Assembly (NCBI RefSeq): GCF_001017175.1 | Contig: NZ_LCYG01000014.1 | Location: forward strand, 62,001-126,000 | DNA length: 64,000 bases | Source of the DNA: Microvirga vignae | GTDB taxonomy: Bacteria; Pseudomonadota; Alphaproteobacteria; Rhizobiales; Beijerinckiaceae | Direction: 5' to 3' | Part shown: positions 1 through 64,000 of the stretch, piece after piece | Layout: every line of letters starts with the position of its first letter | Position numbering within the stretch: position 1 is the first letter of the stretch | Program-made: the position numbers and the translations under genes | The notes under the pieces: model-generated | The model's input: the letters and a program-made list of their open reading frames with translations, nothing else | What the model was told of the DNA's origin: nothing | The model's database searches: none

Positions 1-2
1 AC

Positions 3-230
3 CCGGAGCCGCCGGACCCGGTGCAGAAGCAGGTCTTCGCCTGGATGCCGGTGATCTTCACTTTCATGCTCGGCTCGTTCCCAGCCGGTCTCGTGATCTA
101 CTGGGCCTGGAACAACCTGCTCTCGGTCACCCAGCAGGCCTTCATCATGAAGCGCAACGGCGTGAAGATCGAGCTGTGGGAAAACCTGCGCAAGACTTTC
201 AACCGCAGAAGCAGCCCCGCACAGGGCTAG
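3..230 (+). CDS. yidC: Membrane protein insertase YidC, C-terminal fragment
   Basis: This is the last 75 codons of YidC/Oxa1, the inner-membrane insertase that helps Sec-dependent and Sec-independent proteins enter the bilayer. The gene begins outside the window, so no start is seen. The fragment carries the final transmembrane segment ([18 protein letters not shown]) and the conserved NNLLSVTQQ stretch, followed by a short basic cytoplasmic tail. In many alphaproteobacteria yidC is followed closely by engB and argB. Here a CYTH-CHAD gene, a small orphan gene and a structured RNA lie in between. A strong hairpin terminator follows directly. Identity is secure; only the 3' end is present. Confidence 0.93.
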
Positions 231-256
231 AATGCGGCGCCACTTGTGAAATGATC

Positions 257-287
257 ATCCCCGGGCTTGTCCCGGGGATTTTCTTTT
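257..287 (+). terminator. Rho-independent terminator after yidC (half copy of dispersed repeat)
   Basis: A nine-pair stem, ATCCCCGGG / CCCGGGGAT, with a five-base loop is followed by TTTTCTTTT. This is a textbook intrinsic terminator 27 bases after the yidC stop. The stem and loop wording (CCCGGGCTTGTCCCGGGG) matches one arm of the roughly 90 bp palindromic repeats found elsewhere in this window. Confidence 0.8.
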
Positions 288-552
288 GGGCATGCTCACG
301 GCATGACGACAACCGGGCCGAATCCCAACATTCCTCACCCGATTCCCGCGCACCCCCGCGTCGGCTTTCTCAAAGCCCTGGTGAACCAGCCCGACATCGA
401 GGTCGGCGACCCGCAATCTCGATGCCGTTCGAGGCGCGGACATGGCCGTCTTGAGGGCTGCCGCCTGAGGGCAGCGCTCACGGGAATGCTGTTTCCGCCG
501 GCGTTCCAGCGCCTATATGATGAGGGCGTGGCGACAACGCAGTGTTTCCGGC
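288..552. other. Intergenic stretch with no recognised gene
   Basis: No convincing coding frame is seen between the yidC terminator and the CYTH-CHAD gene. The only suggestive element is TATGAT at 514-519, a possible -10 box, without a good -35. If it is used, transcription would begin near 526, which favours the ATG at 553 as the next gene's start. Confidence 0.4.
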
Positions 553-2151
553 ATGAAAGCCCCCAAGAAACGGTCGAGCGGGACATCGGCTTCGAATCAG
601 CAGCCGCGTGAGATCGAGCTCAAGCTGGAGCTCGCCTCCGGGGGGAGCGATGTGCTGCTCGAACATCCTGCTCTCGCCCATGCCCATCCCCTGCCCGATC
701 AGAGCGGCCATCTGCACGCCGTCTATTACGACACGGACGACCGGGCCTTACGACGTGCCGGCGTCAGCTTGCGCATCCGCAGCAAGAACGGGCGCGCCAT
801 TCAGACCGTCAAGGCCGAGTCCGGAGAGCGCGGCCTCACCATGGATCGCGGCGAATGGGAGACTCCTGTCGACGATGCGCTCGACTTCGCGGCGATTGCT
901 GAAACGCCGCTCGGCTCCCTGCTGCCGGACGAAGCGGCCCGGAAAGCAATCAAGCCTCTTTTCACCGTCGAGACGGAACGCAAGGCATTCGAGATCGAGC
1001 ACGATGGGGCCGTCATCGAGATGGCCCTGGACCAGGCGGAGGCTTCGGCAGCCGGACGCTCTCTCCCCTTCTCGGAAGTCGAGCTCGAGTTGAAACAGGG
1101 GGAGGCTTCGGCTCTCTTCGCGCTCGCTCGCGCTCTGAGCGAGACCGCTTCACTGCGCCTCGCCCTCGTTGCGAAATCCGAGCGGGGCTACCGCCTCCTG
1201 GAGGACGGCTCCATCTGCTCCTTCAAAGCAGAGAAGATCACGCTGCCGCAGGACGCATCCTGCGCCGCGGCCTTCCGGATCATCGGGCGGAACTGCTTGT
1301 CCCAGATGATGCTGAACGAAGCCCTCGTTCGGCAAACGCAGAATCCCGCAGCCCTGCACCAGATGCGGGTGGGCCTGAGACGGCTGAGAGCGGCGATCTC
1401 CCTGTTCAAGAGCCAGTTGCTGGCCGATGGGGAAAGCGCCGAGATCAGGGACGCTCTCCGCTGCGCAGGCCAACCCTTGGGGGAAGCCCGCGACCTCGAC
1501 GTACTTCTCGAGCGGCTGCGCGCCGCGGACGAGGCCGGGCATGATTCGTCCGACCTGCATGATTCGTCCGACCGGCATGTTTCGTCCGACCCGCATGTTT
1601 CGTCCGACCTGGAGGAGATCGAGCAGCGGCGCAGCCAGGCCTATCGCAACCTGCTCGACACCCTGGAATCGCCGCGCTTCATGGACGTGGTCCTGCGAAC
1701 TGCGGCCTGGATCGAGGCAGGAGCCTGGAGCATCGGGCATGAGGGCGGACAGAAGAAGGCCCTGAAGCGCCCCGCCAGGGACTTCGCCGGCACCGAGCTG
1801 TCGCGGCGATGGCGGCGCATCCGCAAGCTCGCCAGGCACATGCGCGACGTCGATGACGCGGAGCGCCACGAATTGCGGATCCGTATCAAGAAGCTTCGCT
1901 ATGGAGCCGAGTTCTTCGGCTCGCTCTTTGCTTCCGACAAGGCACAGAAGCGTCGCAAGAAGCTTTTGGAACCCCTGGAGGACCTGCAGGAGCTGCTGGG
2001 AGAACTGAACGATCTTGCCGTCCACGGCTCCCTGGTTCCGTCCCTGTCGACGCTTTCACCGGAAAGCATCGACCGGCGGCGAAACAAGCTCCTCGACAAG
2101 GCCGAAGCGGCCGCCGCCAAGCTCGACGAAGCAAAGCCGTTCTGGATGTGA
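553..2151 (+). CDS. CYTH and CHAD domain protein (inorganic polyphosphate-related)
   Basis: A two-domain protein of about 532 residues. The N-terminal half is a CYTH/triphosphate-tunnel domain with the E-x-E-x-K signature at residues 20-24 (EIELK). Such domains hydrolyse triphosphate substrates such as inorganic tripolyphosphate. The C-terminal half is a CHAD domain, an all-helical polyphosphate-binding module, with the hallmark HQMRVGLRRLRA near residue 269 and RIKKLRY later. The start is ambiguous: ATGs occur at 517, 520 and 553, none with a clear Shine-Dalgarno. I chose 553 because a possible -10 box overlaps 517. An unusual four-fold hexapeptide repeat interrupts the CHAD domain. Role in polyphosphate metabolism is inferred from the domains. 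Confidence 0.85.
   Translation: MKAPKKRSSGTSASNQQPREIELKLELASGGSDVLLEHPALAHAHPLPDQSGHLHAVYYDTDDRALRRAGVSLRIRSKNGRAIQTVKAESGERGLTMDRGEWETPVDDALDFAAIAETPLGSLLPDEAARKAIKPLFTVETERKAFEIEHDGAVIEMALDQAEASAAGRSLPFSEVELELKQGEASALFALARALSETASLRLALVAKSERGYRLLEDGSICSFKAEKITLPQDASCAAAFRIIGRNCLSQMMLNEALVRQTQNPAALHQMRVGLRRLRAAISLFKSQLLADGESAEIRDALRCAGQPLGEARDLDVLLERLRAADEAGHDSSDLHDSSDRHVSSDPHVSSDLEEIEQRRSQAYRNLLDTLESPRFMDVVLRTAAWIEAGAWSIGHEGGQKKALKRPARDFAGTELSRRWRRIRKLARHMRDVDDAERHELRIRIKKLRYGAEFFGSLFASDKAQKRRKKLLEPLEDLQELLGELNDLAVHGSLVPSLSTLSPESIDRRRNKLLDKAEAAAAKLDEAKPFWM
1539..1610 (+). repeat. Four tandem 18-bp repeats inside the CHAD domain
   Basis: Four consecutive 18-bp units at 1539, 1557, 1575 and 1593, each of the form GCATGxTTCGTCCGACCx, encode HDSSDL-HDSSDR-HVSSDP-HVSSDL. 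The in-frame unit length means copies can be gained or lost without breaking the gene. Confidence 0.9.
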
Positions 2152-2254
2152 GGCTTCGGCTTCGGAACGGAGAGGCCGTTCACGCACTGGCCCGTCATGA
2201 ATGGAATTGGCTGGGGCAATTCCACGTCTTTTTGCTCTGTGCCGTCTCTATTCT

Positions 2255-2358
2255 CGTCATGGCCGCACTCGTTGCGGCCATCCACGTCTTGTTGCAGCGG
2301 TGTTTTCAAGACATGGATCCCCGGCCCAATCCCCGGAGCAAGTCCGGGACCTCCTGAC
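2255..2358. repeat. Dispersed palindromic repeat, about 100 bp, degenerate copy
   Basis: The outer ends read CGTCAT...CTGACG, with inner GGCCATCCACGTCTTG and CAAGACATGGAT arms around a short spacer. The same plan (CGTCAT, GC-rich hairpin, CCACGTCTT, spacer, AAGACGTGG, GC-rich hairpin, ATGACG) recurs at 3012, 19890, 27926 and 51285. A further fragment, TCCACGTCTT, lies at 2221. Confidence 0.75.
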
Positions 2359-2364
2359 GGGAGA

Positions 2365-2613
2365 TCAGCGCGACCACTTTTGCTCGTTGATTTCCGGCTC
2401 GTCGTGAAAGCGTCGCTCCATGCGAATGGCGATGCGGCGCACGGTGCCGTGGCTGCGGAAGAGCATCTCCTCGAGCTGGCGGAACATCGTCAGATCGGCC
2501 GTGCTCGGTCGGTAAGACGTATCACGCCAGTAGCCGTGGATGAGGGCGACGGCCTGTTGCACAAGCCTGGCCGCTTCCGTGAGCGGCGGTTTGGGTTTGC
2601 GGCGGAAGACCAT
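2365..2613 (-). CDS. Small hypothetical protein, 82 residues
   Basis: I do not recognise this protein. It is very basic at the N-terminus (MVFRRKPKPPLTEAARL) and appears mainly helical, with no membrane segment or signal peptide. The ATG at 2613 was chosen because AAGGGGAG lies seven bases upstream on the minus strand; an upstream in-frame ATG lacks a ribosome site. A candidate promoter (-10 at 2836-2841, -35 at 2860-2865) would give a leader of roughly 215 bases with a 9-bp hairpin at 2641-2663. The strong ribosome site and the promoter argue for a real gene even though no function can be assigned. Confidence 0.6.
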   Translation of the reverse strand: MVFRRKPKPPLTEAARLVQQAVALIHGYWRDTSYRPSTADLTMFRQLEEMLFRSHGTVRRIAIRMERRFHDEPEINEQKWSR

Positions 2614-2640
2614 GGTGACACTCCCCTTGTGAAGCGAAGC

Positions 2641-2663
2641 GACCACCAGCACCGCTGGTGGTC
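2641..2663 (-). promoter_or_regulatory. Hairpin in the leader of the 82-residue gene
   Basis: A perfect inverted repeat, GACCACCAG / CTGGTGGTC with a five-base loop, lies about 28 bases upstream of the ATG at 2613. It could be a regulatory hairpin or an operator. No matching family is recognised. Confidence 0.4.
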
Positions 2664-2835
2664 GGGGAGTAGTAAGACCGCCGCAAGACGGCCGCGATGA
2701 CCTTTAGGCTTTCGCCCTGGACATGCGCCATCGCCTCCCCGGCCATAGCTGGGAAGGCATCGTTGACGGCCGATACCGGCCGCTGTTGGAGAGGTTCTCA
2801 CGCCCCAGAACCGGGTACGCCCGGCTCCGGTGACA
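2664..2835. other. Probable untranslated leader, no gene recognised
   Basis: If the candidate promoter is used, this is transcribed leader on the minus strand. It includes several short GC-rich inverted repeats and an 18-codon open frame (MPSQLWPGRRWRMSRAKA) that has no clear ribosome site. I assign no function. Confidence 0.3.
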
Positions 2836-2865
2836 AGATAACACGTGACAGCGGTGAAGGGTCAA
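2836..2865 (-). promoter_or_regulatory. Candidate sigma-70 promoter for the 82-residue gene
   Basis: On the minus strand, TTGACC (2860-2865) is followed after 18 bases by TTATCT (2836-2841). This is a reasonable housekeeping-type promoter pointing at the 82-residue gene. It is predicted by eye only. Confidence 0.4.
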
Positions 2866-3011
2866 TGCACTTGCCGCGTACAAGCCGCATCCTCCACCGT
2901 CGGTCCAGATGGCGTAACCGGGATCCCTCTCTCGGCATGGCCGTCCCCCGACTTGATCCGAGATCAGTTCCAGCCATCCACGTTTGTGCGCATCGTCGAT
3001 GAACCCTTCCT

Positions 3012-3101
3012 CGTCATCCCCGGCCTTGTGCCGGGGATCCACGTCTTGGGAGCCACAGCGGTTTGAAGACGTGGATGCCCGCGCCAAGCGCGAGCATGAC
3101 G
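3012..3101. repeat. Dispersed palindromic repeat, 90 bp
   Basis: CGTCATCCCCGGCCTTGTGCC at the left end mirrors GCATGACG at the right end. The inner arms are CCACGTCTTGG and GAAGACGTGGAT around a 20-base spacer. It is one of the clearest copies of the family. A degraded fragment also lies upstream around 2935-2978. Confidence 0.8.
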
Positions 3102-3145
3102 CGGGGCCATGGAGGCGGCAGCAGGAAAATGTTCTCCATTTGTTC

Positions 3146-3174
3146 TTGACAATTGTCCTAATCTGGGCCATATT
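3146..3174 (+). promoter_or_regulatory. Sigma-70 promoter for the structured RNA before engB
   Basis: A perfect TTGACA (3146-3151) is followed after 17 bases by CATATT (3169-3174). Transcription would begin near 3181, exactly where the long foldable RNA begins. No ribosome site or open frame follows, which suits an RNA gene. Confidence 0.6.
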
Positions 3175-3180
3175 GGGTTT

Positions 3181-3340
3181 GTCCCGGCTCACCGAGGGGC
3201 GCGCTCGCGAGGCGTCGCAGGTTGTGGAGCTGGGAGCGGTCCTGCCGGATGGCTGAACGCCAGCCGCCGGGCAGGAGGCCAGTCGCCACCTCAGGTGGGA
3301 TGGACCGCCTAAAGAAGCCGTGCGCGAGGAGCCGCTTGGC
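3181..3340 (+). ncRNA. Candidate structured RNA of about 160 nt, possibly 6S-like
   Basis: The stretch folds as one closed, rod-like RNA. The 5' CGGCTC (3185-3190) pairs with GAGCCG (3329-3334), and CGCGC (3200-3204) with GCGCG (3322-3326). GCGGTCC (3236-3242) pairs with GGACCGC (3302-3308). An internal hairpin CCTGCCGG...CCGGGCAGG encloses GGCTG/CAGCC, and CCACCT/AGGTGG forms another. Length, closed terminal stem and a consensus promoter in front are what is expected of 6S RNA, the RNA polymerase-sigma70 regulator. I cannot confirm the family from sequence alone. Another unassigned small RNA or a long engB leader remains possible. Confidence 0.5.
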
Positions 3341-3530
3341 TCTTCACACACTTCAGACATCGAGCCGGACCGCTCCTCGCGCCCCCTCGATCCCTCATCC
3401 TCGGAAGGCTCTCACGCCCCGAGGACACAGGCGCTTGCCGTTTTCCCGGACCCACCCACGGCCCCCATCATTTCACCGTTGTGCCGCCCGCGACCTTGAA
3501 CAGCCCGCACGGAGCGGCGATAAGGATCTC
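3341..3530. other. Intergenic, nothing recognised
   Basis: Between the structured RNA and engB I see no gene, repeat or clear promoter. Confidence 0.3.
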
Positions 3531-4187
3531 ATGACCGATACGGCACCTGACACCGACCCCTTCCGCGAGATCGGCCGCAAGCTCTTTGCGGGCGAGGCGG
3601 ATTTCATTTGGGCTGCGAATTCCCTGAAGAACCTGCCGCCCCAGAGCAAGGTTGAGATCGCCTTCGCGGGACGCTCGAACGTGGGCAAGTCGAGCCTCGT
3701 GAATGCGCTCACCGGGCGCAATACGCTCGCGCGCACCTCGCACACGCCGGGGCGCACGCAGCAGCTTAATTTCTTCAACATCAATGACCGCCTCCACCTC
3801 GTGGACATGCCCGGCTACGGTTATGCGGCCGTGGACAAGGAGAAGGTCCATGCCTGGACGCAGCTGATCCACGACTACCTGCGTGGCCGCGCGAGCCTCG
3901 CCCGGGTTTATGTGCTGATCGACGCTCGCCACGGCATCAAGCCGGTCGATGAAGGGGTTCTGGAAACGCTCGGCACCGCTGCCGTCTCCTACCAGATCGT
4001 GCTGACCAAGGCGGACGAACTGAAAAAGGGCGAACTGGAGAAGCGGATCGCCGACACGGCCGAGAAGATCTCCAAGCGCGCCGCCGCCTATCCGGAGGTT
4101 CTCCCGACTTCCAGCCGCACGGGCTTGGGCATTCCCGAGCTGCGCGCCGGAATCGCCCGGCTGCTCGGCGAAAGAGGCGCGCTGTGA
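3531..4187 (+). CDS. engB: Ribosome biogenesis GTP-binding protein EngB (YihA/YsxC)
   Basis: A 218-residue GTPase required for late assembly of the large ribosomal subunit. All GTPase motifs are present in order: G1 GRSNVGKSS, the switch threonines in [11 protein letters not shown]3 DMPGYG, G4 TKAD and G5 SSRTG. The start at 3531 is supported by AAGGAT just upstream and by the normal EngB length. The frame stays open further upstream, but that sequence overlaps the structured RNA and is not EngB-like. The stop overlaps the GTG start of the DUF423 gene by four bases, so the two are probably translationally coupled. Confidence 0.95.
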
Positions 4188-4552
4188 ACCTGGCGACCCG
4201 CCTCCTCATCGCTCTGGCCGGCCTCTCCGGTGCCCTGGGCGTCGGTCTCTCCGCAGCAGCGGCCCATATCACCGGCGGCAATCTGACCACGGCGGCGCAG
4301 TTTCTCCTGTTCCATGCTCCGGGCCTCCTCGCCCTGGCGGCCCTGATCGCGGTGGGAGCAGTCCATCCGATCATCGCTCAGGTTGCGGGCTATCTTCTCG
4401 TTTTGGGCCTTGTTCTGTTCTGCGGCGATCTCTCCCGTCGCGCTTTCGCCGGGATCGCCCTCTTCCCCAGGGCCGCCCCCACCGGGGGCGTCCTGTTGAT
4501 GCTCGGCTGGGTTCTGGTGGCCGTATCGGCTCTTCTTCGCGTGCGAGGCTGA
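4184..4552 (+). CDS. DUF423 family small membrane protein
   Basis: A 122-residue, strongly hydrophobic protein with four likely transmembrane helices, including an N-terminal [16 protein letters not shown] segment and a C-terminal [16 protein letters not shown] helix. The layout matches DUF423/YgdD-type inner-membrane proteins, whose function is not established. The start is GTG at 4184, overlapping the engB stop in GTGA. Co-transcription with engB is likely, but a functional link is not implied. Confidence 0.75.
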
Positions 4553-4599
4553 AGTCCTTGCCTGCATGAGCCCTTGCACGATGCGCCACTCCAAGAAAT

Positions 4600-4649
4600 G
4601 AGCATCGGAGCAATCCCAAAAGTGCATTCCACTTTTGGGTCCGATGCTC
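4600..4649. repeat. 50-bp palindromic element between DUF423 gene and argB
   Basis: An interrupted palindrome: GAGCATCGGA (4600-4609) pairs perfectly with TCCGATGCTC (4640-4649), and CCCAAAAGTG with CACTTTTGGG inside. Similar short palindromes are scattered through many Rhizobiales genomes, from memory. No second copy is seen in this window. Confidence 0.75.
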
Positions 4650-4695
4650 TAGAACGCAGGCCGTTTCGTCATCCTTCCACCCGCTGGAGCCGCCT

Positions 4696-5598
4696 ATGCC
4701 CGATTCCAAACAGCTCCCCGACGTTCATGTGCAGGCCGAGGTGCTTGTTCAGGCCCTGCCGCACATGCAGCGCTATGACCAACAGGTCGTGGTGATCAAG
4801 TACGGCGGCCATGCCATGGGGGACCGTGCGGCGGCCGAGGATTTTGCCGAGGACGTGGTGCTCCTCGAACAGTCCGGCATCAAGCCCATCGTCGTCCATG
4901 GCGGCGGGCCCCAGATCGGCAAGATGTTGGAAAAGCTTGGCATCAAGTCCGAGTTCAAGGGCGGCCTGCGGGTGACCGACCAAGCGACGGTCGAGGTCGT
5001 GGAGATGGTGCTCGCGGGCTCCATCAACAAGCAGATCGTGGGCTGGATCGGCACCGAAGGAGGCAAGGCGGTGGGCCTCTCGGGCAAGGACGGCAACATG
5101 GTGGTCGCCCGCAAGGCGACCCGCACTGCCGTGGACCCGGATTCCAACATCGAGAAGGTGGTGGATCTCGGCTTCGTCGGAGAACCGGAGAAGGTGAACC
5201 GCGAGGTTCTGGACCAGGTGCTCAGCGCAGAGCTGATTCCGGTTCTCGCCCCCGTCGCCATCGGCCAGGACGGCCAGACCTATAACGTCAACGCGGATAC
5301 GTTTGCGGGCGCCATCGCCGGTGCCATGACGGCCAAGCGCCTTCTCCTCCTCACGGATGTTCCGGGTGTTCTGGACAAGAACAAGAACCTGATCCCCGAA
5401 ATGACCATCGAGGATTGCCGCCGCCTCATCGCCGACGGCACCATCACCGACGGCATGATTCCGAAGATCGAGACCTGCATCTATGCCCTGGAGCGGGGCG
5501 TGGAGGCCGTGGTCATTCTCGACGGCAAGGTGCCGCACGCGGTGCTGCTGGAGCTCTTCACCGATCACGGCGCGGGCACGCTGATCCGGCGCGGCTGA
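4696..5598 (+). CDS. argB: Acetylglutamate kinase
   Basis: A 300-residue amino-acid kinase that phosphorylates N-acetyl-L-glutamate, the second step of arginine biosynthesis in the cytoplasm. Visible landmarks are the phosphate-binding KYGGHAM near residue 35, the VHGGGPQIG glycine loop, and the substrate/ATP segments [12 protein letters not shown] and [10 protein letters not shown]. Length matches the family. The ATG at 4696 is preceded by GGAG. Another arginine gene, argH, lies far away at 60.5 kb, so the pathway is dispersed. Arginine feedback inhibition is possible but cannot be read from this view. Confidence 0.96.
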
Positions 5599-5681
5599 GC
5601 GGCCCCCTTTTCGGAGCCACTCACCATCCCTATATTCGAGTCAGTGGGGCCGCACGGCCCCATTGCCGTCTCTAGTGATCC

Positions 5682-6413
5682 ATGAACGCCAAACCACCCG
5701 TCGAAAACCACCTGTCGTCTCCTGATTCCCGCGCCTTCTCGCACGTGGACACCTGGGTTTTCGACCTCGACAATACGCTCTACCCGCATACCTCGCGGGT
5801 CTGGCCGCAGATCGACGAGCGCATCACCCTCTACATCGCGGAACTCTTCGGTCTGGACGGCATGTCGTCCCGGGCACTGCAGAAATATTTCTATCACAAG
5901 TACGGCACGACCCTGCGGGCACTGATCGACGAATACGATATCGATCCGCATGACTTTCTCGATTTCGCGCACGATATCGACCACACGGATATCGAGCTGA
6001 ATGCCGGCCTTGGGCAAGCCATTGAGAGATTGCCGGGCCGCAAGCTCATTCTCACCAACGGCTCCCGCAAGCACGCGGAGAATGTGGCGAAGAAGATAGG
6101 CATCCTCGATCATTTCGAGGATGTGTTCGACATCGCCGCATCGAACTTCGTCCCCAAGCCCGAGCGGCGTGCCTATGAGCATTTCCTCGACAAGCACGGT
6201 GTCGAACCTACGCGCTCGGCCATGTTCGAGGACATCGCCAAGAACCTCACCGTGCCGCATGAACTCGGCATGACGACGACACTGATCGTACCGAAGACGG
6301 CGGATCCCTTCCGAGAGAGCTTCGAGCAGGAAGCGGTGAAGACGCCAGACATCGACTACATCACGAACGACCTCGCGGATTTCCTGCTTCAATACGCACT
6401 ACCGGCGAAGTAA
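5682..6413 (+). CDS. HAD-type pyrimidine 5'-nucleotidase family protein
   Basis: A 243-residue haloacid-dehalogenase superfamily phosphatase. Motif I is FDLDNTLYP near residue 28, motif II LTNGS, motif III lysine in FVPKPE, and motif IV FEDIAKN. The DLDNTLYP form and the small helical cap match the SDT1/PHM8-like subgroup that dephosphorylates pyrimidine nucleotides. It may recycle UMP/CMP, a theme repeated by the nucleoside genes downstream in the window, but substrate specificity is inferred. It ends just before a palindromic terminator shared with the convergent DUF892 gene. Confidence 0.85.
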   Translation: MNAKPPVENHLSSPDSRAFSHVDTWVFDLDNTLYPHTSRVWPQIDERITLYIAELFGLDGMSSRALQKYFYHKYGTTLRALIDEYDIDPHDFLDFAHDIDHTDIELNAGLGQAIERLPGRKLILTNGSRKHAENVAKKIGILDHFEDVFDIAASNFVPKPERRAYEHFLDKHGVEPTRSAMFEDIAKNLTVPHELGMTTTLIVPKTADPFRESFEQEAVKTPDIDYITNDLADFLLQYALPAK

Positions 6414-6432
6414 CGTTCCCTCCAAATGAAAA

Positions 6433-6452
6433 TGGCCTCCCGAGGGAGGCCA
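6433..6452. terminator. Bidirectional hairpin terminator
   Basis: The perfect palindrome TGGCCTCCCGAGGGAGGCCA lies between two convergent genes. It is preceded by AATGAAAA and followed by CTTCTTA, so it could end transcription from both sides. Confidence 0.7.
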
Positions 6453-6469
6453 CTTCTTATCGTATGATC

Positions 6470-6973
6470 TTACGCAGCCTGCGTATTGATCTTGCTCTCG
6501 GCAATGCGATTGAGCTTCTGATCCGTCGCCTTTTCCTGATCCAGGATCTGGTGCAGGACGCCTGCGCAGTCCTGACGGCCAAGCTGCTTGGCCCAGGCAG
6601 CGAGCGTGCCGTAGCGCGTGATCTCGTAGTGCTCCACGGCCTGAGCGGCGGCGAGCAGAGCGGCATCGAGAACCTGCGGATCGTCGATATCCCCGGCGAT
6701 CTCCTGCGCCTCGTCGATGATGCCGTCGATGGCCGGGCAGGTCACGCCCTTCGGATCATGGCCGTGCATGCGGAAGACCTGCTCGACCATCTGAATCTGC
6801 TGCTGGGTTTCACCCAGATGCGTCTGGAATGCCTGTTTCAGTTGAGGATCGGAAGCCTGCTCGATCATCTGCGGCAGCGCCTTCGTGATCTGCTGTTCGG
6901 CGTAGTAGATGTCCTGCAGGGTGTGAACGAAGAGATCGTCCAGCGACTTGATGTCCTTCGACAAGAGACCCAT
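6470..6973 (-). CDS. DUF892 (YciE/YciF-like) ferritin-like protein
   Basis: A 167-residue protein with the ferritin-like four-helix pattern of DUF892. It includes DLFVHTLQDIYYAEQQI at the N-terminus, HLGETQQQI mid-protein and VEHYEITRYGTLAAWA. The glutamates and histidines spaced along these helices are typical of diiron-binding positions. Family members are stress-induced, but their activity is not well defined. The start at 6973 is supported by GGAAGGA about ten bases upstream; a longer frame from 7009 lacks a ribosome site. Confidence 0.85.
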   Translation of the reverse strand: MGLLSKDIKSLDDLFVHTLQDIYYAEQQITKALPQMIEQASDPQLKQAFQTHLGETQQQIQMVEQVFRMHGHDPKGVTCPAIDGIIDEAQEIAGDIDDPQVLDAALLAAAQAVEHYEITRYGTLAAWAKQLGRQDCAGVLHQILDQEKATDQKLNRIAESKINTQAA

Positions 6974-7084
6974 AGCGCTTAATCCTTCCCGATGTGTGAC
7001 GTCATCCAACTTGCAAGCACCCGCATTCGCGTGGCGCGCCGGTTAGAGTTGGGAGAACGTCGCGATGGAAAGGCGGTTCCGGAG

Positions 7085-8272
7085 CTATTCGACGATGCGC
7101 AGGTCGCGTCCTTGAAGCCTCAGCATCTCGGCGCGAGCTTGAGCATCGCTATCTTCGAATTCGAGCGTCTCGATCCTCTCGCCACGCTTGACGATCTTTT
7201 CCGTCGAGACGCGGATTTGCGCCACATCGTCCTGCGCCTGACGGAAGTGAGCATCGAGCTTAGCTACGCGGCTGTCGAGGCGGCTCACATCTTCGAGAAG
7301 TTTCTGCACCTCGATCTGGATCACACGCGCTTCCTCGCGGATGCGCGCGTCGCGCACGAGCGCTTGCATCACCTGAATAGCGAGCGTGAGAAGAGACGGC
7401 GAAACGATCACGATACGGGAGCGATGGGCCTTCTGCACCACATCATCGAAATGCTCAGCCAAATCCGCATAAATCGACTCCGCCGGCACGAAGAGCATTG
7501 CGATATCCTGCGTCTCGCCGGGAATGAGATACTTTTCCGCGATGTCCTTCACGTGCACGAGCATGTCGCTACGCACCTTCGCGGCGGCACGGGCACGCGT
7601 CTCTTCCCCTCTTGCTTCACGGAAGGAGGTGAAGCCTTCCAGTGGAAATTTCGCATCAATGACGAGACCGCGCGCGTCGCCTGGCAGACGCACGAGGCAA
7701 TCGGGCCGCGTGCGATTGGAGAGTGTTGCCTGGAATTCGAAAGCATTCGGGGGCAGCCCATCGCGAATGATTGCCTCCATGCGCCCTTGGCCATAAGCGC
7801 CTCGACTTTGCTTGTTGGCGAGGATGTCCCTCAGCCCGACGAGCTCGCCTGTGAGGTTGCTGAGGTTCTGCTGAGCCGCATCGATCACGGCAAGGCGCTC
7901 GTTGAGCCTCGAGAGGTTCTCGCTCTGATGGCGCGTCGAGGCTTCAAGCCCCTGCCCCACCCGATGTTGGAGCCCATCAATCCTCTCCGAAACCATGCGT
8001 ATGAAGTCGCTCTGGCGGGAGCCGAAAACTTCGGCCATAGTCTGCATGCGCCCCGTCATCTCCGCCTGGATGCGCGTGAGCTCGGCCACCTTGTCGTCCA
8101 TCTCACGAGTGCGCTCCTCCGCAACCGCTGCTTCCAGAGCCTTCTCCCGGCGCGTCTTCAGGAGCAGCACGGTCACAAGTGTGAGGAGCAGCAGGCTCAA
8201 AGCCGCCATGCCGATGACGATGTGCCCCCAGGTCAGGGCATGATTGCCGAGGATCAGGACAATATCGTTCAT
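7085..8272 (-). CDS. rmuC: DNA recombination protein RmuC
   Basis: A 395-residue RmuC family protein. One N-terminal transmembrane helix (about residues 15-38) is followed by a long coiled coil (EERTREMDDKVAELTRI onward) and the conserved RmuC nuclease-like core with GAYGQGRMEAIIRD, DCLVRLPG, LVIDAKFPLE and FVPAESIYADL. The aspartate and lysine of VIDAKFP are the PD-(D/E)XK-like residues. RmuC limits inversions at short repeats in E. coli. The start at 8272 has GGAAG seven bases upstream; an in-frame ATG at 8299 has none. It diverges from def. Confidence 0.92.
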   Translation of the reverse strand: MNDIVLILGNHALTWGHIVIGMAALSLLLLTLVTVLLLKTRREKALEAAVAEERTREMDDKVAELTRIQAEMTGRMQTMAEVFGSRQSDFIRMVSERIDGLQHRVGQGLEASTRHQSENLSRLNERLAVIDAAQQNLSNLTGELVGLRDILANKQSRGAYGQGRMEAIIRDGLPPNAFEFQATLSNRTRPDCLVRLPGDARGLVIDAKFPLEGFTSFREARGEETRARAAAKVRSDMLVHVKDIAEKYLIPGETQDIAMLFVPAESIYADLAEHFDDVVQKAHRSRIVIVSPSLLTLAIQVMQALVRDARIREEARVIQIEVQKLLEDVSRLDSRVAKLDAHFRQAQDDVAQIRVSTEKIVKRGERIETLEFEDSDAQARAEMLRLQGRDLRIVE

Positions 8273-8356
8273 GGCCACGCTTCCGGTTGACGGCGACATC
8301 CGAACATATCACGAACGATTTGACCATCCTTCTATAAGCCCTTATCTCCCGCGATC

Positions 8357-8875
8357 ATGACCATCAGACCCCTCGTTATCATCCCTGACCCCAAGCTCCG
8401 CCTGGTTTCCGAGCCCGTTAAGGAAATCACGCAAGAGATCCGCCAATTGGCCGACGACATGCTGGAAACCATGTACGACGCGCCCGGCGTCGGCTTGGCT
8501 GCCATCCAGATCGGCGTGCCCCTGCGTATGGTGACCATGGACGTGTCGAAATCCGAGGACGAGCGTCAGCCGATGGTGCTCATCAACCCGGAGATTACCT
8601 GGGCTTCGGAAGAGAAGCGGGTTTACGAGGAAGGTTGCCTGTCGATCCCCGAATATTACGAGGAGGTCGAGCGACCAGATCGGGTGCGTTTCCGCTACAT
8701 GAACCTTCAAGGCGAAGTGATCGAGCAGGAGGCGGACGGTCTCCTGGCCACTTGCGTGCAGCATGAGATCGACCACCTCAACGGCGTTCTGTTCATCGAC
8801 TATCTGTCCAAGCTCAAGCGGGATCGGGTCATGACCAAGTTCAAGAAGGCCGCTAGGCGCGAGGCCGGAGCATGA
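8357..8875 (+). CDS. def: Peptide deformylase
   Basis: A 172-residue metalloenzyme that removes the N-formyl group from nascent proteins. The three signature motifs are intact: [18 protein letters not shown] (metal-binding cysteine) and QHEIDHLNG (HExxH metal and catalytic site). It overlaps fmt by four bases (ATGA), the classic def-fmt pair in which formylation and deformylation enzymes are co-expressed. Truncation or mutation of key residues is not seen. Confidence 0.97.
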
Positions 8876-9804
8876 GTCTGCGCGTCGTCTTCATGGGCAC
8901 GCCCGACTTCGCCGTGCCCACCCTGGCGGAGATCGTCGGCCAAGGTCACGAGGTCGCCGCCGTCTATACCCGCGAGCCGGCGGCTGCCGGGCGTGGCATG
9001 GAGCTGAAGCCCTCCCCCGTCCATAAGATGGCGGAGCGGTTCGGACTTCCCGTCTTCACGCCCAAGACCCTGCGCACGGAAGAAGCAGCGGAAGCCTTCC
9101 GTAGCCTCAATGCCGATGTGGCGGTGGTAGTGGCCTATGGCATGATCCTGCCGATGGCCGTTCTGGAGGCACCGGAACTCGGCTGCCTCAATCTTCACGC
9201 CTCCCTCCTTCCCCGCTGGCGCGGCGCAGCGCCGATCCAGCGCGCCATTATGGCGGGCGATAAGGAAACGGGGGTTGCCGTGATGAAGATGGAGGAAGGG
9301 CTCGATACCGGCCCTGTCGCCATGGTCGAGAAGGTGGCGATCACCCCCGACATGTCAGCAGGCGAACTCCATGACAAGCTGATGATGTTGGGTGCTGACC
9401 TGATGGTCCGCGCACTCGCGGCCCTCTCGCGGGGCGGCTTGGGCTTCACGCCCCAGCCGGAAGAGGGCGTCACGTACGCTCACAAGATCAAGAACGAGGA
9501 AGCCAGGATCGACTGGTCCAAGCCTGCACATGCAGTGCACGACCGTATCCGCGGCCTGTCCCCTTTCCCTGGCGCCTTCTTCACTGCCGATTTCGGTAAG
9601 GGTAAGGAGCGGGTGAAGGTTCTGAGAGCTACGTTGGGGAAAGGTTCAGGTGACGTAGGGACACTTCTCGACAGTGATGGTACGGTATCTTGTAGCGATG
9701 GGGCCGTTCGCCTGATTCAGGTTCAGCGCGCCGGCAAGGGCCCCATTGCTTTCGATGAATTCCTTCGTGGCGTAAGGATCGGTCCGGGCGCCCGCTTCTT
9801 ATGA
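8872..9804 (+). CDS. fmt: Methionyl-tRNA formyltransferase
   Basis: A 310-residue enzyme that formylates initiator Met-tRNA using 10-formyl-tetrahydrofolate. The N-terminal formyltransferase fold shows [12 protein letters not shown] and the folate-site signature [18 protein letters not shown]; the catalytic aspartate lies in EGLDTGP. A C-terminal OB-like tRNA-binding domain follows from about residue 205. The start overlaps def by four bases and the gene is followed after nine bases by an acetyltransferase gene and then truA, which suggests one transcript. Confidence 0.97.
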
Positions 9805-9813
9805 GGTTCGTCC

Positions 9814-10308
9814 ATGGTTATCCGCGTAGAGGAAGCCGCCGATTGGCCCGCGGTTAATGCCATCTACGAGGCTGCCTTTGGACAGCTGATCGAAGCCGAC
9901 CTCGTGCGCCACATGCACCATGATGGAGATCTGATCCTCTCCCTTACGGCGTATGCGGATAAGCCCGCAGGGCACATCGCCTTTTCGCATCTGGCTCTTC
10001 ACGAAACGCCTTCTGTCAAAGGCTCCGTGCTGGCACCGCTGGCGGTTGCGCCCGAGTTTCAGAAACAGGGCGTCGGTTCGACCCTCGTCCGGCAAGGCCT
10101 TGAGAGGCTCACGGCCGACGGATACGACTTGGTCGTCGTTCTCGGCGATCCGAATTATTACGGCCGCTTCGGGTTCACACCCCAACTGGCAAGGTCGTTG
10201 AAAACCCCTTATGACGGGCCTTATCTCCAGGCCCTTGCTCTTTCCGAGAAGGGAAAAGAGGCCCATGGCCCGGTGTCCTACGCCAGGGCCTTTGCAGAAT
10301 TGAAGTGA
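9814..10308 (+). CDS. GNAT family N-acetyltransferase (YhbS-like)
   Basis: A 164-residue GCN5-related acetyltransferase. The acetyl-CoA-binding motif A is visible as [21 protein letters not shown] (V-x-P-x-x-Q-x-x-G-V-G), followed by [17 protein letters not shown], which is characteristic of the YhbS/COG3153 subgroup. The acceptor substrate is unknown. It sits one base upstream of truA and nine bases after fmt, so it is probably part of the def-fmt-truA operon. Confidence 0.88.
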
Positions 10309-10309
10309 C

Positions 10310-11053
10310 ATGCCCCGCTACAAGCTCGTCGTGGAATACGACGGCACGCCATTCACAGGTTGGCAGCATCAGACGAATGGACTCTCGGTCCAGCAGGCGG
10401 TGGAGGATGCCATCGCGCGCTTTGCCGGCGAGACGGTTCGCATCCATTGCGCCGGGCGCACGGATTCCGGCGTCCATGCGACCCATCAGGTCGTGCATGT
10501 GGATCTAACGAGGGAATGGCGGCCCGATACGGTGAGGGACGCCACCAACGCTCACCTGAGGCCTGCGCCCGTCGCGATCGTCTCGGCGCAGATAGTTCCT
10601 GAGACCTTCAATGCACGCCTCTCGGCGATCAAGCGGCATTACGTCTACCGCATTCTCAACCGCCGTGCTCCGCCGACTCTCGACGCCTCCCGCGTCTGGC
10701 ATGTGGCCTGGCATCTCGATGCGGCCGTGATGCACGAAGCGGCGCAATTGCTCATCGGGCGGCACGACTTCACCACCTTCCGCGCGGCAGAGTGCCAGGC
10801 GAACAGCCCGATCCGCACTCTCGACCGGCTGGATGTGGAGCGCATCGGCGACGAGATTCGAATTTACGCTTCCGCCCGCTCATTCCTGCACCATCAGGTG
10901 CGCTCGATGACCGGAACGCTGGAGCGTGCCGGAGCCGGACGCTGGTCGGTGGCCGATGTGCGCGCGGCACTCGAGGCGCGAGACCGCACCCGCTGCGGCC
11001 CCATGGCACCGCCGACAGGGCTCTACCTGATCGGCGTCGATTATCCCGATTAA
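10310..11053 (+). CDS. truA: tRNA pseudouridine(38-40) synthase TruA
   Basis: A 247-residue pseudouridine synthase that modifies positions 38-40 of the tRNA anticodon arm. The catalytic aspartate lies in [11 protein letters not shown] around residue 53, and the conserved [13 protein letters not shown] segment is present in the C-terminal half. The ATG follows the GNAT stop by one base. The 3' end overlaps the convergent membrane-protein gene by four bases. Confidence 0.96.
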
Positions 11054-11640
11054 CCGAGCAGGCCGCGGGTGATGCTCCCCACGCAGGAATTAAGCACGAT
11101 CCCGATCAGCACGATGCCGATCGCCGGAAGGCTCGACAGCCCCAGTGTCGCCTTGGTGGCGAACCATTGCATCCGCACGATGATCACGGCGAAGGCGAGG
11201 CTGAAGACGCTGGCGAGCGACGGCGTGGCCCATCCGAGCAGGAGGAGCATGGCGGGCACGGACAGCACGAGCAGGCCCATGGCCGTGATCCAGTTCGTCA
11301 CGATGACGAAAGGCACATAGGCCTTCGTCAGGCTGAAGCGGCGAGCGATCCAGATCATGGCGAGAGGCAGCGTGATGAAGCTCGCCACATGGCCGAGCGC
11401 CACCACGAGATCGATCCAGACATTGTCGAGCAGGGAGCGGTCTGGCTGCATGAGGCCGAGGCGCAGGCGCTCAAATGCCAATGAGACGATGTAGGCGGGG
11501 AGCGTCAGCCAGATCGCGGTAAACGAGCGCCAGAATCCTCGCTCGCTCATGTCGAAGGATTTCAGTCCCTCGGCCCTGCTGTGGAGCAGGTCGAGCGTTC
11601 CCCTGAACGAGCGGTTGACCTCATCTGCCGTAACGATCAT
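11050..11640 (-). CDS. Conserved membrane protein of unknown function
   Basis: A 196-residue integral membrane protein with about five hydrophobic segments (for example [63 protein letters not shown] and [15 protein letters not shown]). I do not recognise a named family; similar transporter-like hypothetical proteins are common in Rhizobiales, from memory. The ATG at 11640 is preceded by GAGG eight bases upstream. It stands alone on the minus strand between truA and dapE. Confidence 0.7.
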
Positions 11641-11741
11641 GAGCAGCCTCACATGGATTGGGATGCTCACGGGAAACCGGCTGGAGTCGCAAAACGTTCC
11701 GGCAGAACTCCGACTTTAGTTCAATAAAGCCGCGCTTATCC

Positions 11742-12905
11742 CTAGGGGTTGGGCGCGAAATAGGCGTTCAACACTTTGCGATAGATTGCAGCGAGTCGGT
11801 TGAGATCCTCCACCGCTACGCGCTCGTCGACCTGATGCATTGTCTGTCCGACGAGGCCGAACTCGACCACCGGGCAGTCCTTCACGATGAAACGCGCATC
11901 CGATGTCCCGCCCGTGGTGGAGAGTTTTGGGCGGAACCCCGTCTCTGCTTCGATTGCATCGGCGATGAAGCCCACAAACTCGTTCGGCGGCGTGAGGAAA
12001 GCAATGGCGTTCGTCGGCTCCATGCGCAGCGTGTAGCGAACGCTGTTACCGGCTGCTTCGCTCAGGCGGCTGGAGATTTCCGCCTCCAGGCTCTCGGGCG
12101 TCCAGAGGTCATTGAAGCGAATGTTGAAGGTGGCTCTCGCCTCGGCAGGGATCACGTTGGAGGCGGGATTGCCCACATCCACCGTCGTCACCTCAAGGTT
12201 CGAAGCATCGAAATGATCCGTGCCATGATCGAGCGGCTCGCGCAGGAGCCCCTCCAGCAGGCGCAGCATGCCGGGGATCGGATTGTCCGTGAGGTGAGGA
12301 TAGGCGACGTGCCCCTGCTTGCCCTCCACCACGATCTTGCCGGTGAGCGAACCGCGCCGCCCGATCTTGATCATGTCGCCGAGCTGGTTGGGATTGGTCG
12401 GCTCGCCGAGGATGCAATGATCGAAGCGCTCGCCTCGTCCCTTCGCCCATTTGAGGAGCTTGACCGTGCCGTTGATGGCGGGCCCCTCTTCGTCGCCCGT
12501 GATAAGGAAGCCGATAGAGCCGCTGAAATCCGGATTGTCGCGGATGAAGCCGAGCGCCGCCGCCATCATGCACGCGATGCCGCCTTTCATGTCGACCGCG
12601 CCGCGCCCGTAAAGCTCGCCGTCCTCGATCTCGGCGCTGAACGGATCATGCCGCCAGCGGCTGACCTCGCCCGGCGGCACCACGTCTGTGTGGCCTGCGA
12701 AGAGCAAGTAAGGCTTGCCCGTGCCGTAACGGGCGTAGAGGTTCTCCACGTCCGGCGTACCGGGCTCGGAGAAGACCGGGCGATGCACCTCGAACCCCGC
12801 TGCCTTCAGCACGCTCTCGATAAACGAGAGCGCACCGCCCTCCTCCGGCGTCACCGACGGGCAGCGAAGAAGCGATCGAGCGAGGGAGAGAGGTGAGGTG
12901 TCCAT
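11742..12905 (-). CDS. dapE: Succinyl-diaminopimelate desuccinylase
   Basis: A 387-residue M20-family zinc hydrolase that removes succinate from N-succinyl-LL-diaminopimelate in lysine and peptidoglycan-precursor biosynthesis. Metal and catalytic positions are visible in [23 protein letters not shown] and [11 protein letters not shown], with HILG-EPTN-like sequence and a C-terminal [10 protein letters not shown]. The start lies three bases after the dapD stop, so dapD-dapE form an operon catalysing neighbouring parts of the succinylase branch. Confidence 0.96.
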
Positions 12906-12908
12906 TCA

Positions 12909-13754
12909 TCAATCCCTCAACAACTCGTTGATACCCGTCTTGGCGCGGGTCTGCGCATCCACACGCTTGACGATGACGGCGCAGTAGAGCGACGGGCCGG
13001 GAGTGCCATCCGGCAGAGGCTTGCCAGGAAGAGAACCAGGAACGACCACGGAATAAGACGGCACACGGCCCACGAAGACCTCGCCCGTGCTGCGGTCGAT
13101 GATCTTGGTGGAGGCGGAGATGAACACGCCCATGGAGAGCACCGAGCCCTCGCCCACGATGACGCCTTCCACCACCTCGGAGCGGGCGCCGATGAAGCAA
13201 TTGTCCTCGATGATGGTGGGATTGGCCTGGAGCGGCTCCAGCACGCCGCCGATGCCGACACCGCCGGAAAGATGCACGTTCCTGCCGATCTGCGCGCAGG
13301 AGCCGACGGTGGCCCAGGTATCCACCATGGTGCCCTCGTCCACATAAGCGCCGAGATTGACGAAGGAGGGCATCAGCACCACGCCGGGCGCGATATAGGC
13401 GCCGCGCCGCACGGTGCAGTTCGGAACGGCGCGGAAGCCCGCCGCCTTGAACTCAGGCTCCGCCCAGCCATCGAACTTGGAGGGAACCTTGTCCCACCAG
13501 GTGGCCTCGCCCGGCCCCCCCTTGATGACCGTCATGTCGTTGAAGCGGAAGGAGAGGAGCACGGCCTTCTTCAGCCACTGATGCACCTGCCATTCGTCGC
13601 CCTCGGCCTTTTCCGCCACGCGGGCCTTGCCGGAATCGAGAAGTTCCATGGCCTGCTCCACGGCATCGCGCGCGGCGCCCGTGGTGGAGGGGCTGATATT
13701 GGCCCGGTCGTCCCAGGCGGCATCGATGGTACGGGCGAGGTCGGTCATGGACAT
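12909..13754 (-). CDS. dapD: Tetrahydrodipicolinate N-succinyltransferase
   Basis: A 281-residue left-handed beta-helix acyltransferase that succinylates tetrahydrodipicolinate using succinyl-CoA. Hexapeptide repeats run from [20 protein letters not shown] through [29 protein letters not shown]. The N-terminal helical domain ([17 protein letters not shown]) marks the likely start at 13754, matching the family length; the frame stays open further upstream to 13823. It precedes dapE on the same strand with a three-base gap. Confidence 0.95.
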
Positions 13755-13900
13755 GGGTTCACTCGAAGCAAAAGGGTTATCGGAGCCTTGCTTAGCAACG
13801 AGATTGGGCCCTGTCACCTGCACAGGAGAGCAACAGCCTAGCAGAGCGTTTTCACTGCCCTACATCCGACCGCGATAACGGAACCGGGCCATCTCCTGTC

Positions 13901-15487
13901 ATGGTACCAGTGCGTGACATCCGCAGCGTTCTGTACGCCACGGCATTTCTGTTCGCCGTTGCGGTGCTGGTGCTGCGTGGCGCGTTTCTGTGGATCGAGT
14001 ACCGGGCTGCGCTGACCCGGGCGGAGGCAGCAACGCAGGATCTCACGCTCCTCATGGAAGAATATGCCAAGCGCACCCTGGAGACGAGCGATCTTCTCCT
14101 GGGCGATATCATCGCCTATGCACGTTCAAAGGGCGGCATTGGCACACTGAGCGAGACGGAGGAAACCAAGGAGTTCCTCTCCGGCCTGATGCGCCGATCG
14201 CCCGCGAGTGATCTCTTTCTCATTGTCGATAGGGACGGTCACCTTGTTGCCACTTCAATCCAGCAAGCCAGCATGCCGGTGTCATTCGCGGACAGGACAT
14301 GGTTCAAGGCGCACCGCGCAGGAGCTGAGAGTTTCGTCGGGGGCGCGATTTTCGGACGCATCAGCAACGAGCTTCTCTATACCTACTCGCGGCGCATCTC
14401 GGATCTAAACGGAGAGTTCGATGGAGTGGCCCAGGTGGGGCTGAGACCGAATTTTCTGCAGAATCTTTCGCGCGCGGATGCCGACACGGAGAACGTCACT
14501 CTCGGAATCTGGGGGCGGGATGGTCGCGTCATCGCCCGCACGGGCCTGACGCAGGAACAGCTCGATTCCGGCGTCGGTCGTACTGTTCTGTTCACCGAGA
14601 AGGAAGCACAGCGCACAGGCACCTATCGCGAAAATGATCCCATTGATGGAATCGAACGGATCATCTCGTTCCGGCGGTTGGACCGCTGGCCCGTCACCGT
14701 CACGGCCAGCATTCCTGTCGCAACGGCGCTCTCGGCCTGGACAAAAGGGCTTTACTGGAGCGCCGTGATTGCGACCATCATCCTGGCAGCTTTCGGCTGG
14801 CTGACTTGGTTTGGTGTCCGCCTCAGCAAAGAGACAGAGCGAGCCCAACGGCTCCTCCAGAGCGTGAACGAGGAGCTCGCTGAGGCACTGTCCGACAAGG
14901 TGACCCTGCTTCAGGAAATTCATCACCGGGTGAAGAACAACCTGCAGGTCACATCGAGCCTCCTGCAGATGCAGGCGCGTCGCTTTCCCGACGAAAACGT
15001 GAAGGCCGCGTTTCAGGAAACGCAGGATCGTCTGCGATCGATCGGACTGATCCATGATCTTCTCTATCGCAAGGAAACAGGCGGAACGATCAACCTGCGG
15101 GATTATTTGAACCGCCTCATTGACGAGATCTCGGCCACCTATGGTGCCCAGGCACGCGGCATCACGGTCGATCTCGATGCCGAGCCGATCGCCATCGATC
15201 TCGAACGCGCGGTACCTCTGGCCCTTGCCGTCACCGAGGCCATTACAAACGCCTTCAAGCATGCTTTCGAGCCAGGCCAGGGCGGACGGATACAGGTCGG
15301 CGCCCAGCGCTATGACAATAAAGTCGAGATCGTGGTGCGCGATAACGGAAAGGGCGTATCGGGCGTAACAGAAAACGATTCTTCACTCGGCATGAAGCTG
15401 ATCCGCGCCTTCGCCTCCCAGCTGGGCGGCCGATTCACACTTGAAAGCGAAAGAGGAACGATTTTCAGGCTCGTGATCCCGGCCTGA
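13901..15487 (+). CDS. Membrane sensor histidine kinase (dCache-like sensor, HisKA_2)
   Basis: A 528-residue sensor kinase. Transmembrane helices at about residues 10-32 and 285-305 enclose a 250-residue periplasmic region of double-Cache type (SDLFLIVDRDGHLVATS, FADRTWFKAHRAG). The cytoplasmic part has a HisKA_2 dimerisation box, LLQEIHHRVKNNLQVTSSLL, with the phosphorylatable histidine near 342, and an HATPase domain with NAFKHAF and DNGKGV. HisKA_2 kinases in alphaproteobacteria often feed general stress or light responses. No response regulator is adjacent, so this is an orphan kinase here. The ligand is unknown. Confidence 0.88.
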   Translation: MVPVRDIRSVLYATAFLFAVAVLVLRGAFLWIEYRAALTRAEAATQDLTLLMEEYAKRTLETSDLLLGDIIAYARSKGGIGTLSETEETKEFLSGLMRRSPASDLFLIVDRDGHLVATSIQQASMPVSFADRTWFKAHRAGAESFVGGAIFGRISNELLYTYSRRISDLNGEFDGVAQVGLRPNFLQNLSRADADTENVTLGIWGRDGRVIARTGLTQEQLDSGVGRTVLFTEKEAQRTGTYRENDPIDGIERIISFRRLDRWPVTVTASIPVATALSAWTKGLYWSAVIATIILAAFGWLTWFGVRLSKETERAQRLLQSVNEELAEALSDKVTLLQEIHHRVKNNLQVTSSLLQMQARRFPDENVKAAFQETQDRLRSIGLIHDLLYRKETGGTINLRDYLNRLIDEISATYGAQARGITVDLDAEPIAIDLERAVPLALAVTEAITNAFKHAFEPGQGGRIQVGAQRYDNKVEIVVRDNGKGVSGVTENDSSLGMKLIRAFASQLGGRFTLESERGTIFRLVIPA

Positions 15488-15502
15488 GATCATCGATACA
15501 AT

Positions 15503-16108
15503 TCAGAACGACGTGCGCTGTCGAATGGCGGCGGAGAGCGTTCCTTCATCGAGGTAATCCAACTCGCCGCCGACCGGCACGCCATGGGCGAGCTTCGTCA
15601 CCTTCACGGATAAATGACCGAGAAGCTCGGTGATGTAATGCGCGGTGGTCTGTCCATCAACCGTGGCGTTGAGCGCGAGGATCACCTCCGTCACGCCGGA
15701 CTCGGAGGCACGGGCGACAAGACGGTCCAAATTCAGATGCTCAGGACGCACGCCGTCGAGCGGCGAGAGAACGCCGCCGAGCACATGATATTTCGCATTG
15801 ATCGCACCGGAGCGCTCGAGCGCCCAGAGATCGGACACGTCTTCCACCACGACAAGGATCGACGGATCGCGCTTGAGATCGCGGCAGATGGTGCAGGGGT
15901 CGGAGGTATCCACATTGCCGCAGGACGAGCACACCACGATCCGCTCGTTGGCGATGCGCATGGCGTCGCTCAAGGGATTGAGCAGCGTATCCCGCTTCTT
16001 GATGAGATGAAGCGCGGCACGACGCGCCGAACGGGGCCCTAGGCCCGGCAGGCGCGCGAGCAGCTGGATCAGACGCTCGATCTCAGGACCGGCAACGTGC
16101 TGGGCCAT
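15503..16108 (-). CDS. recR: Recombination mediator protein RecR
   Basis: A 201-residue recombination protein that works with RecF and RecO to load RecA at gaps. It shows the N-terminal helix-hairpin-helix ([19 protein letters not shown]), a four-cysteine zinc finger with C60, C63, C72 and C75, and a Toprim domain ([24 protein letters not shown]). It is the last gene of a dnaX-ybaB-recR cluster, seven bases after ybaB. Confidence 0.97.
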
Positions 16109-16115
16109 TGATGCC

Positions 16116-16436
16116 TCAGAACAGCTTCAGGCCGGGCGGCAGGGGCAGGCCCTTGGTCAGGCTCTCCATGCGCTCCTGCGCGGCGCGATCGGCCTTAGCC
16201 CGAGCGTCGTTCATCGCGGCGACGATGAGATCCTCCAGGATCTCCTTCTCGTCCGGGATCATGAGCGACGGATCGATGCTGATCGCCTTAAGGTTACCCT
16301 TACCCGAGATCTTCACAGTGACGACACCGCCACCGGCGCTGCCCTCGACTTCGAGATTGTCCAGCTCGGCCTGGGCATCCTGCAGCTTCTGCTGCATCGC
16401 CTGAGCCTGCTTCATCAGTCCCATGATGTCCTTCAT
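16116..16436 (-). CDS. YbaB/EbfC family nucleoid-associated protein
   Basis: A 106-residue DNA-binding protein. It has the typical N-terminal helix rich in glutamine and methionine ([21 protein letters not shown]), the central [21 protein letters not shown] beta region and a C-terminal helix, which together form the tweezer-like dimer known for this family. It lies between dnaX and recR, a conserved gene order in bacteria. The specific role beside recombination and replication genes is not settled. Confidence 0.95.
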
Positions 16437-16451
16437 GACCGCGCTCCTCGG

Positions 16452-18272
16452 TTAAAACATTTCGTCTTCGGCATCTGCCTCATGCGCCGCCAGCACATCG
16501 GCTTCGCTCATCTCAGCCTCGGTATCCTCGCCCGCCTTCTCCGCGCGCTCGATCACGTTGACGATCTGCGCGCCGGGAAACTTGGACAAAACCGCCTGCA
16601 CGAGCGGATGACTGGCCGCCCCTTCCTTGCGCTCGCGCTCGGCGGCAATCGCCTGATCGCGCAACGTGGGCGCACCATCTTCGGAAGACAGGGAGACCAT
16701 CCAGCGCTGACCGGTCCATTGCTGAAGCGCACGCGCCAGATCGTTCGCGATGGTACGATTGCCGGATTCAGCAAGGCTGAGCTCGATGTGACCTTCCTCG
16801 AAACGTACGAGGCGCACATCGCGCTCCAATGCGGCCTTCAGCACGATCTCGCGCTTCTCACCCGCGAGCGCCACAACGTCCTCGAAGCGGCGCAACCGCA
16901 TCGTCGGTTCAGCAGGTGCTGGTTGAGGACGAGGCTGAGGCTGCGGCTGCGAAGTCGCAAGTGCCATGCTGCCGGAAGTGGACGGACCACCTGAAGGTCG
17001 CGATGTTGCAGGCGCTGGGCCGCCGGACGGCAGCAGCGCCCCGTCCTTCAGCGCTCGCAAAGCTTCATCCGGTGTCGGCAGATCGGCCGCATAAGCCAAG
17101 CGCACCAGCACCATCTCCGCGGCAGAGATCGGGCGGTTGGAGGATTGCACTTCGGGAATACCCTTCAAGAGCATCTGCCAAGCGCGCGAGAGCGTGCGGA
17201 CCGAGAGCTTCTGCGCATAATCGAGACCGCGCGTGCGCTCGATTTCCGAGAGCGCCGAATCTTTCGCCGCTTCGGGGATCAGCTTCAGGCGCGTGACCAC
17301 ATGCGAGAAAGCGGCGAGATCGGAGAGGATCACCGCCGGATCGGCGCCAGCATCGTATTGCGAGCGAAGGCCTGCGAAAGCGGCCGGCACATCGCCGCGC
17401 ATCACGGCCTCGAAGAGATCGATCACCTGCGTGCGATCGGCCAACCCCAGCATGTCGCGTATGGTGTCGGGCGTCACCACGCCCGCGCCATGAGCAATCG
17501 CTTGGTCAAGCAGCGAAAGCGAGTCGCGCGCGGAGCCTTCCGCTGCGCGGGCGATGGCGGCGAGCGCCTCCTGCTCCGCCTGTACGCCTTCGGCCGCGCA
17601 GATGCGGGCGAGATGCGCCACGAGTTTGTCCGCCTCGATGCGGCGCAGGTCGAAGCGCTGGCAGCGCGACAGGATCGTGACGGGGACTTTGCGGATTTCT
17701 GTGGTGGCGAAGATGAACTTCGCGTGGGGCGGCGGCTCCTCGAGCGTCTTCAGGAAGGCGTTGAACGCCTTCTCCGAGAGCATGTGGACCTCGTCGATGA
17801 TGTAGACCTTGTAGCGAGCCGAGACCGGAGAATAACGGATGCCGTCGATGATCTGACGCACATCGTCGATACCCGTATGGGAGGCGGCGTCCATCTCCAG
17901 CACGTCCACGTGCCGCGATTCCATGATCGCTTGGCAGTGCACGCCGAGTTCCGGCAGGTGGATGGTGGGTGCGCCGGTGCCGTCGGCTTTCTGATAGTTG
18001 AGGCCGCGGGCGAGAATGCGGGCCGTGGTGGTCTTGCCGACGCCGCGGACGCCGGTGAGCATCCAGGCCTGGGGAATGCGTCCGGTCTCGAAGGCATTCG
18101 AAAGGGTACGCACCATCGCCTCCTGACCGATCAAGTCATCGAAGGTGCGAGGGCGGTATTTGCGGGCAAGAACGCGATACGGTGAAGACTGCGCCTCGGG
18201 TGCGGGCGCGGCCGGGAAACCCGGCAAGGCCGGCTCGTCGTTCAGGGGCGTGCCGGCTGTGGTGTCGTCCAT
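16452..18272 (-). CDS. dnaX: DNA polymerase III subunits gamma/tau
   Basis: A 606-residue clamp-loader ATPase. Walker A is GVRGVGKTT (residues 74-82), Walker B IIDEVHML, and the arginine-finger region SRCQRFDLRR follows. The C-terminal tau part contains a QP-rich linker. The zinc module, usually four cysteines after Walker A, is mostly lost: only C113 remains between residues 90 and 115. The start at 18272 (MDDTTAGTPLN) was chosen because the frame further upstream runs into the SRP RNA gene and would translate it. It heads dnaX-ybaB-recR. Confidence 0.93.
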   Translation of the reverse strand: MDDTTAGTPLNDEPALPGFPAAPAPEAQSSPYRVLARKYRPRTFDDLIGQEAMVRTLSNAFETGRIPQAWMLTGVRGVGKTTTARILARGLNYQKADGTGAPTIHLPELGVHCQAIMESRHVDVLEMDAASHTGIDDVRQIIDGIRYSPVSARYKVYIIDEVHMLSEKAFNAFLKTLEEPPPHAKFIFATTEIRKVPVTILSRCQRFDLRRIEADKLVAHLARICAAEGVQAEQEALAAIARAAEGSARDSLSLLDQAIAHGAGVVTPDTIRDMLGLADRTQVIDLFEAVMRGDVPAAFAGLRSQYDAGADPAVILSDLAAFSHVVTRLKLIPEAAKDSALSEIERTRGLDYAQKLSVRTLSRAWQMLLKGIPEVQSSNRPISAAEMVLVRLAYAADLPTPDEALRALKDGALLPSGGPAPATSRPSGGPSTSGSMALATSQPQPQPRPQPAPAEPTMRLRRFEDVVALAGEKREIVLKAALERDVRLVRFEEGHIELSLAESGNRTIANDLARALQQWTGQRWMVSLSSEDGAPTLRDQAIAAERERKEGAASHPLVQAVLSKFPGAQIVNVIERAEKAGEDTEAEMSEADVLAAHEADAEDEMF

Positions 18273-18301
18273 CGGCTGCAAGGCTTTGGGAAACTCGAAG
18301 G

Positions 18302-18397
18302 TGGGAGGCTGGACGAAGACCCGTTCGGTCTCGTTAGGGCTGCTTCCTTCCGGACCTGACCCGGTTGGCGAGTGAGACGTCCCTCGCCAACCTCCCA
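18302..18397 (-). ncRNA. ffs: Signal recognition particle RNA (small bacterial type)
   Basis: On the minus strand the sequence contains the invariant SRP RNA apical loop, GTCAGGTCCGGAAGGAAGCA, which binds Ffh. The 5' GGGAGGTTGG pairs with the 3' CCAGCCTCCC (with a G-U pair), closing a hairpin of roughly 96 nucleotides. This is the short 4.5S-type RNA. It sits about 30 bases upstream of dnaX, a familiar location in alphaproteobacteria. Ends are set from the terminal stem. Confidence 0.92.
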
Positions 18398-18402
18398 ATG
18401 GC

Positions 18403-18431
18403 TATATGGGCGTTTCGGGCCAGGAACGCAA
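18403..18431 (-). promoter_or_regulatory. Promoter of the SRP RNA gene
   Basis: On the minus strand, TTGCGT (18426-18431) is followed after 17 bases by CATATA (18403-18408), placing transcription initiation six or so bases later at the GGGAGG that begins the SRP RNA. It may also serve dnaX by read-through. Confidence 0.5.
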
Positions 18432-18510
18432 GTGAAAGCGCCCGACCCGGCCTCAGAAGATCACAACCTGGGGATAGGCATCATGCCGCAACCTCGGCTA
18501 GATAGGCTCC

Positions 18511-18921
18511 ATGACATTCCAGCTCGATTCCCGACTTGAAGCCGATACGATCCCGATCGGCGACTTGCCCGTCTCTTCGGTCCTGCTCCTCGACGACGCC
18601 CGCTTTCCCTGGTTCGTGCTGGTGCCCCGTATCCCGGATGTCAGCGAGATCACGGATCTGTCGGAGGGGCACTACGCCCAGCTGGCCCAGGAGATCCGCA
18701 TCGCAACCCGGGTGATGCTGGAGCTGTCCAAGCCCGACAAGGTGAATGTGGGCGCGCTCGGCAATATCGTGACGCAGCTTCATGTGCATGTCATCGGACG
18801 CTTCCGTTCCGATCCGGCCTGGCCCGGACCGGTCTGGGGCCATGGCACTCGCAAGCCCTATCCAGATCACGCGGCAACGGCCCTCATCGAGCGCGCCGCG
18901 ACCCTCTTTGCGGAAGTCTGA
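18511..18921 (+). CDS. HIT family protein (histidine triad variant)
   Basis: A 136-residue member of the HIT superfamily of nucleotide hydrolases and transferases. The triad is QLHVHVIGR: glutamine 89 replaces the first histidine of the usual H-x-H-x-H, while H91 (the expected nucleophile) and H93 are kept. Dinucleoside polyphosphate or nucleotidyl-phosphoramidate hydrolysis is likely, but the substitution makes specificity uncertain. The gene lies four bases upstream of nudC, pairing two nucleotide phosphohydrolases. Confidence 0.9.
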   Translation: MTFQLDSRLEADTIPIGDLPVSSVLLLDDARFPWFVLVPRIPDVSEITDLSEGHYAQLAQEIRIATRVMLELSKPDKVNVGALGNIVTQLHVHVIGRFRSDPAWPGPVWGHGTRKPYPDHAATALIERAATLFAEV

Positions 18922-18925
18922 TTCC

Positions 18926-19828
18926 ATGACGCGCCCCATCGGCTACATCACGAATCCTCTCGTCCGCCACAGCGCAGAGCGGGACCCGGAGGCTCTCGCC
19001 AACGCCGCGAAAGATCCGACGAGCGCTCTGGTGCTCTTGGCCGGGGACCAGCCGATCCTCCAGGCGGGAGACCCCGGAACAGGCCTTCTTCCCATCTCTG
19101 CCTTGAGCCGTTTGCCGTCTCGTAAGGAGCAGGTCTTCCTCGGGACCCTTCAGGACCGTCCCGTCATCGCGACCTTGGCCGCACCTGAGGCGGCGGAGCT
19201 GTTCCAGGACGATCCGACCTATACCGTCACGGATCTGAGATCGATCGCCGTTCGCGGCCTCGTGCCGGCGGAGGAACTCGGCATCCTCGCCATGGCGAAG
19301 TCCCTGCTCGACTGGCACAATCGCCATCGTTTCTGCGCCAATTGCGGAGCGCCGACGGCAGCCGCCCAGGCAGGCTTCCGCCGCGATTGCGCGGCCTGCA
19401 GCGCGCAGCATTTCCCCCGCACCGATCCGGTGGTGATCATGCTGGTCACCCGCGAAGACAAATGCCTCCTGGGCCGCCAGCCGCGTTTTGCCGAGAAGAT
19501 GTATTCCTGCCTCGCAGGCTTCCTGGAGCCGGGCGAGACGATCGAGGATGCGGTGCGGCGCGAGACCTTCGAGGAGGCAGGCGTCCGGGTGAGCGGCGTT
19601 CGCTACATGGCCTCGCAGCCCTGGCCCTTCCCCTCGAACATCATGATCGGCTGCCATGCCGAGGCGATCAGCGAGGAGATCAACTTCGACCGCGAGGAGC
19701 TGGAGGACGCCCGCTGGTTTACTAAAGATGAGGTGAAGCAGATGCTGGAGGGCGCGCACGAGCATTTCGCAGCGCCCTCACCCATCGCCATCGCCAATCA
19801 CCTCATCCGGGAGTGGGTGAAGGGTTGA
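18926..19828 (+). CDS. nudC: NAD(H) pyrophosphatase / NAD-capped RNA hydrolase NudC
   Basis: A 300-residue Nudix enzyme. It has a zinc ribbon with C137, C140, C155 and C158, the Nudix box from GFLEPGETIEDAVRRE into FEEAGV (about residues 198-220) and the NADH-specific SQPWPFP array at 230-236. NudC enzymes cleave NADH and remove NAD caps from RNA. The start at 18926 lies four bases after the HIT stop; the upstream in-frame extension merely overlaps the HIT gene. Confidence 0.96.
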   Translation: MTRPIGYITNPLVRHSAERDPEALANAAKDPTSALVLLAGDQPILQAGDPGTGLLPISALSRLPSRKEQVFLGTLQDRPVIATLAAPEAAELFQDDPTYTVTDLRSIAVRGLVPAEELGILAMAKSLLDWHNRHRFCANCGAPTAAAQAGFRRDCAACSAQHFPRTDPVVIMLVTREDKCLLGRQPRFAEKMYSCLAGFLEPGETIEDAVRRETFEEAGVRVSGVRYMASQPWPFPSNIMIGCHAEAISEEINFDREELEDARWFTKDEVKQMLEGAHEHFAAPSPIAIANHLIREWVKG

Positions 19829-20105
19829 AACTGATTTTGGGGTCATCCCGGACGGCATCAGCCGATCCGGACTTGATGAATTCCCTCCACGTCATGGCCG
19901 GCCTCGGAATTGATCCGAGGATCTTCCCGGCCATCCACGTCGTGGAAACACCGCAACGCCTCAAAGACGTGGATCCAGAACAAGTCCGGGGATGACGGTA
20001 GAGTATTGCCGCGCTTACGGATCCTGGCTTTCGCCGGGATGACAGTGCCAGATTCTGCAACCGAGCCCGGATCTTCGATGCGCTCCGTCCGGGATGACGC
20101 AGGGG
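19829..20105. repeat. Repeat-filled intergenic region with a palindromic repeat copy
   Basis: The core copy of the dispersed palindrome spans about 19890-19997 (CGTCATGGCC...CCATCCACGTCGTGG...CAAAGACGTGGATCC...GATGACG). Flanking partial arms ending in GGGATGACG occur three times in the region (around 19997, 20043 and 20100). No coding sequence is seen. It separates the convergent nudC and pheA genes. Confidence 0.7.
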
Positions 20106-20960
20106 CTACTCAGCTGCCTCTTTAATCTTCTCGCGGAACGGTGCTGCCGGATACACGCCGAGGATGCGGAATTCCCGGGAGAAGAAGTCGAGTTCCTCCA
20201 GGGCGCGCTTCAGATTTGCATCCTCCGGATGTCCATCGACCTCGGCGTAGAATTGGGTCGCCAGGAACTCGCCTTCGAGCATGTAGCTCTCAAGCTTCGT
20301 CATGTTGATGCCGTTCGTGGCGAAGCCGCCGAGCGCCTTGTAGAGCGCTGCGGGCAGGTTGCGCACGCGGAAGACGAAAGAAGTGACAGCTGGGCCGTTG
20401 CCGGTCGGCGCCCATTGCGGCGTCTTCGAGAGGATGACGAAACGGGTAGTGTTGTGGGCCTCGTCCTCCACGTCCTCGGCCAGGATCTTCAGGCCATAGA
20501 TGCCGGCAGCCATGCGAGGAGCAAGCGACGCGCGGGTCGGGTCCTTCCACTCGGCGACCTGACGCGCGGAGCCTGCGGTGTCGCCTGCTACGTTTGCCTT
20601 CAACCCGAGCTTGCGGATGATCTTACGACACTGGCCTAGCGCGTGGACGTGGCTGTAGACGCTCTTGATCGTGCCGAGATCGGCCTCCGGCAGCGCCATG
20701 AGCTGGAAGTGAATAGGCAGGAAGTGCTCACCGATGATGTGAAGACCGGACGTTGGCAGAAGGTGGTGGATATCCGCCACCCGGCCCGCAATCGAGTTCT
20801 CGATCGGGATCATGGCGAGACCCGCCTGCCCCTCGGTCACGGCGGCGAAGGCATCCTCGAAGGTGGCGCAGGGCAGCACCTCCCAATCAGGATACATCTC
20901 CGAGCAGGCGATGTGGGAATTGGCCCCCGGCTCACCCTGGAATGAAATGACCTTCTTCAT
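20106..20960 (-). CDS. pheA: Prephenate dehydratase
   Basis: A 284-residue monofunctional enzyme converting prephenate to phenylpyruvate for phenylalanine synthesis. The catalytic domain shows [15 protein letters not shown] at the N-terminus, [10 protein letters not shown] and the catalytic [10 protein letters not shown]-terminal ACT regulatory domain starts near residue 195 ([24 protein letters not shown]). In place of the classical Phe-binding ESRP it has ESYM. No chorismate mutase domain is fused, unlike the E. coli protein. The start overlaps the kdsB stop by four bases. Confidence 0.95.
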
Positions 20961-21700
20961 GCTGTCCTCCGGGCCGCGATGATCCCGCGGGCTCTGTCCA
21001 GATCGTGGGGGGTATCGACGCCGAGCGGCACATCGTCGACGACGATGGCATCGATCCGCATCCCGGCCTCTAGCGCCCGCAGCTGCTCCAGCTTCTCGCG
21101 AAGCTCCAGCGGTGAAGGCCGCAGGCCGACGAAGCGCTGCAGGGCCTTACGGCGATACGCATAGAGGCCGATGTGATGATAGAGCGGGCCGTCGCCATAA
21201 GGGGCCGTAGCCCTGGTAAAGTAGAGAGCGCGGAAACGGCCAGACGACACTTGAGCGCCGACCATCTTCACCACGTTGGGATTGGTCTTCTCCTCCTCGC
21301 GCTCGATCACGGCCACGAGGGTCGCGAGATCGACATCCGGATCGGCAAGAGGGGCGATCGAGGCGGCGATGATGCGCGGATCGATAGTCGGAAGGTCCCC
21401 CTGGACGTTCACGATGACATCGTGCCGTCCCTCCGGATCGATCTTTTCCACAGCCTCGAAGATCCGGTCGGAGCCGGAGGCGTGGTCTGCCCGGGTCAGG
21501 ACGGCCTTGCCGTGAGCGCGGGCCACAACCTCGGCGATTTCAGGCGAGTCGGTGGCGACAACCACAGGCCCGATCCCGGCCTCCATGGCCCGGCGCCAGA
21601 CATGCACGATCATGGGCTCGCCCGCGATATCGACAAGGGGCTTGTTCGGCAGGCGGGTGGCGGCAAGGCGGGCGGGGATGAGGACGAGGGGATCGGACAT
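20957..21700 (-). CDS. kdsB: 3-deoxy-manno-octulosonate cytidylyltransferase
   Basis: A 247-residue nucleotidyltransferase that activates KDO with CTP for lipopolysaccharide inner-core synthesis. The N-terminal signature [17 protein letters not shown], the VVVATDS segment, NVQGDLP and the IGLYAYRR stretch are all typical. The start at 21700 ([11 protein letters not shown]) aligns with the family; the open frame extends to 21757 without conserved sequence. It is upstream of pheA on the same strand with a four-base overlap. Confidence 0.95.
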
Positions 21701-21968
21701 GGCGCAGTCTTTGAGGAAAAGCTGCGCGTCCTTAGCAAGGCAGGTCCTGTTTGTCATGCGCTCTGCGGCAATGGATTCAGGGACCTCCTCCCTTCCTCCG
21801 GCGTTTGGGATCGAAACTGCGACTAATGGAACGGCAAAACCTGAAAGAACCCCATTGTCAAAACCCCTTCACTACGGCTAAGCAACGCCGCGTATCCCGG
21901 GCATCCGCCCGCGGAGCCGTTCTGTTTGCGCTGGGTTTCGCCGTGCCAAGGCGAGGAGAGCCTAACCT

Positions 21969-22511
21969 ATGAATATCGAGACCAATAAGATCGCGGGCGC
22001 CGTCTTCGGTACGCTTCTCTTCGTGGTCGGCGTCAATGTCATCGCCGGCGGCCTGTTCTCGCCTCACAAGCCTGCCGTTCCGGGCTATGACCTCCCGGGA
22101 GCCGAAGAGGCTGCTGCCGGTGGCGCAGGCGGTGCTCCGGCGGCTCCGGCCCAGCCCCTCCCCGTTCTCCTGGCCAGCGCCGATCCGGCGAAGGGCCAGG
22201 CCTCGGCCAAGAAATGCGCCTCCTGCCATACGTTCGAGAAGGGCGGCGCGAACAAGGTCGGCCCGAATCTCTATGGTGTCGTCGGTCGTCCGGTCGCCTC
22301 GCACGAAGGCTTCAACTATTCGGCAGCCCTGAAGGGCAAGGGCGGCGAGTGGACCTATGACACACTCTTCGCCTTCATCCACAATCCGAAGCAGACCGTT
22401 CCTGGCACGATCATGGCCTTTGCCGGCATCGCCCAGGACAAGGAGCGTGCCGATCTGCTGGCTTACCTGCGGACCCTGTCCGACAACCCGGCCCCGCTCC
22501 CGGCCCCGTAA
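21969..22511 (+). CDS. Membrane-anchored c-type cytochrome (CycM-like)
   Basis: A 180-residue class I cytochrome c. An uncleaved N-terminal membrane anchor (about residues 10-28) is followed by an Ala/Gly/Pro-rich tether and a periplasmic heme domain with CASCH at 83-87 and the probable methionine ligand in GTIMAFAGI. This arrangement matches the CycM/cytochrome c552 that shuttles electrons from the bc1 complex to cytochrome oxidase in rhizobia. A good ribosome site (GAGGAGA) precedes the ATG, and a strong terminator follows. Confidence 0.93.
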
Positions 22512-22538
22512 GGCCGAGCAGAGACACAGAGTTTCAGC

Positions 22539-22570
22539 AAAGCCGGGCCTTGTGCCCGGCTTTTGTTTTG
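22539..22570 (+). terminator. Rho-independent terminator after the cytochrome gene
   Basis: AAAGCCGGGC / GCCCGGCTTT with a four-to-five-base CTTGT-like loop is followed by TTTTGTTTTG. The loop and GC core resemble one arm of the dispersed palindrome, as does the yidC terminator. Confidence 0.85.
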
Positions 22571-22650
22571 CCCACTCTCCCTTGCGTTCGCTCTCAAGCG
22601 CACAAAAATGTAACCTGACGACAGACGCCTCGTCCTTCAGGAGACGCCTT

Positions 22651-24495
22651 GTGATCCGTACCCTTCTGCCAAGCTTCCTGGCCGCCTGCCTTGCCTTCAC
22701 CCCCCTCGCAGCCCAGGAAGCCCAATGGCGGCACGGTGCGGCCCTCCTCGGGGAGCCGAAATATCCTGCCGGCTTCAAGCAGTTCGACTATGTGAACCCG
22801 AGCGCTCCCAAGGGGGGCCTGGTTCGACTCGGAGCGCAAGGCACCTTTGACAGCTTCAACATCGTGGTCGCGGGCGTGAAGGGCTCTCCCGAACAGGGAT
22901 TGAGCCTCGTCTACGAAACCTTGACCACCCCATCGTTTGACGAACCAAGTGCGGCTTATGGCCTGCTGGCGGAGGCTTTTTCGTATCCGGAGGATTTTTC
23001 CTCCGTCAGCTTCCGTCTGCGCCCGGAGGCCAAGTGGCACGATGGAAAGCCGGTGACGGCGGATGATGTCATCTTTTCGTTCGAGGCTTTGAAGGCCAAC
23101 AGTCCGACTTATGCCTTCTACTACGCCAACGTCACCAAGGCAGAGAAGCTGGGCGAGCGCGAGGTCAAGTTCACCTTCAACGAGAAGGGCAATCGCGAGC
23201 TGCCGCAGATCATGGGGCAGCTCACCGTGTTGCCGAAGCACTGGTGGGAAGGCACGACCCCGGATGGACGCAAGCGCGATATCACGCAGACAACCCTCGA
23301 GCCACCGCTTGGCTCAGGCCCCTATCGCCTCAAAAACTTCGATACTGGTCGCAACGCGACCTACGAACGCGTGAAGGATTATTGGGGCTCCGACCTCAAC
23401 GTGAATGTCGGACAAAACAATTTCGAAGAGATCCGATACGAATATTACCGCGATGCGACTGTGCTGCTGGAAGCCTTCAAGGCGGATCGCATCGATTTTC
23501 GCTCCGAGAACAGCGCTCGCAACTGGGCGACGGGGTATGACTTCCCGGCTCGCCATGAAGGTCGCGTCGTTCTTGAGGAATTCCCGCTCCGCGCATCCGG
23601 TGTCATGCAGGCTTTCGTGCTCAACCTGAGGCGCGACAAGTTCAAGGACGAGCGCGTGCGCCGCGCTTTCAATCTCGCCTTCCCGTTCGAAGAGCTCAAC
23701 AAGACCGTCTTCTACGGCCTCTACGAGCGGGTCGGAAGCTACTTCCACGGGCTTGAACTTGCCTCATCAGGACTTCCGGAAGGCACGGAGCTGGAGATTC
23801 TGGAGGCCCTCCGAGACAAGGTTCCGCCATCGGTCTTCACGACGCCGTACAAGAACCCCGTCAACGACACGAACGAAGCGGTCCGCAACAACTTGCGCGA
23901 AGCGGACCGTCTCCTGCGCGAGGCCGGCTGGGAAGTCAAGAACGGCCGTCGCGTCAACGCGAAGGGCGAGCCCTTGAGTGTTGAGCTTCTGAGCAGTAGC
24001 CCCAATGAGGAGCGTGTCTTCCTGCCTTACAAGGCTGTTCTTGAACGCCTCGGCATTGGGGTGACGGTCCGGAGCGTCGACGATGTGCAATACACAAACC
24101 GGACCCGTTCTTTTGATTTCGACATCACCACTGGCCTGTGGGGACAATCCCTGTCACCCGGCAATGAGCAGCGCGAGTTCTGGGGCTCCCAAGCGGCGCA
24201 GCGCGAGGGCTCGCGTAATCTCGCTGGCATTGCCGATCCTGCGGTCGATGCTTTGATCGACAGGATCATCTTCGCCAAGGATCGTGAAGAGCTGGTTGCA
24301 GCCACAAAGGCCCTCGACCGTGTTCTGCTGGCGCACAATTACGTCGTGCCGCAATGGACGTCTCTGAAGCAGCGCACTGCTCGGTGGGACCGCTACAGCC
24401 ATCCGGATGTGATGCCGCGTTACGCAGGCTCCGCCTTTCCTACCGTCTGGTGGTATGACGAGGCCAAAGCCGCAAAAACCGGAGCACCGCGATGA
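22651..24495 (+). CDS. ABC transporter periplasmic binding protein, family 5 (YejA-like), Sec-exported
   Basis: A 614-residue solute-binding protein of the peptide/nickel class. The start is GTG at 22651 with AGGAGA six bases upstream, giving a Sec signal peptide (LLPSFLAACLAFTPLAAQE). YejA-like landmarks include FKQFDYVNPSAPKGG, LGSGPYRLKNF, NVNVGQNNFEEIRYEYYRD and the C-terminal WWYDEAKAAKTG. E. coli YejA delivers oligopeptides, including microcin C, to YejBEF. The next gene is a tandem paralogue overlapping by four bases. Here an oligopeptide role is inferred. Confidence 0.9.
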   Translation: MIRTLLPSFLAACLAFTPLAAQEAQWRHGAALLGEPKYPAGFKQFDYVNPSAPKGGLVRLGAQGTFDSFNIVVAGVKGSPEQGLSLVYETLTTPSFDEPSAAYGLLAEAFSYPEDFSSVSFRLRPEAKWHDGKPVTADDVIFSFEALKANSPTYAFYYANVTKAEKLGEREVKFTFNEKGNRELPQIMGQLTVLPKHWWEGTTPDGRKRDITQTTLEPPLGSGPYRLKNFDTGRNATYERVKDYWGSDLNVNVGQNNFEEIRYEYYRDATVLLEAFKADRIDFRSENSARNWATGYDFPARHEGRVVLEEFPLRASGVMQAFVLNLRRDKFKDERVRRAFNLAFPFEELNKTVFYGLYERVGSYFHGLELASSGLPEGTELEILEALRDKVPPSVFTTPYKNPVNDTNEAVRNNLREADRLLREAGWEVKNGRRVNAKGEPLSVELLSSSPNEERVFLPYKAVLERLGIGVTVRSVDDVQYTNRTRSFDFDITTGLWGQSLSPGNEQREFWGSQAAQREGSRNLAGIADPAVDALIDRIIFAKDREELVAATKALDRVLLAHNYVVPQWTSLKQRTARWDRYSHPDVMPRYAGSAFPTVWWYDEAKAAKTGAPR

Positions 24496-26354
24496 AGGAT
24501 ATCAGCCGCAGAACAATTCTTAAGGGCAGTGCTGCGGCAACCGCGCTATCCCTCATCCCACTCGGTGGCTTTGCGCAAGAGGGTGAAACGGAGACCCACG
24601 GCCTGTCCAGTTTCGGCGATCTAAAGTACGGACCCGACTTCAAGCACTTCGATTACGTCAATCCCGCTGCTCCGAAAGGCGGCGCGCTTGTGCTGCAGAT
24701 CAAGCAGACTGGCGGCAACCAGAATTTCGATACGTTCAACACGCTCAACATCTATGTGCTGCGCGGTGATGGCGCAGCAGGCATGGGCAGCACCTTCGAC
24801 ACGCTGATGGCAGGTTCCGGGGATGAGCCGAACACGATGTATGGCCTTGCTGCCAGGAACGTGCGCGTCTCAGGCGACAAACTCACCTATCGGTTCGCCT
24901 TACGCCCGGAGGCCCGCTTTCATGACGGATCGAAGCTGACGGCACGCGATGCGGCCTTCTCGCTGATGATCCTGAAGGAAAAGGGACACCCGGTTTATCG
25001 CGCGATCCTCACGCAAATGGTCTCGGCGGAAGCAGAGGCGGAGGATGTGCTGCGCGTTCAGTTTTCGCCTCAGCGCAGCCGAGATCTCCATCTCGTCGTT
25101 GCGAGCATGCCGATCTTTTCGGAGCACTATTGGCAGGGCAAGGACTTCGAGGCCGCAACGCTCGAAGCTCCGCTAGGCTCAGGCTCCTACAAGGTAAGCC
25201 GCTTCGAGCAGGGGCGCTTCATCGAATTCGAGCGCGTACCCGACTACTGGGCGAGGGACCTGCCCGTGAATGTGGGGCAGAACAATTTCGACCGTGTGCG
25301 CTATGAATATTTCCGCGACCGCACTGTGGCCTTTGAAGCCTTCAAGAACGGCACGTTGAACTACCATGAGGAAGCAACCTCACGCACATGGTCGACAGGC
25401 TATGATTTCCCGGCTGTGCGCGAAGGGCGCGTGAAGCGCGAGGAGTTGCCCAGCAATTCTCCTGCGGCGATCCAGGGCTGGTATTTCAATACAAGGCTCG
25501 AAACCTTCAAGGATCCTCGCATTCGCCAGGCCATCGGCCTTGCCTTCGATTTCGAATGGACGAACGCCAACATCATGTTCGGCGCCTATCGCCGGACCAC
25601 GTCCTTTTTCGAAAACTCCGACATGAAGGCAACCGGCCTGCCCTCACCTGAGGAACTCATGCTGTTGGAGCCCTTCCGCGAGAAATTGCCGCCTGCCGTA
25701 TTCGGAGAGCCCTATGTTCCGCCCGTCTCGGACGGCTCGGGGCAGGATCGGCAATTGCTGCGCCGGGCTGACGAACTTCTGCGTCAGGCCGGCTGCAAAC
25801 GTGAGGGCGGCGTTCTCAAGCTGCCCAATGGCCAACCCTTGACCATTGAATTCCTCGACTTCCAGAACTCCCTTCAGCCGCACACGCAGCCCTTCCAGTC
25901 CAATCTGAAACGTTTGGGCATCGATGCTCGCTCTCGCATCGTAGATGCGGCACAGTACCAGCAGCGCATGAACGAGTACGACTTCGGCATGGCAAGCCGT
26001 GCTCTCGTCGGAGTCACGACGCCGGGCGACGATCTGCGCGTGGTGTACGGCTCCCAGGCGGCCAAGACTCCGGGCGGGCAGAACATCGCCGGCATCGACC
26101 ACCCTGCCGTCGATGCTCTGATCGAGAAGATCGGCAATGCGGCAACCCGGCAGGAGTTGAACATCGCATGCCGGGCCCTGGACCGGGTGCTTCGGGCAGG
26201 CCATTATTGGGTGCCCATGTGGTTCAAGGCCAGCGACTGGATTGCCTATTGGGACCAGTTCTCCCGCCCCGAGACGAAGCCGCGCTTCAGTTCGGGCGCG
26301 CCCGGAACCTGGTGGTATGATGCCGAGAAGGCCAAGCGGATCGGACGAGGATAA
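24492..26354 (+). CDS. Second ABC binding protein, family 5 (YejA-like), Tat-type signal
   Basis: A 620-residue paralogue of the preceding gene, sharing FKHFDYVNPAAPKGG, LGSGSYKVSRF, NVGQNNFDRVRYEYFRD and a similar WWYDAEKAKR end. Its signal peptide differs: SRRTILKGSAAATAL is a twin-arginine motif, so it should be exported folded through the Tat system, unlike its Sec-type neighbour. Both presumably serve the same YejB/YejE/YejF membrane complex. Different export routes suggest different folding needs or ligands, which is inference. Confidence 0.9.
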   Translation: MKDISRRTILKGSAAATALSLIPLGGFAQEGETETHGLSSFGDLKYGPDFKHFDYVNPAAPKGGALVLQIKQTGGNQNFDTFNTLNIYVLRGDGAAGMGSTFDTLMAGSGDEPNTMYGLAARNVRVSGDKLTYRFALRPEARFHDGSKLTARDAAFSLMILKEKGHPVYRAILTQMVSAEAEAEDVLRVQFSPQRSRDLHLVVASMPIFSEHYWQGKDFEAATLEAPLGSGSYKVSRFEQGRFIEFERVPDYWARDLPVNVGQNNFDRVRYEYFRDRTVAFEAFKNGTLNYHEEATSRTWSTGYDFPAVREGRVKREELPSNSPAAIQGWYFNTRLETFKDPRIRQAIGLAFDFEWTNANIMFGAYRRTTSFFENSDMKATGLPSPEELMLLEPFREKLPPAVFGEPYVPPVSDGSGQDRQLLRRADELLRQAGCKREGGVLKLPNGQPLTIEFLDFQNSLQPHTQPFQSNLKRLGIDARSRIVDAAQYQQRMNEYDFGMASRALVGVTTPGDDLRVVYGSQAAKTPGGQNIAGIDHPAVDALIEKIGNAATRQELNIACRALDRVLRAGHYWVPMWFKASDWIAYWDQFSRPETKPRFSSGAPGTWWYDAEKAKRIGRG

Positions 26355-26357
26355 GGT

Positions 26358-26762
26358 TTGAATACAGCTTTGACGACAAGAGCCGCTGCGGGCACGCCCC
26401 GCCTGCTACTGCGCCTCGAGGGCCTGGTGCTCCTGGCGGCAGCCACATGGGCTTTTTCTCAGACCAGCCAGTCCTGGTGGCTCTATGCCGCTCTCTTCTT
26501 CGTGCCTGACGTGAGCTTTGCCGCCTATGCGACAGGCTCCAAGCCCGGCTCCATGGCCTACAGTGCCCTTCACTCCACGATTGGCCCTGCCATCCTGGGA
26601 CTAGCCGGGCTTGCGTTCGGCTCGCTCCTGCTCCTCGGCGTCGCCGCCATTTGGGCCGCGCATGTCGGCTTCGACCGCGCTCTGGGCTATGGCCTGAAAT
26701 ACGCCACCGGCTTCAGCGACACCCATCTCGGCCGCATCGGCCGCAATCCTGCAGGCGCTTGA
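26358..26762 (+). CDS. DUF4260 family membrane protein
   Basis: A 134-residue, mostly hydrophobic protein with about four transmembrane segments and the conserved [18 protein letters not shown] near its C-terminus, typical of DUF4260. Function is unknown. The likely start is TTG at 26358, three bases after the upstream stop; no ATG start is available nearby. It overlaps the yejB start by one base, so it is embedded inside the Yej transporter operon. Confidence 0.8.
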
Positions 26763-27874
26763 TGCTGGCATATATCGCGCGTCGTCTCCTCCTCATGATT
26801 CCGACGATCCTCGGGATCATGCTCATCTCCTTCGTCATCATCCAATTCGCTCCCGGCGGCCCTGTGGAGCGCATCATCGCGCAGCTTCAGGGGCAGGATT
26901 CGAGCGCCACATCGCGTATCTCCGGTGGTGGCGGCGATGTCGGCGGCGCAAGCCAAGCTCAAGGCGGGGGCACGGCAGATGCCTCGTCCTCACGCTATCG
27001 TGGCGCGCAGGGTCTCGACCCGCAATTCATCAAGCAGCTGGAAGCGCAGTTCGGCTTCGACAAGCCGGCCCATGAGCGCTTCTTCAAGATGCTGTGGGAT
27101 TATGCGCGCTTCGATTTCGGCAAGAGCTATTTCCGCGATATCTCGGTGCTGGAACTCATCAAGGAGAAACTGCCAGTCTCCATCAGCCTGGGCCTCTGGA
27201 TGACGCTTCTGTCCTATGCCATCTCGATACCGCTTGGCATCAAGAAAGCGGTCAACGATGGCTCCGCTTTCGATATCTGGACCTCGGCCATTGTCATCAT
27301 CGGCTATGCGATTCCGGGGTTCCTTTTCGCGATCCTGCTGATCGTTCTTCTTGCGGGCGGCTCCTTCTGGCAGATCTTTCCACTGCGCGGGCTCACCTCC
27401 GAGGGCTGGGCCCTCATGCCGTGGTACATGCAGATTGCTGATTACTTCTGGCATCTGGTGCTGCCCATCACCGCCATGGCGCTCGGCGCATTCGCCACCT
27501 CGACGCTGCTGACCAAGAACTCGTTTCTCGATGAAATCCGCAAGCAATACGTGCTCACCGCACGCATGAAGGGTCTGTCGGAGCGACAGGTGCTCTATGG
27601 CCACGTCTTCCGCAACGCGATGCTGATCGTGATCGCAGGCTTTCCGGGAGCCTTCATCGGCGCGTTCTTTGCAGGCTCGCTGCTGATCGAGACGATCTTC
27701 TCCCTCGATGGGCTTGGCCTTCTCTCCTTCGAGTCCATCGTGAACCGCGACTATCCGGTGGTCTTCGCCAATCTCTACATTTTCTCGCTGCTGGGCCTGC
27801 TGGTGAACCTGATCTCCGATCTCACCTATACCTGGATCGATCCGCGGATCGATTTCGAGACGCGGGAGGCGTGA
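26762..27874 (+). CDS. yejB: Oligopeptide ABC transporter permease YejB
   Basis: A 370-residue inner-membrane permease. It begins [19 protein letters not shown], the typical first helix of DppB/YejB permeases. A Gly/Ser/Ala-rich insertion (about residues 45-80) follows in the periplasmic loop, then five further helices. The EAA-like cytoplasmic loop reads [24 protein letters not shown], which contacts the ATPase. The ATG overlaps the DUF4260 stop. The frame upstream of 26762 overlaps DUF4260 and is not conserved. Confidence 0.93.
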
Positions 27875-27925
27875 GATGATGTCGTCATGCTCTTTTGTCG
27901 TTCCTCCCCAGTGCAATCGCGCTTC

Positions 27926-28013
27926 CGTCATGCCCGGCCTTGTGCCGGGTTTCCACGTCTTGGGGCTCCACGTTTCCAAGGCGTGGATGGCCGGGTCAGG
28001 CCCGGCCATGACG
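27926..28013. repeat. Dispersed palindromic repeat inside the yej operon
   Basis: A near-perfect copy: CGTCATGCCCGGCCTTGTGCC at the left mirrors GGGTCAGGCCCGGCCATGACG at the right, with CCACGTCTTGG and CCAAGGCGTGG as inner arms. It lies in the 158-base gap between yejB and yejE. Right after it, the GCGAGGGAGGCGTGAGATGA context of yejE repeats the wording at the yejB stop (CGGGAGGCGTGAGATGA), consistent with a small duplication around the insertion. Confidence 0.85.
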
Positions 28014-28032
28014 ATGGCGAGGGAGGCGTGAG

Positions 28033-29196
28033 ATGAACGAGAACGTTCCCGTTGCCTCTCCAGCCGCCGCACCCGTCGCGCCGGCCCTACCGCGCCAAGG
28101 CTTCATTAAGCTCTCGCCGCTCAACCGGCGGCGGCTGCAGAACTTCAGGGCGAACCGCCGCGGCTATTGGTCGCTCTGGATCTTCATGGTCCTGTTCGTG
28201 TTGAGCCTGTTCGCGGAGTTCATCGCGAACGACAAGCCGATCCTCGCCTCCTACAAGGGCGAGCTTCTCTATCCTGCCTTCGTCGACTACCCGGAAGAAA
28301 AATTCGGCGGCTTCCTGGCACAGACCGACTACCGCGATCCCGTGATTGCGAAGGAGATTCAAGATAACGGGTGGCTGCTCTGGGCGCCGATCCGCTTCTC
28401 CTACAGCACGCATAATCTCGACCTTCCTGTCCCTGCCCCTGCTCCGCCAACGTGGGTGCTTAGCGACGAGCAATGCCGCCCCATCGCGGAACGCAACGGC
28501 GGCACGGGCTGCAAGGACATCGAGTGGAACTGGCTCGGCACCGACGACCAGGGCCGCGACGTCGTGGCCCGCCTCATCTACGGCTTTCGCATCTCCGTCC
28601 TGTTCGGCCTGATTCTGGCCGGCATATCCTCCCTCATCGGCATCCTCGCGGGTGCGGTGCAGGGTTATTATGGGGGCTGGATCGATCTCATCGCGCAACG
28701 CTTCATCGAGATCTGGACCGCCATTCCCTCGCTTTATCTCCTCATCATCATCTCGGCGATCATCACACCGAGTTTCTTCGTGCTGCTCGGCATTCTTCTG
28801 CTCTTCTCGTGGGTCTCGCTGGTGGGCGTCGTACGCGCCGAATTCCTGCGCGCGAGAAACTTCGAATATGTGCGCGCCGCGCGGGCTCTGGGCCTGTCGA
28901 ATACCACCATCATGTTCAAGCATCTCCTGCCGAATGCGATGGTGGCGACGCTCACCTTCATGCCCTTCATCATCAACGGCTCGATCACGACGCTGACCTC
29001 CCTCGATTTCCTCGGGTTTGGCCTGCCGCCGGGTTCGCCCTCGCTCGGCGAGCTGCTGGCGCAAGGCAAGGCGAATCTTCAGGCGCCGTGGCTCGGTCTT
29101 GCCGGATTCTTCGTGATCGCCCTCATGCTCAGCCTTCTCATCTTCGTCGGCGAGGCGGTGCGTGACGCCTTCGATCCGAGAAAGACCTTCCGATGA
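28033..29196 (+). CDS. yejE: Oligopeptide ABC transporter permease YejE
   Basis: A 387-residue permease of the DppC/YejE type. The basic N-terminus NRRRLQNFRANRRGYWSLWIF precedes the first helix. A large periplasmic loop includes the YejE-characteristic segment WNWLGTDDQGRDVVARLIYGFR, and the EAA loop is FEYVRAARALGLSNTTIMFKHLLPNA. Its C-terminus ends in DAFDPRKTF. It overlaps yejF by four bases, whereas the upstream gap contains a dispersed palindrome. Confidence 0.94.
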   Translation: MNENVPVASPAAAPVAPALPRQGFIKLSPLNRRRLQNFRANRRGYWSLWIFMVLFVLSLFAEFIANDKPILASYKGELLYPAFVDYPEEKFGGFLAQTDYRDPVIAKEIQDNGWLLWAPIRFSYSTHNLDLPVPAPAPPTWVLSDEQCRPIAERNGGTGCKDIEWNWLGTDDQGRDVVARLIYGFRISVLFGLILAGISSLIGILAGAVQGYYGGWIDLIAQRFIEIWTAIPSLYLLIIISAIITPSFFVLLGILLLFSWVSLVGVVRAEFLRARNFEYVRAARALGLSNTTIMFKHLLPNAMVATLTFMPFIINGSITTLTSLDFLGFGLPPGSPSLGELLAQGKANLQAPWLGLAGFFVIALMLSLLIFVGEAVRDAFDPRKTFR

Positions 29197-30821
29197 CAGA
29201 GCCTCTGCTTTCCGTCCAAGATCTCTCGGTCGCGTTCCGCCAGGGCGAGCGCGACATGCTGGCGGTGGATCGCGTGTCGTTCGATATCAAGCCGGGCGAG
29301 ACGGTGGCGCTGGTGGGCGAGTCCGGCTCCGGCAAGTCGGTCTCGGCTCTCTCGATCCTGAAACTCCTGCCCTACCCGTCCGCGCATCACCCCTCCGGGC
29401 GCATTCTCTTCAAGGGCAAGGACCTGATCGGGCGAAGCGAGGACGAGATGCGTCGGGTGCGCGGCGACGACATCACCATGGTGTTCCAGGAGCCGATGAC
29501 CTCGCTCAATCCGCTCCACACCATTGACCGCCAGATCGGCGAGATCCTCAAACTCCATCGTGGCCTCTCGGACAAAGAGACGCGAGCACGCACACTGGAG
29601 CTGTTGCAGCTCGTCGGCATCCGCGATGCGGAGAGTCGTCTGAATGCCTATCCGCACCAGCTCTCGGGCGGTCAGCGCCAGCGTGTCATGATTGCCATGG
29701 CACTCGCCAACGAGCCTGACCTCTTCATCGCCGACGAGCCGACCACTGCCCTCGACGTGACGGTGCAGGCCCAGATCCTGAAGCTTCTCGCGGAGCTGAA
29801 GGCACGACTCGGCATGTCCATGCTCTTCATCACGCACGATCTCGGCATCGTGCGAAAGATCGCCGACCGCGTCTGCGTCATGCTCGACGGCAAGATCGTT
29901 GAACAAGGCACGGTCTCTGAGGTCTTCGGCCATCCGCAGCATCCTTATACGCAGAGGCTTCTGGCGGCCGAGCCGAAAGGCCGCGCCAACCCCGTGCCTG
30001 CGAATGCTCCGACCATCGTCGAGGCAGGGCCGATCAAGGTCTGGTTTCCGATCAAACGTGGTTTCCTCCAGAAAACCGTCGGCCACGTGAAGGCCGTGGA
30101 CAGCGTTTCCGTTCGCGTTCGAAAGGGCGAGACGGTGGGCGTCGTCGGCGAGTCGGGATCCGGCAAAACGACGCTGGGCCTCGCTATCTTGCGCCTCGTT
30201 CAGTCCGAAGGCCCCATCGTGTTTCTCGGCAACCGGATCGACGGCCTGCGCGCGCGGGAAATCCGCCCGATGCGCAAGGATCTTCAAGTGGTCTTCCAGG
30301 ACCCTTACGGCTCTCTCTCACCGCGCATGTCCGTTGCCGAGATCGTGGAAGAAGGCCTGCTCGTCCAGGACAAAGACCTCTCCTACTCCCAGCGTCGTGA
30401 TGTGGTGGCGCGGGCCCTGCACGATGTGGGCCTCGACCCTGCCACCATGGACCGCTACCCCCATGAATTCTCCGGCGGCCAGCGTCAGCGCATCGCGATT
30501 GCCCGCGCCATGGCGCTGGAACCGCAATTCATCATGCTGGACGAGCCGACCTCCGCCCTGGACATGTCGGTGCAGGCGCAGATTGTCGAACTGCTGCGTG
30601 ATCTTCAGAAGCGGCGGGATCTCGCCTATATGTTCATCAGCCACGACCTGAAGGTGGTTCGCGCGCTCGCCAATCATGTGGTGGTGATGCAGAACGGCAA
30701 GGTCGTTGAGGAAGGGCCTGCAGAGAATATTTTCGCTGCACCTCAGACGGATTATACGCGGGCTCTCTTCGCGGCCGCCTTCAACCTGGAGACGGTTGGG
30801 GCCAACGCGGTCAGGCAGTGA
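29193..30821 (+). CDS. yejF: Oligopeptide ABC transporter ATPase YejF (two fused domains)
   Basis: A 542-residue protein with two complete ABC ATPase domains in one chain. Domain 1 has Walker A GESGSGKS and signature LSGGQRQRV with Walker B LFIADEP. Domain 2 has GESGSGKTT, FSGGQRQRI and FIMLDEP. Together they form the motor for YejB/YejE. The domain junction shows the usual HPYTQRLLAAEP oligopeptide-transporter sequence. It overlaps yejE and the downstream cation-efflux gene by four bases each. Confidence 0.95.
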   Translation: MTEPLLSVQDLSVAFRQGERDMLAVDRVSFDIKPGETVALVGESGSGKSVSALSILKLLPYPSAHHPSGRILFKGKDLIGRSEDEMRRVRGDDITMVFQEPMTSLNPLHTIDRQIGEILKLHRGLSDKETRARTLELLQLVGIRDAESRLNAYPHQLSGGQRQRVMIAMALANEPDLFIADEPTTALDVTVQAQILKLLAELKARLGMSMLFITHDLGIVRKIADRVCVMLDGKIVEQGTVSEVFGHPQHPYTQRLLAAEPKGRANPVPANAPTIVEAGPIKVWFPIKRGFLQKTVGHVKAVDSVSVRVRKGETVGVVGESGSGKTTLGLAILRLVQSEGPIVFLGNRIDGLRAREIRPMRKDLQVVFQDPYGSLSPRMSVAEIVEEGLLVQDKDLSYSQRRDVVARALHDVGLDPATMDRYPHEFSGGQRQRIAIARAMALEPQFIMLDEPTSALDMSVQAQIVELLRDLQKRRDLAYMFISHDLKVVRALANHVVVMQNGKVVEEGPAENIFAAPQTDYTRALFAAAFNLETVGANAVRQ

Positions 30822-31867
30822 CGCTCAATATCAAGATCATGCACGCTCACCATCATCATCCAGCGGGCCACGCTCCTCACGGCCATCACCATGGGCATTC
30901 TCGTGAGGTTGGCCACGGCCGCGCTTTCGCCATCGGCATTGCGCTGAATCTCACCTTCGTCGTCATTGAAGCAGGATACGGCTTCATTGCGGATTCCATG
31001 GCGCTTCTGTCGGATGCCGGTCATAACCTCAGCGATGTGCTGGGGCTGACCATCGCCTGGGGTGCTGCGATCCTCGCAAAGCGCGGCGCGTCGGAACGCT
31101 TCACCTATGGCCTGCGTTCCAGTTCCATTCTAGCAGCGTTGTTGAATGCTCTGCTGCTGATGGTGGCGATCGGCGGCATCATATGGGAATCGGTGCAGCG
31201 CTTGATCGAGCCTGCGCCGGTGGCTGCCGGCACGATGATGATCGTGGCTGGCATCGGCATCGTCGTGAACGGCTTTACCGCTTTTCTCTTCATGAGCGGC
31301 CATCACGACCTCAACATCCGCGGCGCATTTCTGCACATGGTGGCGGATGCCGCCGTTTCCCTCGGTGTCGTGCTCGGCGGCCTGGCCATTCTCTGGACCG
31401 ACGCCAACTGGATTGACCCGGTGCTGAGCCTGATCATCGCCGCCGTCATCATCTGGGGCACCTGGGGTTTGCTTAAGCAATCGCTCAGGTTGTCCCTTCA
31501 TGGCGTGCCTCAGGGAATTGCGGTAGCGGAGGTGAGAGAAGCACTGGCCAAGCGCCCCGGCGTCGCCCGTGTTCACCATGTGCATGTCTGGGCCATCAGC
31601 ACCACGCAGACAGCGCTCACAGCCCATCTGGTCATGCCCGGCGGGCACCCTGGAGACCACTTCCTGGCCGAGACCCAGCATGAGCTGAAGGAGCATTTCG
31701 GCATCAATCATGCGACGCTGCAGATCGAGATCCATGCGCCGGGTGCCCCCGATCACGGGCGGGAATGCCATCTTGATCACCGTGATCACGATCACGACCA
31801 TCATCACGAGGGTCACACTCATGGGGGGCACTCCCATGGAACTCAAGGATCGCATCTTTCGCCGTGA
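30818..31867 (+). CDS. Cation diffusion facilitator metal exporter (CzcD/ZitB-like)
   Basis: A 349-residue CDF transporter that exports Zn2+ or similar cations in exchange for protons. Six transmembrane helices are expected. The metal-site residues appear in DAGHNLSD (helix II) and HMVADA (helix V), matching the HxxxD/ DxxxD pattern of zinc CDFs. Both ends are histidine-rich (HAHHHHPAGHAPHGHHHGH at the N-terminus, DHDHDHHHEGHTHGGHSH at the C-terminus), likely metal-sensing tails. The GTG at 30818 overlaps yejF; an ATG at 30839 is an alternative start. Confidence 0.9.
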   Translation: MTLNIKIMHAHHHHPAGHAPHGHHHGHSREVGHGRAFAIGIALNLTFVVIEAGYGFIADSMALLSDAGHNLSDVLGLTIAWGAAILAKRGASERFTYGLRSSSILAALLNALLLMVAIGGIIWESVQRLIEPAPVAAGTMMIVAGIGIVVNGFTAFLFMSGHHDLNIRGAFLHMVADAAVSLGVVLGGLAILWTDANWIDPVLSLIIAAVIIWGTWGLLKQSLRLSLHGVPQGIAVAEVREALAKRPGVARVHHVHVWAISTTQTALTAHLVMPGGHPGDHFLAETQHELKEHFGINHATLQIEIHAPGAPDHGRECHLDHRDHDHDHHHEGHTHGGHSHGTQGSHLSP

Positions 31868-31912
31868 TGCCGTATCAGGCATGATTCGAATGGCTTGAAG
31901 GACTTGGGACAC

Positions 31913-33133
31913 ATGGCTCGCGCTCTCCTCATCGTTCTCGATTCCGTCGGCATCGGCGGGGCCGAAGATGCAGATGCTTACGGCGATGTCGGCACCGACA
32001 CTGTCGGCCACATTGCCGAGGCTTGCGCTGAAGGTCGCGGCGACCGGGCGAGGCTGCGACAGGGGCCGCTCCACCTGCCCCATCTGTCGGCTTTGGGCTT
32101 AGGACTTGCCTGCGAAGCCTCCACGGGCCGCCTGCCGCCGAACCTTGCCCCTCAGGGCGCGCTGAAGGGGGCCTGGGGATACGGGGTCGAGACGTCGAAG
32201 GGCAAAGATACGCCATCCGGCCATTGGGAGATCGCCGGCGTTCCGGTGACCTTCGACTGGGGCTATTTCCCCAACAGGGAGCCGACTTTCCCGGATAAGC
32301 TCACCGCTGCGCTGATCGAGCGCGCAGGCCTTCCCGGCATTCTCGGCGACAAGCACGCGTCCGGCACCGCCATCATCGACGAGTTCGGCGCGGAGCATAT
32401 GCGGACGGGGAAGCCGATCTGCTACACCTCTGTCGACAGCGTGCTGCAGATCGCCGCGCATGAGGAAACCTTTGGCCTGGAAAAGCTCTATGAGCTGTGC
32501 CGCATCGGGCGTGAGCTCTGCGACGAATACAAGATCGGTCGCGTGATCGCACGCCCCTTCGCCGGCTCCCCGGAGACAGGCTTCAAGCGCACGGGAAACC
32601 GCAAGGATTTCGCAACGCCGCCACCGTCGGATACCATTCTCGACACGCTGACGAAAGCGGGTCACGCTGTTGTGACCGTCGGCAAGATCGGCGACATCTT
32701 CGCTCATCGCAGCACCGGCAAAGAGGTGAAGCCGAACGGTAACGATGCGTGCCTCTCCGCCGCGATCGACGCGATGAAGACGCTGCCCGAGGGCGGCTTC
32801 GTCTTTGCGAATCTCGTCGATTTCGACAGCGAATTCGGCCATCGGCGGGACATCCCGGGCTACGCTGCAGCTCTCGAAGCCTTCGACAGGCGCGTGCCGG
32901 AAATCGAGGCTGTGCTAAGCCAGGGCGATCTCGTCATCATCACGGCCGACCATGGCAACGATCCCTCCTGGCATGGCACAGACCACACCCGTGAACATGT
33001 GCCGATCCTCTGCTTCGGACCTGCTGTGAAGCTTGGCAGTGTGGGGCGACGGGAGAGCTTTGCCGATATTGGTGCGAGCGTCCTGGCCCATCTGGGCCTG
33101 AAGCCTGCGGGCAAGGGCTCATCCTGGATCTAA
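31913..33133 (+). CDS. deoB: Phosphopentomutase
   Basis: A 406-residue alkaline-phosphatase-superfamily mutase that interconverts (deoxy)ribose 1-phosphate and 5-phosphate. Metal-binding segments [17 protein letters not shown] and [21 protein letters not shown] are present, with the phospho-acceptor threonine region [12 protein letters not shown]. The ATG at 31913 gives the family's standard N-terminus [13 protein letters not shown]. It links the phosphorylases DeoA and PNP encoded on the opposite strand to DeoC. Confidence 0.96.
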
Positions 33134-33261
33134 GCGCGACGGCGCGACAACCTTAAGGCGTTGACGTCAGCGCAACTTTGGCCCAGTCTTCCATGGATCG
33201 TAAGGAGACTTTCCTGACGATCGTTGGGGGAGTCTTCCCGTTCTCGCGTGGAAGATCATTC

Positions 33262-34524
33262 ATGAGCACGCCCAACCGCTCGACCCATATCCGGCTCACC
33301 TCGCATCCCGAGCCGAACGCCGGCACCATCAAGCATCCGATCAAATGGGGCGCGAAAGACCCAAGGGAGCGCGGGCCTATCATCGGTACCGTTACGAACC
33401 CGGGCGACCGCAACGTCATCGGCGCGCATGGCGGCTCCTATTCGCTCTACCGGGCTCTGGCGATCTCGGCTCGCGCACTCAATCCACTCACGCGTCCAGA
33501 CCTCCACAACACACATCCCACCGCCGATATCGGCCCGCATCCGCAATGGTTCGAGCCGGGCAAGATCGTGTCGCTCGACCCCTGGGGCCACCTGGTCGGA
33601 CAGGTCTATGCGGATGAGATCGCAGGCGGTCTCGATATTCGCCCGAGCATCGCGGTCACGAAGGCGCGCCTCAACATGCCCGAAATTCTCGCTGCCATGA
33701 GCGGGAAACGGCTGAAGGCCGATGGCGGGTTCCTGCACGAATCCGGCGATATCTCGGTGACGAAGATCGCCGTCGATCCCGTGTGGTATCTGCCCGGCAT
33801 CGCAGAACGTTTCGGCTGCACGGAAGGACAGTTGCGCCGCACGTTGTTCGAGCAAACCGGCGGTATGTTCCCGGAACTCGTGACGCGCCCCGACATGAGC
33901 GTGTTTCTGCCACCCATCGGCAACACGACCGTTTATGTGATTGGAGACGTGGCGCGTTTGAGCGATCCGAGGACACGCATCGCCTGCCGCGTGCACGACG
34001 AGTGCAATGGCTCGGACGTGTTCGGCTCCGACATCTGCACATGTCGTCCTTACCTCGTGCACGGCATTGAGGAATGCGTGAAGGAGGCGCAGGCAGGAGG
34101 CGTCGGCGTGATCGCCTATAACCGCAAGGAAGGCCGCGCGCTCGGCGAGGTCACCAAATTCCTCGTCTACAATGCACGCAAGCGGCAGGAGGGTGGCGAC
34201 TCCGCTGCCACCTACTTCGAGCGCACCGAATGCGTCGCGGGCGTGCAGGATGCGCGCTTCCAGCAGCTCATGCCCGATGTGCTGCACTGGCTCGGCATTC
34301 GCCGCATCGATCGGCTCATGTCCATGTCGAACATGAAATACGAAGCCATCACCGGCTCCAGCATCGAGGTGGTGGAACGGGTGCCCATCCCGGCAGAGTT
34401 GGTGCCGCCGGATGCTCAGGTGGAGATCGAAGCCAAGAAGGCCGCCGGCTACTACACGCCGGATGGCGCGCCCGATGCGGCGGAGCTGGACAAGGTGAAG
34501 GGCCGGGATCTCGAGCGCTTTTAA
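33262..34524 (+). CDS. GTP cyclohydrolase II-like protein, URC1 family (uracil degradation)
   Basis: A 420-residue protein. Its C-terminal half matches RibA: the zinc ligands C248, C259 and C261 keep the C-x10-C-x-C spacing (HDEC...DICTC), followed by AYNRKEGRALG as in the GTP-binding loop. A 200-residue N-terminal extension is not found in riboflavin RibA. Members with this architecture that sit beside DUF1688 and uracil phosphoribosyltransferase genes correspond to URC1 of the Lachancea kluyveri uracil catabolic pathway, where the enzyme is thought to open the pyrimidine ring. A riboflavin role is unlikely because no rib genes are near. The ATG at 33262 is preceded by GGAAGA. Confidence 0.82.
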   Translation: MSTPNRSTHIRLTSHPEPNAGTIKHPIKWGAKDPRERGPIIGTVTNPGDRNVIGAHGGSYSLYRALAISARALNPLTRPDLHNTHPTADIGPHPQWFEPGKIVSLDPWGHLVGQVYADEIAGGLDIRPSIAVTKARLNMPEILAAMSGKRLKADGGFLHESGDISVTKIAVDPVWYLPGIAERFGCTEGQLRRTLFEQTGGMFPELVTRPDMSVFLPPIGNTTVYVIGDVARLSDPRTRIACRVHDECNGSDVFGSDICTCRPYLVHGIEECVKEAQAGGVGVIAYNRKEGRALGEVTKFLVYNARKRQEGGDSAATYFERTECVAGVQDARFQQLMPDVLHWLGIRRIDRLMSMSNMKYEAITGSSIEVVERVPIPAELVPPDAQVEIEAKKAAGYYTPDGAPDAAELDKVKGRDLERF

Positions 34525-34610
34525 CCTTCTCCACAACCGGCTGGGCTCGAGAGTGCTGGCCAGAACGAGACTATGCTATCGCTCTTATCTCAAGAGCCCT
34601 GGAGCCCTGC

Positions 34611-35864
34611 GTGACGGACCAGCCCAATTCTTCTCCCGAGACCGAAGCCGCCCGCAAGCTCCTGACCGCTGCGGCGGTGCGCGAGCGGTCGCATCAACTG
34701 CTGGAAGCAGGTCTCGAAGGCCGCTTGCAGCATTTCACGGTCGATCTCGGCCGCCTGGAAGCCTGCGCCGAGGAGGTGGTGGCCACGATCCACGAGGCCT
34801 ACCCTTCTCTCGAGATCCCCTTCCACGCCCGCTGGCGTCATTTCTCGGCAGGAGGGCATGGCCGCTGGGATGCGGTGATGCATGGGGCGCCCTGGACAAA
34901 TGCCGGCGAGATGGCGCGCTCGGCTTTCGACTTGGCAATCGTCTCCGTGCTGCTCGATGCGGGAGCGGGTCCGCAATGGCGCTATCAGGAAGGCCGCACG
35001 GGCGAAACTTATGCTCGCTCAGAAGGCTTGGCCGTCGCGAGCTTCGACATGTTCGTGAGCGGCGCCTTCTCCAGCAGGCCCGAGGACCCCTTCCGCGTCG
35101 ATGCGGATGTGCTGATGGGGCTGACAGCGGAGGATCTGGCCGAGGGCTTCCAGGTTTCGGCCGACAACCCGCTCGTTGGTCTTGAAGGCCGAGCCGCCCT
35201 TCTCAACCGCCTGGGTCGTGTTGTGGCCACGAACCCGGATATCTTCGGACAGGTAGACGATCCCCGCCCCGGCGGCCTCGTCGACGTGCTTGCGGCCACG
35301 GCCGAAGACGATGCCATCAAGGCCACCTCGATCCTGGAGGCACTGCTTAGCCATCTCGGGCCCATCTGGCCCGGCCGGATCACCATGGGCGGCATCGATC
35401 TCGGCGATACCTGGCGCCACCCGCTGGTGGCGACCTCCGATGTCACGAAAGGGCTCATCCCCTTCCATAAGCTGTCTCAATGGCTCTCTTATTCGCTCAT
35501 CGAGCCCCTGGAATGGGCCGGCTACACTGTCACCGATATCAACGGGCTCACAGGCCTGCCGGAATACCGCAACGGAGGGCTTTTCCTCGATATGGGGGTC
35601 ATCGGCCTCAAGAACCCGGATGAGGCCAAACAATCACACGCGGTGGATTCCCCTCTCGTCGTAGAGTGGCGGGCCTTGACGGTTGCCCTTTTGGACCGCA
35701 TTGCCGATCCGATCCGTGCCCGGCTTAAATTGACCGCCGAGGACTTTCCCCTCGCGAAGGTGCTCGAAGGAGGAACCTGGGCGACAGGGCGCAGATTGGC
35801 CAAGGAGAAGCGTGGCGACGGCTCGCCGCCTCTCAGCATTATCAGTGACGGAACGGTGTTTTGA
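34611..35864 (+). CDS. DUF1688 protein, URC4 family (uracil degradation)
   Basis: A 417-residue soluble protein of the DUF1688/URC4 family, recognisable by [55 protein letters not shown] and a C-terminal [15 protein letters not shown]. In yeast, URC4 is required with URC1 for uracil use as a nitrogen source; its chemistry is unresolved. The start is GTG at 34611 with GGAG seven bases upstream; the longer open frame upstream lies over the URC1 gene in another frame. The stop at 35864 is 35 bases from upp. Confidence 0.85.
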
Positions 35865-35899
35865 TGAATCAGCATACGACGACCAAGAGAGGAAAGAGC

Positions 35900-36529
35900 A
35901 TGGAAGGCGTGACGGTGGTCGATCATCCGCTGGTTCAGCACAAGCTGACCCTGATGCGGGACAAGCAGCGTTCGACGAAAGGCTTCCGTCAGCTCCTCAA
36001 CGAAATTGGCATGCTCCTCTGCTATGAGGTCACCCGCAACCTGCCCATGGAGCGGATCGAGATCGAGACGCCGCTGACCACGATGGAAGGCGTTCAGATC
36101 GCCGGCAAGAAGCTGGTCTTCGCCCCCATTCTGCGCGCTGGCGTCGGCTTCCTTGACGGCATGCTCACCCTCGTTCCCGCCGCTCGCGTGGCCCATATCG
36201 GCCTCTATCGTGATCCGGAATCGCTCCAGGCGGTGGAATACTATTTCAAGGCTCCGTCCGACCTCGCTGACCGCATGGTGCTGGTGCTCGATCCGATGCT
36301 TGCCACCGCCAACTCGGCCGTGGCCGCCATCGAGCGCCTGAAGGAGCGTGGCGCGAAGGACCTTCGCTTCGTCTGCCTGCTCGCGGCGCCTGAGGGCATC
36401 GAACGCCTGCGCAGCGCTCATCCGGACGTGCATATCTGGACAGCGGCCGTTGATGAGAAGCTCAACGACCACGGCTATATCGTGCCGGGTCTGGGTGACG
36501 CCGGCGACCGTATGTATGGAACGCGCTAA
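35900..36529 (+). CDS. upp: Uracil phosphoribosyltransferase
   Basis: A 209-residue enzyme that makes UMP from uracil and PRPP. Start [22 protein letters not shown] at 35900 has GAGG a few bases upstream and gives the normal length; an ATG at 35864 overlapping the DUF1688 stop would add 12 residues. The PRPP loop reads [11 protein letters not shown], where the common form is DPMLATGGS. Here it follows URC1 and URC4, as URC6 does functionally in yeast, so it may serve degradation as well as salvage. Confidence 0.95.
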
Positions 36530-36577
36530 AAGCTAACGCTGTTAGCGCTGTGACTCTGCGAAACATGGATTAGGGCC

Positions 36578-37489
36578 TTGCGCTTCATTGTTGCCGACTG
36601 GGGAACGACCCGCTTTCGTGGCTATCTGATCGAGGACGAAACCATTCTCGATCAGGTCTCGTCGGATGAGGGCGTTTCCGCCCTGCAAAAGGGCCAACAC
36701 CGCGACGTTTTCTTGAAGCATTGCGGGCACTGGCTCGATGTCGAGCCGAATGCCCCGGTGCTGCTCGTCGGCATGGTCGGCAGCCGCGAAGGCTGGGTGG
36801 AAGCACCCTATGCCTCCTGCCCTGCAGGCCCGGCTGAGATCGCGCAAGCGTTGATACCGGTCGATCTCGCCGATGGCCGCAAGGCCCACATCATTCCCGG
36901 CCTTTTTTGCGAGCCTGCTCCCGGCGCAGCCGACGTGATGCGTGGCGAGGAAACACTGGCGCTGGGCGCTGGGGTCGAGAATGGCCTCGTCTGCTCGGCT
37001 GGCACGCATCCCAAATGGATCCTGATGCGCGACGGGCGCATCGAACGCTTCGCCACCTACCTGACAGGCGAGATGTATGCGCTGCTGCGCGAGCACTCCA
37101 TGGTCGGACGCGCCGCCACGGAGCCTTCTGATCAAAAGGGCTTTGACATGGGCCTCGATGCGGCAGAGCGCAATGGCGGCGCTGACGGCACAGCGCGCGT
37201 GGGCCTGCTCCATCTGCTCTTCGGTGCGCGAGCCGCCGTGGTTTCAGGGCGCATGGCGAGCAATCTGCTGACGCCTTATCTCTCCGGCCTCCTCACAGGC
37301 GATGAGATCAACGGCGCTCTTGCGCAATTCGGACGTCCTGCCTCCGTCACCATTCTCGCTGATCAAGCCCGCGCGGATCTTTATGCGCACGCGCTCGCGC
37401 GCCACGGCATCAAGACGGAACTCAAGAACCCTAAGCAGGCGCTGCTTGCCGGCCTAGCGCGGATCGTGCGCCAGCATTCTCAGAGCTAA
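36578..37489 (+). CDS. 2-dehydro-3-deoxygalactonokinase family protein (DgoK-like)
   Basis: A 303-residue sugar-acid kinase of the DgoK family. The N-terminal FIVADWGTTRFRGYLI is the ASKHA phosphate-1 motif, and LVGMVGSREGWVEAPY, MRGEETLALG and HPKWILMRDGRI are family hallmarks. Known members phosphorylate 2-keto-3-deoxy-galactonate. No aldolase or dehydratase partner is in the window, so the substrate here is open. The likely start is TTG at 36578, the only candidate after an in-frame stop. It lies 48 bases after upp and may share its transcript. Confidence 0.83.
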   Translation: MRFIVADWGTTRFRGYLIEDETILDQVSSDEGVSALQKGQHRDVFLKHCGHWLDVEPNAPVLLVGMVGSREGWVEAPYASCPAGPAEIAQALIPVDLADGRKAHIIPGLFCEPAPGAADVMRGEETLALGAGVENGLVCSAGTHPKWILMRDGRIERFATYLTGEMYALLREHSMVGRAATEPSDQKGFDMGLDAAERNGGADGTARVGLLHLLFGARAAVVSGRMASNLLTPYLSGLLTGDEINGALAQFGRPASVTILADQARADLYAHALARHGIKTELKNPKQALLAGLARIVRQHSQS

Positions 37490-37518
37490 GCGCTCAACTC
37501 CCACTCAGGTCAAAGCTC

Positions 37519-38901
37519 ATGCCTCATCCTCTCCTTGCCACGTCTACTGAGAACTCGCTTCCGATCTGGCTCGTGACAGAGAGCACGTGGAACACCGTTT
37601 CCGCGCAACTGCCGAAGGTGGCGCAAGGCTTTGCGAAGGCTCAGGGGTTCGAAGGAAAGACTGGAAGCCATTGCTTACTGCCAGACATGGACGGCAACCT
37701 GTTCGGCGTGGCCTTCGGCCTTGCTAATGACGACGCCAAGCGACGCGATCTTTTCGCCGTCGGTAAGCTGCCGACGATTCTGCCGGACGGCATCTATCGT
37801 TTCGAAACCGACGCACCGGATGCGACGCTTGCCGCGCTTGCATGGATCTTGGGCTCCTACAGCTTCACCCGGTATCGCAAGCGCAACGACAAATCCGTTC
37901 GCCTCGTCGTGCCGAAGGGCATCGATGCGGAAGAGGTGACGCGCATCGCCAATGCAGTCTTCCGCAGCCGCGATCTCGTCAACACCCCGACAAGCGATCT
38001 CGGACCGGACGGCATCGAGGCTGCCGCACGCCAGATTGCAGAGACCCATGGCGCAACCTTCGCCAGCATTGTCGGAGATGATCTGCTGAAGCAGAATTTT
38101 CCGATGATCCATGCGGTTGGCCGCGCCTCCGCGACGCCGCCGCGCCTAATCGACTTCACCTGGGGCAATGCGAATGCGCCGCGCATTACGCTTGTCGGCA
38201 AAGGCGTAGCCTTTGACACCGGCGGCCTCGACATCAAGCCGTCCTCCTCCATGCTGCTGATGCGCAAGGACATGGGTGGTGCTGCGGCAACGCTCGCGCT
38301 CGCAGACATGATCATGGGCGCGAAGCTTCCTGTGCGCCTGCGCGTGCTCATTCCCGCCGTCGAGAACTCGATCTCGAGCAATGCCTTCCGCCCTGGCGAC
38401 ATTCTCAACAGCCGAAAAGGCATCACGGTCGAGATCGGCAATACGGACGCAGAAGGCCGTCTCATTCTGGCCGATGCGCTGGCGCTGGCGGATGAGGAGA
38501 GGCCGGATCTCATCGTCGATTTCGCGACACTCACGGGCGCGGCCCGCGTGGCGCTCGGCCCCGAGCTTCCGCCTTTCTACACGGATGACGAGGATATCGC
38601 CGCCGAGATCACCCGCACCGGCATGGAAGTGAACGATCCCGTGTGGCGCATGCCGCTGTGGTCTCCCTACATGAGCCAGCTCGATTCGAAATACGCCGAC
38701 ATGAACAACACGGGCGGTCCCATGGCTGGCTCCATCACGGCAGCCCTCTTCCTGCACCGCTTCGTGTCCGAGGCCAAGGCGCATGTGCATTTCGACATCT
38801 TCGCCTGGAACAATTCCACTCGCCCTGCCCGCCCTGAAGGTGGCGAGGTCCAAGCCGCGCGCCTGATGTATGCCCTCCTGAAAAAGCGCTACGCTTCTTA
38901 A
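37519..38901 (+). CDS. M17 family leucyl aminopeptidase
   Basis: A 460-residue cytosolic metallo-aminopeptidase. The two-metal centre and catalytic residues lie in GKGVAFDTGGLDIKPSS, MRKDMGGAAA and the family signature NTDAEGRL. The N-terminal macro-like domain is divergent from PepA. It removes N-terminal residues from peptides and could process oligopeptides taken up by the Yej system, which is only a guess. The ATG at 37519 follows the DgoK gene by 29 bases. Confidence 0.92.
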   Translation: MPHPLLATSTENSLPIWLVTESTWNTVSAQLPKVAQGFAKAQGFEGKTGSHCLLPDMDGNLFGVAFGLANDDAKRRDLFAVGKLPTILPDGIYRFETDAPDATLAALAWILGSYSFTRYRKRNDKSVRLVVPKGIDAEEVTRIANAVFRSRDLVNTPTSDLGPDGIEAAARQIAETHGATFASIVGDDLLKQNFPMIHAVGRASATPPRLIDFTWGNANAPRITLVGKGVAFDTGGLDIKPSSSMLLMRKDMGGAAATLALADMIMGAKLPVRLRVLIPAVENSISSNAFRPGDILNSRKGITVEIGNTDAEGRLILADALALADEERPDLIVDFATLTGAARVALGPELPPFYTDDEDIAAEITRTGMEVNDPVWRMPLWSPYMSQLDSKYADMNNTGGPMAGSITAALFLHRFVSEAKAHVHFDIFAWNNSTRPARPEGGEVQAARLMYALLKKRYAS

Positions 38902-38976
38902 AGGATAGAGGCAGAGACAGGTTGCATCGTTCGGTACGAAGCCGAATAATACGGGTCCGTAACAAACGGTGCGGCC

Positions 38977-39321
38977 ATGTCTGTCGAGTTGCGTGCTCTT
39001 CAACCCTTAAAACTCTGGCACGATGTGCACCTTGACCTCATGCACCAAGGCGGCGACCTCTCCTCCGGCCAGATCGCCATGCTGCCGACGATCTATCTCG
39101 ACGCCCCCCACATACGGGGCGCGGTCTCGCCAAGAAACTCAATGTGACGAAGCCCGTCATCACGCGCGCTCGATAGCTTAGGCAAGCTCGACCTTGTCTG
39201 CCGTCGCCGGGATGAGGCGGATCGGCGCAACGTGATCATCCAGCGCACGGTCGCTGGCGCTTTGGCTGTGGAACGGCTAGGAGACACCATCACTGCCCGT
39301 GCCAAGGAGTTGCCTCGATGA
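38977..39321 (+). pseudogene. MarR family regulator, broken by two frameshifts
   Basis: Three adjoining frame segments read as one MarR-type protein: MSVELRALQPLKLWHDVHLDL...GQIAMLPTIYLDAP, then PPHTGRGLAKKLNVTKPVITRA in the next frame, then LDSLGKLDLVCRRRDEADRRN back in the first frame to the stop at 39321. The winged-helix recognition region (LAKKLNVTKPVITRALDSLGK) is split. The first shift falls in a run of six C at 39104-39109, the second in the CGCGCG of 39162-39168. The shifts compensate, and the final stop overlaps the NlpC gene in ATGA, so the gene was intact recently. A sequencing error at these sites is the alternative. Confidence 0.8.
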
Positions 39322-40166
39322 GTTTCGACCGCCGCATTACCCCCTTCCGCGCCGATTTGGCCGATGAAAGACTGCGCGGTCAGGTCGAGGCCGAGCGCTT
39401 CACGAGCGGAACAGTAAAGCGCGTTACCGCCTCCTTCGCCCCCCTCCATCGCCATCCCTCGCGGGAAGCGCCCGTCGACACGCAGGCGATCTTCGGAGAG
39501 TCTGTCACCGTTTACGACGAGCATGAGGGCTGGGCCTGGGTGCAGTTGCACGACGACGGCTATGTGGGTTATCTGCCGAGTGTCGTGCTTGGCGAGTCTG
39601 GACTGCAGGCGACGCACAGGGTCGCGGCCATTCGCACTTTCATCTATCCGGGCCCCAACCTGAAGCTGCCCCACACGGACCTTCTGACCATGAACTCGAA
39701 GGTTTCCGTCGTGGGCACGCAGGGCGATTACGCACAGCTTGCCGATGGCGGTTGGGTCTATGCTGCCCACCTCGCCGCTGTCGATGCGCGTGAGGCTGAT
39801 TATGTGAGCGTGGCCGTGCGCTTCCTGCACACGCCTTATCTCTGGGGTGGAAAGACAAGCCTCGGGATCGACTGCTCCGGTCTCGCGCAGACCGGTTTGA
39901 CCGCAGCGGGCATCAAGGCGCCGCGTGACACCGACATGCAGGAGAGAGAGCTCGGCACTGCCATCGACGTGAAGCCCGACCTCGGCGGATTGCGCCGAGG
40001 CGACTTGGTATTCTGGAAAGGCCATGTAGGCCTGATGGTCGATGACACGAACTTCATTCACGCCACCGGCCACAGCATGACCGTGATGATCGAACCGCTG
40101 TCTGTCGCGGAGGAGCGCATCCGCCGGACGAGCTACGGCCCGATCAGCTCGATCAAGCGCCTGTAG
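39318..40166 (+). CDS. NlpC/P60 family peptidase with SH3-like domain
   Basis: A 282-residue C40 cysteine peptidase. An N-terminal SH3b-like region (VTVYDEHEGWAWVQLHDDGYVGYLP) precedes the catalytic domain: the nucleophile in GIDCSGLAQTGL, the histidine in GHVGLMVDD and a further histidine in FIHATGH. Family enzymes cleave peptide bonds in peptidoglycan stem peptides. No signal peptide is seen, so it probably acts in the cytoplasm on recycled muropeptides. The start overlaps the MarR pseudogene stop. Confidence 0.9.
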   Translation: MSFDRRITPFRADLADERLRGQVEAERFTSGTVKRVTASFAPLHRHPSREAPVDTQAIFGESVTVYDEHEGWAWVQLHDDGYVGYLPSVVLGESGLQATHRVAAIRTFIYPGPNLKLPHTDLLTMNSKVSVVGTQGDYAQLADGGWVYAAHLAAVDAREADYVSVAVRFLHTPYLWGGKTSLGIDCSGLAQTGLTAAGIKAPRDTDMQERELGTAIDVKPDLGGLRRGDLVFWKGHVGLMVDDTNFIHATGHSMTVMIEPLSVAEERIRRTSYGPISSIKRL

Positions 40167-40172
40167 TCTCCG

Positions 40173-40940
40173 ATGAGCTATCTGCCCGATCTGTCCGTTC
40201 TGCTCGTGGCAGGTTTTGGGGTCTTTCTCATCGCCTTCATGAAGGGCGCCTTCGGCGGCGGGCTCGCCATTGTCGGCATCCCCGTTCTGTCGCTGGTGAT
40301 GGACCCTATCAGCGCCGGAGCAGTGCTCGCGCCGCTCTTCGTGCTGATGGATGTGGCAGCGCTCTATTATTGGCGGCCGAGCACATGGTCGAAGATCGAC
40401 TTAGCGCTGCTCCTCCCCGGTCTTGCCTGTGGCACGGCCATTGGCTTCCTGCTGTTGAAGGTAATCGACAGAAGCATGGTTGCCATCCTCATAGCCACCA
40501 TCACCCTGGCTTTCACGGCATTGTGGTTTCGTGGTGGCGGCAGGATCGTGCAGCGGCCGCGCTCCAAGATCAAAGCCGTGATCGCAGGAACGGCATCGGG
40601 CGTTTCATCCATGATGGCGCATTCCGGCGGCCCGCCCCTCGCGATGTATCTTCTGCCGCTCGGGCTCCCCAAAGCTGTCTATGCCGGAACGAGCAGCAGT
40701 TTCTTTGCAGCAGGCAATCTGATGAAAGCTCTGCCGTGGCTGGCGCTTGCAAAACCAAGCACCGAGCTTTGGACACTGATGGGATTGTGCCTGCCAATCA
40801 TCCCACTGGGTGTATGGGCCGGATACGCCTTGCATGAGCGCCTGGACCATAAGCAGCTCTACCGCCTCTGCTACGCCCTTCTCACCGTGACAGCATTCAA
40901 GCTGCTGTGGGATGGCATGCGTGGCTATGGGGTGTTCTAA
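40173..40940 (+). CDS. TSUP family transporter (TauE/SafE-like)
   Basis: A 255-residue membrane protein with about eight transmembrane helices and the internal two-fold repeat of the TauE/SafE family. Marker segments are FMKGAFGGGLAIVGIPVLSL and MMAHSGGPPLAMYLLPLGLPK. Members export sulfite, sulfonates or related organic anions. The substrate here is unknown. It begins six bases after the NlpC gene and ends 13 bases from the convergent GhrA-like gene. Confidence 0.88.
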   Translation: MSYLPDLSVLLVAGFGVFLIAFMKGAFGGGLAIVGIPVLSLVMDPISAGAVLAPLFVLMDVAALYYWRPSTWSKIDLALLLPGLACGTAIGFLLLKVIDRSMVAILIATITLAFTALWFRGGGRIVQRPRSKIKAVIAGTASGVSSMMAHSGGPPLAMYLLPLGLPKAVYAGTSSSFFAAGNLMKALPWLALAKPSTELWTLMGLCLPIIPLGVWAGYALHERLDHKQLYRLCYALLTVTAFKLLWDGMRGYGVF

Positions 40941-40952
40941 CACTCCACACCC

Positions 40953-41894
40953 TCAATAGCCCCGCACCCGATCCACCAGGTTCTCGAACGGCTCTCCTGC
41001 CTCGTGGCGCCGGATCTGGTTCGCGATGTAACGCACCGTCGCCTCGGGCTCGCTCGCAGCAGCGTTGTGCGGCGTGATCGTGACACGCGGATTCGTCCAG
41101 AGTGCGGAATCCTCCGGCAGCGGCTCCTTCTCGAACACATCGAGGGTTGCTGCTTTCAGCGTTCCGTCATCGAGGCACGCGAGAATGTCGGCTTCTACCT
41201 GCAAGCCGCCACGGCCCGCATTGATCAGGACAGGACCGCCAAGCCTGCCATCCTGCGCGAGCTTCTGAAACAGGCTGCGGTTGAGAATACCGCGCGTGTC
41301 GGGCGTAAGCGGGATGAGGCTCACCAGAATATCCGTGCATGCAAGAAATTCGTCGAGCCCGCTCTCACCCGAATAAACCTTGAAGCCCTCCACATTCTTC
41401 GGCGTGCGGCTCCAGCCAGCCACGTCGAAGCCCATCATCTTGAGCTTCAACGCAGCATCCTGCCCGAGCACGCCAAAGCCCATGATACCGACGCGCACAT
41501 CCGCCGCAATCGGCGGCGAGCGATCCTGCTCCCAGCGTCTGGCGCGTTGAGCCGCAGCAAAGCGAGCATGATCGCGCAGATACATGAGGCAGTGCATCAC
41601 CACGTATTCGCTCATGCGATGGGTGAGATCGTCCTGCGCCACACGCACGATCGGCGCGTCCGGAAGATCGGGATAGCCCATCAGGTGATCGACGCCGGCA
41701 CCAAGTGAAAAGATAGCCTCGAGATTCGGCAGGTCGTCCAGACTTCCCGGCTTCGGTCCCCAGGTGGCTACATAGCGGATCTTGCTTCTGTCGAAATCCT
41801 CGCCCAGCACCACGATCTCGCGGCCTGGCAAGTGGCGCGTGAAGCGTTCGATCCAGGGCTGCGTTTCCCACGTGACGGCGACGAGCAGGCTCAC
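40953..41894 (-). CDS. Glyoxylate/hydroxypyruvate reductase A-like dehydrogenase
   Basis: A 313-residue D-2-hydroxyacid dehydrogenase of the GhrA type. It has the Rossmann GFGVLGQDAALKLK, and the catalytic residues R in INAGRGGLQ, E in DVFEKEPLP and H in TPHNAAASE. It overlaps deoA by four bases at the end of the nucleoside operon, suggesting a role in reducing a 2-oxo acid or aldehyde-derived product of nucleoside breakdown. That role is inferred; glyoxylate or hydroxypyruvate are the known substrates of the family. Confidence 0.9.
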   Translation of the reverse strand: MSLLVAVTWETQPWIERFTRHLPGREIVVLGEDFDRSKIRYVATWGPKPGSLDDLPNLEAIFSLGAGVDHLMGYPDLPDAPIVRVAQDDLTHRMSEYVVMHCLMYLRDHARFAAAQRARRWEQDRSPPIAADVRVGIMGFGVLGQDAALKLKMMGFDVAGWSRTPKNVEGFKVYSGESGLDEFLACTDILVSLIPLTPDTRGILNRSLFQKLAQDGRLGGPVLINAGRGGLQVEADILACLDDGTLKAATLDVFEKEPLPEDSALWTNPRVTITPHNAAASEPEATVRYIANQIRRHEAGEPFENLVDRVRGY

Positions 41895-43213
41895 GATTTC
41901 GCTCCAATGCGTTCGAGGATCAGCGTTTCAGGTGCAGCCTTCGCATCGCCCAGGGTATAGGCTGCGCGCACCATGCGTTCTGCGGCCTTGGCGGCTTCTT
42001 CGCTGCGCGCATGCACGACGGCGAGCGGGCGATTGGCATCGACCGTCTCACCGATCTCGGCAAGCTGGGTGAGGCCGACCGCGTGGTCGATCGGATCCTG
42101 CGGACGCCTGCGCCCGCCGCCGAGCGCAACAACTGCAACGCCCACATCGCGCGTGGCGATGCTCTGCACGATGCCGGAACGCTCCGCATAGATGGGGTGG
42201 ATCACGGGTGCTGCTCGGAGATGCCCCCCGTGGTTCTCCAGGAAATCGGCAGGACCGCCGAGCGCCGTCACCATGCGCTGGAACACCTCAGCCGCCTTGC
42301 CGGAGGAAATCGCGTTCTCTATCTTCGCCCGCGCCTCATCGATATCAGCGGCGATCTTCCCGAGCACCAGCATCTCGGCGGAAAGCTCCACCGTCACCTC
42401 GTGGAACCGCTTCTCGCGACGACGACCTGTGAGGTAATCGACCGCATACGCCATCTCCACCGCATTGCCGGCGGCTGGAGCGAGAGGCTGATTCATGTCG
42501 GTGAGCAGAGCGCTTGTCGGCAGACCTGCGCCATTGGCAACCAGCACGAGGCTCTCGGCGAGCGCACGTGCATCCTTCGCATTATCCATGAACGCGCCGG
42601 AGCCGAACTTCACATCCATCACGAGGCCCTGAAGGCCAGCGGACAGTTTCTTTGAGAGAATGGATGCGGTGATGAGATCGATGGATTCCACCGTCGCCGT
42701 CACGTCGCGGATGGCATAGAGGCGCTTGTCCGCCGGTGCGAGGTCGGAGGTCTGGCCGATGATGGCGCAGCCGACCTCACGCGTGACACGACGGAAGGTG
42801 TCGATGTCAGGTTGCGTGACGTAGCCCGGAATGGAATCGAACTTGTCGAGCGTACCGCCCGTGTGGCCGAGACCGCGACCGGAAATCATCGGCACATAGC
42901 CGCCGCAGGCCGCAACAGCCGGACCGAGCGCCAGGCTCACCGTGTCGCCCACACCGCCGGTGGAGTGCTTGTCGAGCACAGGACCCGGCAGATCCCATTT
43001 CAGCACCTCGCCCGAATTCACCATGGCCCGCGTGAGTGCCACGCGCTCCGCCACGGAGAGGCCACGGAAGAAGATCGCCATGGCGAAGGAGGCGGCCTGA
43101 CCTTCGGAGACATGGCCCGAGGTGAGACCCTGGATGAAGCTCTCGATCTCGGCGGCATCCAGCGTGTCGCCATTGCGCTTGCGACGGATGATTTCCTGCG
43201 GAAGATGGCTCAT
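41891..43213 (-). CDS. deoA: Thymidine phosphorylase
   Basis: A 440-residue pyrimidine nucleoside phosphorylase, equal in length to E. coli DeoA. The family signature with the phosphate-binding KHSTGGVGDTVSL is present, with SGRGLGHTGGTLDKFDSI. It releases thymine or uracil and deoxyribose 1-phosphate. The start at 43213 (MSHLPQEIIRRKRNG) leaves a one-base gap to the deoC stop; a longer frame to 43264 overlaps deoC. It precedes ghrA. Confidence 0.95.
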   Translation of the reverse strand: MSHLPQEIIRRKRNGDTLDAAEIESFIQGLTSGHVSEGQAASFAMAIFFRGLSVAERVALTRAMVNSGEVLKWDLPGPVLDKHSTGGVGDTVSLALGPAVAACGGYVPMISGRGLGHTGGTLDKFDSIPGYVTQPDIDTFRRVTREVGCAIIGQTSDLAPADKRLYAIRDVTATVESIDLITASILSKKLSAGLQGLVMDVKFGSGAFMDNAKDARALAESLVLVANGAGLPTSALLTDMNQPLAPAAGNAVEMAYAVDYLTGRRREKRFHEVTVELSAEMLVLGKIAADIDEARAKIENAISSGKAAEVFQRMVTALGGPADFLENHGGHLRAAPVIHPIYAERSGIVQSIATRDVGVAVVALGGGRRRPQDPIDHAVGLTQLAEIGETVDANRPLAVVHARSEEAAKAAERMVRAAYTLGDAKAAPETLILERIGAKS

Positions 43214-43214
43214 G

Positions 43215-43976
43215 TCAGTAAGCTCCGCTGGCGGCTTCGCCTGCACGCCCTTCGATGGCGGCAATCAGAGTGTCGTAGACACTGCTTGCGCCAATGCGGA
43301 AGGTCTGCGGCGTCGCCCAGCCCGGACCCATGATGCGATCGGCGAGATCGAGATAGATCTTCGCATCGGCAATAGTCCGAATTCCGCCCGAGGGTTTGAG
43401 ACCCACATTGCGCCCGGATGCTTTGATCGCGTTGAGCATGATCTCCGCCGCTTCCGGAGTCGCGGAAACAGGTGTCTTGCCCGTCGAGGTCTTGATGAAA
43501 TCGGCCCCGGCTCCGATAGAGAGACGGCTTGCCGTCTCGATCAGCTGCGCATCCTTCAGTTCACCGGTTTCAAGAATGACCTTGAGAAGCCGCCCCTGAT
43601 CGACCAGATCGCGCACGGCTTCCACCATCTCCGCCGCAATCGTCAGATCACCACGACGAACAGCCTGATAAGGCACGACGAGATCGATCTCGTTCGCGCC
43701 ATCGGAGAGAGCCTCCTGCACATCATCCGTGACTCGGTCCACTTCCTCACCGCCGGCGGGGAAGTTCACCACCGTTGCGATGCGGACAGGTGAACCTTTG
43801 AGGTTCTCCTGCGCGCGCTTCACGAACTGGGGCCACACGCAGACTGCGGCGACAGGACCGCGAGGATCGAGCGCTTTCTTGCAGAGCGCATCGACGGCCT
43901 GATCGGTGCAGGTGTCCGTCAGATCGGTAAGGTCAAGGCAGCGCAGGGCACGCTGGGCAATTTGCGCATCAGACAT
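43215..43976 (-). CDS. deoC: Deoxyribose-phosphate aldolase
   Basis: A 253-residue class I aldolase that splits deoxyribose 5-phosphate to acetaldehyde and glyceraldehyde 3-phosphate. The Schiff-base lysine lies in DFIKTSTGK, and the second conserved lysine in VGLKPSGGIRT. It follows the purine nucleoside phosphorylase gene by three bases and precedes deoA, the order expected for the deo-type breakdown of deoxynucleosides. Confidence 0.96.
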   Translation of the reverse strand: MSDAQIAQRALRCLDLTDLTDTCTDQAVDALCKKALDPRGPVAAVCVWPQFVKRAQENLKGSPVRIATVVNFPAGGEEVDRVTDDVQEALSDGANEIDLVVPYQAVRRGDLTIAAEMVEAVRDLVDQGRLLKVILETGELKDAQLIETASRLSIGAGADFIKTSTGKTPVSATPEAAEIMLNAIKASGRNVGLKPSGGIRTIADAKIYLDLADRIMGPGWATPQTFRIGASSVYDTLIAAIEGRAGEAASGAY

Positions 43977-43979
43977 TTC

Positions 43980-44786
43980 TTAAAGCTCCGCGACGAAGGA
44001 ACGGATGAGACGCTTGAACTTCTCAGAAGCTTCCGCCGCCATATCCTTGGTTTCCTGATGCGAGGGCGAAGCGCCTTCGATTCCGGCTGCGAGGTTGGTG
44101 ACAACGGAGATCGCTGCAACCCTCAAGCCGTAATAACGCGCGAGGATCACTTCCGGCACTGTGGACATGCCGACGAGATCGCCACCGAGGACCTGCACCA
44201 TCTTGATCTCGGCAGGCGTCTCGAAGCTCGGGCCGGAAAGCCATGCATAAACGCCCTCCGGCAGATCGATCCCGGTCTTCTTCGCGGCGCGCTGCAGAAT
44301 CTTGCGCAGCGCAGGATCGTAAGCGTCCGTCAACGAGACGAAACGGCCTTCCGTGTGGTCGCGCAGAAGGGGATTCGCGCCGGAGAGATTGAGATGATCA
44401 TAGATCGCAACGAGGCTGCCGGGGCGGATGGAGGCGCGCACGGAACCTGCGGCATTGGTCGCTACCAGAACCGGAATGCCGAGCTCCTTCATGAAGGCCA
44501 CAGGCAGGCGCATCGCACCCGCATCGCCCGTCTCGTAATAATGCGCGCGGCCCTGGAACAGGAGAACGCGCTTGCCTTCGAGTTGACCTGCGACGAGCTT
44601 GCCTGCGTGGCCCGACACGCCGCTCCTCGGAAAGTGCGGAATGTCGGCATAAGCGAGGCTCACCGCGTCATTCACCTCCTCAACCAGGGTGCCGAGACCG
44701 GTACCGAGCACGAAGGCGGCGTCGAAGTGGCCATCGAAGCCGCGGGCGCGCACGAATTCGGCGGCCTCTTGAGCGTTCTGCTGCAT
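43980..44786 (-). CDS. Purine nucleoside phosphorylase (trimeric PNP type)
   Basis: A 268-residue phosphorylase of the low-molecular-mass trimeric family (PunA/XapA-like). Phosphate and purine-site segments are VLGTGLGTL, QGRAHYYE, ATNAAGS, SGPSFETPAEIKM and the base-binding asparagine in VVTNLAAGI. It cleaves inosine, guanosine and their deoxy forms. It lies nine bases after cdd in the same operon as the transporter. Confidence 0.93.
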   Translation of the reverse strand: MQQNAQEAAEFVRARGFDGHFDAAFVLGTGLGTLVEEVNDAVSLAYADIPHFPRSGVSGHAGKLVAGQLEGKRVLLFQGRAHYYETGDAGAMRLPVAFMKELGIPVLVATNAAGSVRASIRPGSLVAIYDHLNLSGANPLLRDHTEGRFVSLTDAYDPALRKILQRAAKKTGIDLPEGVYAWLSGPSFETPAEIKMVQVLGGDLVGMSTVPEVILARYYGLRVAAISVVTNLAAGIEGASPSHQETKDMAAEASEKFKRLIRSFVAEL

Positions 44787-44795
44787 GATCGTCTC

Positions 44796-45200
44796 TTATC
44801 TGTCCGTCAGGTTGTCGGGCCCGAACGAGAAGGGCAACAGCTCATCCAGGGTGAAACGCTTGCGGATGCCTTCAGGGCCCGCAATATGAATCTTCGTATC
44901 GGGCGCCGCGAATTCGCGAATGCGCTGGCGGCAACCGCCGCAGGGCGTGACGAGATGCTTGCCCTCGCCCATCACCACGATTTCACCGATGCGACGTCCA
45001 CCGCCCGCAATCATCGCGGAGATGGCGCCGGCCTCCGCGCAGGAGCCAACGGGATAAGCTGCATTTTCCACGTTGCAGCCGGTGAAGATCTGTCCTTCAG
45101 GCGTGGCAATTGCAGCACCCACCTTGAATCGGGAGTAAGGCGTATAGGCCTTCGCCTGGATCGCCTTGGCCGCTTCGAAAAGCGTGTCGAGAGAAGTCAT
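44796..45200 (-). CDS. cdd: Cytidine deaminase
   Basis: A 134-residue homotetramer-type deaminase that converts (deoxy)cytidine to (deoxy)uridine. Zinc ligands and the catalytic glutamate are in VGSCAEAGAIS and PCGGCRQ. The ATG at 45200 gives the usual N-terminus MTSLDTLFEAAKAIQAKAYTPYS, two bases after the permease stop; the upstream frame overlaps the permease gene and is unrelated. Confidence 0.95.
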   Translation of the reverse strand: MTSLDTLFEAAKAIQAKAYTPYSRFKVGAAIATPEGQIFTGCNVENAAYPVGSCAEAGAISAMIAGGGRRIGEIVVMGEGKHLVTPCGGCRQRIREFAAPDTKIHIAGPEGIRKRFTLDELLPFSFGPDNLTDR

Positions 45201-45202
45201 GA

Positions 45203-46114
45203 TCAACGCTCCTTCAGATAGGGCACGCCCGCCGCACGCGGTGGAATAGCCCTGCCGATAACACCGGCGAGCAGGATCACCGTCATCAGATAAGGCAGCG
45301 CCTGAATGGCCTGTACCGGCACCTCGCCGATGCCGGGAATGAAAAGTCCCTGAAGCTGGTTGGCGACGGCATCGAGAAGGCCGAAGAGGAAGCAGGCTCC
45401 CAATGCAGGCCATGCGCGCCACTTGGCGAAGATGAGGGCGGCAAGCGCAATGAAGCCGCGGCCTGCGGTCATGTTGGGCAGGAAGCCTGCCGCCTGTCCG
45501 ACAGAGAGATAAGTGCCGCCGATGCCGCAGAAGATTCCGCCGATGACGACGGCCGAGTAGCGCAGGCCTGTCACGGAGATACCTGCCGTATCGACCGCAG
45601 CCGGATTCTCACCAACAGCCCGCAGGCGAAGTCCGAAACGTGTGCGGCCCATGATGAACCACGTGAGCGGCACGGCGAGCAGAACCACATAGACGAGGGC
45701 CGAATGTCCCAAGAAGAGTCCGTCGAAACGCTGATCCCCTTCCAGCGGCGGCGTGCGTCCGCCCTGTCCGTACCAGGCATTGCCGACGATGGCGGTGAGG
45801 CCGGCAGCCAGCATGTTGATGGCAACGCCAGACACAATCTGGTTACCGCGCTGGCTGATGGAGGCAAAGCCGTGAATGAGGCCGAAGGCCACCGATGCGA
45901 AGATGCCGAAGACGAGGCCGATCCACGCCGAGCCGAAAACATAGGCGGCGGCTGCAGCAGCAAAGGCAGCCACAAGCATCTTTCCCTCAAGACCGATATC
46001 GACAACGCCGGAGCGCTCGGACCAGAGACCGGCCAAGCACGCGGCGAGGAGCGGAATGGATAGGCGCAGCGCCGAGTCGAAAATCGTTACGATGATACCG
46101 AAATCCATACTCAT
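45203..46114 (-). CDS. Nucleoside ABC transporter permease (second subunit)
   Basis: A 303-residue permease of the BPD_transp_2 class found with BMP-type binding proteins (YufQ/NupC-like). About eight to nine helices are visible. Conserved cytoplasmic sequence includes RSGVVDIGLEGKMLVAAF and GLRLRAVGENPAAVDTAGI. It overlaps the first permease by four bases and is followed directly by cdd, tying uptake to salvage. Confidence 0.92.
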   Translation of the reverse strand: MSMDFGIIVTIFDSALRLSIPLLAACLAGLWSERSGVVDIGLEGKMLVAAFAAAAAAYVFGSAWIGLVFGIFASVAFGLIHGFASISQRGNQIVSGVAINMLAAGLTAIVGNAWYGQGGRTPPLEGDQRFDGLFLGHSALVYVVLLAVPLTWFIMGRTRFGLRLRAVGENPAAVDTAGISVTGLRYSAVVIGGIFCGIGGTYLSVGQAAGFLPNMTAGRGFIALAALIFAKWRAWPALGACFLFGLLDAVANQLQGLFIPGIGEVPVQAIQALPYLMTVILLAGVIGRAIPPRAAGVPYLKER

Positions 46115-47214
46115 GCTCCCGCCAGTTTAGGACGTGACAGCAGCTGCGCCACGAGACGTCGGAAGAGACCATCCAGCGCGCCGGCAAACAGAATGATGAT
46201 TCCGCCAATCACCACGACCATGTCGCGGGTGATGTTGGGCTGCTCGAAGGCCAGCTCCGCGCCACCCTGGTAGAGAATGCCGAACAGGAGCGAGGCGAGG
46301 ATGATGCCGACTGGATGCGCACGCCCCATGAGCGCGACTGCAATGCCGACGAAGCCGTAGCCAGAAGTGAACTCCAGCAGGAGCCGATGCTGATAACCCA
46401 TCAGCTCATTCACCGCGAGACCGCCTGCGAGTGCGCCGGACAGCACCATGGCAATGATCGTGATGCGCGCAGGAGAGATCCCGGCATAGATCGCGGCCAT
46501 GGGATTGGAGCCCACCACACGGATCGCATAGCCGAGACGAGAGCGGTAGATGAGGAGCCAGATAAGATAGGCCGAGATCAGCGCCAGCACGAAGGTGAGA
46601 TTAAGTTGCGACGACGGGATATCGATTCCGAATGCGGCGAACATCTCGTGCATGAAGGGAATGTAGGAGCCTTCCGGGAAGGCCCGCGTTTCCGGGTTCA
46701 TCGATTGCGGCTCGCGCAGCACATTCACGAGGAGATACACGATCAGGACACTCGCGAGCCAATTGAACATGATCGTGGTGATCACGATGTGGCTTCCGCG
46801 CTTCGCCTGCAGATAGCCGGGCACAGCAGCCCAGGCTGCGCCAAAGGCGGCAGCCGCGATGATACCGATGGGAATAAGAAGGAAGCCAGGCAGGAAGGTG
46901 AGATTGTTGAGCGCAAGCGCAATGCCCAAGCCCGCCAGCGTCGCCTGACCCTCGCCGCCGATGTTGAACAGGCCAGCATGATAGGCAACGGCGACCGCCA
47001 GTCCCACGAAGATGAAGTCGGTGGCATAGAACAAGGTGAAGCCCAAGCCTTCGCCAGTGCCGAGACTTCCCTGCAGCAGATAGCGCGTTGCCGTCAGCGG
47101 ATTCTCGCCGATGCTGAGCACCACGAGGCCCGCGATCAGGAATGCGGCCGCGACAGAGATGGCGGGCACGAGAAACGTGTCGGCCCATTTGGGCATGTCG
47201 ATAGGAGCACTCAC
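46111..47214 (-). CDS. Nucleoside ABC transporter permease (first subunit)
   Basis: A 367-residue permease of the same class (YufP/NupB-like), with about ten transmembrane helices. Diagnostic segments are ENPLTATRYLLQG, HAGLFNIGGEGQATLAGLG and SRLGYAIRVVGSNPMAAIYAGI. It overlaps the VOC gene by four bases on the upstream side and the second permease gene downstream. The two permeases form a heterodimeric channel. Confidence 0.92.
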   Translation of the reverse strand: MSAPIDMPKWADTFLVPAISVAAAFLIAGLVVLSIGENPLTATRYLLQGSLGTGEGLGFTLFYATDFIFVGLAVAVAYHAGLFNIGGEGQATLAGLGIALALNNLTFLPGFLLIPIGIIAAAAFGAAWAAVPGYLQAKRGSHIVITTIMFNWLASVLIVYLLVNVLREPQSMNPETRAFPEGSYIPFMHEMFAAFGIDIPSSQLNLTFVLALISAYLIWLLIYRSRLGYAIRVVGSNPMAAIYAGISPARITIIAMVLSGALAGGLAVNELMGYQHRLLLEFTSGYGFVGIAVALMGRAHPVGIILASLLFGILYQGGAELAFEQPNITRDMVVVIGGIIILFAGALDGLFRRLVAQLLSRPKLAGA

Positions 47215-47645
47215 GTTTGATGATCCGGCAGGAACAGGTGGCCCTGTTCGTCGAGAGGAAAGAAGGGATTCCAGGCCACCTCCCAGAGGTGCCCGTCAGG
47301 ATCGGCGAAGTAGCCTGAATAGCCGCCCCAGAACACGTCCTGCAGCGGCTTCACGGCGTGAGCGCCAGCAGCGATGGCGCGGGCATAGACCTCATCGGCC
47401 TCCTGCTTGGAACGGGCATTATAGGCGAGCGAAAAGGCGGCGAAGCCGGTGGGCTTGTCCTCGACGCCTGCATCCTTGGCGAGGTCAGCCCGTCCGAAGA
47501 GTGCCAGCGCAAGGCCGTTCGCCTGAAAGAAAGCGACGCTCGGCTGACTGGCAGAAGATGCCTTCCAGCCCCATGCTTCATAGAAGGCGCGGGATTTTGT
47601 GAGATCCGCAACGCCGAGCGTAACGAGCGTCAATCGCGGCTGCAT
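47211..47645 (-). CDS. VOC family protein (glyoxalase/bleomycin-resistance fold)
   Basis: A 144-residue vicinal-oxygen-chelate protein with two beta-alpha-beta-beta-beta modules; LTLVTLGVADLTKSRAFYEAWGW and FADPDGHLWEVAWNP are typical. A metal-dependent lyase, isomerase or dioxygenase role is possible, but the substrate is unknown. It is wedged between the ATPase and permease genes of the nucleoside importer, overlapping by one and four bases, so it is clearly co-translated with them. Confidence 0.87.
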   Translation of the reverse strand: MQPRLTLVTLGVADLTKSRAFYEAWGWKASSASQPSVAFFQANGLALALFGRADLAKDAGVEDKPTGFAAFSLAYNARSKQEADEVYARAIAAGAHAVKPLQDVFWGGYSGYFADPDGHLWEVAWNPFFPLDEQGHLFLPDHQT

Positions 47646-49168
47646 CAGGCGGCCTCATCGGTAACGCCGGCCATGAGCAAGCCCAAATCCTGCTCGTTCG
47701 TCTGGTCAGGCTTGCGCTCGCCGGTGATCCTGCCGCCGCACATGGTGAGGATGCGATCGGACAGATGCATGATCTCATCGAGTTCCACCGACACGAGCAG
47801 AATGCCCACTCCGACATCGCGCAGTGCGATGAGACGACGGTGGATGAACTCGATGGCACCGATATCGACGCCACGCGTCGGCTGGCCGACGAGGAGGACC
47901 TTCGGGTTGCGCTCGATCTCGCGCGCCAGCACGATCTTCTGCTGATTGCCGCCGGAGAAGTTCGATGTCTTCAGTCGTGGCGCGGGCGGGCGGACATCGT
48001 ACTGCTCCATCTTCTTCGCGAGATCCGCGATGAGGCGGTCATGATCAAGAAGCGGCCCCCGCCCAAGCTGCGGCTCGTCCGAGAAGCCGAGAATGGCGCT
48101 CTCGAAAGCAGGAAAAGCGGGCACGAGGCCCATGCGCAGACGATCTTCCGGGACGTGCAGCAGGCCAAGCCCGCGCATGCGATGCGGATTGTGCTCCGAG
48201 AAGTGAATATCCTGCCCTTTGAGCCGGATGGACCCGAGCACAGGCTGACGCATGCCGGCGATCGCTTCCAGAAGCTCGCTCTGGCCGTTACCCGCAACGC
48301 CCGCGATGCCGACGATCTCGCCCGCATGAACGGTGAAGGACGCATTGGCGACACGCAGCACGCCCCGTGCATCGACAACGGAGAGATCGTCGACTTCGAG
48401 CACAGGAGCGCCAGGCGCCTTCTCGGTTTTTTCGACCCGAAGCAGAACACGACGTCCTACCATCAGCTCGGCAAGCTCCGGTGGCGACGTGTTCGCCGTC
48501 TCGACGGTAGCCACCATCTCGCCACGGCGCATGACCGAGACGCGATCCGTGATCGCCATGATCTCGCGCAGCTTATGCGTGATGAGAACAACGGTCTTGC
48601 CCTGTTGCTTCAGCGAGCGGAGCAGTTCGAACAACGCATCCGCTTCAGCGGGAGTGAGCACGGCGGTGGGCTCGTCGAGAATGAGAATGTTCGCGCCGCG
48701 ATAGAGGGCTTTGAGAATTTCCACGCGTTGCTGGAGGCCAACGGACAACTCGCCAACGGTGGCGTCCACGTCGATTTCCAGGCCGTAATCGGTTGCGAGA
48801 CGCGCAAGTTCCTTGCGCACCTTGGCCTCGCCCGCGCGCAGCATGGCGCCGCCTTCAGCGCCGAGCATCACGTTCTCGACCACGGTCAACGGCTCGACCA
48901 GCATGAAGTGCTGGTGAACCATGCCGATACCGGCTGCGATAGCATCGTTGGAGGAGCGGATCCGGGTGGGCGCTCCATTGACGCGGATATCGCCTGAATC
49001 GGCCTCGTAGAAGCCGTAGAGGATCGACATGAGGGTCGACTTGCCCGCACCATTCTCGCCGACGATGCCATGGATCGTGCCGCGCTCGACGGACAGGTTC
49101 ACGTCCTTATTGGCATGAACGGCGCCGAAGCTCTTATTGATGGCGATGAGTTCAATGGCGGGAGACAT
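47645..49168 (-). CDS. Nucleoside ABC transporter ATPase (two fused domains)
   Basis: A 507-residue protein with two ABC domains, as in YufO/NupA and RbsA-like sugar importers. The first domain has Walker A GENGAGKS and Walker B ILILDEPTAV. The second domain has GVAGNGQSE in the Walker A region, which is degenerate, and the signature FSGGNQQKIVLAREI. This asymmetry is normal for the family. It is separated from the binding-protein gene by a hairpin terminator and overlaps the VOC gene by one base. Confidence 0.95.
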   Translation of the reverse strand: MSPAIELIAINKSFGAVHANKDVNLSVERGTIHGIVGENGAGKSTLMSILYGFYEADSGDIRVNGAPTRIRSSNDAIAAGIGMVHQHFMLVEPLTVVENVMLGAEGGAMLRAGEAKVRKELARLATDYGLEIDVDATVGELSVGLQQRVEILKALYRGANILILDEPTAVLTPAEADALFELLRSLKQQGKTVVLITHKLREIMAITDRVSVMRRGEMVATVETANTSPPELAELMVGRRVLLRVEKTEKAPGAPVLEVDDLSVVDARGVLRVANASFTVHAGEIVGIAGVAGNGQSELLEAIAGMRQPVLGSIRLKGQDIHFSEHNPHRMRGLGLLHVPEDRLRMGLVPAFPAFESAILGFSDEPQLGRGPLLDHDRLIADLAKKMEQYDVRPPAPRLKTSNFSGGNQQKIVLAREIERNPKVLLVGQPTRGVDIGAIEFIHRRLIALRDVGVGILLVSVELDEIMHLSDRILTMCGGRITGERKPDQTNEQDLGLLMAGVTDEAA

Positions 49169-49244
49169 CGGCCTCTAGGGGTTATCCAGCAAGGGAAAAG
49201 CGCGCGGATCTTATCGGAAAAAGCACAAACCTAAAAACGGAAAC

Positions 49245-49277
49245 GGCCGCAGGCCCTCTTCACGAAAGCCTGCGGCC
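49245..49277 (-). terminator. Hairpin terminator/attenuator between binding-protein gene and the rest of its operon
   Basis: On the minus strand GGCCGCAGGC and GCCTGCGGCC pair perfectly around a 13-base loop, then GTTTCCGTTTTTAGG follows. It lies just after the BMP gene stop and before the ATPase gene, so partial read-through would give more binding protein than membrane components. Confidence 0.75.
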
Positions 49278-49293
49278 GGATGGATGCGTTATC

Positions 49294-50304
49294 TTACATC
49301 GGGCACTTGGAGTCCGACATGTAGTCGTGGACCTTGATGGTACCGGACTTGATGTCGGCTGCGGCCTTGTCCGCGGCGGCCTTCATGTCGGCGGTCACAA
49401 GCGACTTGTTGTGGTCGTCGAGCGCCCAAGCCACGCCGTCCTCAGCAAGGCCGAGAACCGAGAGGCCAGCCTTGAAGGTGCCCTTCTTGGCCTGATCGAA
49501 GGCGTTGTAGGTGGCGACATCCACGCGCTTGACCATGGAGGTCAGCACCTTGCCCGGATGCAGGGCGTTCTGGTTGGAGTCGACGCCAATGCCGAGCTTG
49601 CCGGCGTCAGCCGCAGCGCGCAGCACGCCCACGCCGGTGCCGCCAGCCGCATGATAGATCACGTCCGCGCCGCGGGAGATCTGGCCCTTGGCGAGTTCGC
49701 CGCCCTTCACCGGATCGTTCCAGGCAGCGCCGGTGGTGCCGGTCATGTTCTGGAACACTTCGGCGTCCTTGTTGGCGTACTTGACGCCCTGGACGTAGCC
49801 GCAGGCGAACTTGCGGATGAGCGGGATGTCCATGCCACCCACGAAACCGACCTTGCCGGATTTCGAAGCCTTGGCGGCCAGGAGGCCCACGAGGAACGAG
49901 CCCTCATGCTCCTTGAACACGATGGACTGCACGTTCGGCTTCTCGACGACGGCATCGATGATGGCGAACTTGGTGTTCGGAAACTCCTCAGCGACTTTCT
50001 TCAGAGCGGATTCCTGGCTGAAGCCGACGGCCACGATCGGCGAGAAGCCGTCACGGGCGAAGCGGCGCAGGGCCTGCTCGCGCTGGGCGTCGTTCTGCGG
50101 CTCGAAATCGCGGTAATCGGTGCCCGTGTCCTTCTTGAACTTCTCGGCACCCGTGTGAACGCCTTCGTTGAAGGATTTGTCGAACTTGCCGCCCAGATCG
50201 TAGACGACGGCTGGCTTGAAGGCCGCCTGCTGCGCAAAGGCAGCCGTGGCAGAGAAGGCGAGGCCCGCGAGTGCGAGGCCGAACTTGGTGACTGTCATCG
50301 GCAT
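49294..50304 (-). CDS. BMP family nucleoside-binding protein of an ABC importer
   Basis: A 336-residue periplasmic binding protein (PnrA/BmpA family). A Sec signal peptide (LALAGLAFSATAAFAQQ) without a lipobox cysteine suggests a soluble protein. Family segments include VVYDLGGKFDKSFNEG, FVGGMDIPLIRKFACGYVQG and YHAAGGTGVGVL. Relatives bind nucleosides. The start at 50304 has AGGGA a few bases upstream. A TTGACA (50384-50389) lies upstream on the minus strand, but no good -10 partners it. Confidence 0.94.
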   Translation of the reverse strand: MPMTVTKFGLALAGLAFSATAAFAQQAAFKPAVVYDLGGKFDKSFNEGVHTGAEKFKKDTGTDYRDFEPQNDAQREQALRRFARDGFSPIVAVGFSQESALKKVAEEFPNTKFAIIDAVVEKPNVQSIVFKEHEGSFLVGLLAAKASKSGKVGFVGGMDIPLIRKFACGYVQGVKYANKDAEVFQNMTGTTGAAWNDPVKGGELAKGQISRGADVIYHAAGGTGVGVLRAAADAGKLGIGVDSNQNALHPGKVLTSMVKRVDVATYNAFDQAKKGTFKAGLSVLGLAEDGVAWALDDHNKSLVTADMKAAADKAAADIKSGTIKVHDYMSDSKCPM

Positions 50305-50452
50305 TGTTCCCTGTTTGACGCCGGATTGAGTGTCCGGTTGCCCCGTGACGATGGCATGGGAAGGGTCACAACGCCAAGGTCTCTGTCAAGCCGAGATGTT
50401 ATTTTCCTTCAGGAATGGTTGATAGCTTCAGACCTGACGTTATGGTCCTTTC

Positions 50453-51247
50453 ATGCCCCTGACACCCGACGAAATCGACCGCTACGCCCGCCACTTGGTC
50501 CTTCGGGACCTGGGAGGCCCCGGACAGTTGAAGCTCAAGGATGCGCGCGTGCTCGTGATCGGAGCTGGAGGCCTTGGAGCGCCTCTGATCCAGTATCTGG
50601 CAGCCGCCGGGGTCGGCACCATCGGCGTTGTGGACAACGACACCGTGTCCCTCTCCAATCTGCAGCGGCAGGTGATCCACGGAACGCCCGATATCGGGAC
50701 TCTCAAAGTGGAGAGCGCAGCCAGGGCCATCCTGCACCTCAATCCTCACGTTACGGCAGAGCCTCATGACCTGCGGATCACCCCTGAGAACGCCCGCGAC
50801 CTGATCCGCCGCTATGACATCGTCGCGGACGGATCGGACAATTTCGAAACCCGCTATGCGGTGTCGGATGCCTGTTTCTTCGAGAAAAAGCCGCTGGTCA
50901 CGGCGGCGCTTGGTCAGTTCGATGGCTCTCTGACGACGATCAGGGCGCACGAAAACGGCCCGGATGGCAAACCCAATCCCACCTATCGGTGCCTGTTCCC
51001 ATCCCCGCCTCCGCCGGGCGCCATTCCCACCTGCGCGGAAGCAGGCGTGCTCGGGGCGCTGGCAGGCGTCATGGGCAGCCTAATGGCGATGGAGGTGATC
51101 CGGGAGATCGTGGGTTTCGGAGAGAGCCTCGTGGGCCGGCTCCTGATGGTCGATGCACGCTCAATGCGCTTCGATACGGTCCGTTACCGGTGGGATGAGA
51201 ACAACCCGCTAAATGGGTCTGAACAAGCGGCGTCCCGGATGGCATGA
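50453..51247 (+). CDS. ThiF/MoeB family adenylyltransferase
   Basis: A 264-residue E1-like protein with the ATP-binding GAGGLGAPLIQYL (residues 37 on), DNDTVSLSNLQRQ and the SDNFETRY segment. It activates the C-terminus of a ubiquitin-like sulfur carrier (ThiS/MoaD) by adenylation. The catalytic-type cysteine C194 lies in PTCAEAGVLG. The structural zinc cysteines of E. coli MoeB are mostly missing: only C180 of the CxxC pair remains and no second CxxC follows. A role in thiamine, molybdopterin or other sulfur transfer cannot be chosen from context. Confidence 0.9.
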   Translation: MPLTPDEIDRYARHLVLRDLGGPGQLKLKDARVLVIGAGGLGAPLIQYLAAAGVGTIGVVDNDTVSLSNLQRQVIHGTPDIGTLKVESAARAILHLNPHVTAEPHDLRITPENARDLIRRYDIVADGSDNFETRYAVSDACFFEKKPLVTAALGQFDGSLTTIRAHENGPDGKPNPTYRCLFPSPPPPGAIPTCAEAGVLGALAGVMGSLMAMEVIREIVGFGESLVGRLLMVDARSMRFDTVRYRWDENNPLNGSEQAASRMA

Positions 51248-51284
51248 ATCAATCCGAAGCACGGACTAGATGAGAGACCCGCCT

Positions 51285-51374
51285 CGTCATGCCCGGCCTC
51301 GTGCCGGGTATCCACGCCTTCGAAACGCGACGGTTCTTAAGACGTGGATGGCCGGGTCAAGCCCGGCCATGACG
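51285..51374. repeat. Dispersed palindromic repeat, 90 bp, well preserved
   Basis: CGTCATGCCCGGCCTCGTGCC at the left mirrors GGTCAAGCCCGGCCATGACG at the right. The inner arms are TATCCACGCCTT and AAGACGTGGATG around a spacer. It separates the ThiF-family gene from the convergent pheT. Confidence 0.85.
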
Positions 51375-51406
51375 GAGGAGTTGTCGCGTCTTATTCTGAA
51401 GACGAT

Positions 51407-51435
51407 CCCGGATCGCGGCAAAGCCGCGATCCGGG
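51407..51435. terminator. Strong hairpin between ThiF-family gene and pheT
   Basis: CCCGGATCGCGGC pairs perfectly with GCCGCGATCCGGG around an AAA loop, and ATGACG follows, recalling the dispersed palindrome's end. Its position between convergent genes suggests a terminator for either side, but it lacks a T-run. Confidence 0.55.
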
Positions 51436-51446
51436 ATGACGAGTTC

Positions 51447-53870
51447 TTATGAGCGCAGCACCGCGCCGGTCTTCTTGGAAACCTCGGCGACGATCTTGGC
51501 CGAGACGGCCTCGATTTCCACGTCGGTCAGAGTCTTTTCCGTAGGCTGGAGAGTGACGGCAATGGCTACGGACTTCTTGTCCGGGTCGATGCCGGTGCCC
51601 TCGTAGATGTCAAACACGTCGACACCTACGATTAGCTGACGCTCGGCACCTTGAGCCGCCTTCACGATATCGCCCGCCGCCACGTCGCGGCCAACCACGA
51701 AGGCGAAGTCGCGGGTGAGCGGCTGGAAGTCGGGCAGGTTCAGCTTCGGCTTCATCTTTGTGGGCTTAGCCTTCGGCGGCACAAGCGCATTGAGATTGAG
51801 CTCGAAGGCCACCAGCGGGCCCTTCAGGTCGAGGGCCTTCAGGATTTTCGGGTGAACCTCGCCGAAAGCGCCGACGATGTTCTTAGGACCAAACTGCAGC
51901 GTGCCCGAACGACCGGGGTGGAACCACGCCGGACCACCGGCGACGATCTGGAGACCGCCAGCCGGAATGCCGAGAGCCGCGAGCAGCGCCAGCACATCCG
52001 CCTTGGCGTCGAAGGCATCGACGCTCTTGGCTCCGCCATTCCAATGACGACCCACGCCCTCGGCACGCGCCGTGCCGCGCCGCACGGCGGCAGCCCTGAT
52101 CGACTGGCCCTCAGGCTCGTCAGACGTGAAGGTCTGGCCGACTTCGAAGAGCGCCACATCGCCGAAGCCGCGATCCGCGTTGCGCTGGGCTGCCTTCAGC
52201 AGGCCCGGCAGAAGGCTCGGACGCATGTCGGAGAGTTCCGCCGCAATCGGGTTCGCGAGTGCAAGACGCGCATCACCACCGCCGAAGAGCTCGGCCTCTT
52301 GCCTCGAGATGAAGGACCAAGTGACAGCCTCCACCAAGCCGCGCACGGCGAGCGCACGGCGAGCCAGACGCGTGCGCTTCTGGATGAGCGTGAGGATCGG
52401 CTTTGCGACAGCAGCCTCAAGACGCGGCAGCGGCTGCGGCTCGATACGGTCGACACCGGCAATGCGGATGACTTCCTCGACCAGATCCGCCTTGCCCTCG
52501 ACATCGGGACGCCAGGACGGCGGCGTGACATTCACGCGCTCGCCCAAGCCCTGAACCTGAAATCCGAGCTTCTTCAGGATCGCCTCGGATTCGGCAGGCT
52601 TCACATCAAGGCCCGACAGACGCGGAACTTCCGACCAGGGGAACTCGATGATGCGCGTGGCGTCCGGAACCTGACCGGCAACGACAGCTTCCGTCGGCTC
52701 GCCGCCGCAGAGATCGATGACCATCTTGGTCGCGAGATCGAGACCCGGCACCGTGAAGGCTGGATCGACGCCGCGCTCGAAGCGATAGCGCGCATCGGTG
52801 ATGATGCCGTGCTTGCGGCCCGTCTGCGCGATGTTCAGCGGATCCCACAACGCTGATTCGATCAGCACATCTGTGGTGCCTTCATCCGAGCCGGAATGCT
52901 CGCCGCCCATGATGCCGGCGATGGATTCGACACCATTCTCATCGGCGATCACCACGGTGCCGGGATCGAGCTTGTAGGTGCGACCATCAAGCGCCAGCAC
53001 CTCTTCGCCATCCTTCGCGCGGCGGACGGTAAGATTGCCTTTCACCTTCCCGGCGTCGAACACGTGGAGCGGACGACCACGATCGAAGGTGATGTAATTG
53101 GTGATGTCGACGAGCGCGTTGATCGGGCGGAGGCCGATGGAGAGCAGACGACGCTGCATCCATTCCGGCGACGGACCGTTCTTCACGCCGCGCACGAGAC
53201 GAAGCGCGAAGGTCGGGCAGAGATGCGCATCCTCGGCAGAGAAGTCGAGCGTCACCGAAACCGGGCACGCCCCCTTTCCCTGAATGGCCGGAACATCGCC
53301 GCCCTTCAAGGTACCGAGCCCGGCAGCCGCGAGATCGCGCGCGATGCCGAAGATCGAGGTGCAATCGGGCCGGTTCGGCGTGAGGTTGATCTCGATCACC
53401 GGATCGTCGAGGCCCGCATAAGCCGCGTAAGCAACGCCCACCGGCGCATCCTCGGGCAACTCGATGATGCCGTCGTGATCGTCGGAGATCTCAAGCTCCG
53501 CCGCCGAACACAGCATGCCCGCGCTCTCGACGCCGCGAATGGTACCGATTCCAAGCGTGATGTTCTTGCCCGGAATGTAGGTGCCGGGAGGCGCGAACAC
53601 GCTCTTCATGCCGGTGCGGGCGTTCGGCGCACCGCAGACGACCTGGATCGGATTGCCTTCGCCCGGATCGACCATGCACACGCGAAGCCTGTCGGCGTTG
53701 GGGTGCTGCTCGGCGGAGATCACATAGGCGATCGTGTAGGGCGCCAGCGTCTTCGCCTTGTCCTCCACGCCTTCGACCTCGAGGCCGATGCGCGTGAGCG
53801 TTTCCACGATCTCGTCGAGGGACGCCGTGGTGTCGAGATGATCCTTGAGCCAGGAGAGGGTGAATTTCAT
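51447..53870 (-). CDS. pheT: Phenylalanyl-tRNA synthetase beta subunit
   Basis: An 807-residue subunit of the (alpha-beta)2 synthetase. Domains in order: an N-terminal tRNA-binding EMAP-like domain ([16 protein letters not shown]), the B3/B4 editing region, B5, a central core-like domain ([11 protein letters not shown]) and a C-terminal ferredoxin-like anticodon-binding domain beginning at [19 protein letters not shown]. Length is normal. It follows pheS by 15 bases in the infC-rpmI-rplT-pheS-pheT run. Confidence 0.97.
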
Positions 53871-53885
53871 GGGTGCTCTCCTCCT

Positions 53886-54968
53886 TTACGCAGTCAGGCC
53901 GCTGACGAGGGACGGGATGTCGAGCGAGCGGAAACCGTAATGGTTCAACCAGCGCACATCGGCCTCGAAGAACGGACGCAGGTCCGGCATGCCGTATTTC
54001 AGCATCGCGATGCGGTCGATGCCCATGCCCCAGGCAAAGCCCTGGTACTCATCGGGATCGAGCCCACAATTGCGCAGCACATTCGGATGGACCATGCCGC
54101 AGCCGAGAATTTCGAGCCAATCCTCGCCCTCGCCGAAGCGGATCTCACCGCCTTTGCGCGAGCACTGGATGTCGACCTCGGCCGACGGCTCCGTGAAGGG
54201 GAAGAAGGAGGGGCGGAAGCGCATCTTCACCTGGTCGACCTCGAAGAAGGCCTTGCAGAACTCTTCGAGAATCCACTTCAGGTGCGCAATGTTGGCCGAC
54301 TTATCGATGACGAGGCCCTCCACCTGATGGAACATCGGCGTGTGGGTCTGGTCCGAGTCATGACGATAGGTCCGGCCCGGGATGATCACGCGGATCGGCG
54401 GCTTCTGCCCCGTCATCGTGCGGATTTGCACCGGCGAGGTGTGCGTGCGCAACACCTTGCGCTCGCCCTTCTCGTCAGGGGCGAGGAAGAAGGTGTCGTG
54501 CATCTCGCGGGCCGGGTGACCTTCCGGGAAGTTGAGTGCCGTGAAGTTGAGATAATCCGTCTCGATATCCGGCCCCTCGGCGACGGAGAAACCCATATCG
54601 GCGAAGATCGCCGTCAGTTCCTCGATCACCTGGCTGATCGGGTGGATGCGGCCGCGCGATTCCGGCGCTTCAGGCACAGGCAGCGTCACGTCGATGCGCT
54701 CGGCGGCAAGACGCGCCTCAAGAGCGGCCTCGGCAAGCGTCTCTTTCTTCGCGGCGATTGCGGTCTGCACCTTGTCGCGCAGGCCGTTGATGAGCGGGCC
54801 GCGTTCTTTCCGCTCCTCGGGCGTCATGGCGCCGAGGGTTTTCAGAAGTTCGGAGACGGAGCCCTTCTTGCCGAGGGCGGACACACGCACGGATTCGAGA
54901 GCCGCTTCGTCGCCGGCGGCTTCGACCTGGGAGAGCAGGTCACGTTCGAGTTGATTGAGATCGGTCAT
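53886..54968 (-). CDS. pheS: Phenylalanyl-tRNA synthetase alpha subunit
   Basis: A 360-residue catalytic subunit. An N-terminal coiled coil (about residues 1-90) precedes the class II core with motif 2 [38 protein letters not shown] and motif 3 [17 protein letters not shown]. It attaches phenylalanine to tRNA-Phe together with PheT. The upstream gap to rplT contains a strong hairpin terminator. No phenylalanine-rich leader peptide was recognised. Confidence 0.97.
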
Positions 54969-55103
54969 CGGTCCCTTGCCAGATGCAAGCGCTTTGAGTG
55001 AGGCGCGGCGCGGGAACCGTCAAGTCGTCCGAGCCGCGAAGTGGCAACCGACAGCCCATTTAAGCCGTCAGCGCGGGTGGTCTCGGAGAAGGGGGAGTAA
55101 GGC

Positions 55104-55131
55104 GGCACGGCTGAAACCTTTCAGCCGTGCC
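55104..55131 (-). terminator. Hairpin downstream of rplT
   Basis: GGCACGGCTGAAA pairs perfectly with TTTCAGCCGTGCC (13 bp with a two-base centre). On the minus strand it follows the rplT stop. It has no T-run, so it may act as a terminator, an RNA-processing site or a barrier to 3' decay before pheS. Confidence 0.6.
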
Positions 55132-55148
55132 AGTGCCGAAGTCTATCC

Positions 55149-55517
55149 TCAGGCGGCCTGCTGTGGCAGGGCGGCCTTGGCGCGCTCCACATAGGCAGCG
55201 AAAGCAGCCGGCTCGTGGATGGCCAGTTCGGACAGGACCTTGCGATCGACCTCGATCCCAGCCTTGCCGAGACCGTCAATAAATCGGGAATAGGTCAGGC
55301 CATGCAGGCGGACTGCAGCGTTGAGGCGCTGGATCCAGAGAGCGCGGAAGGTGCGCTTCTTGTTGCGACGGTCGCGAGTGGCATATTGCATGCTCTTCTC
55401 GACCGCCTGCTTGGCGATGCGGATCGTGTTCTTGCGGCGGCCATAGAAGCCTTTGGCAGCCTTGAAAACCTTCTTATGCTTGGCGTGGGCGGTAACGCCC
55501 CGTTTGACGCGGGCCAT
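55149..55517 (-). CDS. rplT: Ribosomal protein L20
   Basis: A 122-residue 50S protein that binds 23S rRNA early in assembly. It starts [30 protein letters not shown] and contains the conserved [15 protein letters not shown] segment. The long basic N-terminal helix is typical. In many bacteria L20 represses its own operon; a structured infC-rpmI intergenic region exists here, but no E. coli-like L20 operator was recognised. It is 42 bases after rpmI. Confidence 0.97.
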
Positions 55518-55559
55518 GGGAAAACTCCTTCAAAATCAGGGATGTGGTGGAAGACCGCC

Positions 55560-55760
55560 TTAGCCGTTCGGCAGGAAGTACTTCTTCACGTTGTAGGCGT
55601 CGCCCTCGAACAGCGTCGTGGTGCCGCGCAGGTTGCGGATCTGCTTGTTGGACCGCTTGATCATCCCGTGACGTTTGCCGGCCTGGGCGTAAACGACCTT
55701 GCCGGTGCCAGTGATCTTGAAGCGCTTCTTCGCGCCGGATTTCGTCTTCAGCTTGGGCAT
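55560..55760 (-). CDS. rpmI: Ribosomal protein L35
   Basis: A 66-residue basic 50S protein with the family N-terminus [22 protein letters not shown] and the [14 protein letters not shown] segment. It lies between infC and rplT, the normal bacterial order, after a 200-base structured gap. Confidence 0.97.
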
Positions 55761-55877
55761 TTGGCTCTCCTTTGGTCAGGCCTTTGGAGCGGCTTGAACC
55801 GCCTTTCAGGCCCAGTATTGCTGCTGTGAGCAAAACGAACCGCCACGGCAGCCCTAACAGCCGGGCGGTTCGATGAA

Positions 55878-55935
55878 GGGCGGCTTATGACAGAAGCCCG
55901 CCCAAAAAGCAATGGCCGCCGGAAACCCGACGGCC
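55878..55935 (-). promoter_or_regulatory. Two hairpins between infC and rpmI (terminator-like plus leader structure)
   Basis: On the minus strand GGCCGTCGGGTTTCCGGCGGCC (55914-55935) forms a hairpin followed by ATTGCTTTTT, a probable intrinsic terminator after infC. A second hairpin, GGGCGGGCTT / AAGCCGCCC (55878-55904), follows. Together they could terminate or attenuate transcription into rpmI-rplT. Confidence 0.6.
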
Positions 55936-55962
55936 ATGAAATTTGCCTGGAACTCGAATCTC

Positions 55963-56505
55963 TTAACGGGGCGCCAGGACCATGACGACCTGACGGCCTT
56001 CGAAGTTGGGCTCCTGCTCGACCTTGGCGAGATCGCCCACATCGGCCTTCACGCGCTCGAGAACTTTGAGGCCCAGATCCTGGTGCGCCATCTCGCGGCC
56101 GCGGAAGCGCAGGGTGATCTTCACCTTGTTGCCTTCCTCGAAGAAGCCCTTCATGGCCTTCATCTTGACGTCGTAATCGTGATCGTCGATGCCCGGGCGC
56201 AGCTTGATTTCCTTGACCTCGACGGTCTTCTGCTTCTTGCGCGCCTCGGCGGCCTTCTTCTGCTCCAGGAAGCGGAATTTGCCGTAATCCAGGATCTTGC
56301 AGACCGGAGGATTCGCGTTCGGCGAGATTTCCACCAAGTCGAGGCCAGCGTCCTCAGCGACGCGCAAGGCATCGAAGAAGGGCATCACGCCCCGATTGTG
56401 TCCGGTGTCATCGATCAGCTGAACTTCGCGGACGCCGCGAATGTCACGGTTGGCGCGCGGGCCTTCTTTCTGCGGCACCGGCAAGGGTCTCATGGGACGG
56501 CGAAT
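55963..56505 (-). CDS. infC: Translation initiation factor IF-3
   Basis: A 180-residue factor that keeps ribosomal subunits apart and checks start codon selection. The N-domain begins [21 protein letters not shown], followed by the linker helix ([29 protein letters not shown]) and the C-domain [12 protein letters not shown]. The start is placed at an ATT codon at 56505-56503, nine bases after AGGAG. The first ATG, 12 bases further in at 56493, is too far from that ribosome site. AUU starts are the known basis of IF-3 self-repression. Confidence 0.93.
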
Positions 56506-56520
56506 GGCTCTTATCTCCTG
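56503..56520 (-). promoter_or_regulatory. Ribosome binding site and AUU start of infC
   Basis: On the minus strand CAGGAGA (Shine-Dalgarno) is separated by nine bases from ATT. No ATG, GTG or TTG occurs in frame between the upstream stop TGA and this point, so the spacing decides the start. Confidence 0.75.
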
Positions 56521-56621
56521 TTTAAGGGCTCAGTCGAGGCGGGAGACTTTTTGGGAAAGCCTCTGCAGCATGCTCAACGTTGCCGAGAATGAACTGACAT
56601 TTCGCTCAAAACAGCGGGAAG

Positions 56622-57866
56622 TCAACTTGTTCTGTTGGCTGACCAGCTATCCAGAAGCGCGGAATACACATTGAGTGTGCTCGAAACCATGCGTTCGAGC
56701 GAGAAATGCCGCTCCACATGGGCTCTCGCCCGAGTGCCCAAAGCGATTCTGGCGCTGGCACCCAGATTCAGCGCGGCCCCGACAGCTTCCGCAAGGGCAT
56801 CGGCATCGCCGGCCGGCACCCGCCAGCCCGTCCGCTCCTGTGGCTGGACCGCAGGAGGAGCCAGAACCGTCTCCGGCACCGCTCCGAGATCCGAGACCAC
56901 CACCGGGGTGCCCATCGCCTGGGCTTCCACCGCCGAGCGGCCGAAGGCCTCGGGCTCGGTCGAAGGCACCGTGACCACGGCAGCCGCCAGGAAGGCCGCT
57001 GGCATGTCCGTGCAATGGCCGACCCGGCGCACGATCCCCTTGAGGCGCTTGGCCTCGATCAGGCTGTCGAGTTCCTTCACATAGGAATCGCGCCCCTGCG
57101 GATCGCCTGCGAGGATATAGGCAACGTCCGTCACGCCTGCATCACGCAGCTTGGCGGCGGCCTCGATCAGGACCTTCTGCCCCTTCCAGCCCGTCAGGCG
57201 GGCAGCGAGCAGCACCACGCGCTCATGCGGCGCGACATCCCAGGCCTTCCTTAAGGACTCAATCCGCTCGGGCGCCACGGTGGACGGCGAGAACTTCAGG
57301 AAATCCGTTCCCCGGTAGATCACCCCGATCCGGTCGGCGGTGTGAGGATATTGCGAGCGGATCAGGTTGCTCGTGTATTGCGAGTTCGCGATGACCACAT
57401 CACCGCGTGCCATGACCGAGTTGTAGAGCACCTTCACCGAAGAGCGGCCGGAATAACTGCCGTGATAGGTGGTCACGAACGGAATGTTGAGGCTGCGGGC
57501 GGCGCCGAGCGCCACCCAGGCCGGAGCCCGGGACCGGGCATGGATCAGCGAGACCTTCTCCTTGTGGCAGATCCCGGCGAGCTTGCGCACATTGAGGAGC
57601 ATGGAGAAGGGATTCTTCGTCGCTGCTGGAAAAGGAATCCAGATACCGCCTTTGGCCTGAAGCTCGCCCACAAGGCGTCCGCCCTCGGTCGCTACCAGCG
57701 CCCGCGCGCCCGCATGGACGAGCCCCTCGGCGATATCCACCGTGGTACGCTCCGCCCCACCGGCCTCAAGCTCCGGAACGATCTGCAGGATGGTTCGGCC
57801 TGCGAGAGGATGAATGTTGGATGACGGGAAAGCTGCTCCTCCGCCGGGTCGCGCTGAAAAACTCAC
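56622..57866 (-). CDS. Glycosyltransferase family 4 protein
   Basis: A 414-residue GT-B glycosyltransferase. The N-terminal domain starts with TILQIVPELEAGGAERTT (donor/acceptor loop), and the C-terminal nucleotide-sugar domain carries AARLTGWKGQKVLIEA and the E-x7-E-like EPEAFGRSAVEAQAMGTPVVVSD. It probably adds a sugar to lipopolysaccharide or an exopolysaccharide. The acceptor is unknown. It stands upstream of infC on the same strand, but a functional link is not evident. Confidence 0.9.
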   Translation of the reverse strand: MSFSARPGGGAAFPSSNIHPLAGRTILQIVPELEAGGAERTTVDIAEGLVHAGARALVATEGGRLVGELQAKGGIWIPFPAATKNPFSMLLNVRKLAGICHKEKVSLIHARSRAPAWVALGAARSLNIPFVTTYHGSYSGRSSVKVLYNSVMARGDVVIANSQYTSNLIRSQYPHTADRIGVIYRGTDFLKFSPSTVAPERIESLRKAWDVAPHERVVLLAARLTGWKGQKVLIEAAAKLRDAGVTDVAYILAGDPQGRDSYVKELDSLIEAKRLKGIVRRVGHCTDMPAAFLAAAVVTVPSTEPEAFGRSAVEAQAMGTPVVVSDLGAVPETVLAPPAVQPQERTGWRVPAGDADALAEAVGAALNLGASARIALGTRARAHVERHFSLERMVSSTLNVYSALLDSWSANRTS

Positions 57867-57944
57867 CGATGTAAGAGCCTTCTCGAATAGGATGACAGAA
57901 TCGTTATGAACCCTTGCTTCAAAGCAGTTGAGGACAGGTTAACC

Positions 57945-58706
57945 ATGCAGCAAAGCGTCACAGTCGGAGAAGGCGCCGATGAGCGCCGGATTGCCGTGCT
58001 CCATCGGGAGGGCAAGGGCCCTCCGGCGGTCTGGATCGGCGGCTTCAAGTCCGACATGCGGGCGACCAAGGCAACAGCCATCGATTCCTGGGCCGAACGG
58101 AAAGGTCGCGCGTGCTTGCGCTTCGACTACAGCGGCCATGGCGAATCCGGGGGCGACTTCGAACAGGGCACCATCTCCCGGTGGCTGGAGGAGGCGCTCG
58201 CTGTCATGGGACAGTTCCTCAAGGAGCGCCCCATTCTGGTAGGCTCCTCGATGGGAGGATGGATTTCCCTCCTCGCAGCGCGTCATCTGCTGGAAAAGCG
58301 TCCCGCCCTCGCACCGGCGGGCATCGTTCTCATCGCACCTGCCACCGACATGACGGAAAAGCTGATGTGGGGCCGCTTTCCCGAGGACATCCGGCGGGCG
58401 GTCGCGGAGACCGGCGTCTATTATCGCCCCTCGGCCTATTCGGAAGATCCCTATCCAATCACCAGGAAGCTGATCGAGGACGGACGTCACCACCTTCTTC
58501 TCGACAAGCCGATCCAGACCGGCTGCCCGGTCCACATCCTGCAAGGCATGGAAGACCCGGACGTGCCGTGGAACCACGCACTCGAACTCATGGAGCACCT
58601 GCCAGGCGACAGTGTCTCGCTGACCCTTATCAAGGATGGGGATCACCGCCTGTCGCGGGACGAGGATCTGGAACGGCTGATCGGTGCGATCGAGGCGATT
58701 GCCTAA
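57945..58706 (+). CDS. Alpha/beta hydrolase (ABHD10-like)
   Basis: A 253-residue hydrolase. The nucleophile elbow is GSSMGGW; the acid is probably the aspartate in GMEDPDVPW and the histidine lies in DGDHRLS. FDYSGHGESGGDF marks the oxyanion region. The wording resembles bacterial relatives of ABHD10 thioesterase/depalmitoylase, but the substrate is unknown. The start at 57945 (MQQSVTVGEG) has ACAGG six bases upstream; an ATG at 57906 would add 13 residues. It diverges from the glycosyltransferase gene. Confidence 0.87.
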   Translation: MQQSVTVGEGADERRIAVLHREGKGPPAVWIGGFKSDMRATKATAIDSWAERKGRACLRFDYSGHGESGGDFEQGTISRWLEEALAVMGQFLKERPILVGSSMGGWISLLAARHLLEKRPALAPAGIVLIAPATDMTEKLMWGRFPEDIRRAVAETGVYYRPSAYSEDPYPITRKLIEDGRHHLLLDKPIQTGCPVHILQGMEDPDVPWNHALELMEHLPGDSVSLTLIKDGDHRLSRDEDLERLIGAIEAIA

Positions 58707-58727
58707 ACGCTGAAGGCGAGGTGAGCC

Positions 58728-58994
58728 TTAATGCAGGCTCACCGTGGTCAGATCATGCGCCCAGGCATTGGCAACCGCTGCATCGCGGGTATCGGTCAGC
58801 ACGATGGGCTCGCCGCTGGCGGACAGAAGGGCGAAGAGGTTCATCCCAGGCTGCAGCTTCGGAGCCTGCGGGAAGAGCCGCGCCACATCGTCGGAACGCA
58901 GCGGTTTCACATAGGCCATCTCGCCGAGGCCCAGATTAGCCAGCTCAGCCACATCCAAAGGCCGACCGGCATGATTGTTGGTGTCGTGGTTCAT
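58728..58994 (-). CDS. DUF1150 family protein
   Basis: An 88-residue soluble protein. DUF1150 proteins are common in alphaproteobacteria directly downstream of a small heat-shock gene, as here. Conserved residues include VAELANLGLGEMAYVKP and ALLSASGEPIVLTDTRDAA. Function is not known. The ATG at 58994 is six bases after AAGGAG; another ATG at 59000 sits against the ribosome site itself. Confidence 0.85.
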   Translation of the reverse strand: MNHDTNNHAGRPLDVAELANLGLGEMAYVKPLRSDDVARLFPQAPKLQPGMNLFALLSASGEPIVLTDTRDAAVANAWAHDLTTVSLH

Positions 58995-59020
58995 GGCCAT
59001 CTCCTTGATGCGGAATGCCG

Positions 59021-59455
59021 TCACACCTTGTCCGAGGCGATGATGTTGATCTTGCGGACGATCCGCTCCGGCTCGGGCCGGACCAGATCGATCGACAACA
59101 GGCCGTTGGACAGATCGGCACCCAGAACCTCCATGCCGTCAACAAGGAGGAAGGTGCGCTGAAATTGACGGGCGGCGATGCCGCGATGAAGGAAGTGCCT
59201 GGTCTTGTCGTCGGACTGACGTCCCCGGATGACGAGTTGGTTCTCTTCCAGGGTCACTTCCAGCTGATCCTGGGTAAATCCAGCGACAGCCAGGGTGATG
59301 CGCAGACGCTCGGGAGCGCGCTCGGTGCGGGGCAAACGCTCGATATTATAGGGAGGGTAGCCATCTCCGGCTGCTTTCGCGACCCGGTCGAGCGCCTGCT
59401 CGATCTCGTCGAAGCCCAACAGAAACGGATGCCCAAACGGCGACTGACGCGACAT
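59021..59455 (-). CDS. Small heat-shock protein, Hsp20/IbpA family
   Basis: A 144-residue chaperone that holds unfolding proteins until refolded. The alpha-crystallin domain spans about residues 35-125 with YNIERLPRTERAPERLRITLAVAGF, EENQLVIRGR and the A-x-x-x-x-G-L-L segment LSNGLLSIDLVRPEPE. A candidate heat-shock promoter and a hairpin-rich leader precede it. The DUF1150 gene follows 26 bases after the stop. Confidence 0.95.
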   Translation of the reverse strand: MSRQSPFGHPFLLGFDEIEQALDRVAKAAGDGYPPYNIERLPRTERAPERLRITLAVAGFTQDQLEVTLEENQLVIRGRQSDDKTRHFLHRGIAARQFQRTFLLVDGMEVLGADLSNGLLSIDLVRPEPERIVRKINIIASDKV

Positions 59456-59572
59456 GTTCGAAGCCCAAGGTTAGAGGCACTTCGGTTGAGTGTGAGCCCG
59501 CTCATGCGGCACTCACGCAGCCTGATTAAGGCCGCTGTCAGCAATATGGATATGGTTCTCAGACCGATCAAG
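59456..59572 (-). promoter_or_regulatory. Possible RpoH-type promoter and hairpin-rich leader of hsp20
   Basis: On the minus strand CTTGAT (59567-59572) is followed after 17 bases by CCATAT (59544-59549), resembling alphaproteobacterial heat-shock promoters. The predicted leader of about 80 bases contains three hairpins: CAGCGGCCT/AGGCTG, GTGAG/CTCAC (59492-59516) and CGAAG/CTTCG (59459-59484). The last ends three bases before the ATG and would mask the ribosome site, as RNA thermometers do. No ROSE-type UUGCU motif was found in the last hairpin. Confidence 0.45.
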
Positions 59573-59703
59573 ACCCCCTGCCAAGCCCCCTCGGAAGGGA
59601 ACGCCAGAAGGGTAAACGGCCTCCTGCCCTACCCCGCAAGATACGCCATTCGGCTGCCTATTCTCGCTTATGATCAAGGCTACCGTCCGACAGGAGCGAC
59701 GGC

Positions 59704-60504
59704 ATGACCAAAACTATGCGGCCCCGCTGGGCCAGCGGCGGCCTCTACGAATCTTACGTTGGACGCTGGAGCCGATTGGTGGCCCGGGAATTCCTCGTTT
59801 GGCTGAATGCCCCGTCTGGTCTCGACTGGCTCGATGTGGGCTGCGGCACCGGCGCTCTGATGGAGGCGATTGCCGTACGATGCGCTCCCAAACACCTTAC
59901 CGGGATCGATGCTTCCGAGGGCTTTTTGGAATTCGCTCGCCAGCGGTTGGGAGATCATAGTGTCGAACTGCAGCAGGCTGACGCGCAGAGCCTGCCTTTC
60001 ACAGATTCCGCGTTCGACCGAGTTGTCTCCGGCCTCATGTTGAATTTCGTGCCGGATAAAGGGCGCACCGCCGCGGAGATGGCACGCATCACGCGCTCCG
60101 GCGGCGAGGTGGCGCTTTATGTCTGGGACTATACCGGCGGCATGGAGATGATGCGCCGGTTCTGGGACGCGGCGGCGGATCTGAACCCGCATGCCCGTGA
60201 TCTGCAGGAAAATTGGCATGCAGCGTTCTGCCAGCCGGAGCCGCTCCACCAGCTTCTGGAAAAGGTGAGGTTAGACCATGTCGAGGTCCGCGCCATCGAC
60301 GTGCCCACCATCTTCCGCGACTTCGACGATTACTGGACCCCCTTCCTCGGAGGCCAGTCGCCGGCGCCGGCCTATTGCATGTCGCTCACCGAAGAGCATC
60401 GCCTGGCGCTGCGGGAGAGGCTGCGTGAAATCCTTCCCCCGCAACCGGATAGCAGCATTCACCTCACAGCCCGCGCCTGGGCCGTGAGGGGCCGCAAACG
60501 CTAG
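59704..60504 (+). CDS. Class I SAM-dependent methyltransferase
   Basis: A 266-residue methyltransferase with motif I LDVGCGTGALMEAI near residue 43, acidic GIDASEG in motif II, and ADAQSLPFTDSAFDRVVSGLMLNF in motif III/IV. It resembles UbiE/Coq5-like and small-molecule methyltransferases, but the substrate is unknown. It is monocistronic between the hsp20 leader and the convergent argH, whose stops lie six bases apart. Confidence 0.88.
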   Translation: MTKTMRPRWASGGLYESYVGRWSRLVAREFLVWLNAPSGLDWLDVGCGTGALMEAIAVRCAPKHLTGIDASEGFLEFARQRLGDHSVELQQADAQSLPFTDSAFDRVVSGLMLNFVPDKGRTAAEMARITRSGGEVALYVWDYTGGMEMMRRFWDAAADLNPHARDLQENWHAAFCQPEPLHQLLEKVRLDHVEVRAIDVPTIFRDFDDYWTPFLGGQSPAPAYCMSLTEEHRLALRERLREILPPQPDSSIHLTARAWAVRGRKR

Positions 60505-60510
60505 CTGGTC

Positions 60511-61911
60511 TCAGACCTGGCTACGCCACCAAGCGACCTGCTCGGCCACGCGAACCGGCGAGGTGCCGCCAAAGCTCGTGCGGGAGCGGACGGAGTTCTC
60601 GACACCCAGCACGTCATAGATGCCCTTGTGGATCTTCGGCTCGACAGCCTGCATCACCTCGAGCGGCAGCTCTTCGAAGCTGCAACCGCGCTTTTCAGCC
60701 TCGGAAACGATGCGGCCCGTGACATGGTGGGCATCGCGGAAGGGAATGTTGAGGCTGCGCACGAGCCAGTCGGCGAGGTCGGTGGCCGTGGAGAATCCGG
60801 CTCCGGCAACCGCCGCCATCCGTTCCGGCACGGGCTCCAGATCCTGGATCATACCAGTGGTGGCGGCGAGCACGATCTCGAGCGTGTCGGCGGCATCGAA
60901 GAGCGGCTCCTTATCCTCCTGCATGTCCTTCGCATAGGCGAGCGGCAGGCCTTTCATGACGGTGAGCAGCGAAACGAGCGAGCCGATCACGCGGCCGGTC
61001 TTGCCGCGCACGAGCTCCGCCGCATCAGGATTGCGCTTCTGCGGCATCATGCTGGAACCGGTGGTCCAGCGGTCGGGGAGCTTTACGAAGCCGAAGGGAG
61101 CCGACATCCAGATGATGGTCTCTTCCGCAAGCCGCGACAGGTGCATGGCGCAGATCGAGGCGGCGGCCATGAATTCCAGCAGGCTGTCACGGTCGGACAC
61201 GGTGTCGAGCGAATTGCGGGTCGGGCCGTCGAATCCCAGCGCCTTCGCCGTCATATGCCTGTCGATGGGGAAGGACGTGCCGGCAAGCGCGCCTGCACCC
61301 AGCGGGCATTCGTTCAGGCGCTTGCGGGAGTCGCGGAACCGGCTGCGGTCGCGGCCGAACATTTCCACATAGGCCATGAGGTGATGACCGAAGGTCACCG
61401 GTTGGGCACTCTGCAGATGGGTAAAGCCCGGCATCACGGTAGCGGCATGCGCCTCCGCCTTGTCGAGCAGCGCCTTGATCAGGTTGGTGAGCTGCTCCTC
61501 GGCCCGGTCATGGGCCTCGCGCACCCAGAGGCGCGTATCGGTAGCCACCTGGTCGTTGCGGCTGCGGGCCGTGTGGAGGCGCGCCGCCGGATCGCCGATG
61601 ATCTCGCGAAGCCTGCTCTCCACGTTCATATGGATGTCTTCAAGCGCCGTCGAGAAGGTGAAGTTGCCTGACTCAATTTCACCGAGCACCCGCTGCAACC
61701 CCTGATGGATTGCATCCCGGTCGCTCTCGGCGATGATGCCTTGCTTCGCCAGCATGGCGCTGTGGGCAATGGAGCCCTGGACGTCCTGCGCATACAGGCG
61801 CTTGTCGAAGTCGATGGAAGCGTTGATCGCTTCCATGAGCGCGCTCGGCGAGGACGAGAACCGCCCACCCCACATGGTGTTGGCACCGGACTTCTTGGCT
61901 TCTTCGGACAC
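60511..61911 (-). CDS. argH: Argininosuccinate lyase
   Basis: A 466-residue enzyme of the fumarase/aspartase superfamily that splits argininosuccinate into arginine and fumarate, the last step of arginine synthesis. The family signature [12 protein letters not shown] is intact, with the catalytic-serine loop in that segment and the [13 protein letters not shown] and [10 protein letters not shown] regions. Length is standard. It is not linked to argB, which sits 55 kb away. Confidence 0.97.
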
Positions 61912-61984
61912 TGTGTTTCACCCAGGATTTAAGCTCTGCAAGCCTTTGCCATATGTCACGCGCCAAGGCAAAGCCGCAACGATG

Positions 61985-61996
61985 ATGCACGTGCAT
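61985..61996. promoter_or_regulatory. Perfect 12-bp palindrome upstream of the Dpp-type operon
   Basis: ATGCACGTGCAT lies 20 bases ahead of the -35 of the predicted promoter for the downstream binding-protein gene. It could be an operator for an unidentified regulator. Only one copy is seen. Confidence 0.35.
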
Positions 61997-62015
61997 TAAG
62001 CACATTGCGCAATGT

Positions 62016-62043
62016 TTGCCAGTTTAAAACCAGTTGCTAGACT
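62016..62043 (+). promoter_or_regulatory. Candidate sigma-70 promoter of the Dpp-type operon
   Basis: TTGCCA (62016-62021) and TAGACT (62038-62043) are separated by 16 bases and lie about 70 bases before the binding-protein ATG. Confidence 0.45.
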
Positions 62044-62115
62044 CGACAGCTTTTGTGTGATTTGCATTCATGTTGGCGCAACAACAAGCGCTCCAGCGCT
62101 GTAAGGGAATGGCCA

Positions 62116-63711
62116 ATGAAGCGACTTCCGAAATTTTTCCTATCCGCAGCCTTGGTTGCCACGATGGCGACCTCCTTCTCCGCCGTGCAGGCGGCAACCC
62201 CGCCGGACACTCTGGTCCATGCCTGGCAGATCGACGACATCATCTCGCTCGACCCGGCTGAAATCTTCGAGTTCAGTTCGTCGGAAATCGCAGGCAACAC
62301 CTACGAGCGCCTGATCAACTACGACATCAAGGACGTCTCGAAGATCTACGGTGAGGTGGCCGAGTCCTGGACCGTCTCCGACGATGGCAAGACCTACACC
62401 TTCAAGATCCGCCAGAACAAGAAATTCGCCTCGGGCAATCCGCTCACTGCCGAGGACGTGGTGTTCTCGCTGCAGCGTGCCGTGATCCTTGACAAGTCGC
62501 CGGCCTTCATCCTCGGCCAGTTCGGCTTCGACAAGAACAACGTCAAGGACAAGATCAAGCAGACCGGTCCTTACGAGTTCACCATGGAGACGGATAAGGC
62601 CTACGCGCCGACTTTCGTCCTCTACTGCCTGACCTCGACCGTTGCCTCCATCGTTGACAAGAAACTGACGATGCAGAACGAGAAGGACGGCGATCTGGGC
62701 TACAACTGGCTCAAGACGCATTATGCCGGCTCCGGTCCGTTCTCGATCCGCGACTGGAAGGCGAACGAAGTCGTCGTCCTGGAGCGTAACCCGAACTACG
62801 AGAAGAAGGCGCCGCTCGCACGCGTGATCTACCGCCACATCAAGGAGACGGCGACCCAGCGCCTGCTGCTCGAGAAGGGTGACGTGGACATCGCCCGCAA
62901 CCTGAACCCGGAAGAGATCGCCGCCGTATCCAAGAACCCGGACATCAAGGTCGATTCCGCACCCAAGGGAACGGTCTGGTACCTCGGCCTCAACCAGAAG
63001 AACCCGAACCTCGCCAAGCCCGAGGTGCGCAAGGCCCTGAAGTATCTCGTCGATTATGCGGCCATCGCCGACACCATCATGAAGTACAAGGGCGAGGTCC
63101 ATCAGGCCTTCCTGCCCAAGGGCTATCTCGGCGCAATCAACGACAATCCCTACAAGCTCGACGTCGCCAAGGCGAAGGATCTCCTGGCCCAGGCGGGCCT
63201 GAAGGACGGCTTCAGCGTCACGATGGACACGACCTCCAGGCCCGAGACCACGGGCATCGCGCAGGCGATTCAGTCGACCTTCGCTCAGGCTGGCGTGAAG
63301 CTGGAGCTCATCCCCGGCGACAACAAGCAGACCCTCACCAAGTATCGCGCCCGTCAGCATGACATCTATATCGGCGAATGGGGTTCCGATTATCAGGACC
63401 CGAACTCCAATGCCGATACTTTCGCTGCGAACGACGACAACTCGGACAACGCCAAGGCCAAGCCGCTTGCATGGCGCAATGCCTGGGATCCGGGCCCGCT
63501 GACCGCCAAGACCCGCGCCGCCGTGATGGAGCGCGATGCCGAGAAGCGCGCCCAGATGTATGAGGAACTGCAGAAGGCGGTTCTCGACGACGGTCCTTTC
63601 GTGATCTTCCTGCAGAAGATCGAAGTGGCTGCAGAACGCAAGAACGTCGACGGTTTCGTGATGGGACCGTCCTTCGACACCAACAGCGTGGCACAGGCCA
63701 AGAAGAACTAA
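62116..63711 (+). CDS. ABC transporter periplasmic binding protein, family 5 (DppA-like)
   Basis: A 531-residue dipeptide/oligopeptide-type binding protein. A Sec signal peptide (FFLSAALVATMATSFSAVQAA) is followed by ISLDPAEIFEFSSSEIAGNTYERL, the YHIN-like domain EDVVFSLQRAV and GPFSIRDWKANEVVVLERNPNY. The ATG at 62116 has AAGGGA eight bases upstream. It differs from the YejA-like pair at 22.6-26.4 kb and belongs with the DppB-like permease starting eight bases downstream. Confidence 0.92.
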   Translation: MKRLPKFFLSAALVATMATSFSAVQAATPPDTLVHAWQIDDIISLDPAEIFEFSSSEIAGNTYERLINYDIKDVSKIYGEVAESWTVSDDGKTYTFKIRQNKKFASGNPLTAEDVVFSLQRAVILDKSPAFILGQFGFDKNNVKDKIKQTGPYEFTMETDKAYAPTFVLYCLTSTVASIVDKKLTMQNEKDGDLGYNWLKTHYAGSGPFSIRDWKANEVVVLERNPNYEKKAPLARVIYRHIKETATQRLLLEKGDVDIARNLNPEEIAAVSKNPDIKVDSAPKGTVWYLGLNQKNPNLAKPEVRKALKYLVDYAAIADTIMKYKGEVHQAFLPKGYLGAINDNPYKLDVAKAKDLLAQAGLKDGFSVTMDTTSRPETTGIAQAIQSTFAQAGVKLELIPGDNKQTLTKYRARQHDIYIGEWGSDYQDPNSNADTFAANDDNSDNAKAKPLAWRNAWDPGPLTAKTRAAVMERDAEKRAQMYEELQKAVLDDGPFVIFLQKIEVAAERKNVDGFVMGPSFDTNSVAQAKKN

Positions 63712-63718
63712 TCTTTCG

Positions 63719-64000
63719 ATGGCATCATCAATCGCGAACGGAGGCGGAGGGCACGATGCCCTCCGCTTCTACCTTACAAAGACCGCTCAGTTTGTTTTTG
63801 TGTTGGCGACGACCCTTCTCGGTCTTGTTGCCGTCACCTTCTTCATCGGCCGTATCGTTCCCATCGACCCGGTTCTCGCCATCGTTGGCGATCGCGCCCC
63901 TCCCGCGGTTTATGCGCGCGTTCGGCAGGAGCTCGGTCTCGATCTTCCGCTCATTCAGCAATTCTGGATTTATCTGAGGAAGGCCGTCACCGGCGATTTT
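63719..64000 (+). CDS. DppB-like ABC transporter permease, N-terminal part
   Basis: The first 94 codons of a permease cut by the window end. After a short polar start (MASSIANGGGGHDALRFYLTKT) comes a first transmembrane helix, FVFVLATTLLGLVAVTFFIG, then the typical post-helix sequence RIVPIDPVLAIVGDRAP and LGLDLPLIQQFWIYL, which matches DppB/OppB permeases. It starts eight bases after the binding-protein stop and surely forms one operon with it. Confidence 0.85.
   Translation, partial: MASSIANGGGGHDALRFYLTKTAQFVFVLATTLLGLVAVTFFIGRIVPIDPVLAIVGDRAPPAVYARVRQELGLDLPLIQQFWIYLRKAVTGDF

Follow-up and report, generated by a model that had tools for sequence, protein, structure and literature searches.

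The stretch that precedes engB in the window (the whole 64,000-nucleotide stretch of DNA that was analysed) is probably one gene of a new multi-copy family of structured noncoding RNAs that, judging from its upstream sequence, would be under SOS control in Microvirga. The element recurs in many copies, with a LexA-type box and a promoter, a covarying fold assigned to one strand and, frequently, a boxA-like tail, and the copies are homogenised inside genomes. Among the readings considered, the data favour a stand-alone RNA gene family over its main rival, a selfish element, and exclude 6S RNA as the family. No description of the element was found in the open-licence PMC literature. The features of the window copy and of its neighbour are listed in Table 1.

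Table 1. Positions of the element, its subdomains and the neighbouring gene in the window
Feature	Position	Strand	Remarks
LexA/SOS-type box GTTC-N7-GTTC, candidate	3131..3145	+	GTTCTCCATTTGTTC; abuts the -35
Sigma-70-type promoter	3146..3174	+	TTGACA 3146-3151, 17-base spacer, CATATT 3169-3174
Conserved structured RNA domain (model R1)	3179..3390	+	comparative alignment
P1 hairpin	3185..3232	+	3185-3190/3227-3232; double-sided changes in 5/6 pairs, 93.7% of cells paired
Near-invariant 24-base core in P1 loop	3194..3217	+	GAGGGGCGCGCTCGCGAGGCGTCG; inner helix 3199-3205/3211-3218
Three-way junction	3236..3321	+	3236-3240/3317-3321, 3241-3245/3271-3275, 3276-3279/3307-3310
Long 3' hairpin	3322..3382	+	3322-3325/3379-3382, 3335-3342/3362-3369, loop 3343-3361
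CCCTCG, candidate pseudoknot with P1	3384..3389	+	complementary to CGAGGG 3193-3198
Possible terminal hairpin TCCTCGG/CCGAGGA	3398..3425	+	3398-3404/3419-3425, read from sequence
Site where other copies carry boxA	3433..3448	+	43-58 nt after CTCGA; window copy without match
Promoter-like TTGAAC-17-GATAAG before engB	3496..3524	+	outside the element
engB (yihA/ysxC)	3531..4187	+	TIGR03598, 225.1 bits, above cut-off

Relation to 6S RNA and to known families

The first-pass annotation of this locus had read it as a promoter-linked structured RNA, possibly 6S RNA. The first part of this reading is supported by the comparative data, namely the LexA-type box with the promoter, the covarying fold and the strand signal described below. 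As for the second, the likeness consists in a promoter beside a G+C-rich folded RNA of comparable size, the two being promoter-linked structured RNAs of the same size class. However, the Rfam 6S covariance model gave no RF00013 match at the locus, permissive threshold included, whereas each of the six genomes tested has one RF00013 match elsewhere, which in the own genome is a single canonical 6S gene (G000:C87:16207-16363, 91.3 bits). Moreover, the element is multi-copy and its conserved fold is branched, unlike the long rod with a central bubble that is the hallmark of 6S RNA. The missing match, the separate 6S gene, the many copies and the branched fold together rule out 6S membership, and the probability that we would still assign to it is negligible.

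At the locus, no Rfam 15 family was found over threshold, and a permissive scan of positions 2900-3600 returned three weak matches, none of them 6S. Over the window and 25 loci, no Rfam 15 family was found at the element at gathering score, and a laxer threshold on 8 loci gave chance-level matches only. Elsewhere in the window, a bacterial small SRP RNA lies on the minus strand (18300-18396, 56.8 bits). Br-REP1 and Br-REP2 of Bradyrhizobium are short, intergenic, folded palindromes in many copies (PMC5082802), and the element resembles them in being intergenic, multi-copy and folded. In contrast to the element they have, as far as the description in that paper goes, neither a promoter nor a branched fold, and the consensus sequences given there are unlike it by eye; identity with Br-REP1/2 was rejected on this difference of consensus and architecture. 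The Rhizobiales-1 motif, which PMC2864571 lists as a candidate Rhizobiales motif without Rfam accession, resembles the element in this respect.

Copies in Microvirga and relatives in other genera

Fourteen matches in the own genome correspond to 11 dispersed copies, as three of the matches are 3' fragments of other copies in the list. A broken one among the 11 lacks the promoter part (G000:C68:12707-12839; L023, L316), and another contains a run of N. Positions 3100-3360 of the window match 32 of 61 genomes. These comprise 31 of the 37 genomes from the own genus, the own genome counted, and a single one of the 24 that represent other families of the order. The 6 genomes of the genus without a match show that the element is dispensable. 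The 24-base core word, with two mismatches at most, was found in 12 of 199 genomes of the family, the reversed control giving 0 among the genomes listed. One of these 12 genomes (G166) is judged to be a chance match, and its locus (L058) was left out because the match lacks a promoter and looks like coding sequence. Within the genus, 6 of the 10 genomes drawn contain the core word, in 8 (own genome) to 23 copies, and 4 have none. The carriers among the 80 stretches listed, out of at least 117, comprise many Microvirga species (including M. lupini), Enterovirga aerilata, Rhizobiales bacterium YIM 77505 and a few MAGs. A plasmid origin of the element was rejected, as positions 3120-3440 match none of 72,556 plasmid records.

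A search of 397 genomes of the order with model R1 gave matches in 8, one of which is the own genome. In the other seven, the E-values range from 3.2e-11 to 9.2e-4 per genome; three matches near 1e-3 could be due to chance given the size of the search. All seven show the P1-core arrangement by eye, and one of them (G566) also has TGCTCTTTGAA further down. With the locus of one of the three near 1e-3 (G585, probably a Bradyrhizobium) as a DNA query, matches turned up in 25 of the 26 genomes from its genus, between 3 and 51 per genome and most of them covering only the 3' part of the query; one 64-base match lies in a Bradyrhizobium plasmid. Among 11 loci compared from this search, 9 have a core like AGAGGGGCG and 8 a 3' CCCTCT. 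Homology of the G585-type loci is likely rather than proven because the R1 scores are modest: the query and its near twin reach 27.6 and 30.1 bits, four other loci 8.6-12.2 bits, and four more give no match at E of 1 or less. No Rfam family was found at the element in the G585-type loci or in the R1 relatives. By sequence comparison, Enterovirga carries relatives of the element, and Bradyrhizobium probably does so too.

Promoter and LexA-type box

The promoter proposed in the first-pass annotation is confirmed, TTGACA, CATATT and the 17-base spacer being present with agreement at 10 of the 12 consensus positions. This match is unique within positions 2600-3700, where shuffled sequences lead one to expect 0.1. 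Among the copies with enough upstream sequence, a LexA-type box abuts the -35 in 125 of 148 (identical stretches were removed before this count and before the 136-copy boxA count given below, several loci being one place fetched twice). The box is lacking in 23 copies, 21 of which come from other genera or MAGs, the rest being L160 (M. calopogonii) and L186. In the own genome, GTTCN7GTTCTNGAC occurs at 10 places, all ten of them element copies, the reversed control giving 2 places. LexA-type boxes also precede the own-genome genes lexA (GTTCCCGCTGTGTTC) and recA (GTTCTTTTTTTGTTC and GTACCCACTTTGTTC, both on the strand opposite recA), and GTACCCACTTTGTTC differs by one base from the box of 5 of the 10 own-genome element copies. 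GTTC-N7-GTTC is given as a LexA motif of Alphaproteobacteria in PMC8565304, and the element has this box at its promoter in common with the LexA regulon genes of the class; unlike those genes, the element is noncoding and multi-copy, and the box is missing in its relatives outside Microvirga.

The switch of the element in Microvirga looks like a DNA-damage (SOS) switch. SOS control would not be general across the family, since the LexA-type box is absent in Enterovirga and the other genera, where the promoter bears TAGGAA or TTCCTA motifs in its place. In the copies from other genera (L318-L326, L059-L084) TTCCTA/TAGGAA is located within the promoter spacer or close to it, at the place of TCCTAA in Microvirga. 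This promoter motif may represent a second operator. Elsewhere in the window, a candidate SOS box, GTTCGTGATATGTTC, is found on the minus strand (8302-8316), 3 nt upstream of ORF 7085-8299, whose product we take to be RmuC-like.

A conserved, branched fold

The alignment of 29 Microvirga copies, picked for diversity among the shorter forms, yields a consensus fold of 38 pairs in which 97.6% of the cells are paired. Double-sided changes affect 12 of the 38 pairs (80 cells), and in 500 shuffles, which ignore relatedness among the copies, none matches any of the five measures. Sliding the consensus structure by 1-3 columns leaves just 2-4 pairs with double-sided changes, an edge that arises partly because the structure was predicted from the same alignment. 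The conserved domain of the window copy, itself a member of the R1 training set, scores 165.4 bits with model R1. Most of the covariation sits in P1, and double-sided changes are absent from the core's inner helix and from the top of the 3' hairpin; the invariance of the core is partly circular because the core word served to fetch copies. Across the family, G is almost absent from the loop of the 3' hairpin (22 of 593 bases). Inside Microvirga, the candidate pseudoknot consists of complementarity alone, with no covariation. G-U cells outnumber A-C cells by 137 to 8, one invariant U-G pair contributing 29 of the 137, so that the promoter strand is the RNA strand.

This fold is not the one drawn in the first-pass annotation. 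The fold of the single sequence is not above chance (z -1.52, 17 of 200 shuffles folding equally well). The two long-range stems then described, 3185-3190/3329-3334 and 3236-3242/3302-3308, have 74.3% of their cells paired in the 29 homologues against 72.8% in shuffles, 5 of 500 of which reach the observed value, and 4 double-changed cells against 4.0 in shuffles. Their 5' strands pair elsewhere, 3185-3190 with 3227-3232 (with strong covariation) and 3236-3240 with 3317-3321. Covariation among homologues is present for a different, longer and branched fold and not for those stems. The span of the RNA had likewise been drawn too short at its 3' end, at 3340, the conserved domain and the possible hairpin after it extending beyond this point (Table 1). 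A search for an intrinsic terminator at the locus found none. The ORF list offers no open reading frame that would explain the element, and the longest crossing frame is the upstream extension of the engB frame. A coding function is unlikely, no conserved frame having been noticed and the copies differing by indels of varied length.

The boxA-like tail

A boxA-like match, G[CT]TCTTTGACA, follows the short hairpin in 84 of 136 copies within two mismatches and in none of the reversed sequences; it is absent in 52 of the 136 copies overall and was not found within this limit in the window copy (L001). In a stricter set of 59 copies, defined by a 3'-end pattern that dropped the others, including 16 of the 20 of G016 (the boxA test also leaves out G135), 32 have the tail, always 43-58 nt downstream of CTCGA; among 2950 shuffled regions, 42 have it. 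The rRNA leader of the own genome carries TGCTCTTTGACA, and all 12 rRNA leaders compared from G001, G007, G017, G035 and G036 have TG[CT]TCTTTGACA, the gamma-proteobacterial boxA consensus being GYTCTTTAANA (PMC5725501). The rRNA operon leaders of the genus thus have the same boxA as the tail of many element copies, but there is no other likeness, by eye or in one BLAST search against a partial leader, and no rRNA follows the element. An rRNA-leader origin of the whole element was rejected on these grounds, boxA being all that is common to the 12 leaders by eye, and the BLAST search of 500 bases starting at the element against the partial leader locus of the own genome giving a best E of 0.055. 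In Enterovirga, GCTCTTTGAA stands at the boxA place in the 11 copies of sufficient length. Among the copies of this genus (L299, L301, L302, L304-L311), REP-like sequences lie inside the longer ones, and a hairpin seems to follow boxA.

Gene neighbourhood

Of 41 genomes of the genus, 40 yielded engB. Among the 30 engB loci examined, only two, in the own genome and in G034, have the element; therefore it is no engB leader. Its placement before engB, by which the first-pass annotation had described it, is incidental, the other 28 loci being without it. TTGAA..GATAAG precedes engB in all six upstream regions compared, five of them from loci without the element. A general role as engB leader was rejected on the count of engB loci and on the occurrence of all four gene arrangements. 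Among 96 copies from 7 genomes, 33 are codirectional with their neighbours, 15 opposed to both, 27 divergent and 16 convergent, and 5 were not callable with the simple gene caller used; L315, with the run of N, and L316, without core and promoter part, were left out of this count. The window copy was filed as opposed to both neighbours and is properly divergent, which makes the tandem comparison 33 to 14; the open frame of engB extends into the element, and the gene caller missed this gene for that reason.

It could be argued that the element is a portable promoter-leader, in which an antitermination complex loaded by way of the RNA and its boxA would drive expression of the next gene, a reading that we consider improbable. 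The boxA-like tail would suit it, as would the excess of tandem copies transcribed with their neighbours over those against them (33 to 15, p 0.013, a value that is too small, since sites common to several species were counted more than once) and downstream neighbours such as gyrA, ettA, aroC, rpsB, typA and ligA. These belong to a picked, not random, selection that also includes metX, pdxJ, hisS, hisZ, dnaX, groES, recA and a ligase-associated exonuclease; in an earlier, less even sample, 88 of 131 downstream genes were codirectional. On the other hand, the convergent copies and those opposed to both neighbours speak against a leader, the boxA is independent of the direction of the next gene (23/41 versus 8/16, p 0.77), and engB has a conserved promoter-like sequence of its own and mostly lacks the element. 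In addition, the constant position or direction before related genes that marks a cis leader or riboswitch was not seen. Two copies adjoin recA, L304 upstream of this gene in Enterovirga and L006 near it in G023.

Homogenisation of the copies and insertion sites

Comparison of the 59 copies, which come from 5 genomes, gave a mean identity of 0.746 within one genome (413 pairs), against 0.616 between species at the same site (25 pairs, 17 with both flanks alike) and 0.562 for other cross-genome pairs (1273 pairs); these differences are inflated by length classes, and G016 contributes just 4 of its 20 copies. In 48 of 50 same-site comparisons, a copy is more similar to its best match within its genome than to its counterpart at the same site in another species. 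Nine copies in G198 are 99% identical, and very similar copies are also found in Enterovirga. Gene conversion of the kind that acts on rRNA genes probably maintains the similarity among the copies of a genome. It explains the shared sites more simply than recent spread within a genome, which would leave the same picture at sites that are not shared.

Homogenisation also fits a selfish element, and we regard it as possible, though clearly less probable than an RNA gene family, that the element is a non-autonomous mobile or selfish one whose promoter and fold serve its own spread, for example through an RNA or single-strand intermediate timed to DNA damage by SOS induction, with no host function. 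The copies are dispersed, patchy and on both strands, their orientation to neighbours is biased just mildly, and the element is at engB in so few genomes; the near-identical copies of G198 and the very similar ones of Enterovirga point in the same direction. Many copies with inconsistent orientation are named in PMC11109978 as a sign of mobile or repeat motifs, and the element answers to this description. Against this, several insertion sites are common to species, as the 17 pairs with both flanks alike attest, and old copies keep fold, promoter and box intact. Nor was a transposase noticed among the neighbours listed. Furthermore, no terminal inverted repeats or target duplications were seen, the flanks being too diverged or repeat-rich for exact edges, and the empty-site analysis, with three of 174 candidate pairs inspected, gave no clean edges. 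Just upstream of the window copy (3009-3104) lies a REP-type 39-nt inverted repeat, 77% complementary, and similar stretches flank several copies.

Proposed mechanism and significance

Returning to the RNA gene family, the box abutting the sigma-70 promoter in most copies suggests repression by LexA, which would hold most Microvirga copies off, and joint induction, DNA damage switching on many copies together. The RNA would start near 3180 and would fold into P1 with its near-invariant loop, the three-way junction, the long 3' hairpin and then a short hairpin, after which, in many copies, an rRNA-type boxA would provide an RNA signal for NusB-S10. The uniformity of the copies within a genome suggests a common product that is needed in dose and acts in trans, the most likely route being a partner, protein or RNA, that binds the core loop. 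A more specific and very unlikely variant would have the SOS-induced RNA titrate the NusB-S10 antitermination complex: on damage, ten or so copies would be derepressed, their boxA-bearing transcripts would be decoys for NusB-S10, and rRNA synthesis would be lowered until repair, a global brake reminiscent of 6S RNA but acting on antitermination rather than on the sigma-70 polymerase. The window copy can be tested alone, because its box, promoter and fold are intact and the neighbouring gene keeps its own promoter-like sequence.

If it is transcribed, the element would constitute a structured RNA family absent from Rfam 15, of which a genome has some ten to twenty copies in many species of Microvirga and probably more in Bradyrhizobium. 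A pool of noncoding RNA would then be tied to the SOS response. The element also looks like a case of concerted evolution outside the rRNA and tRNA genes.
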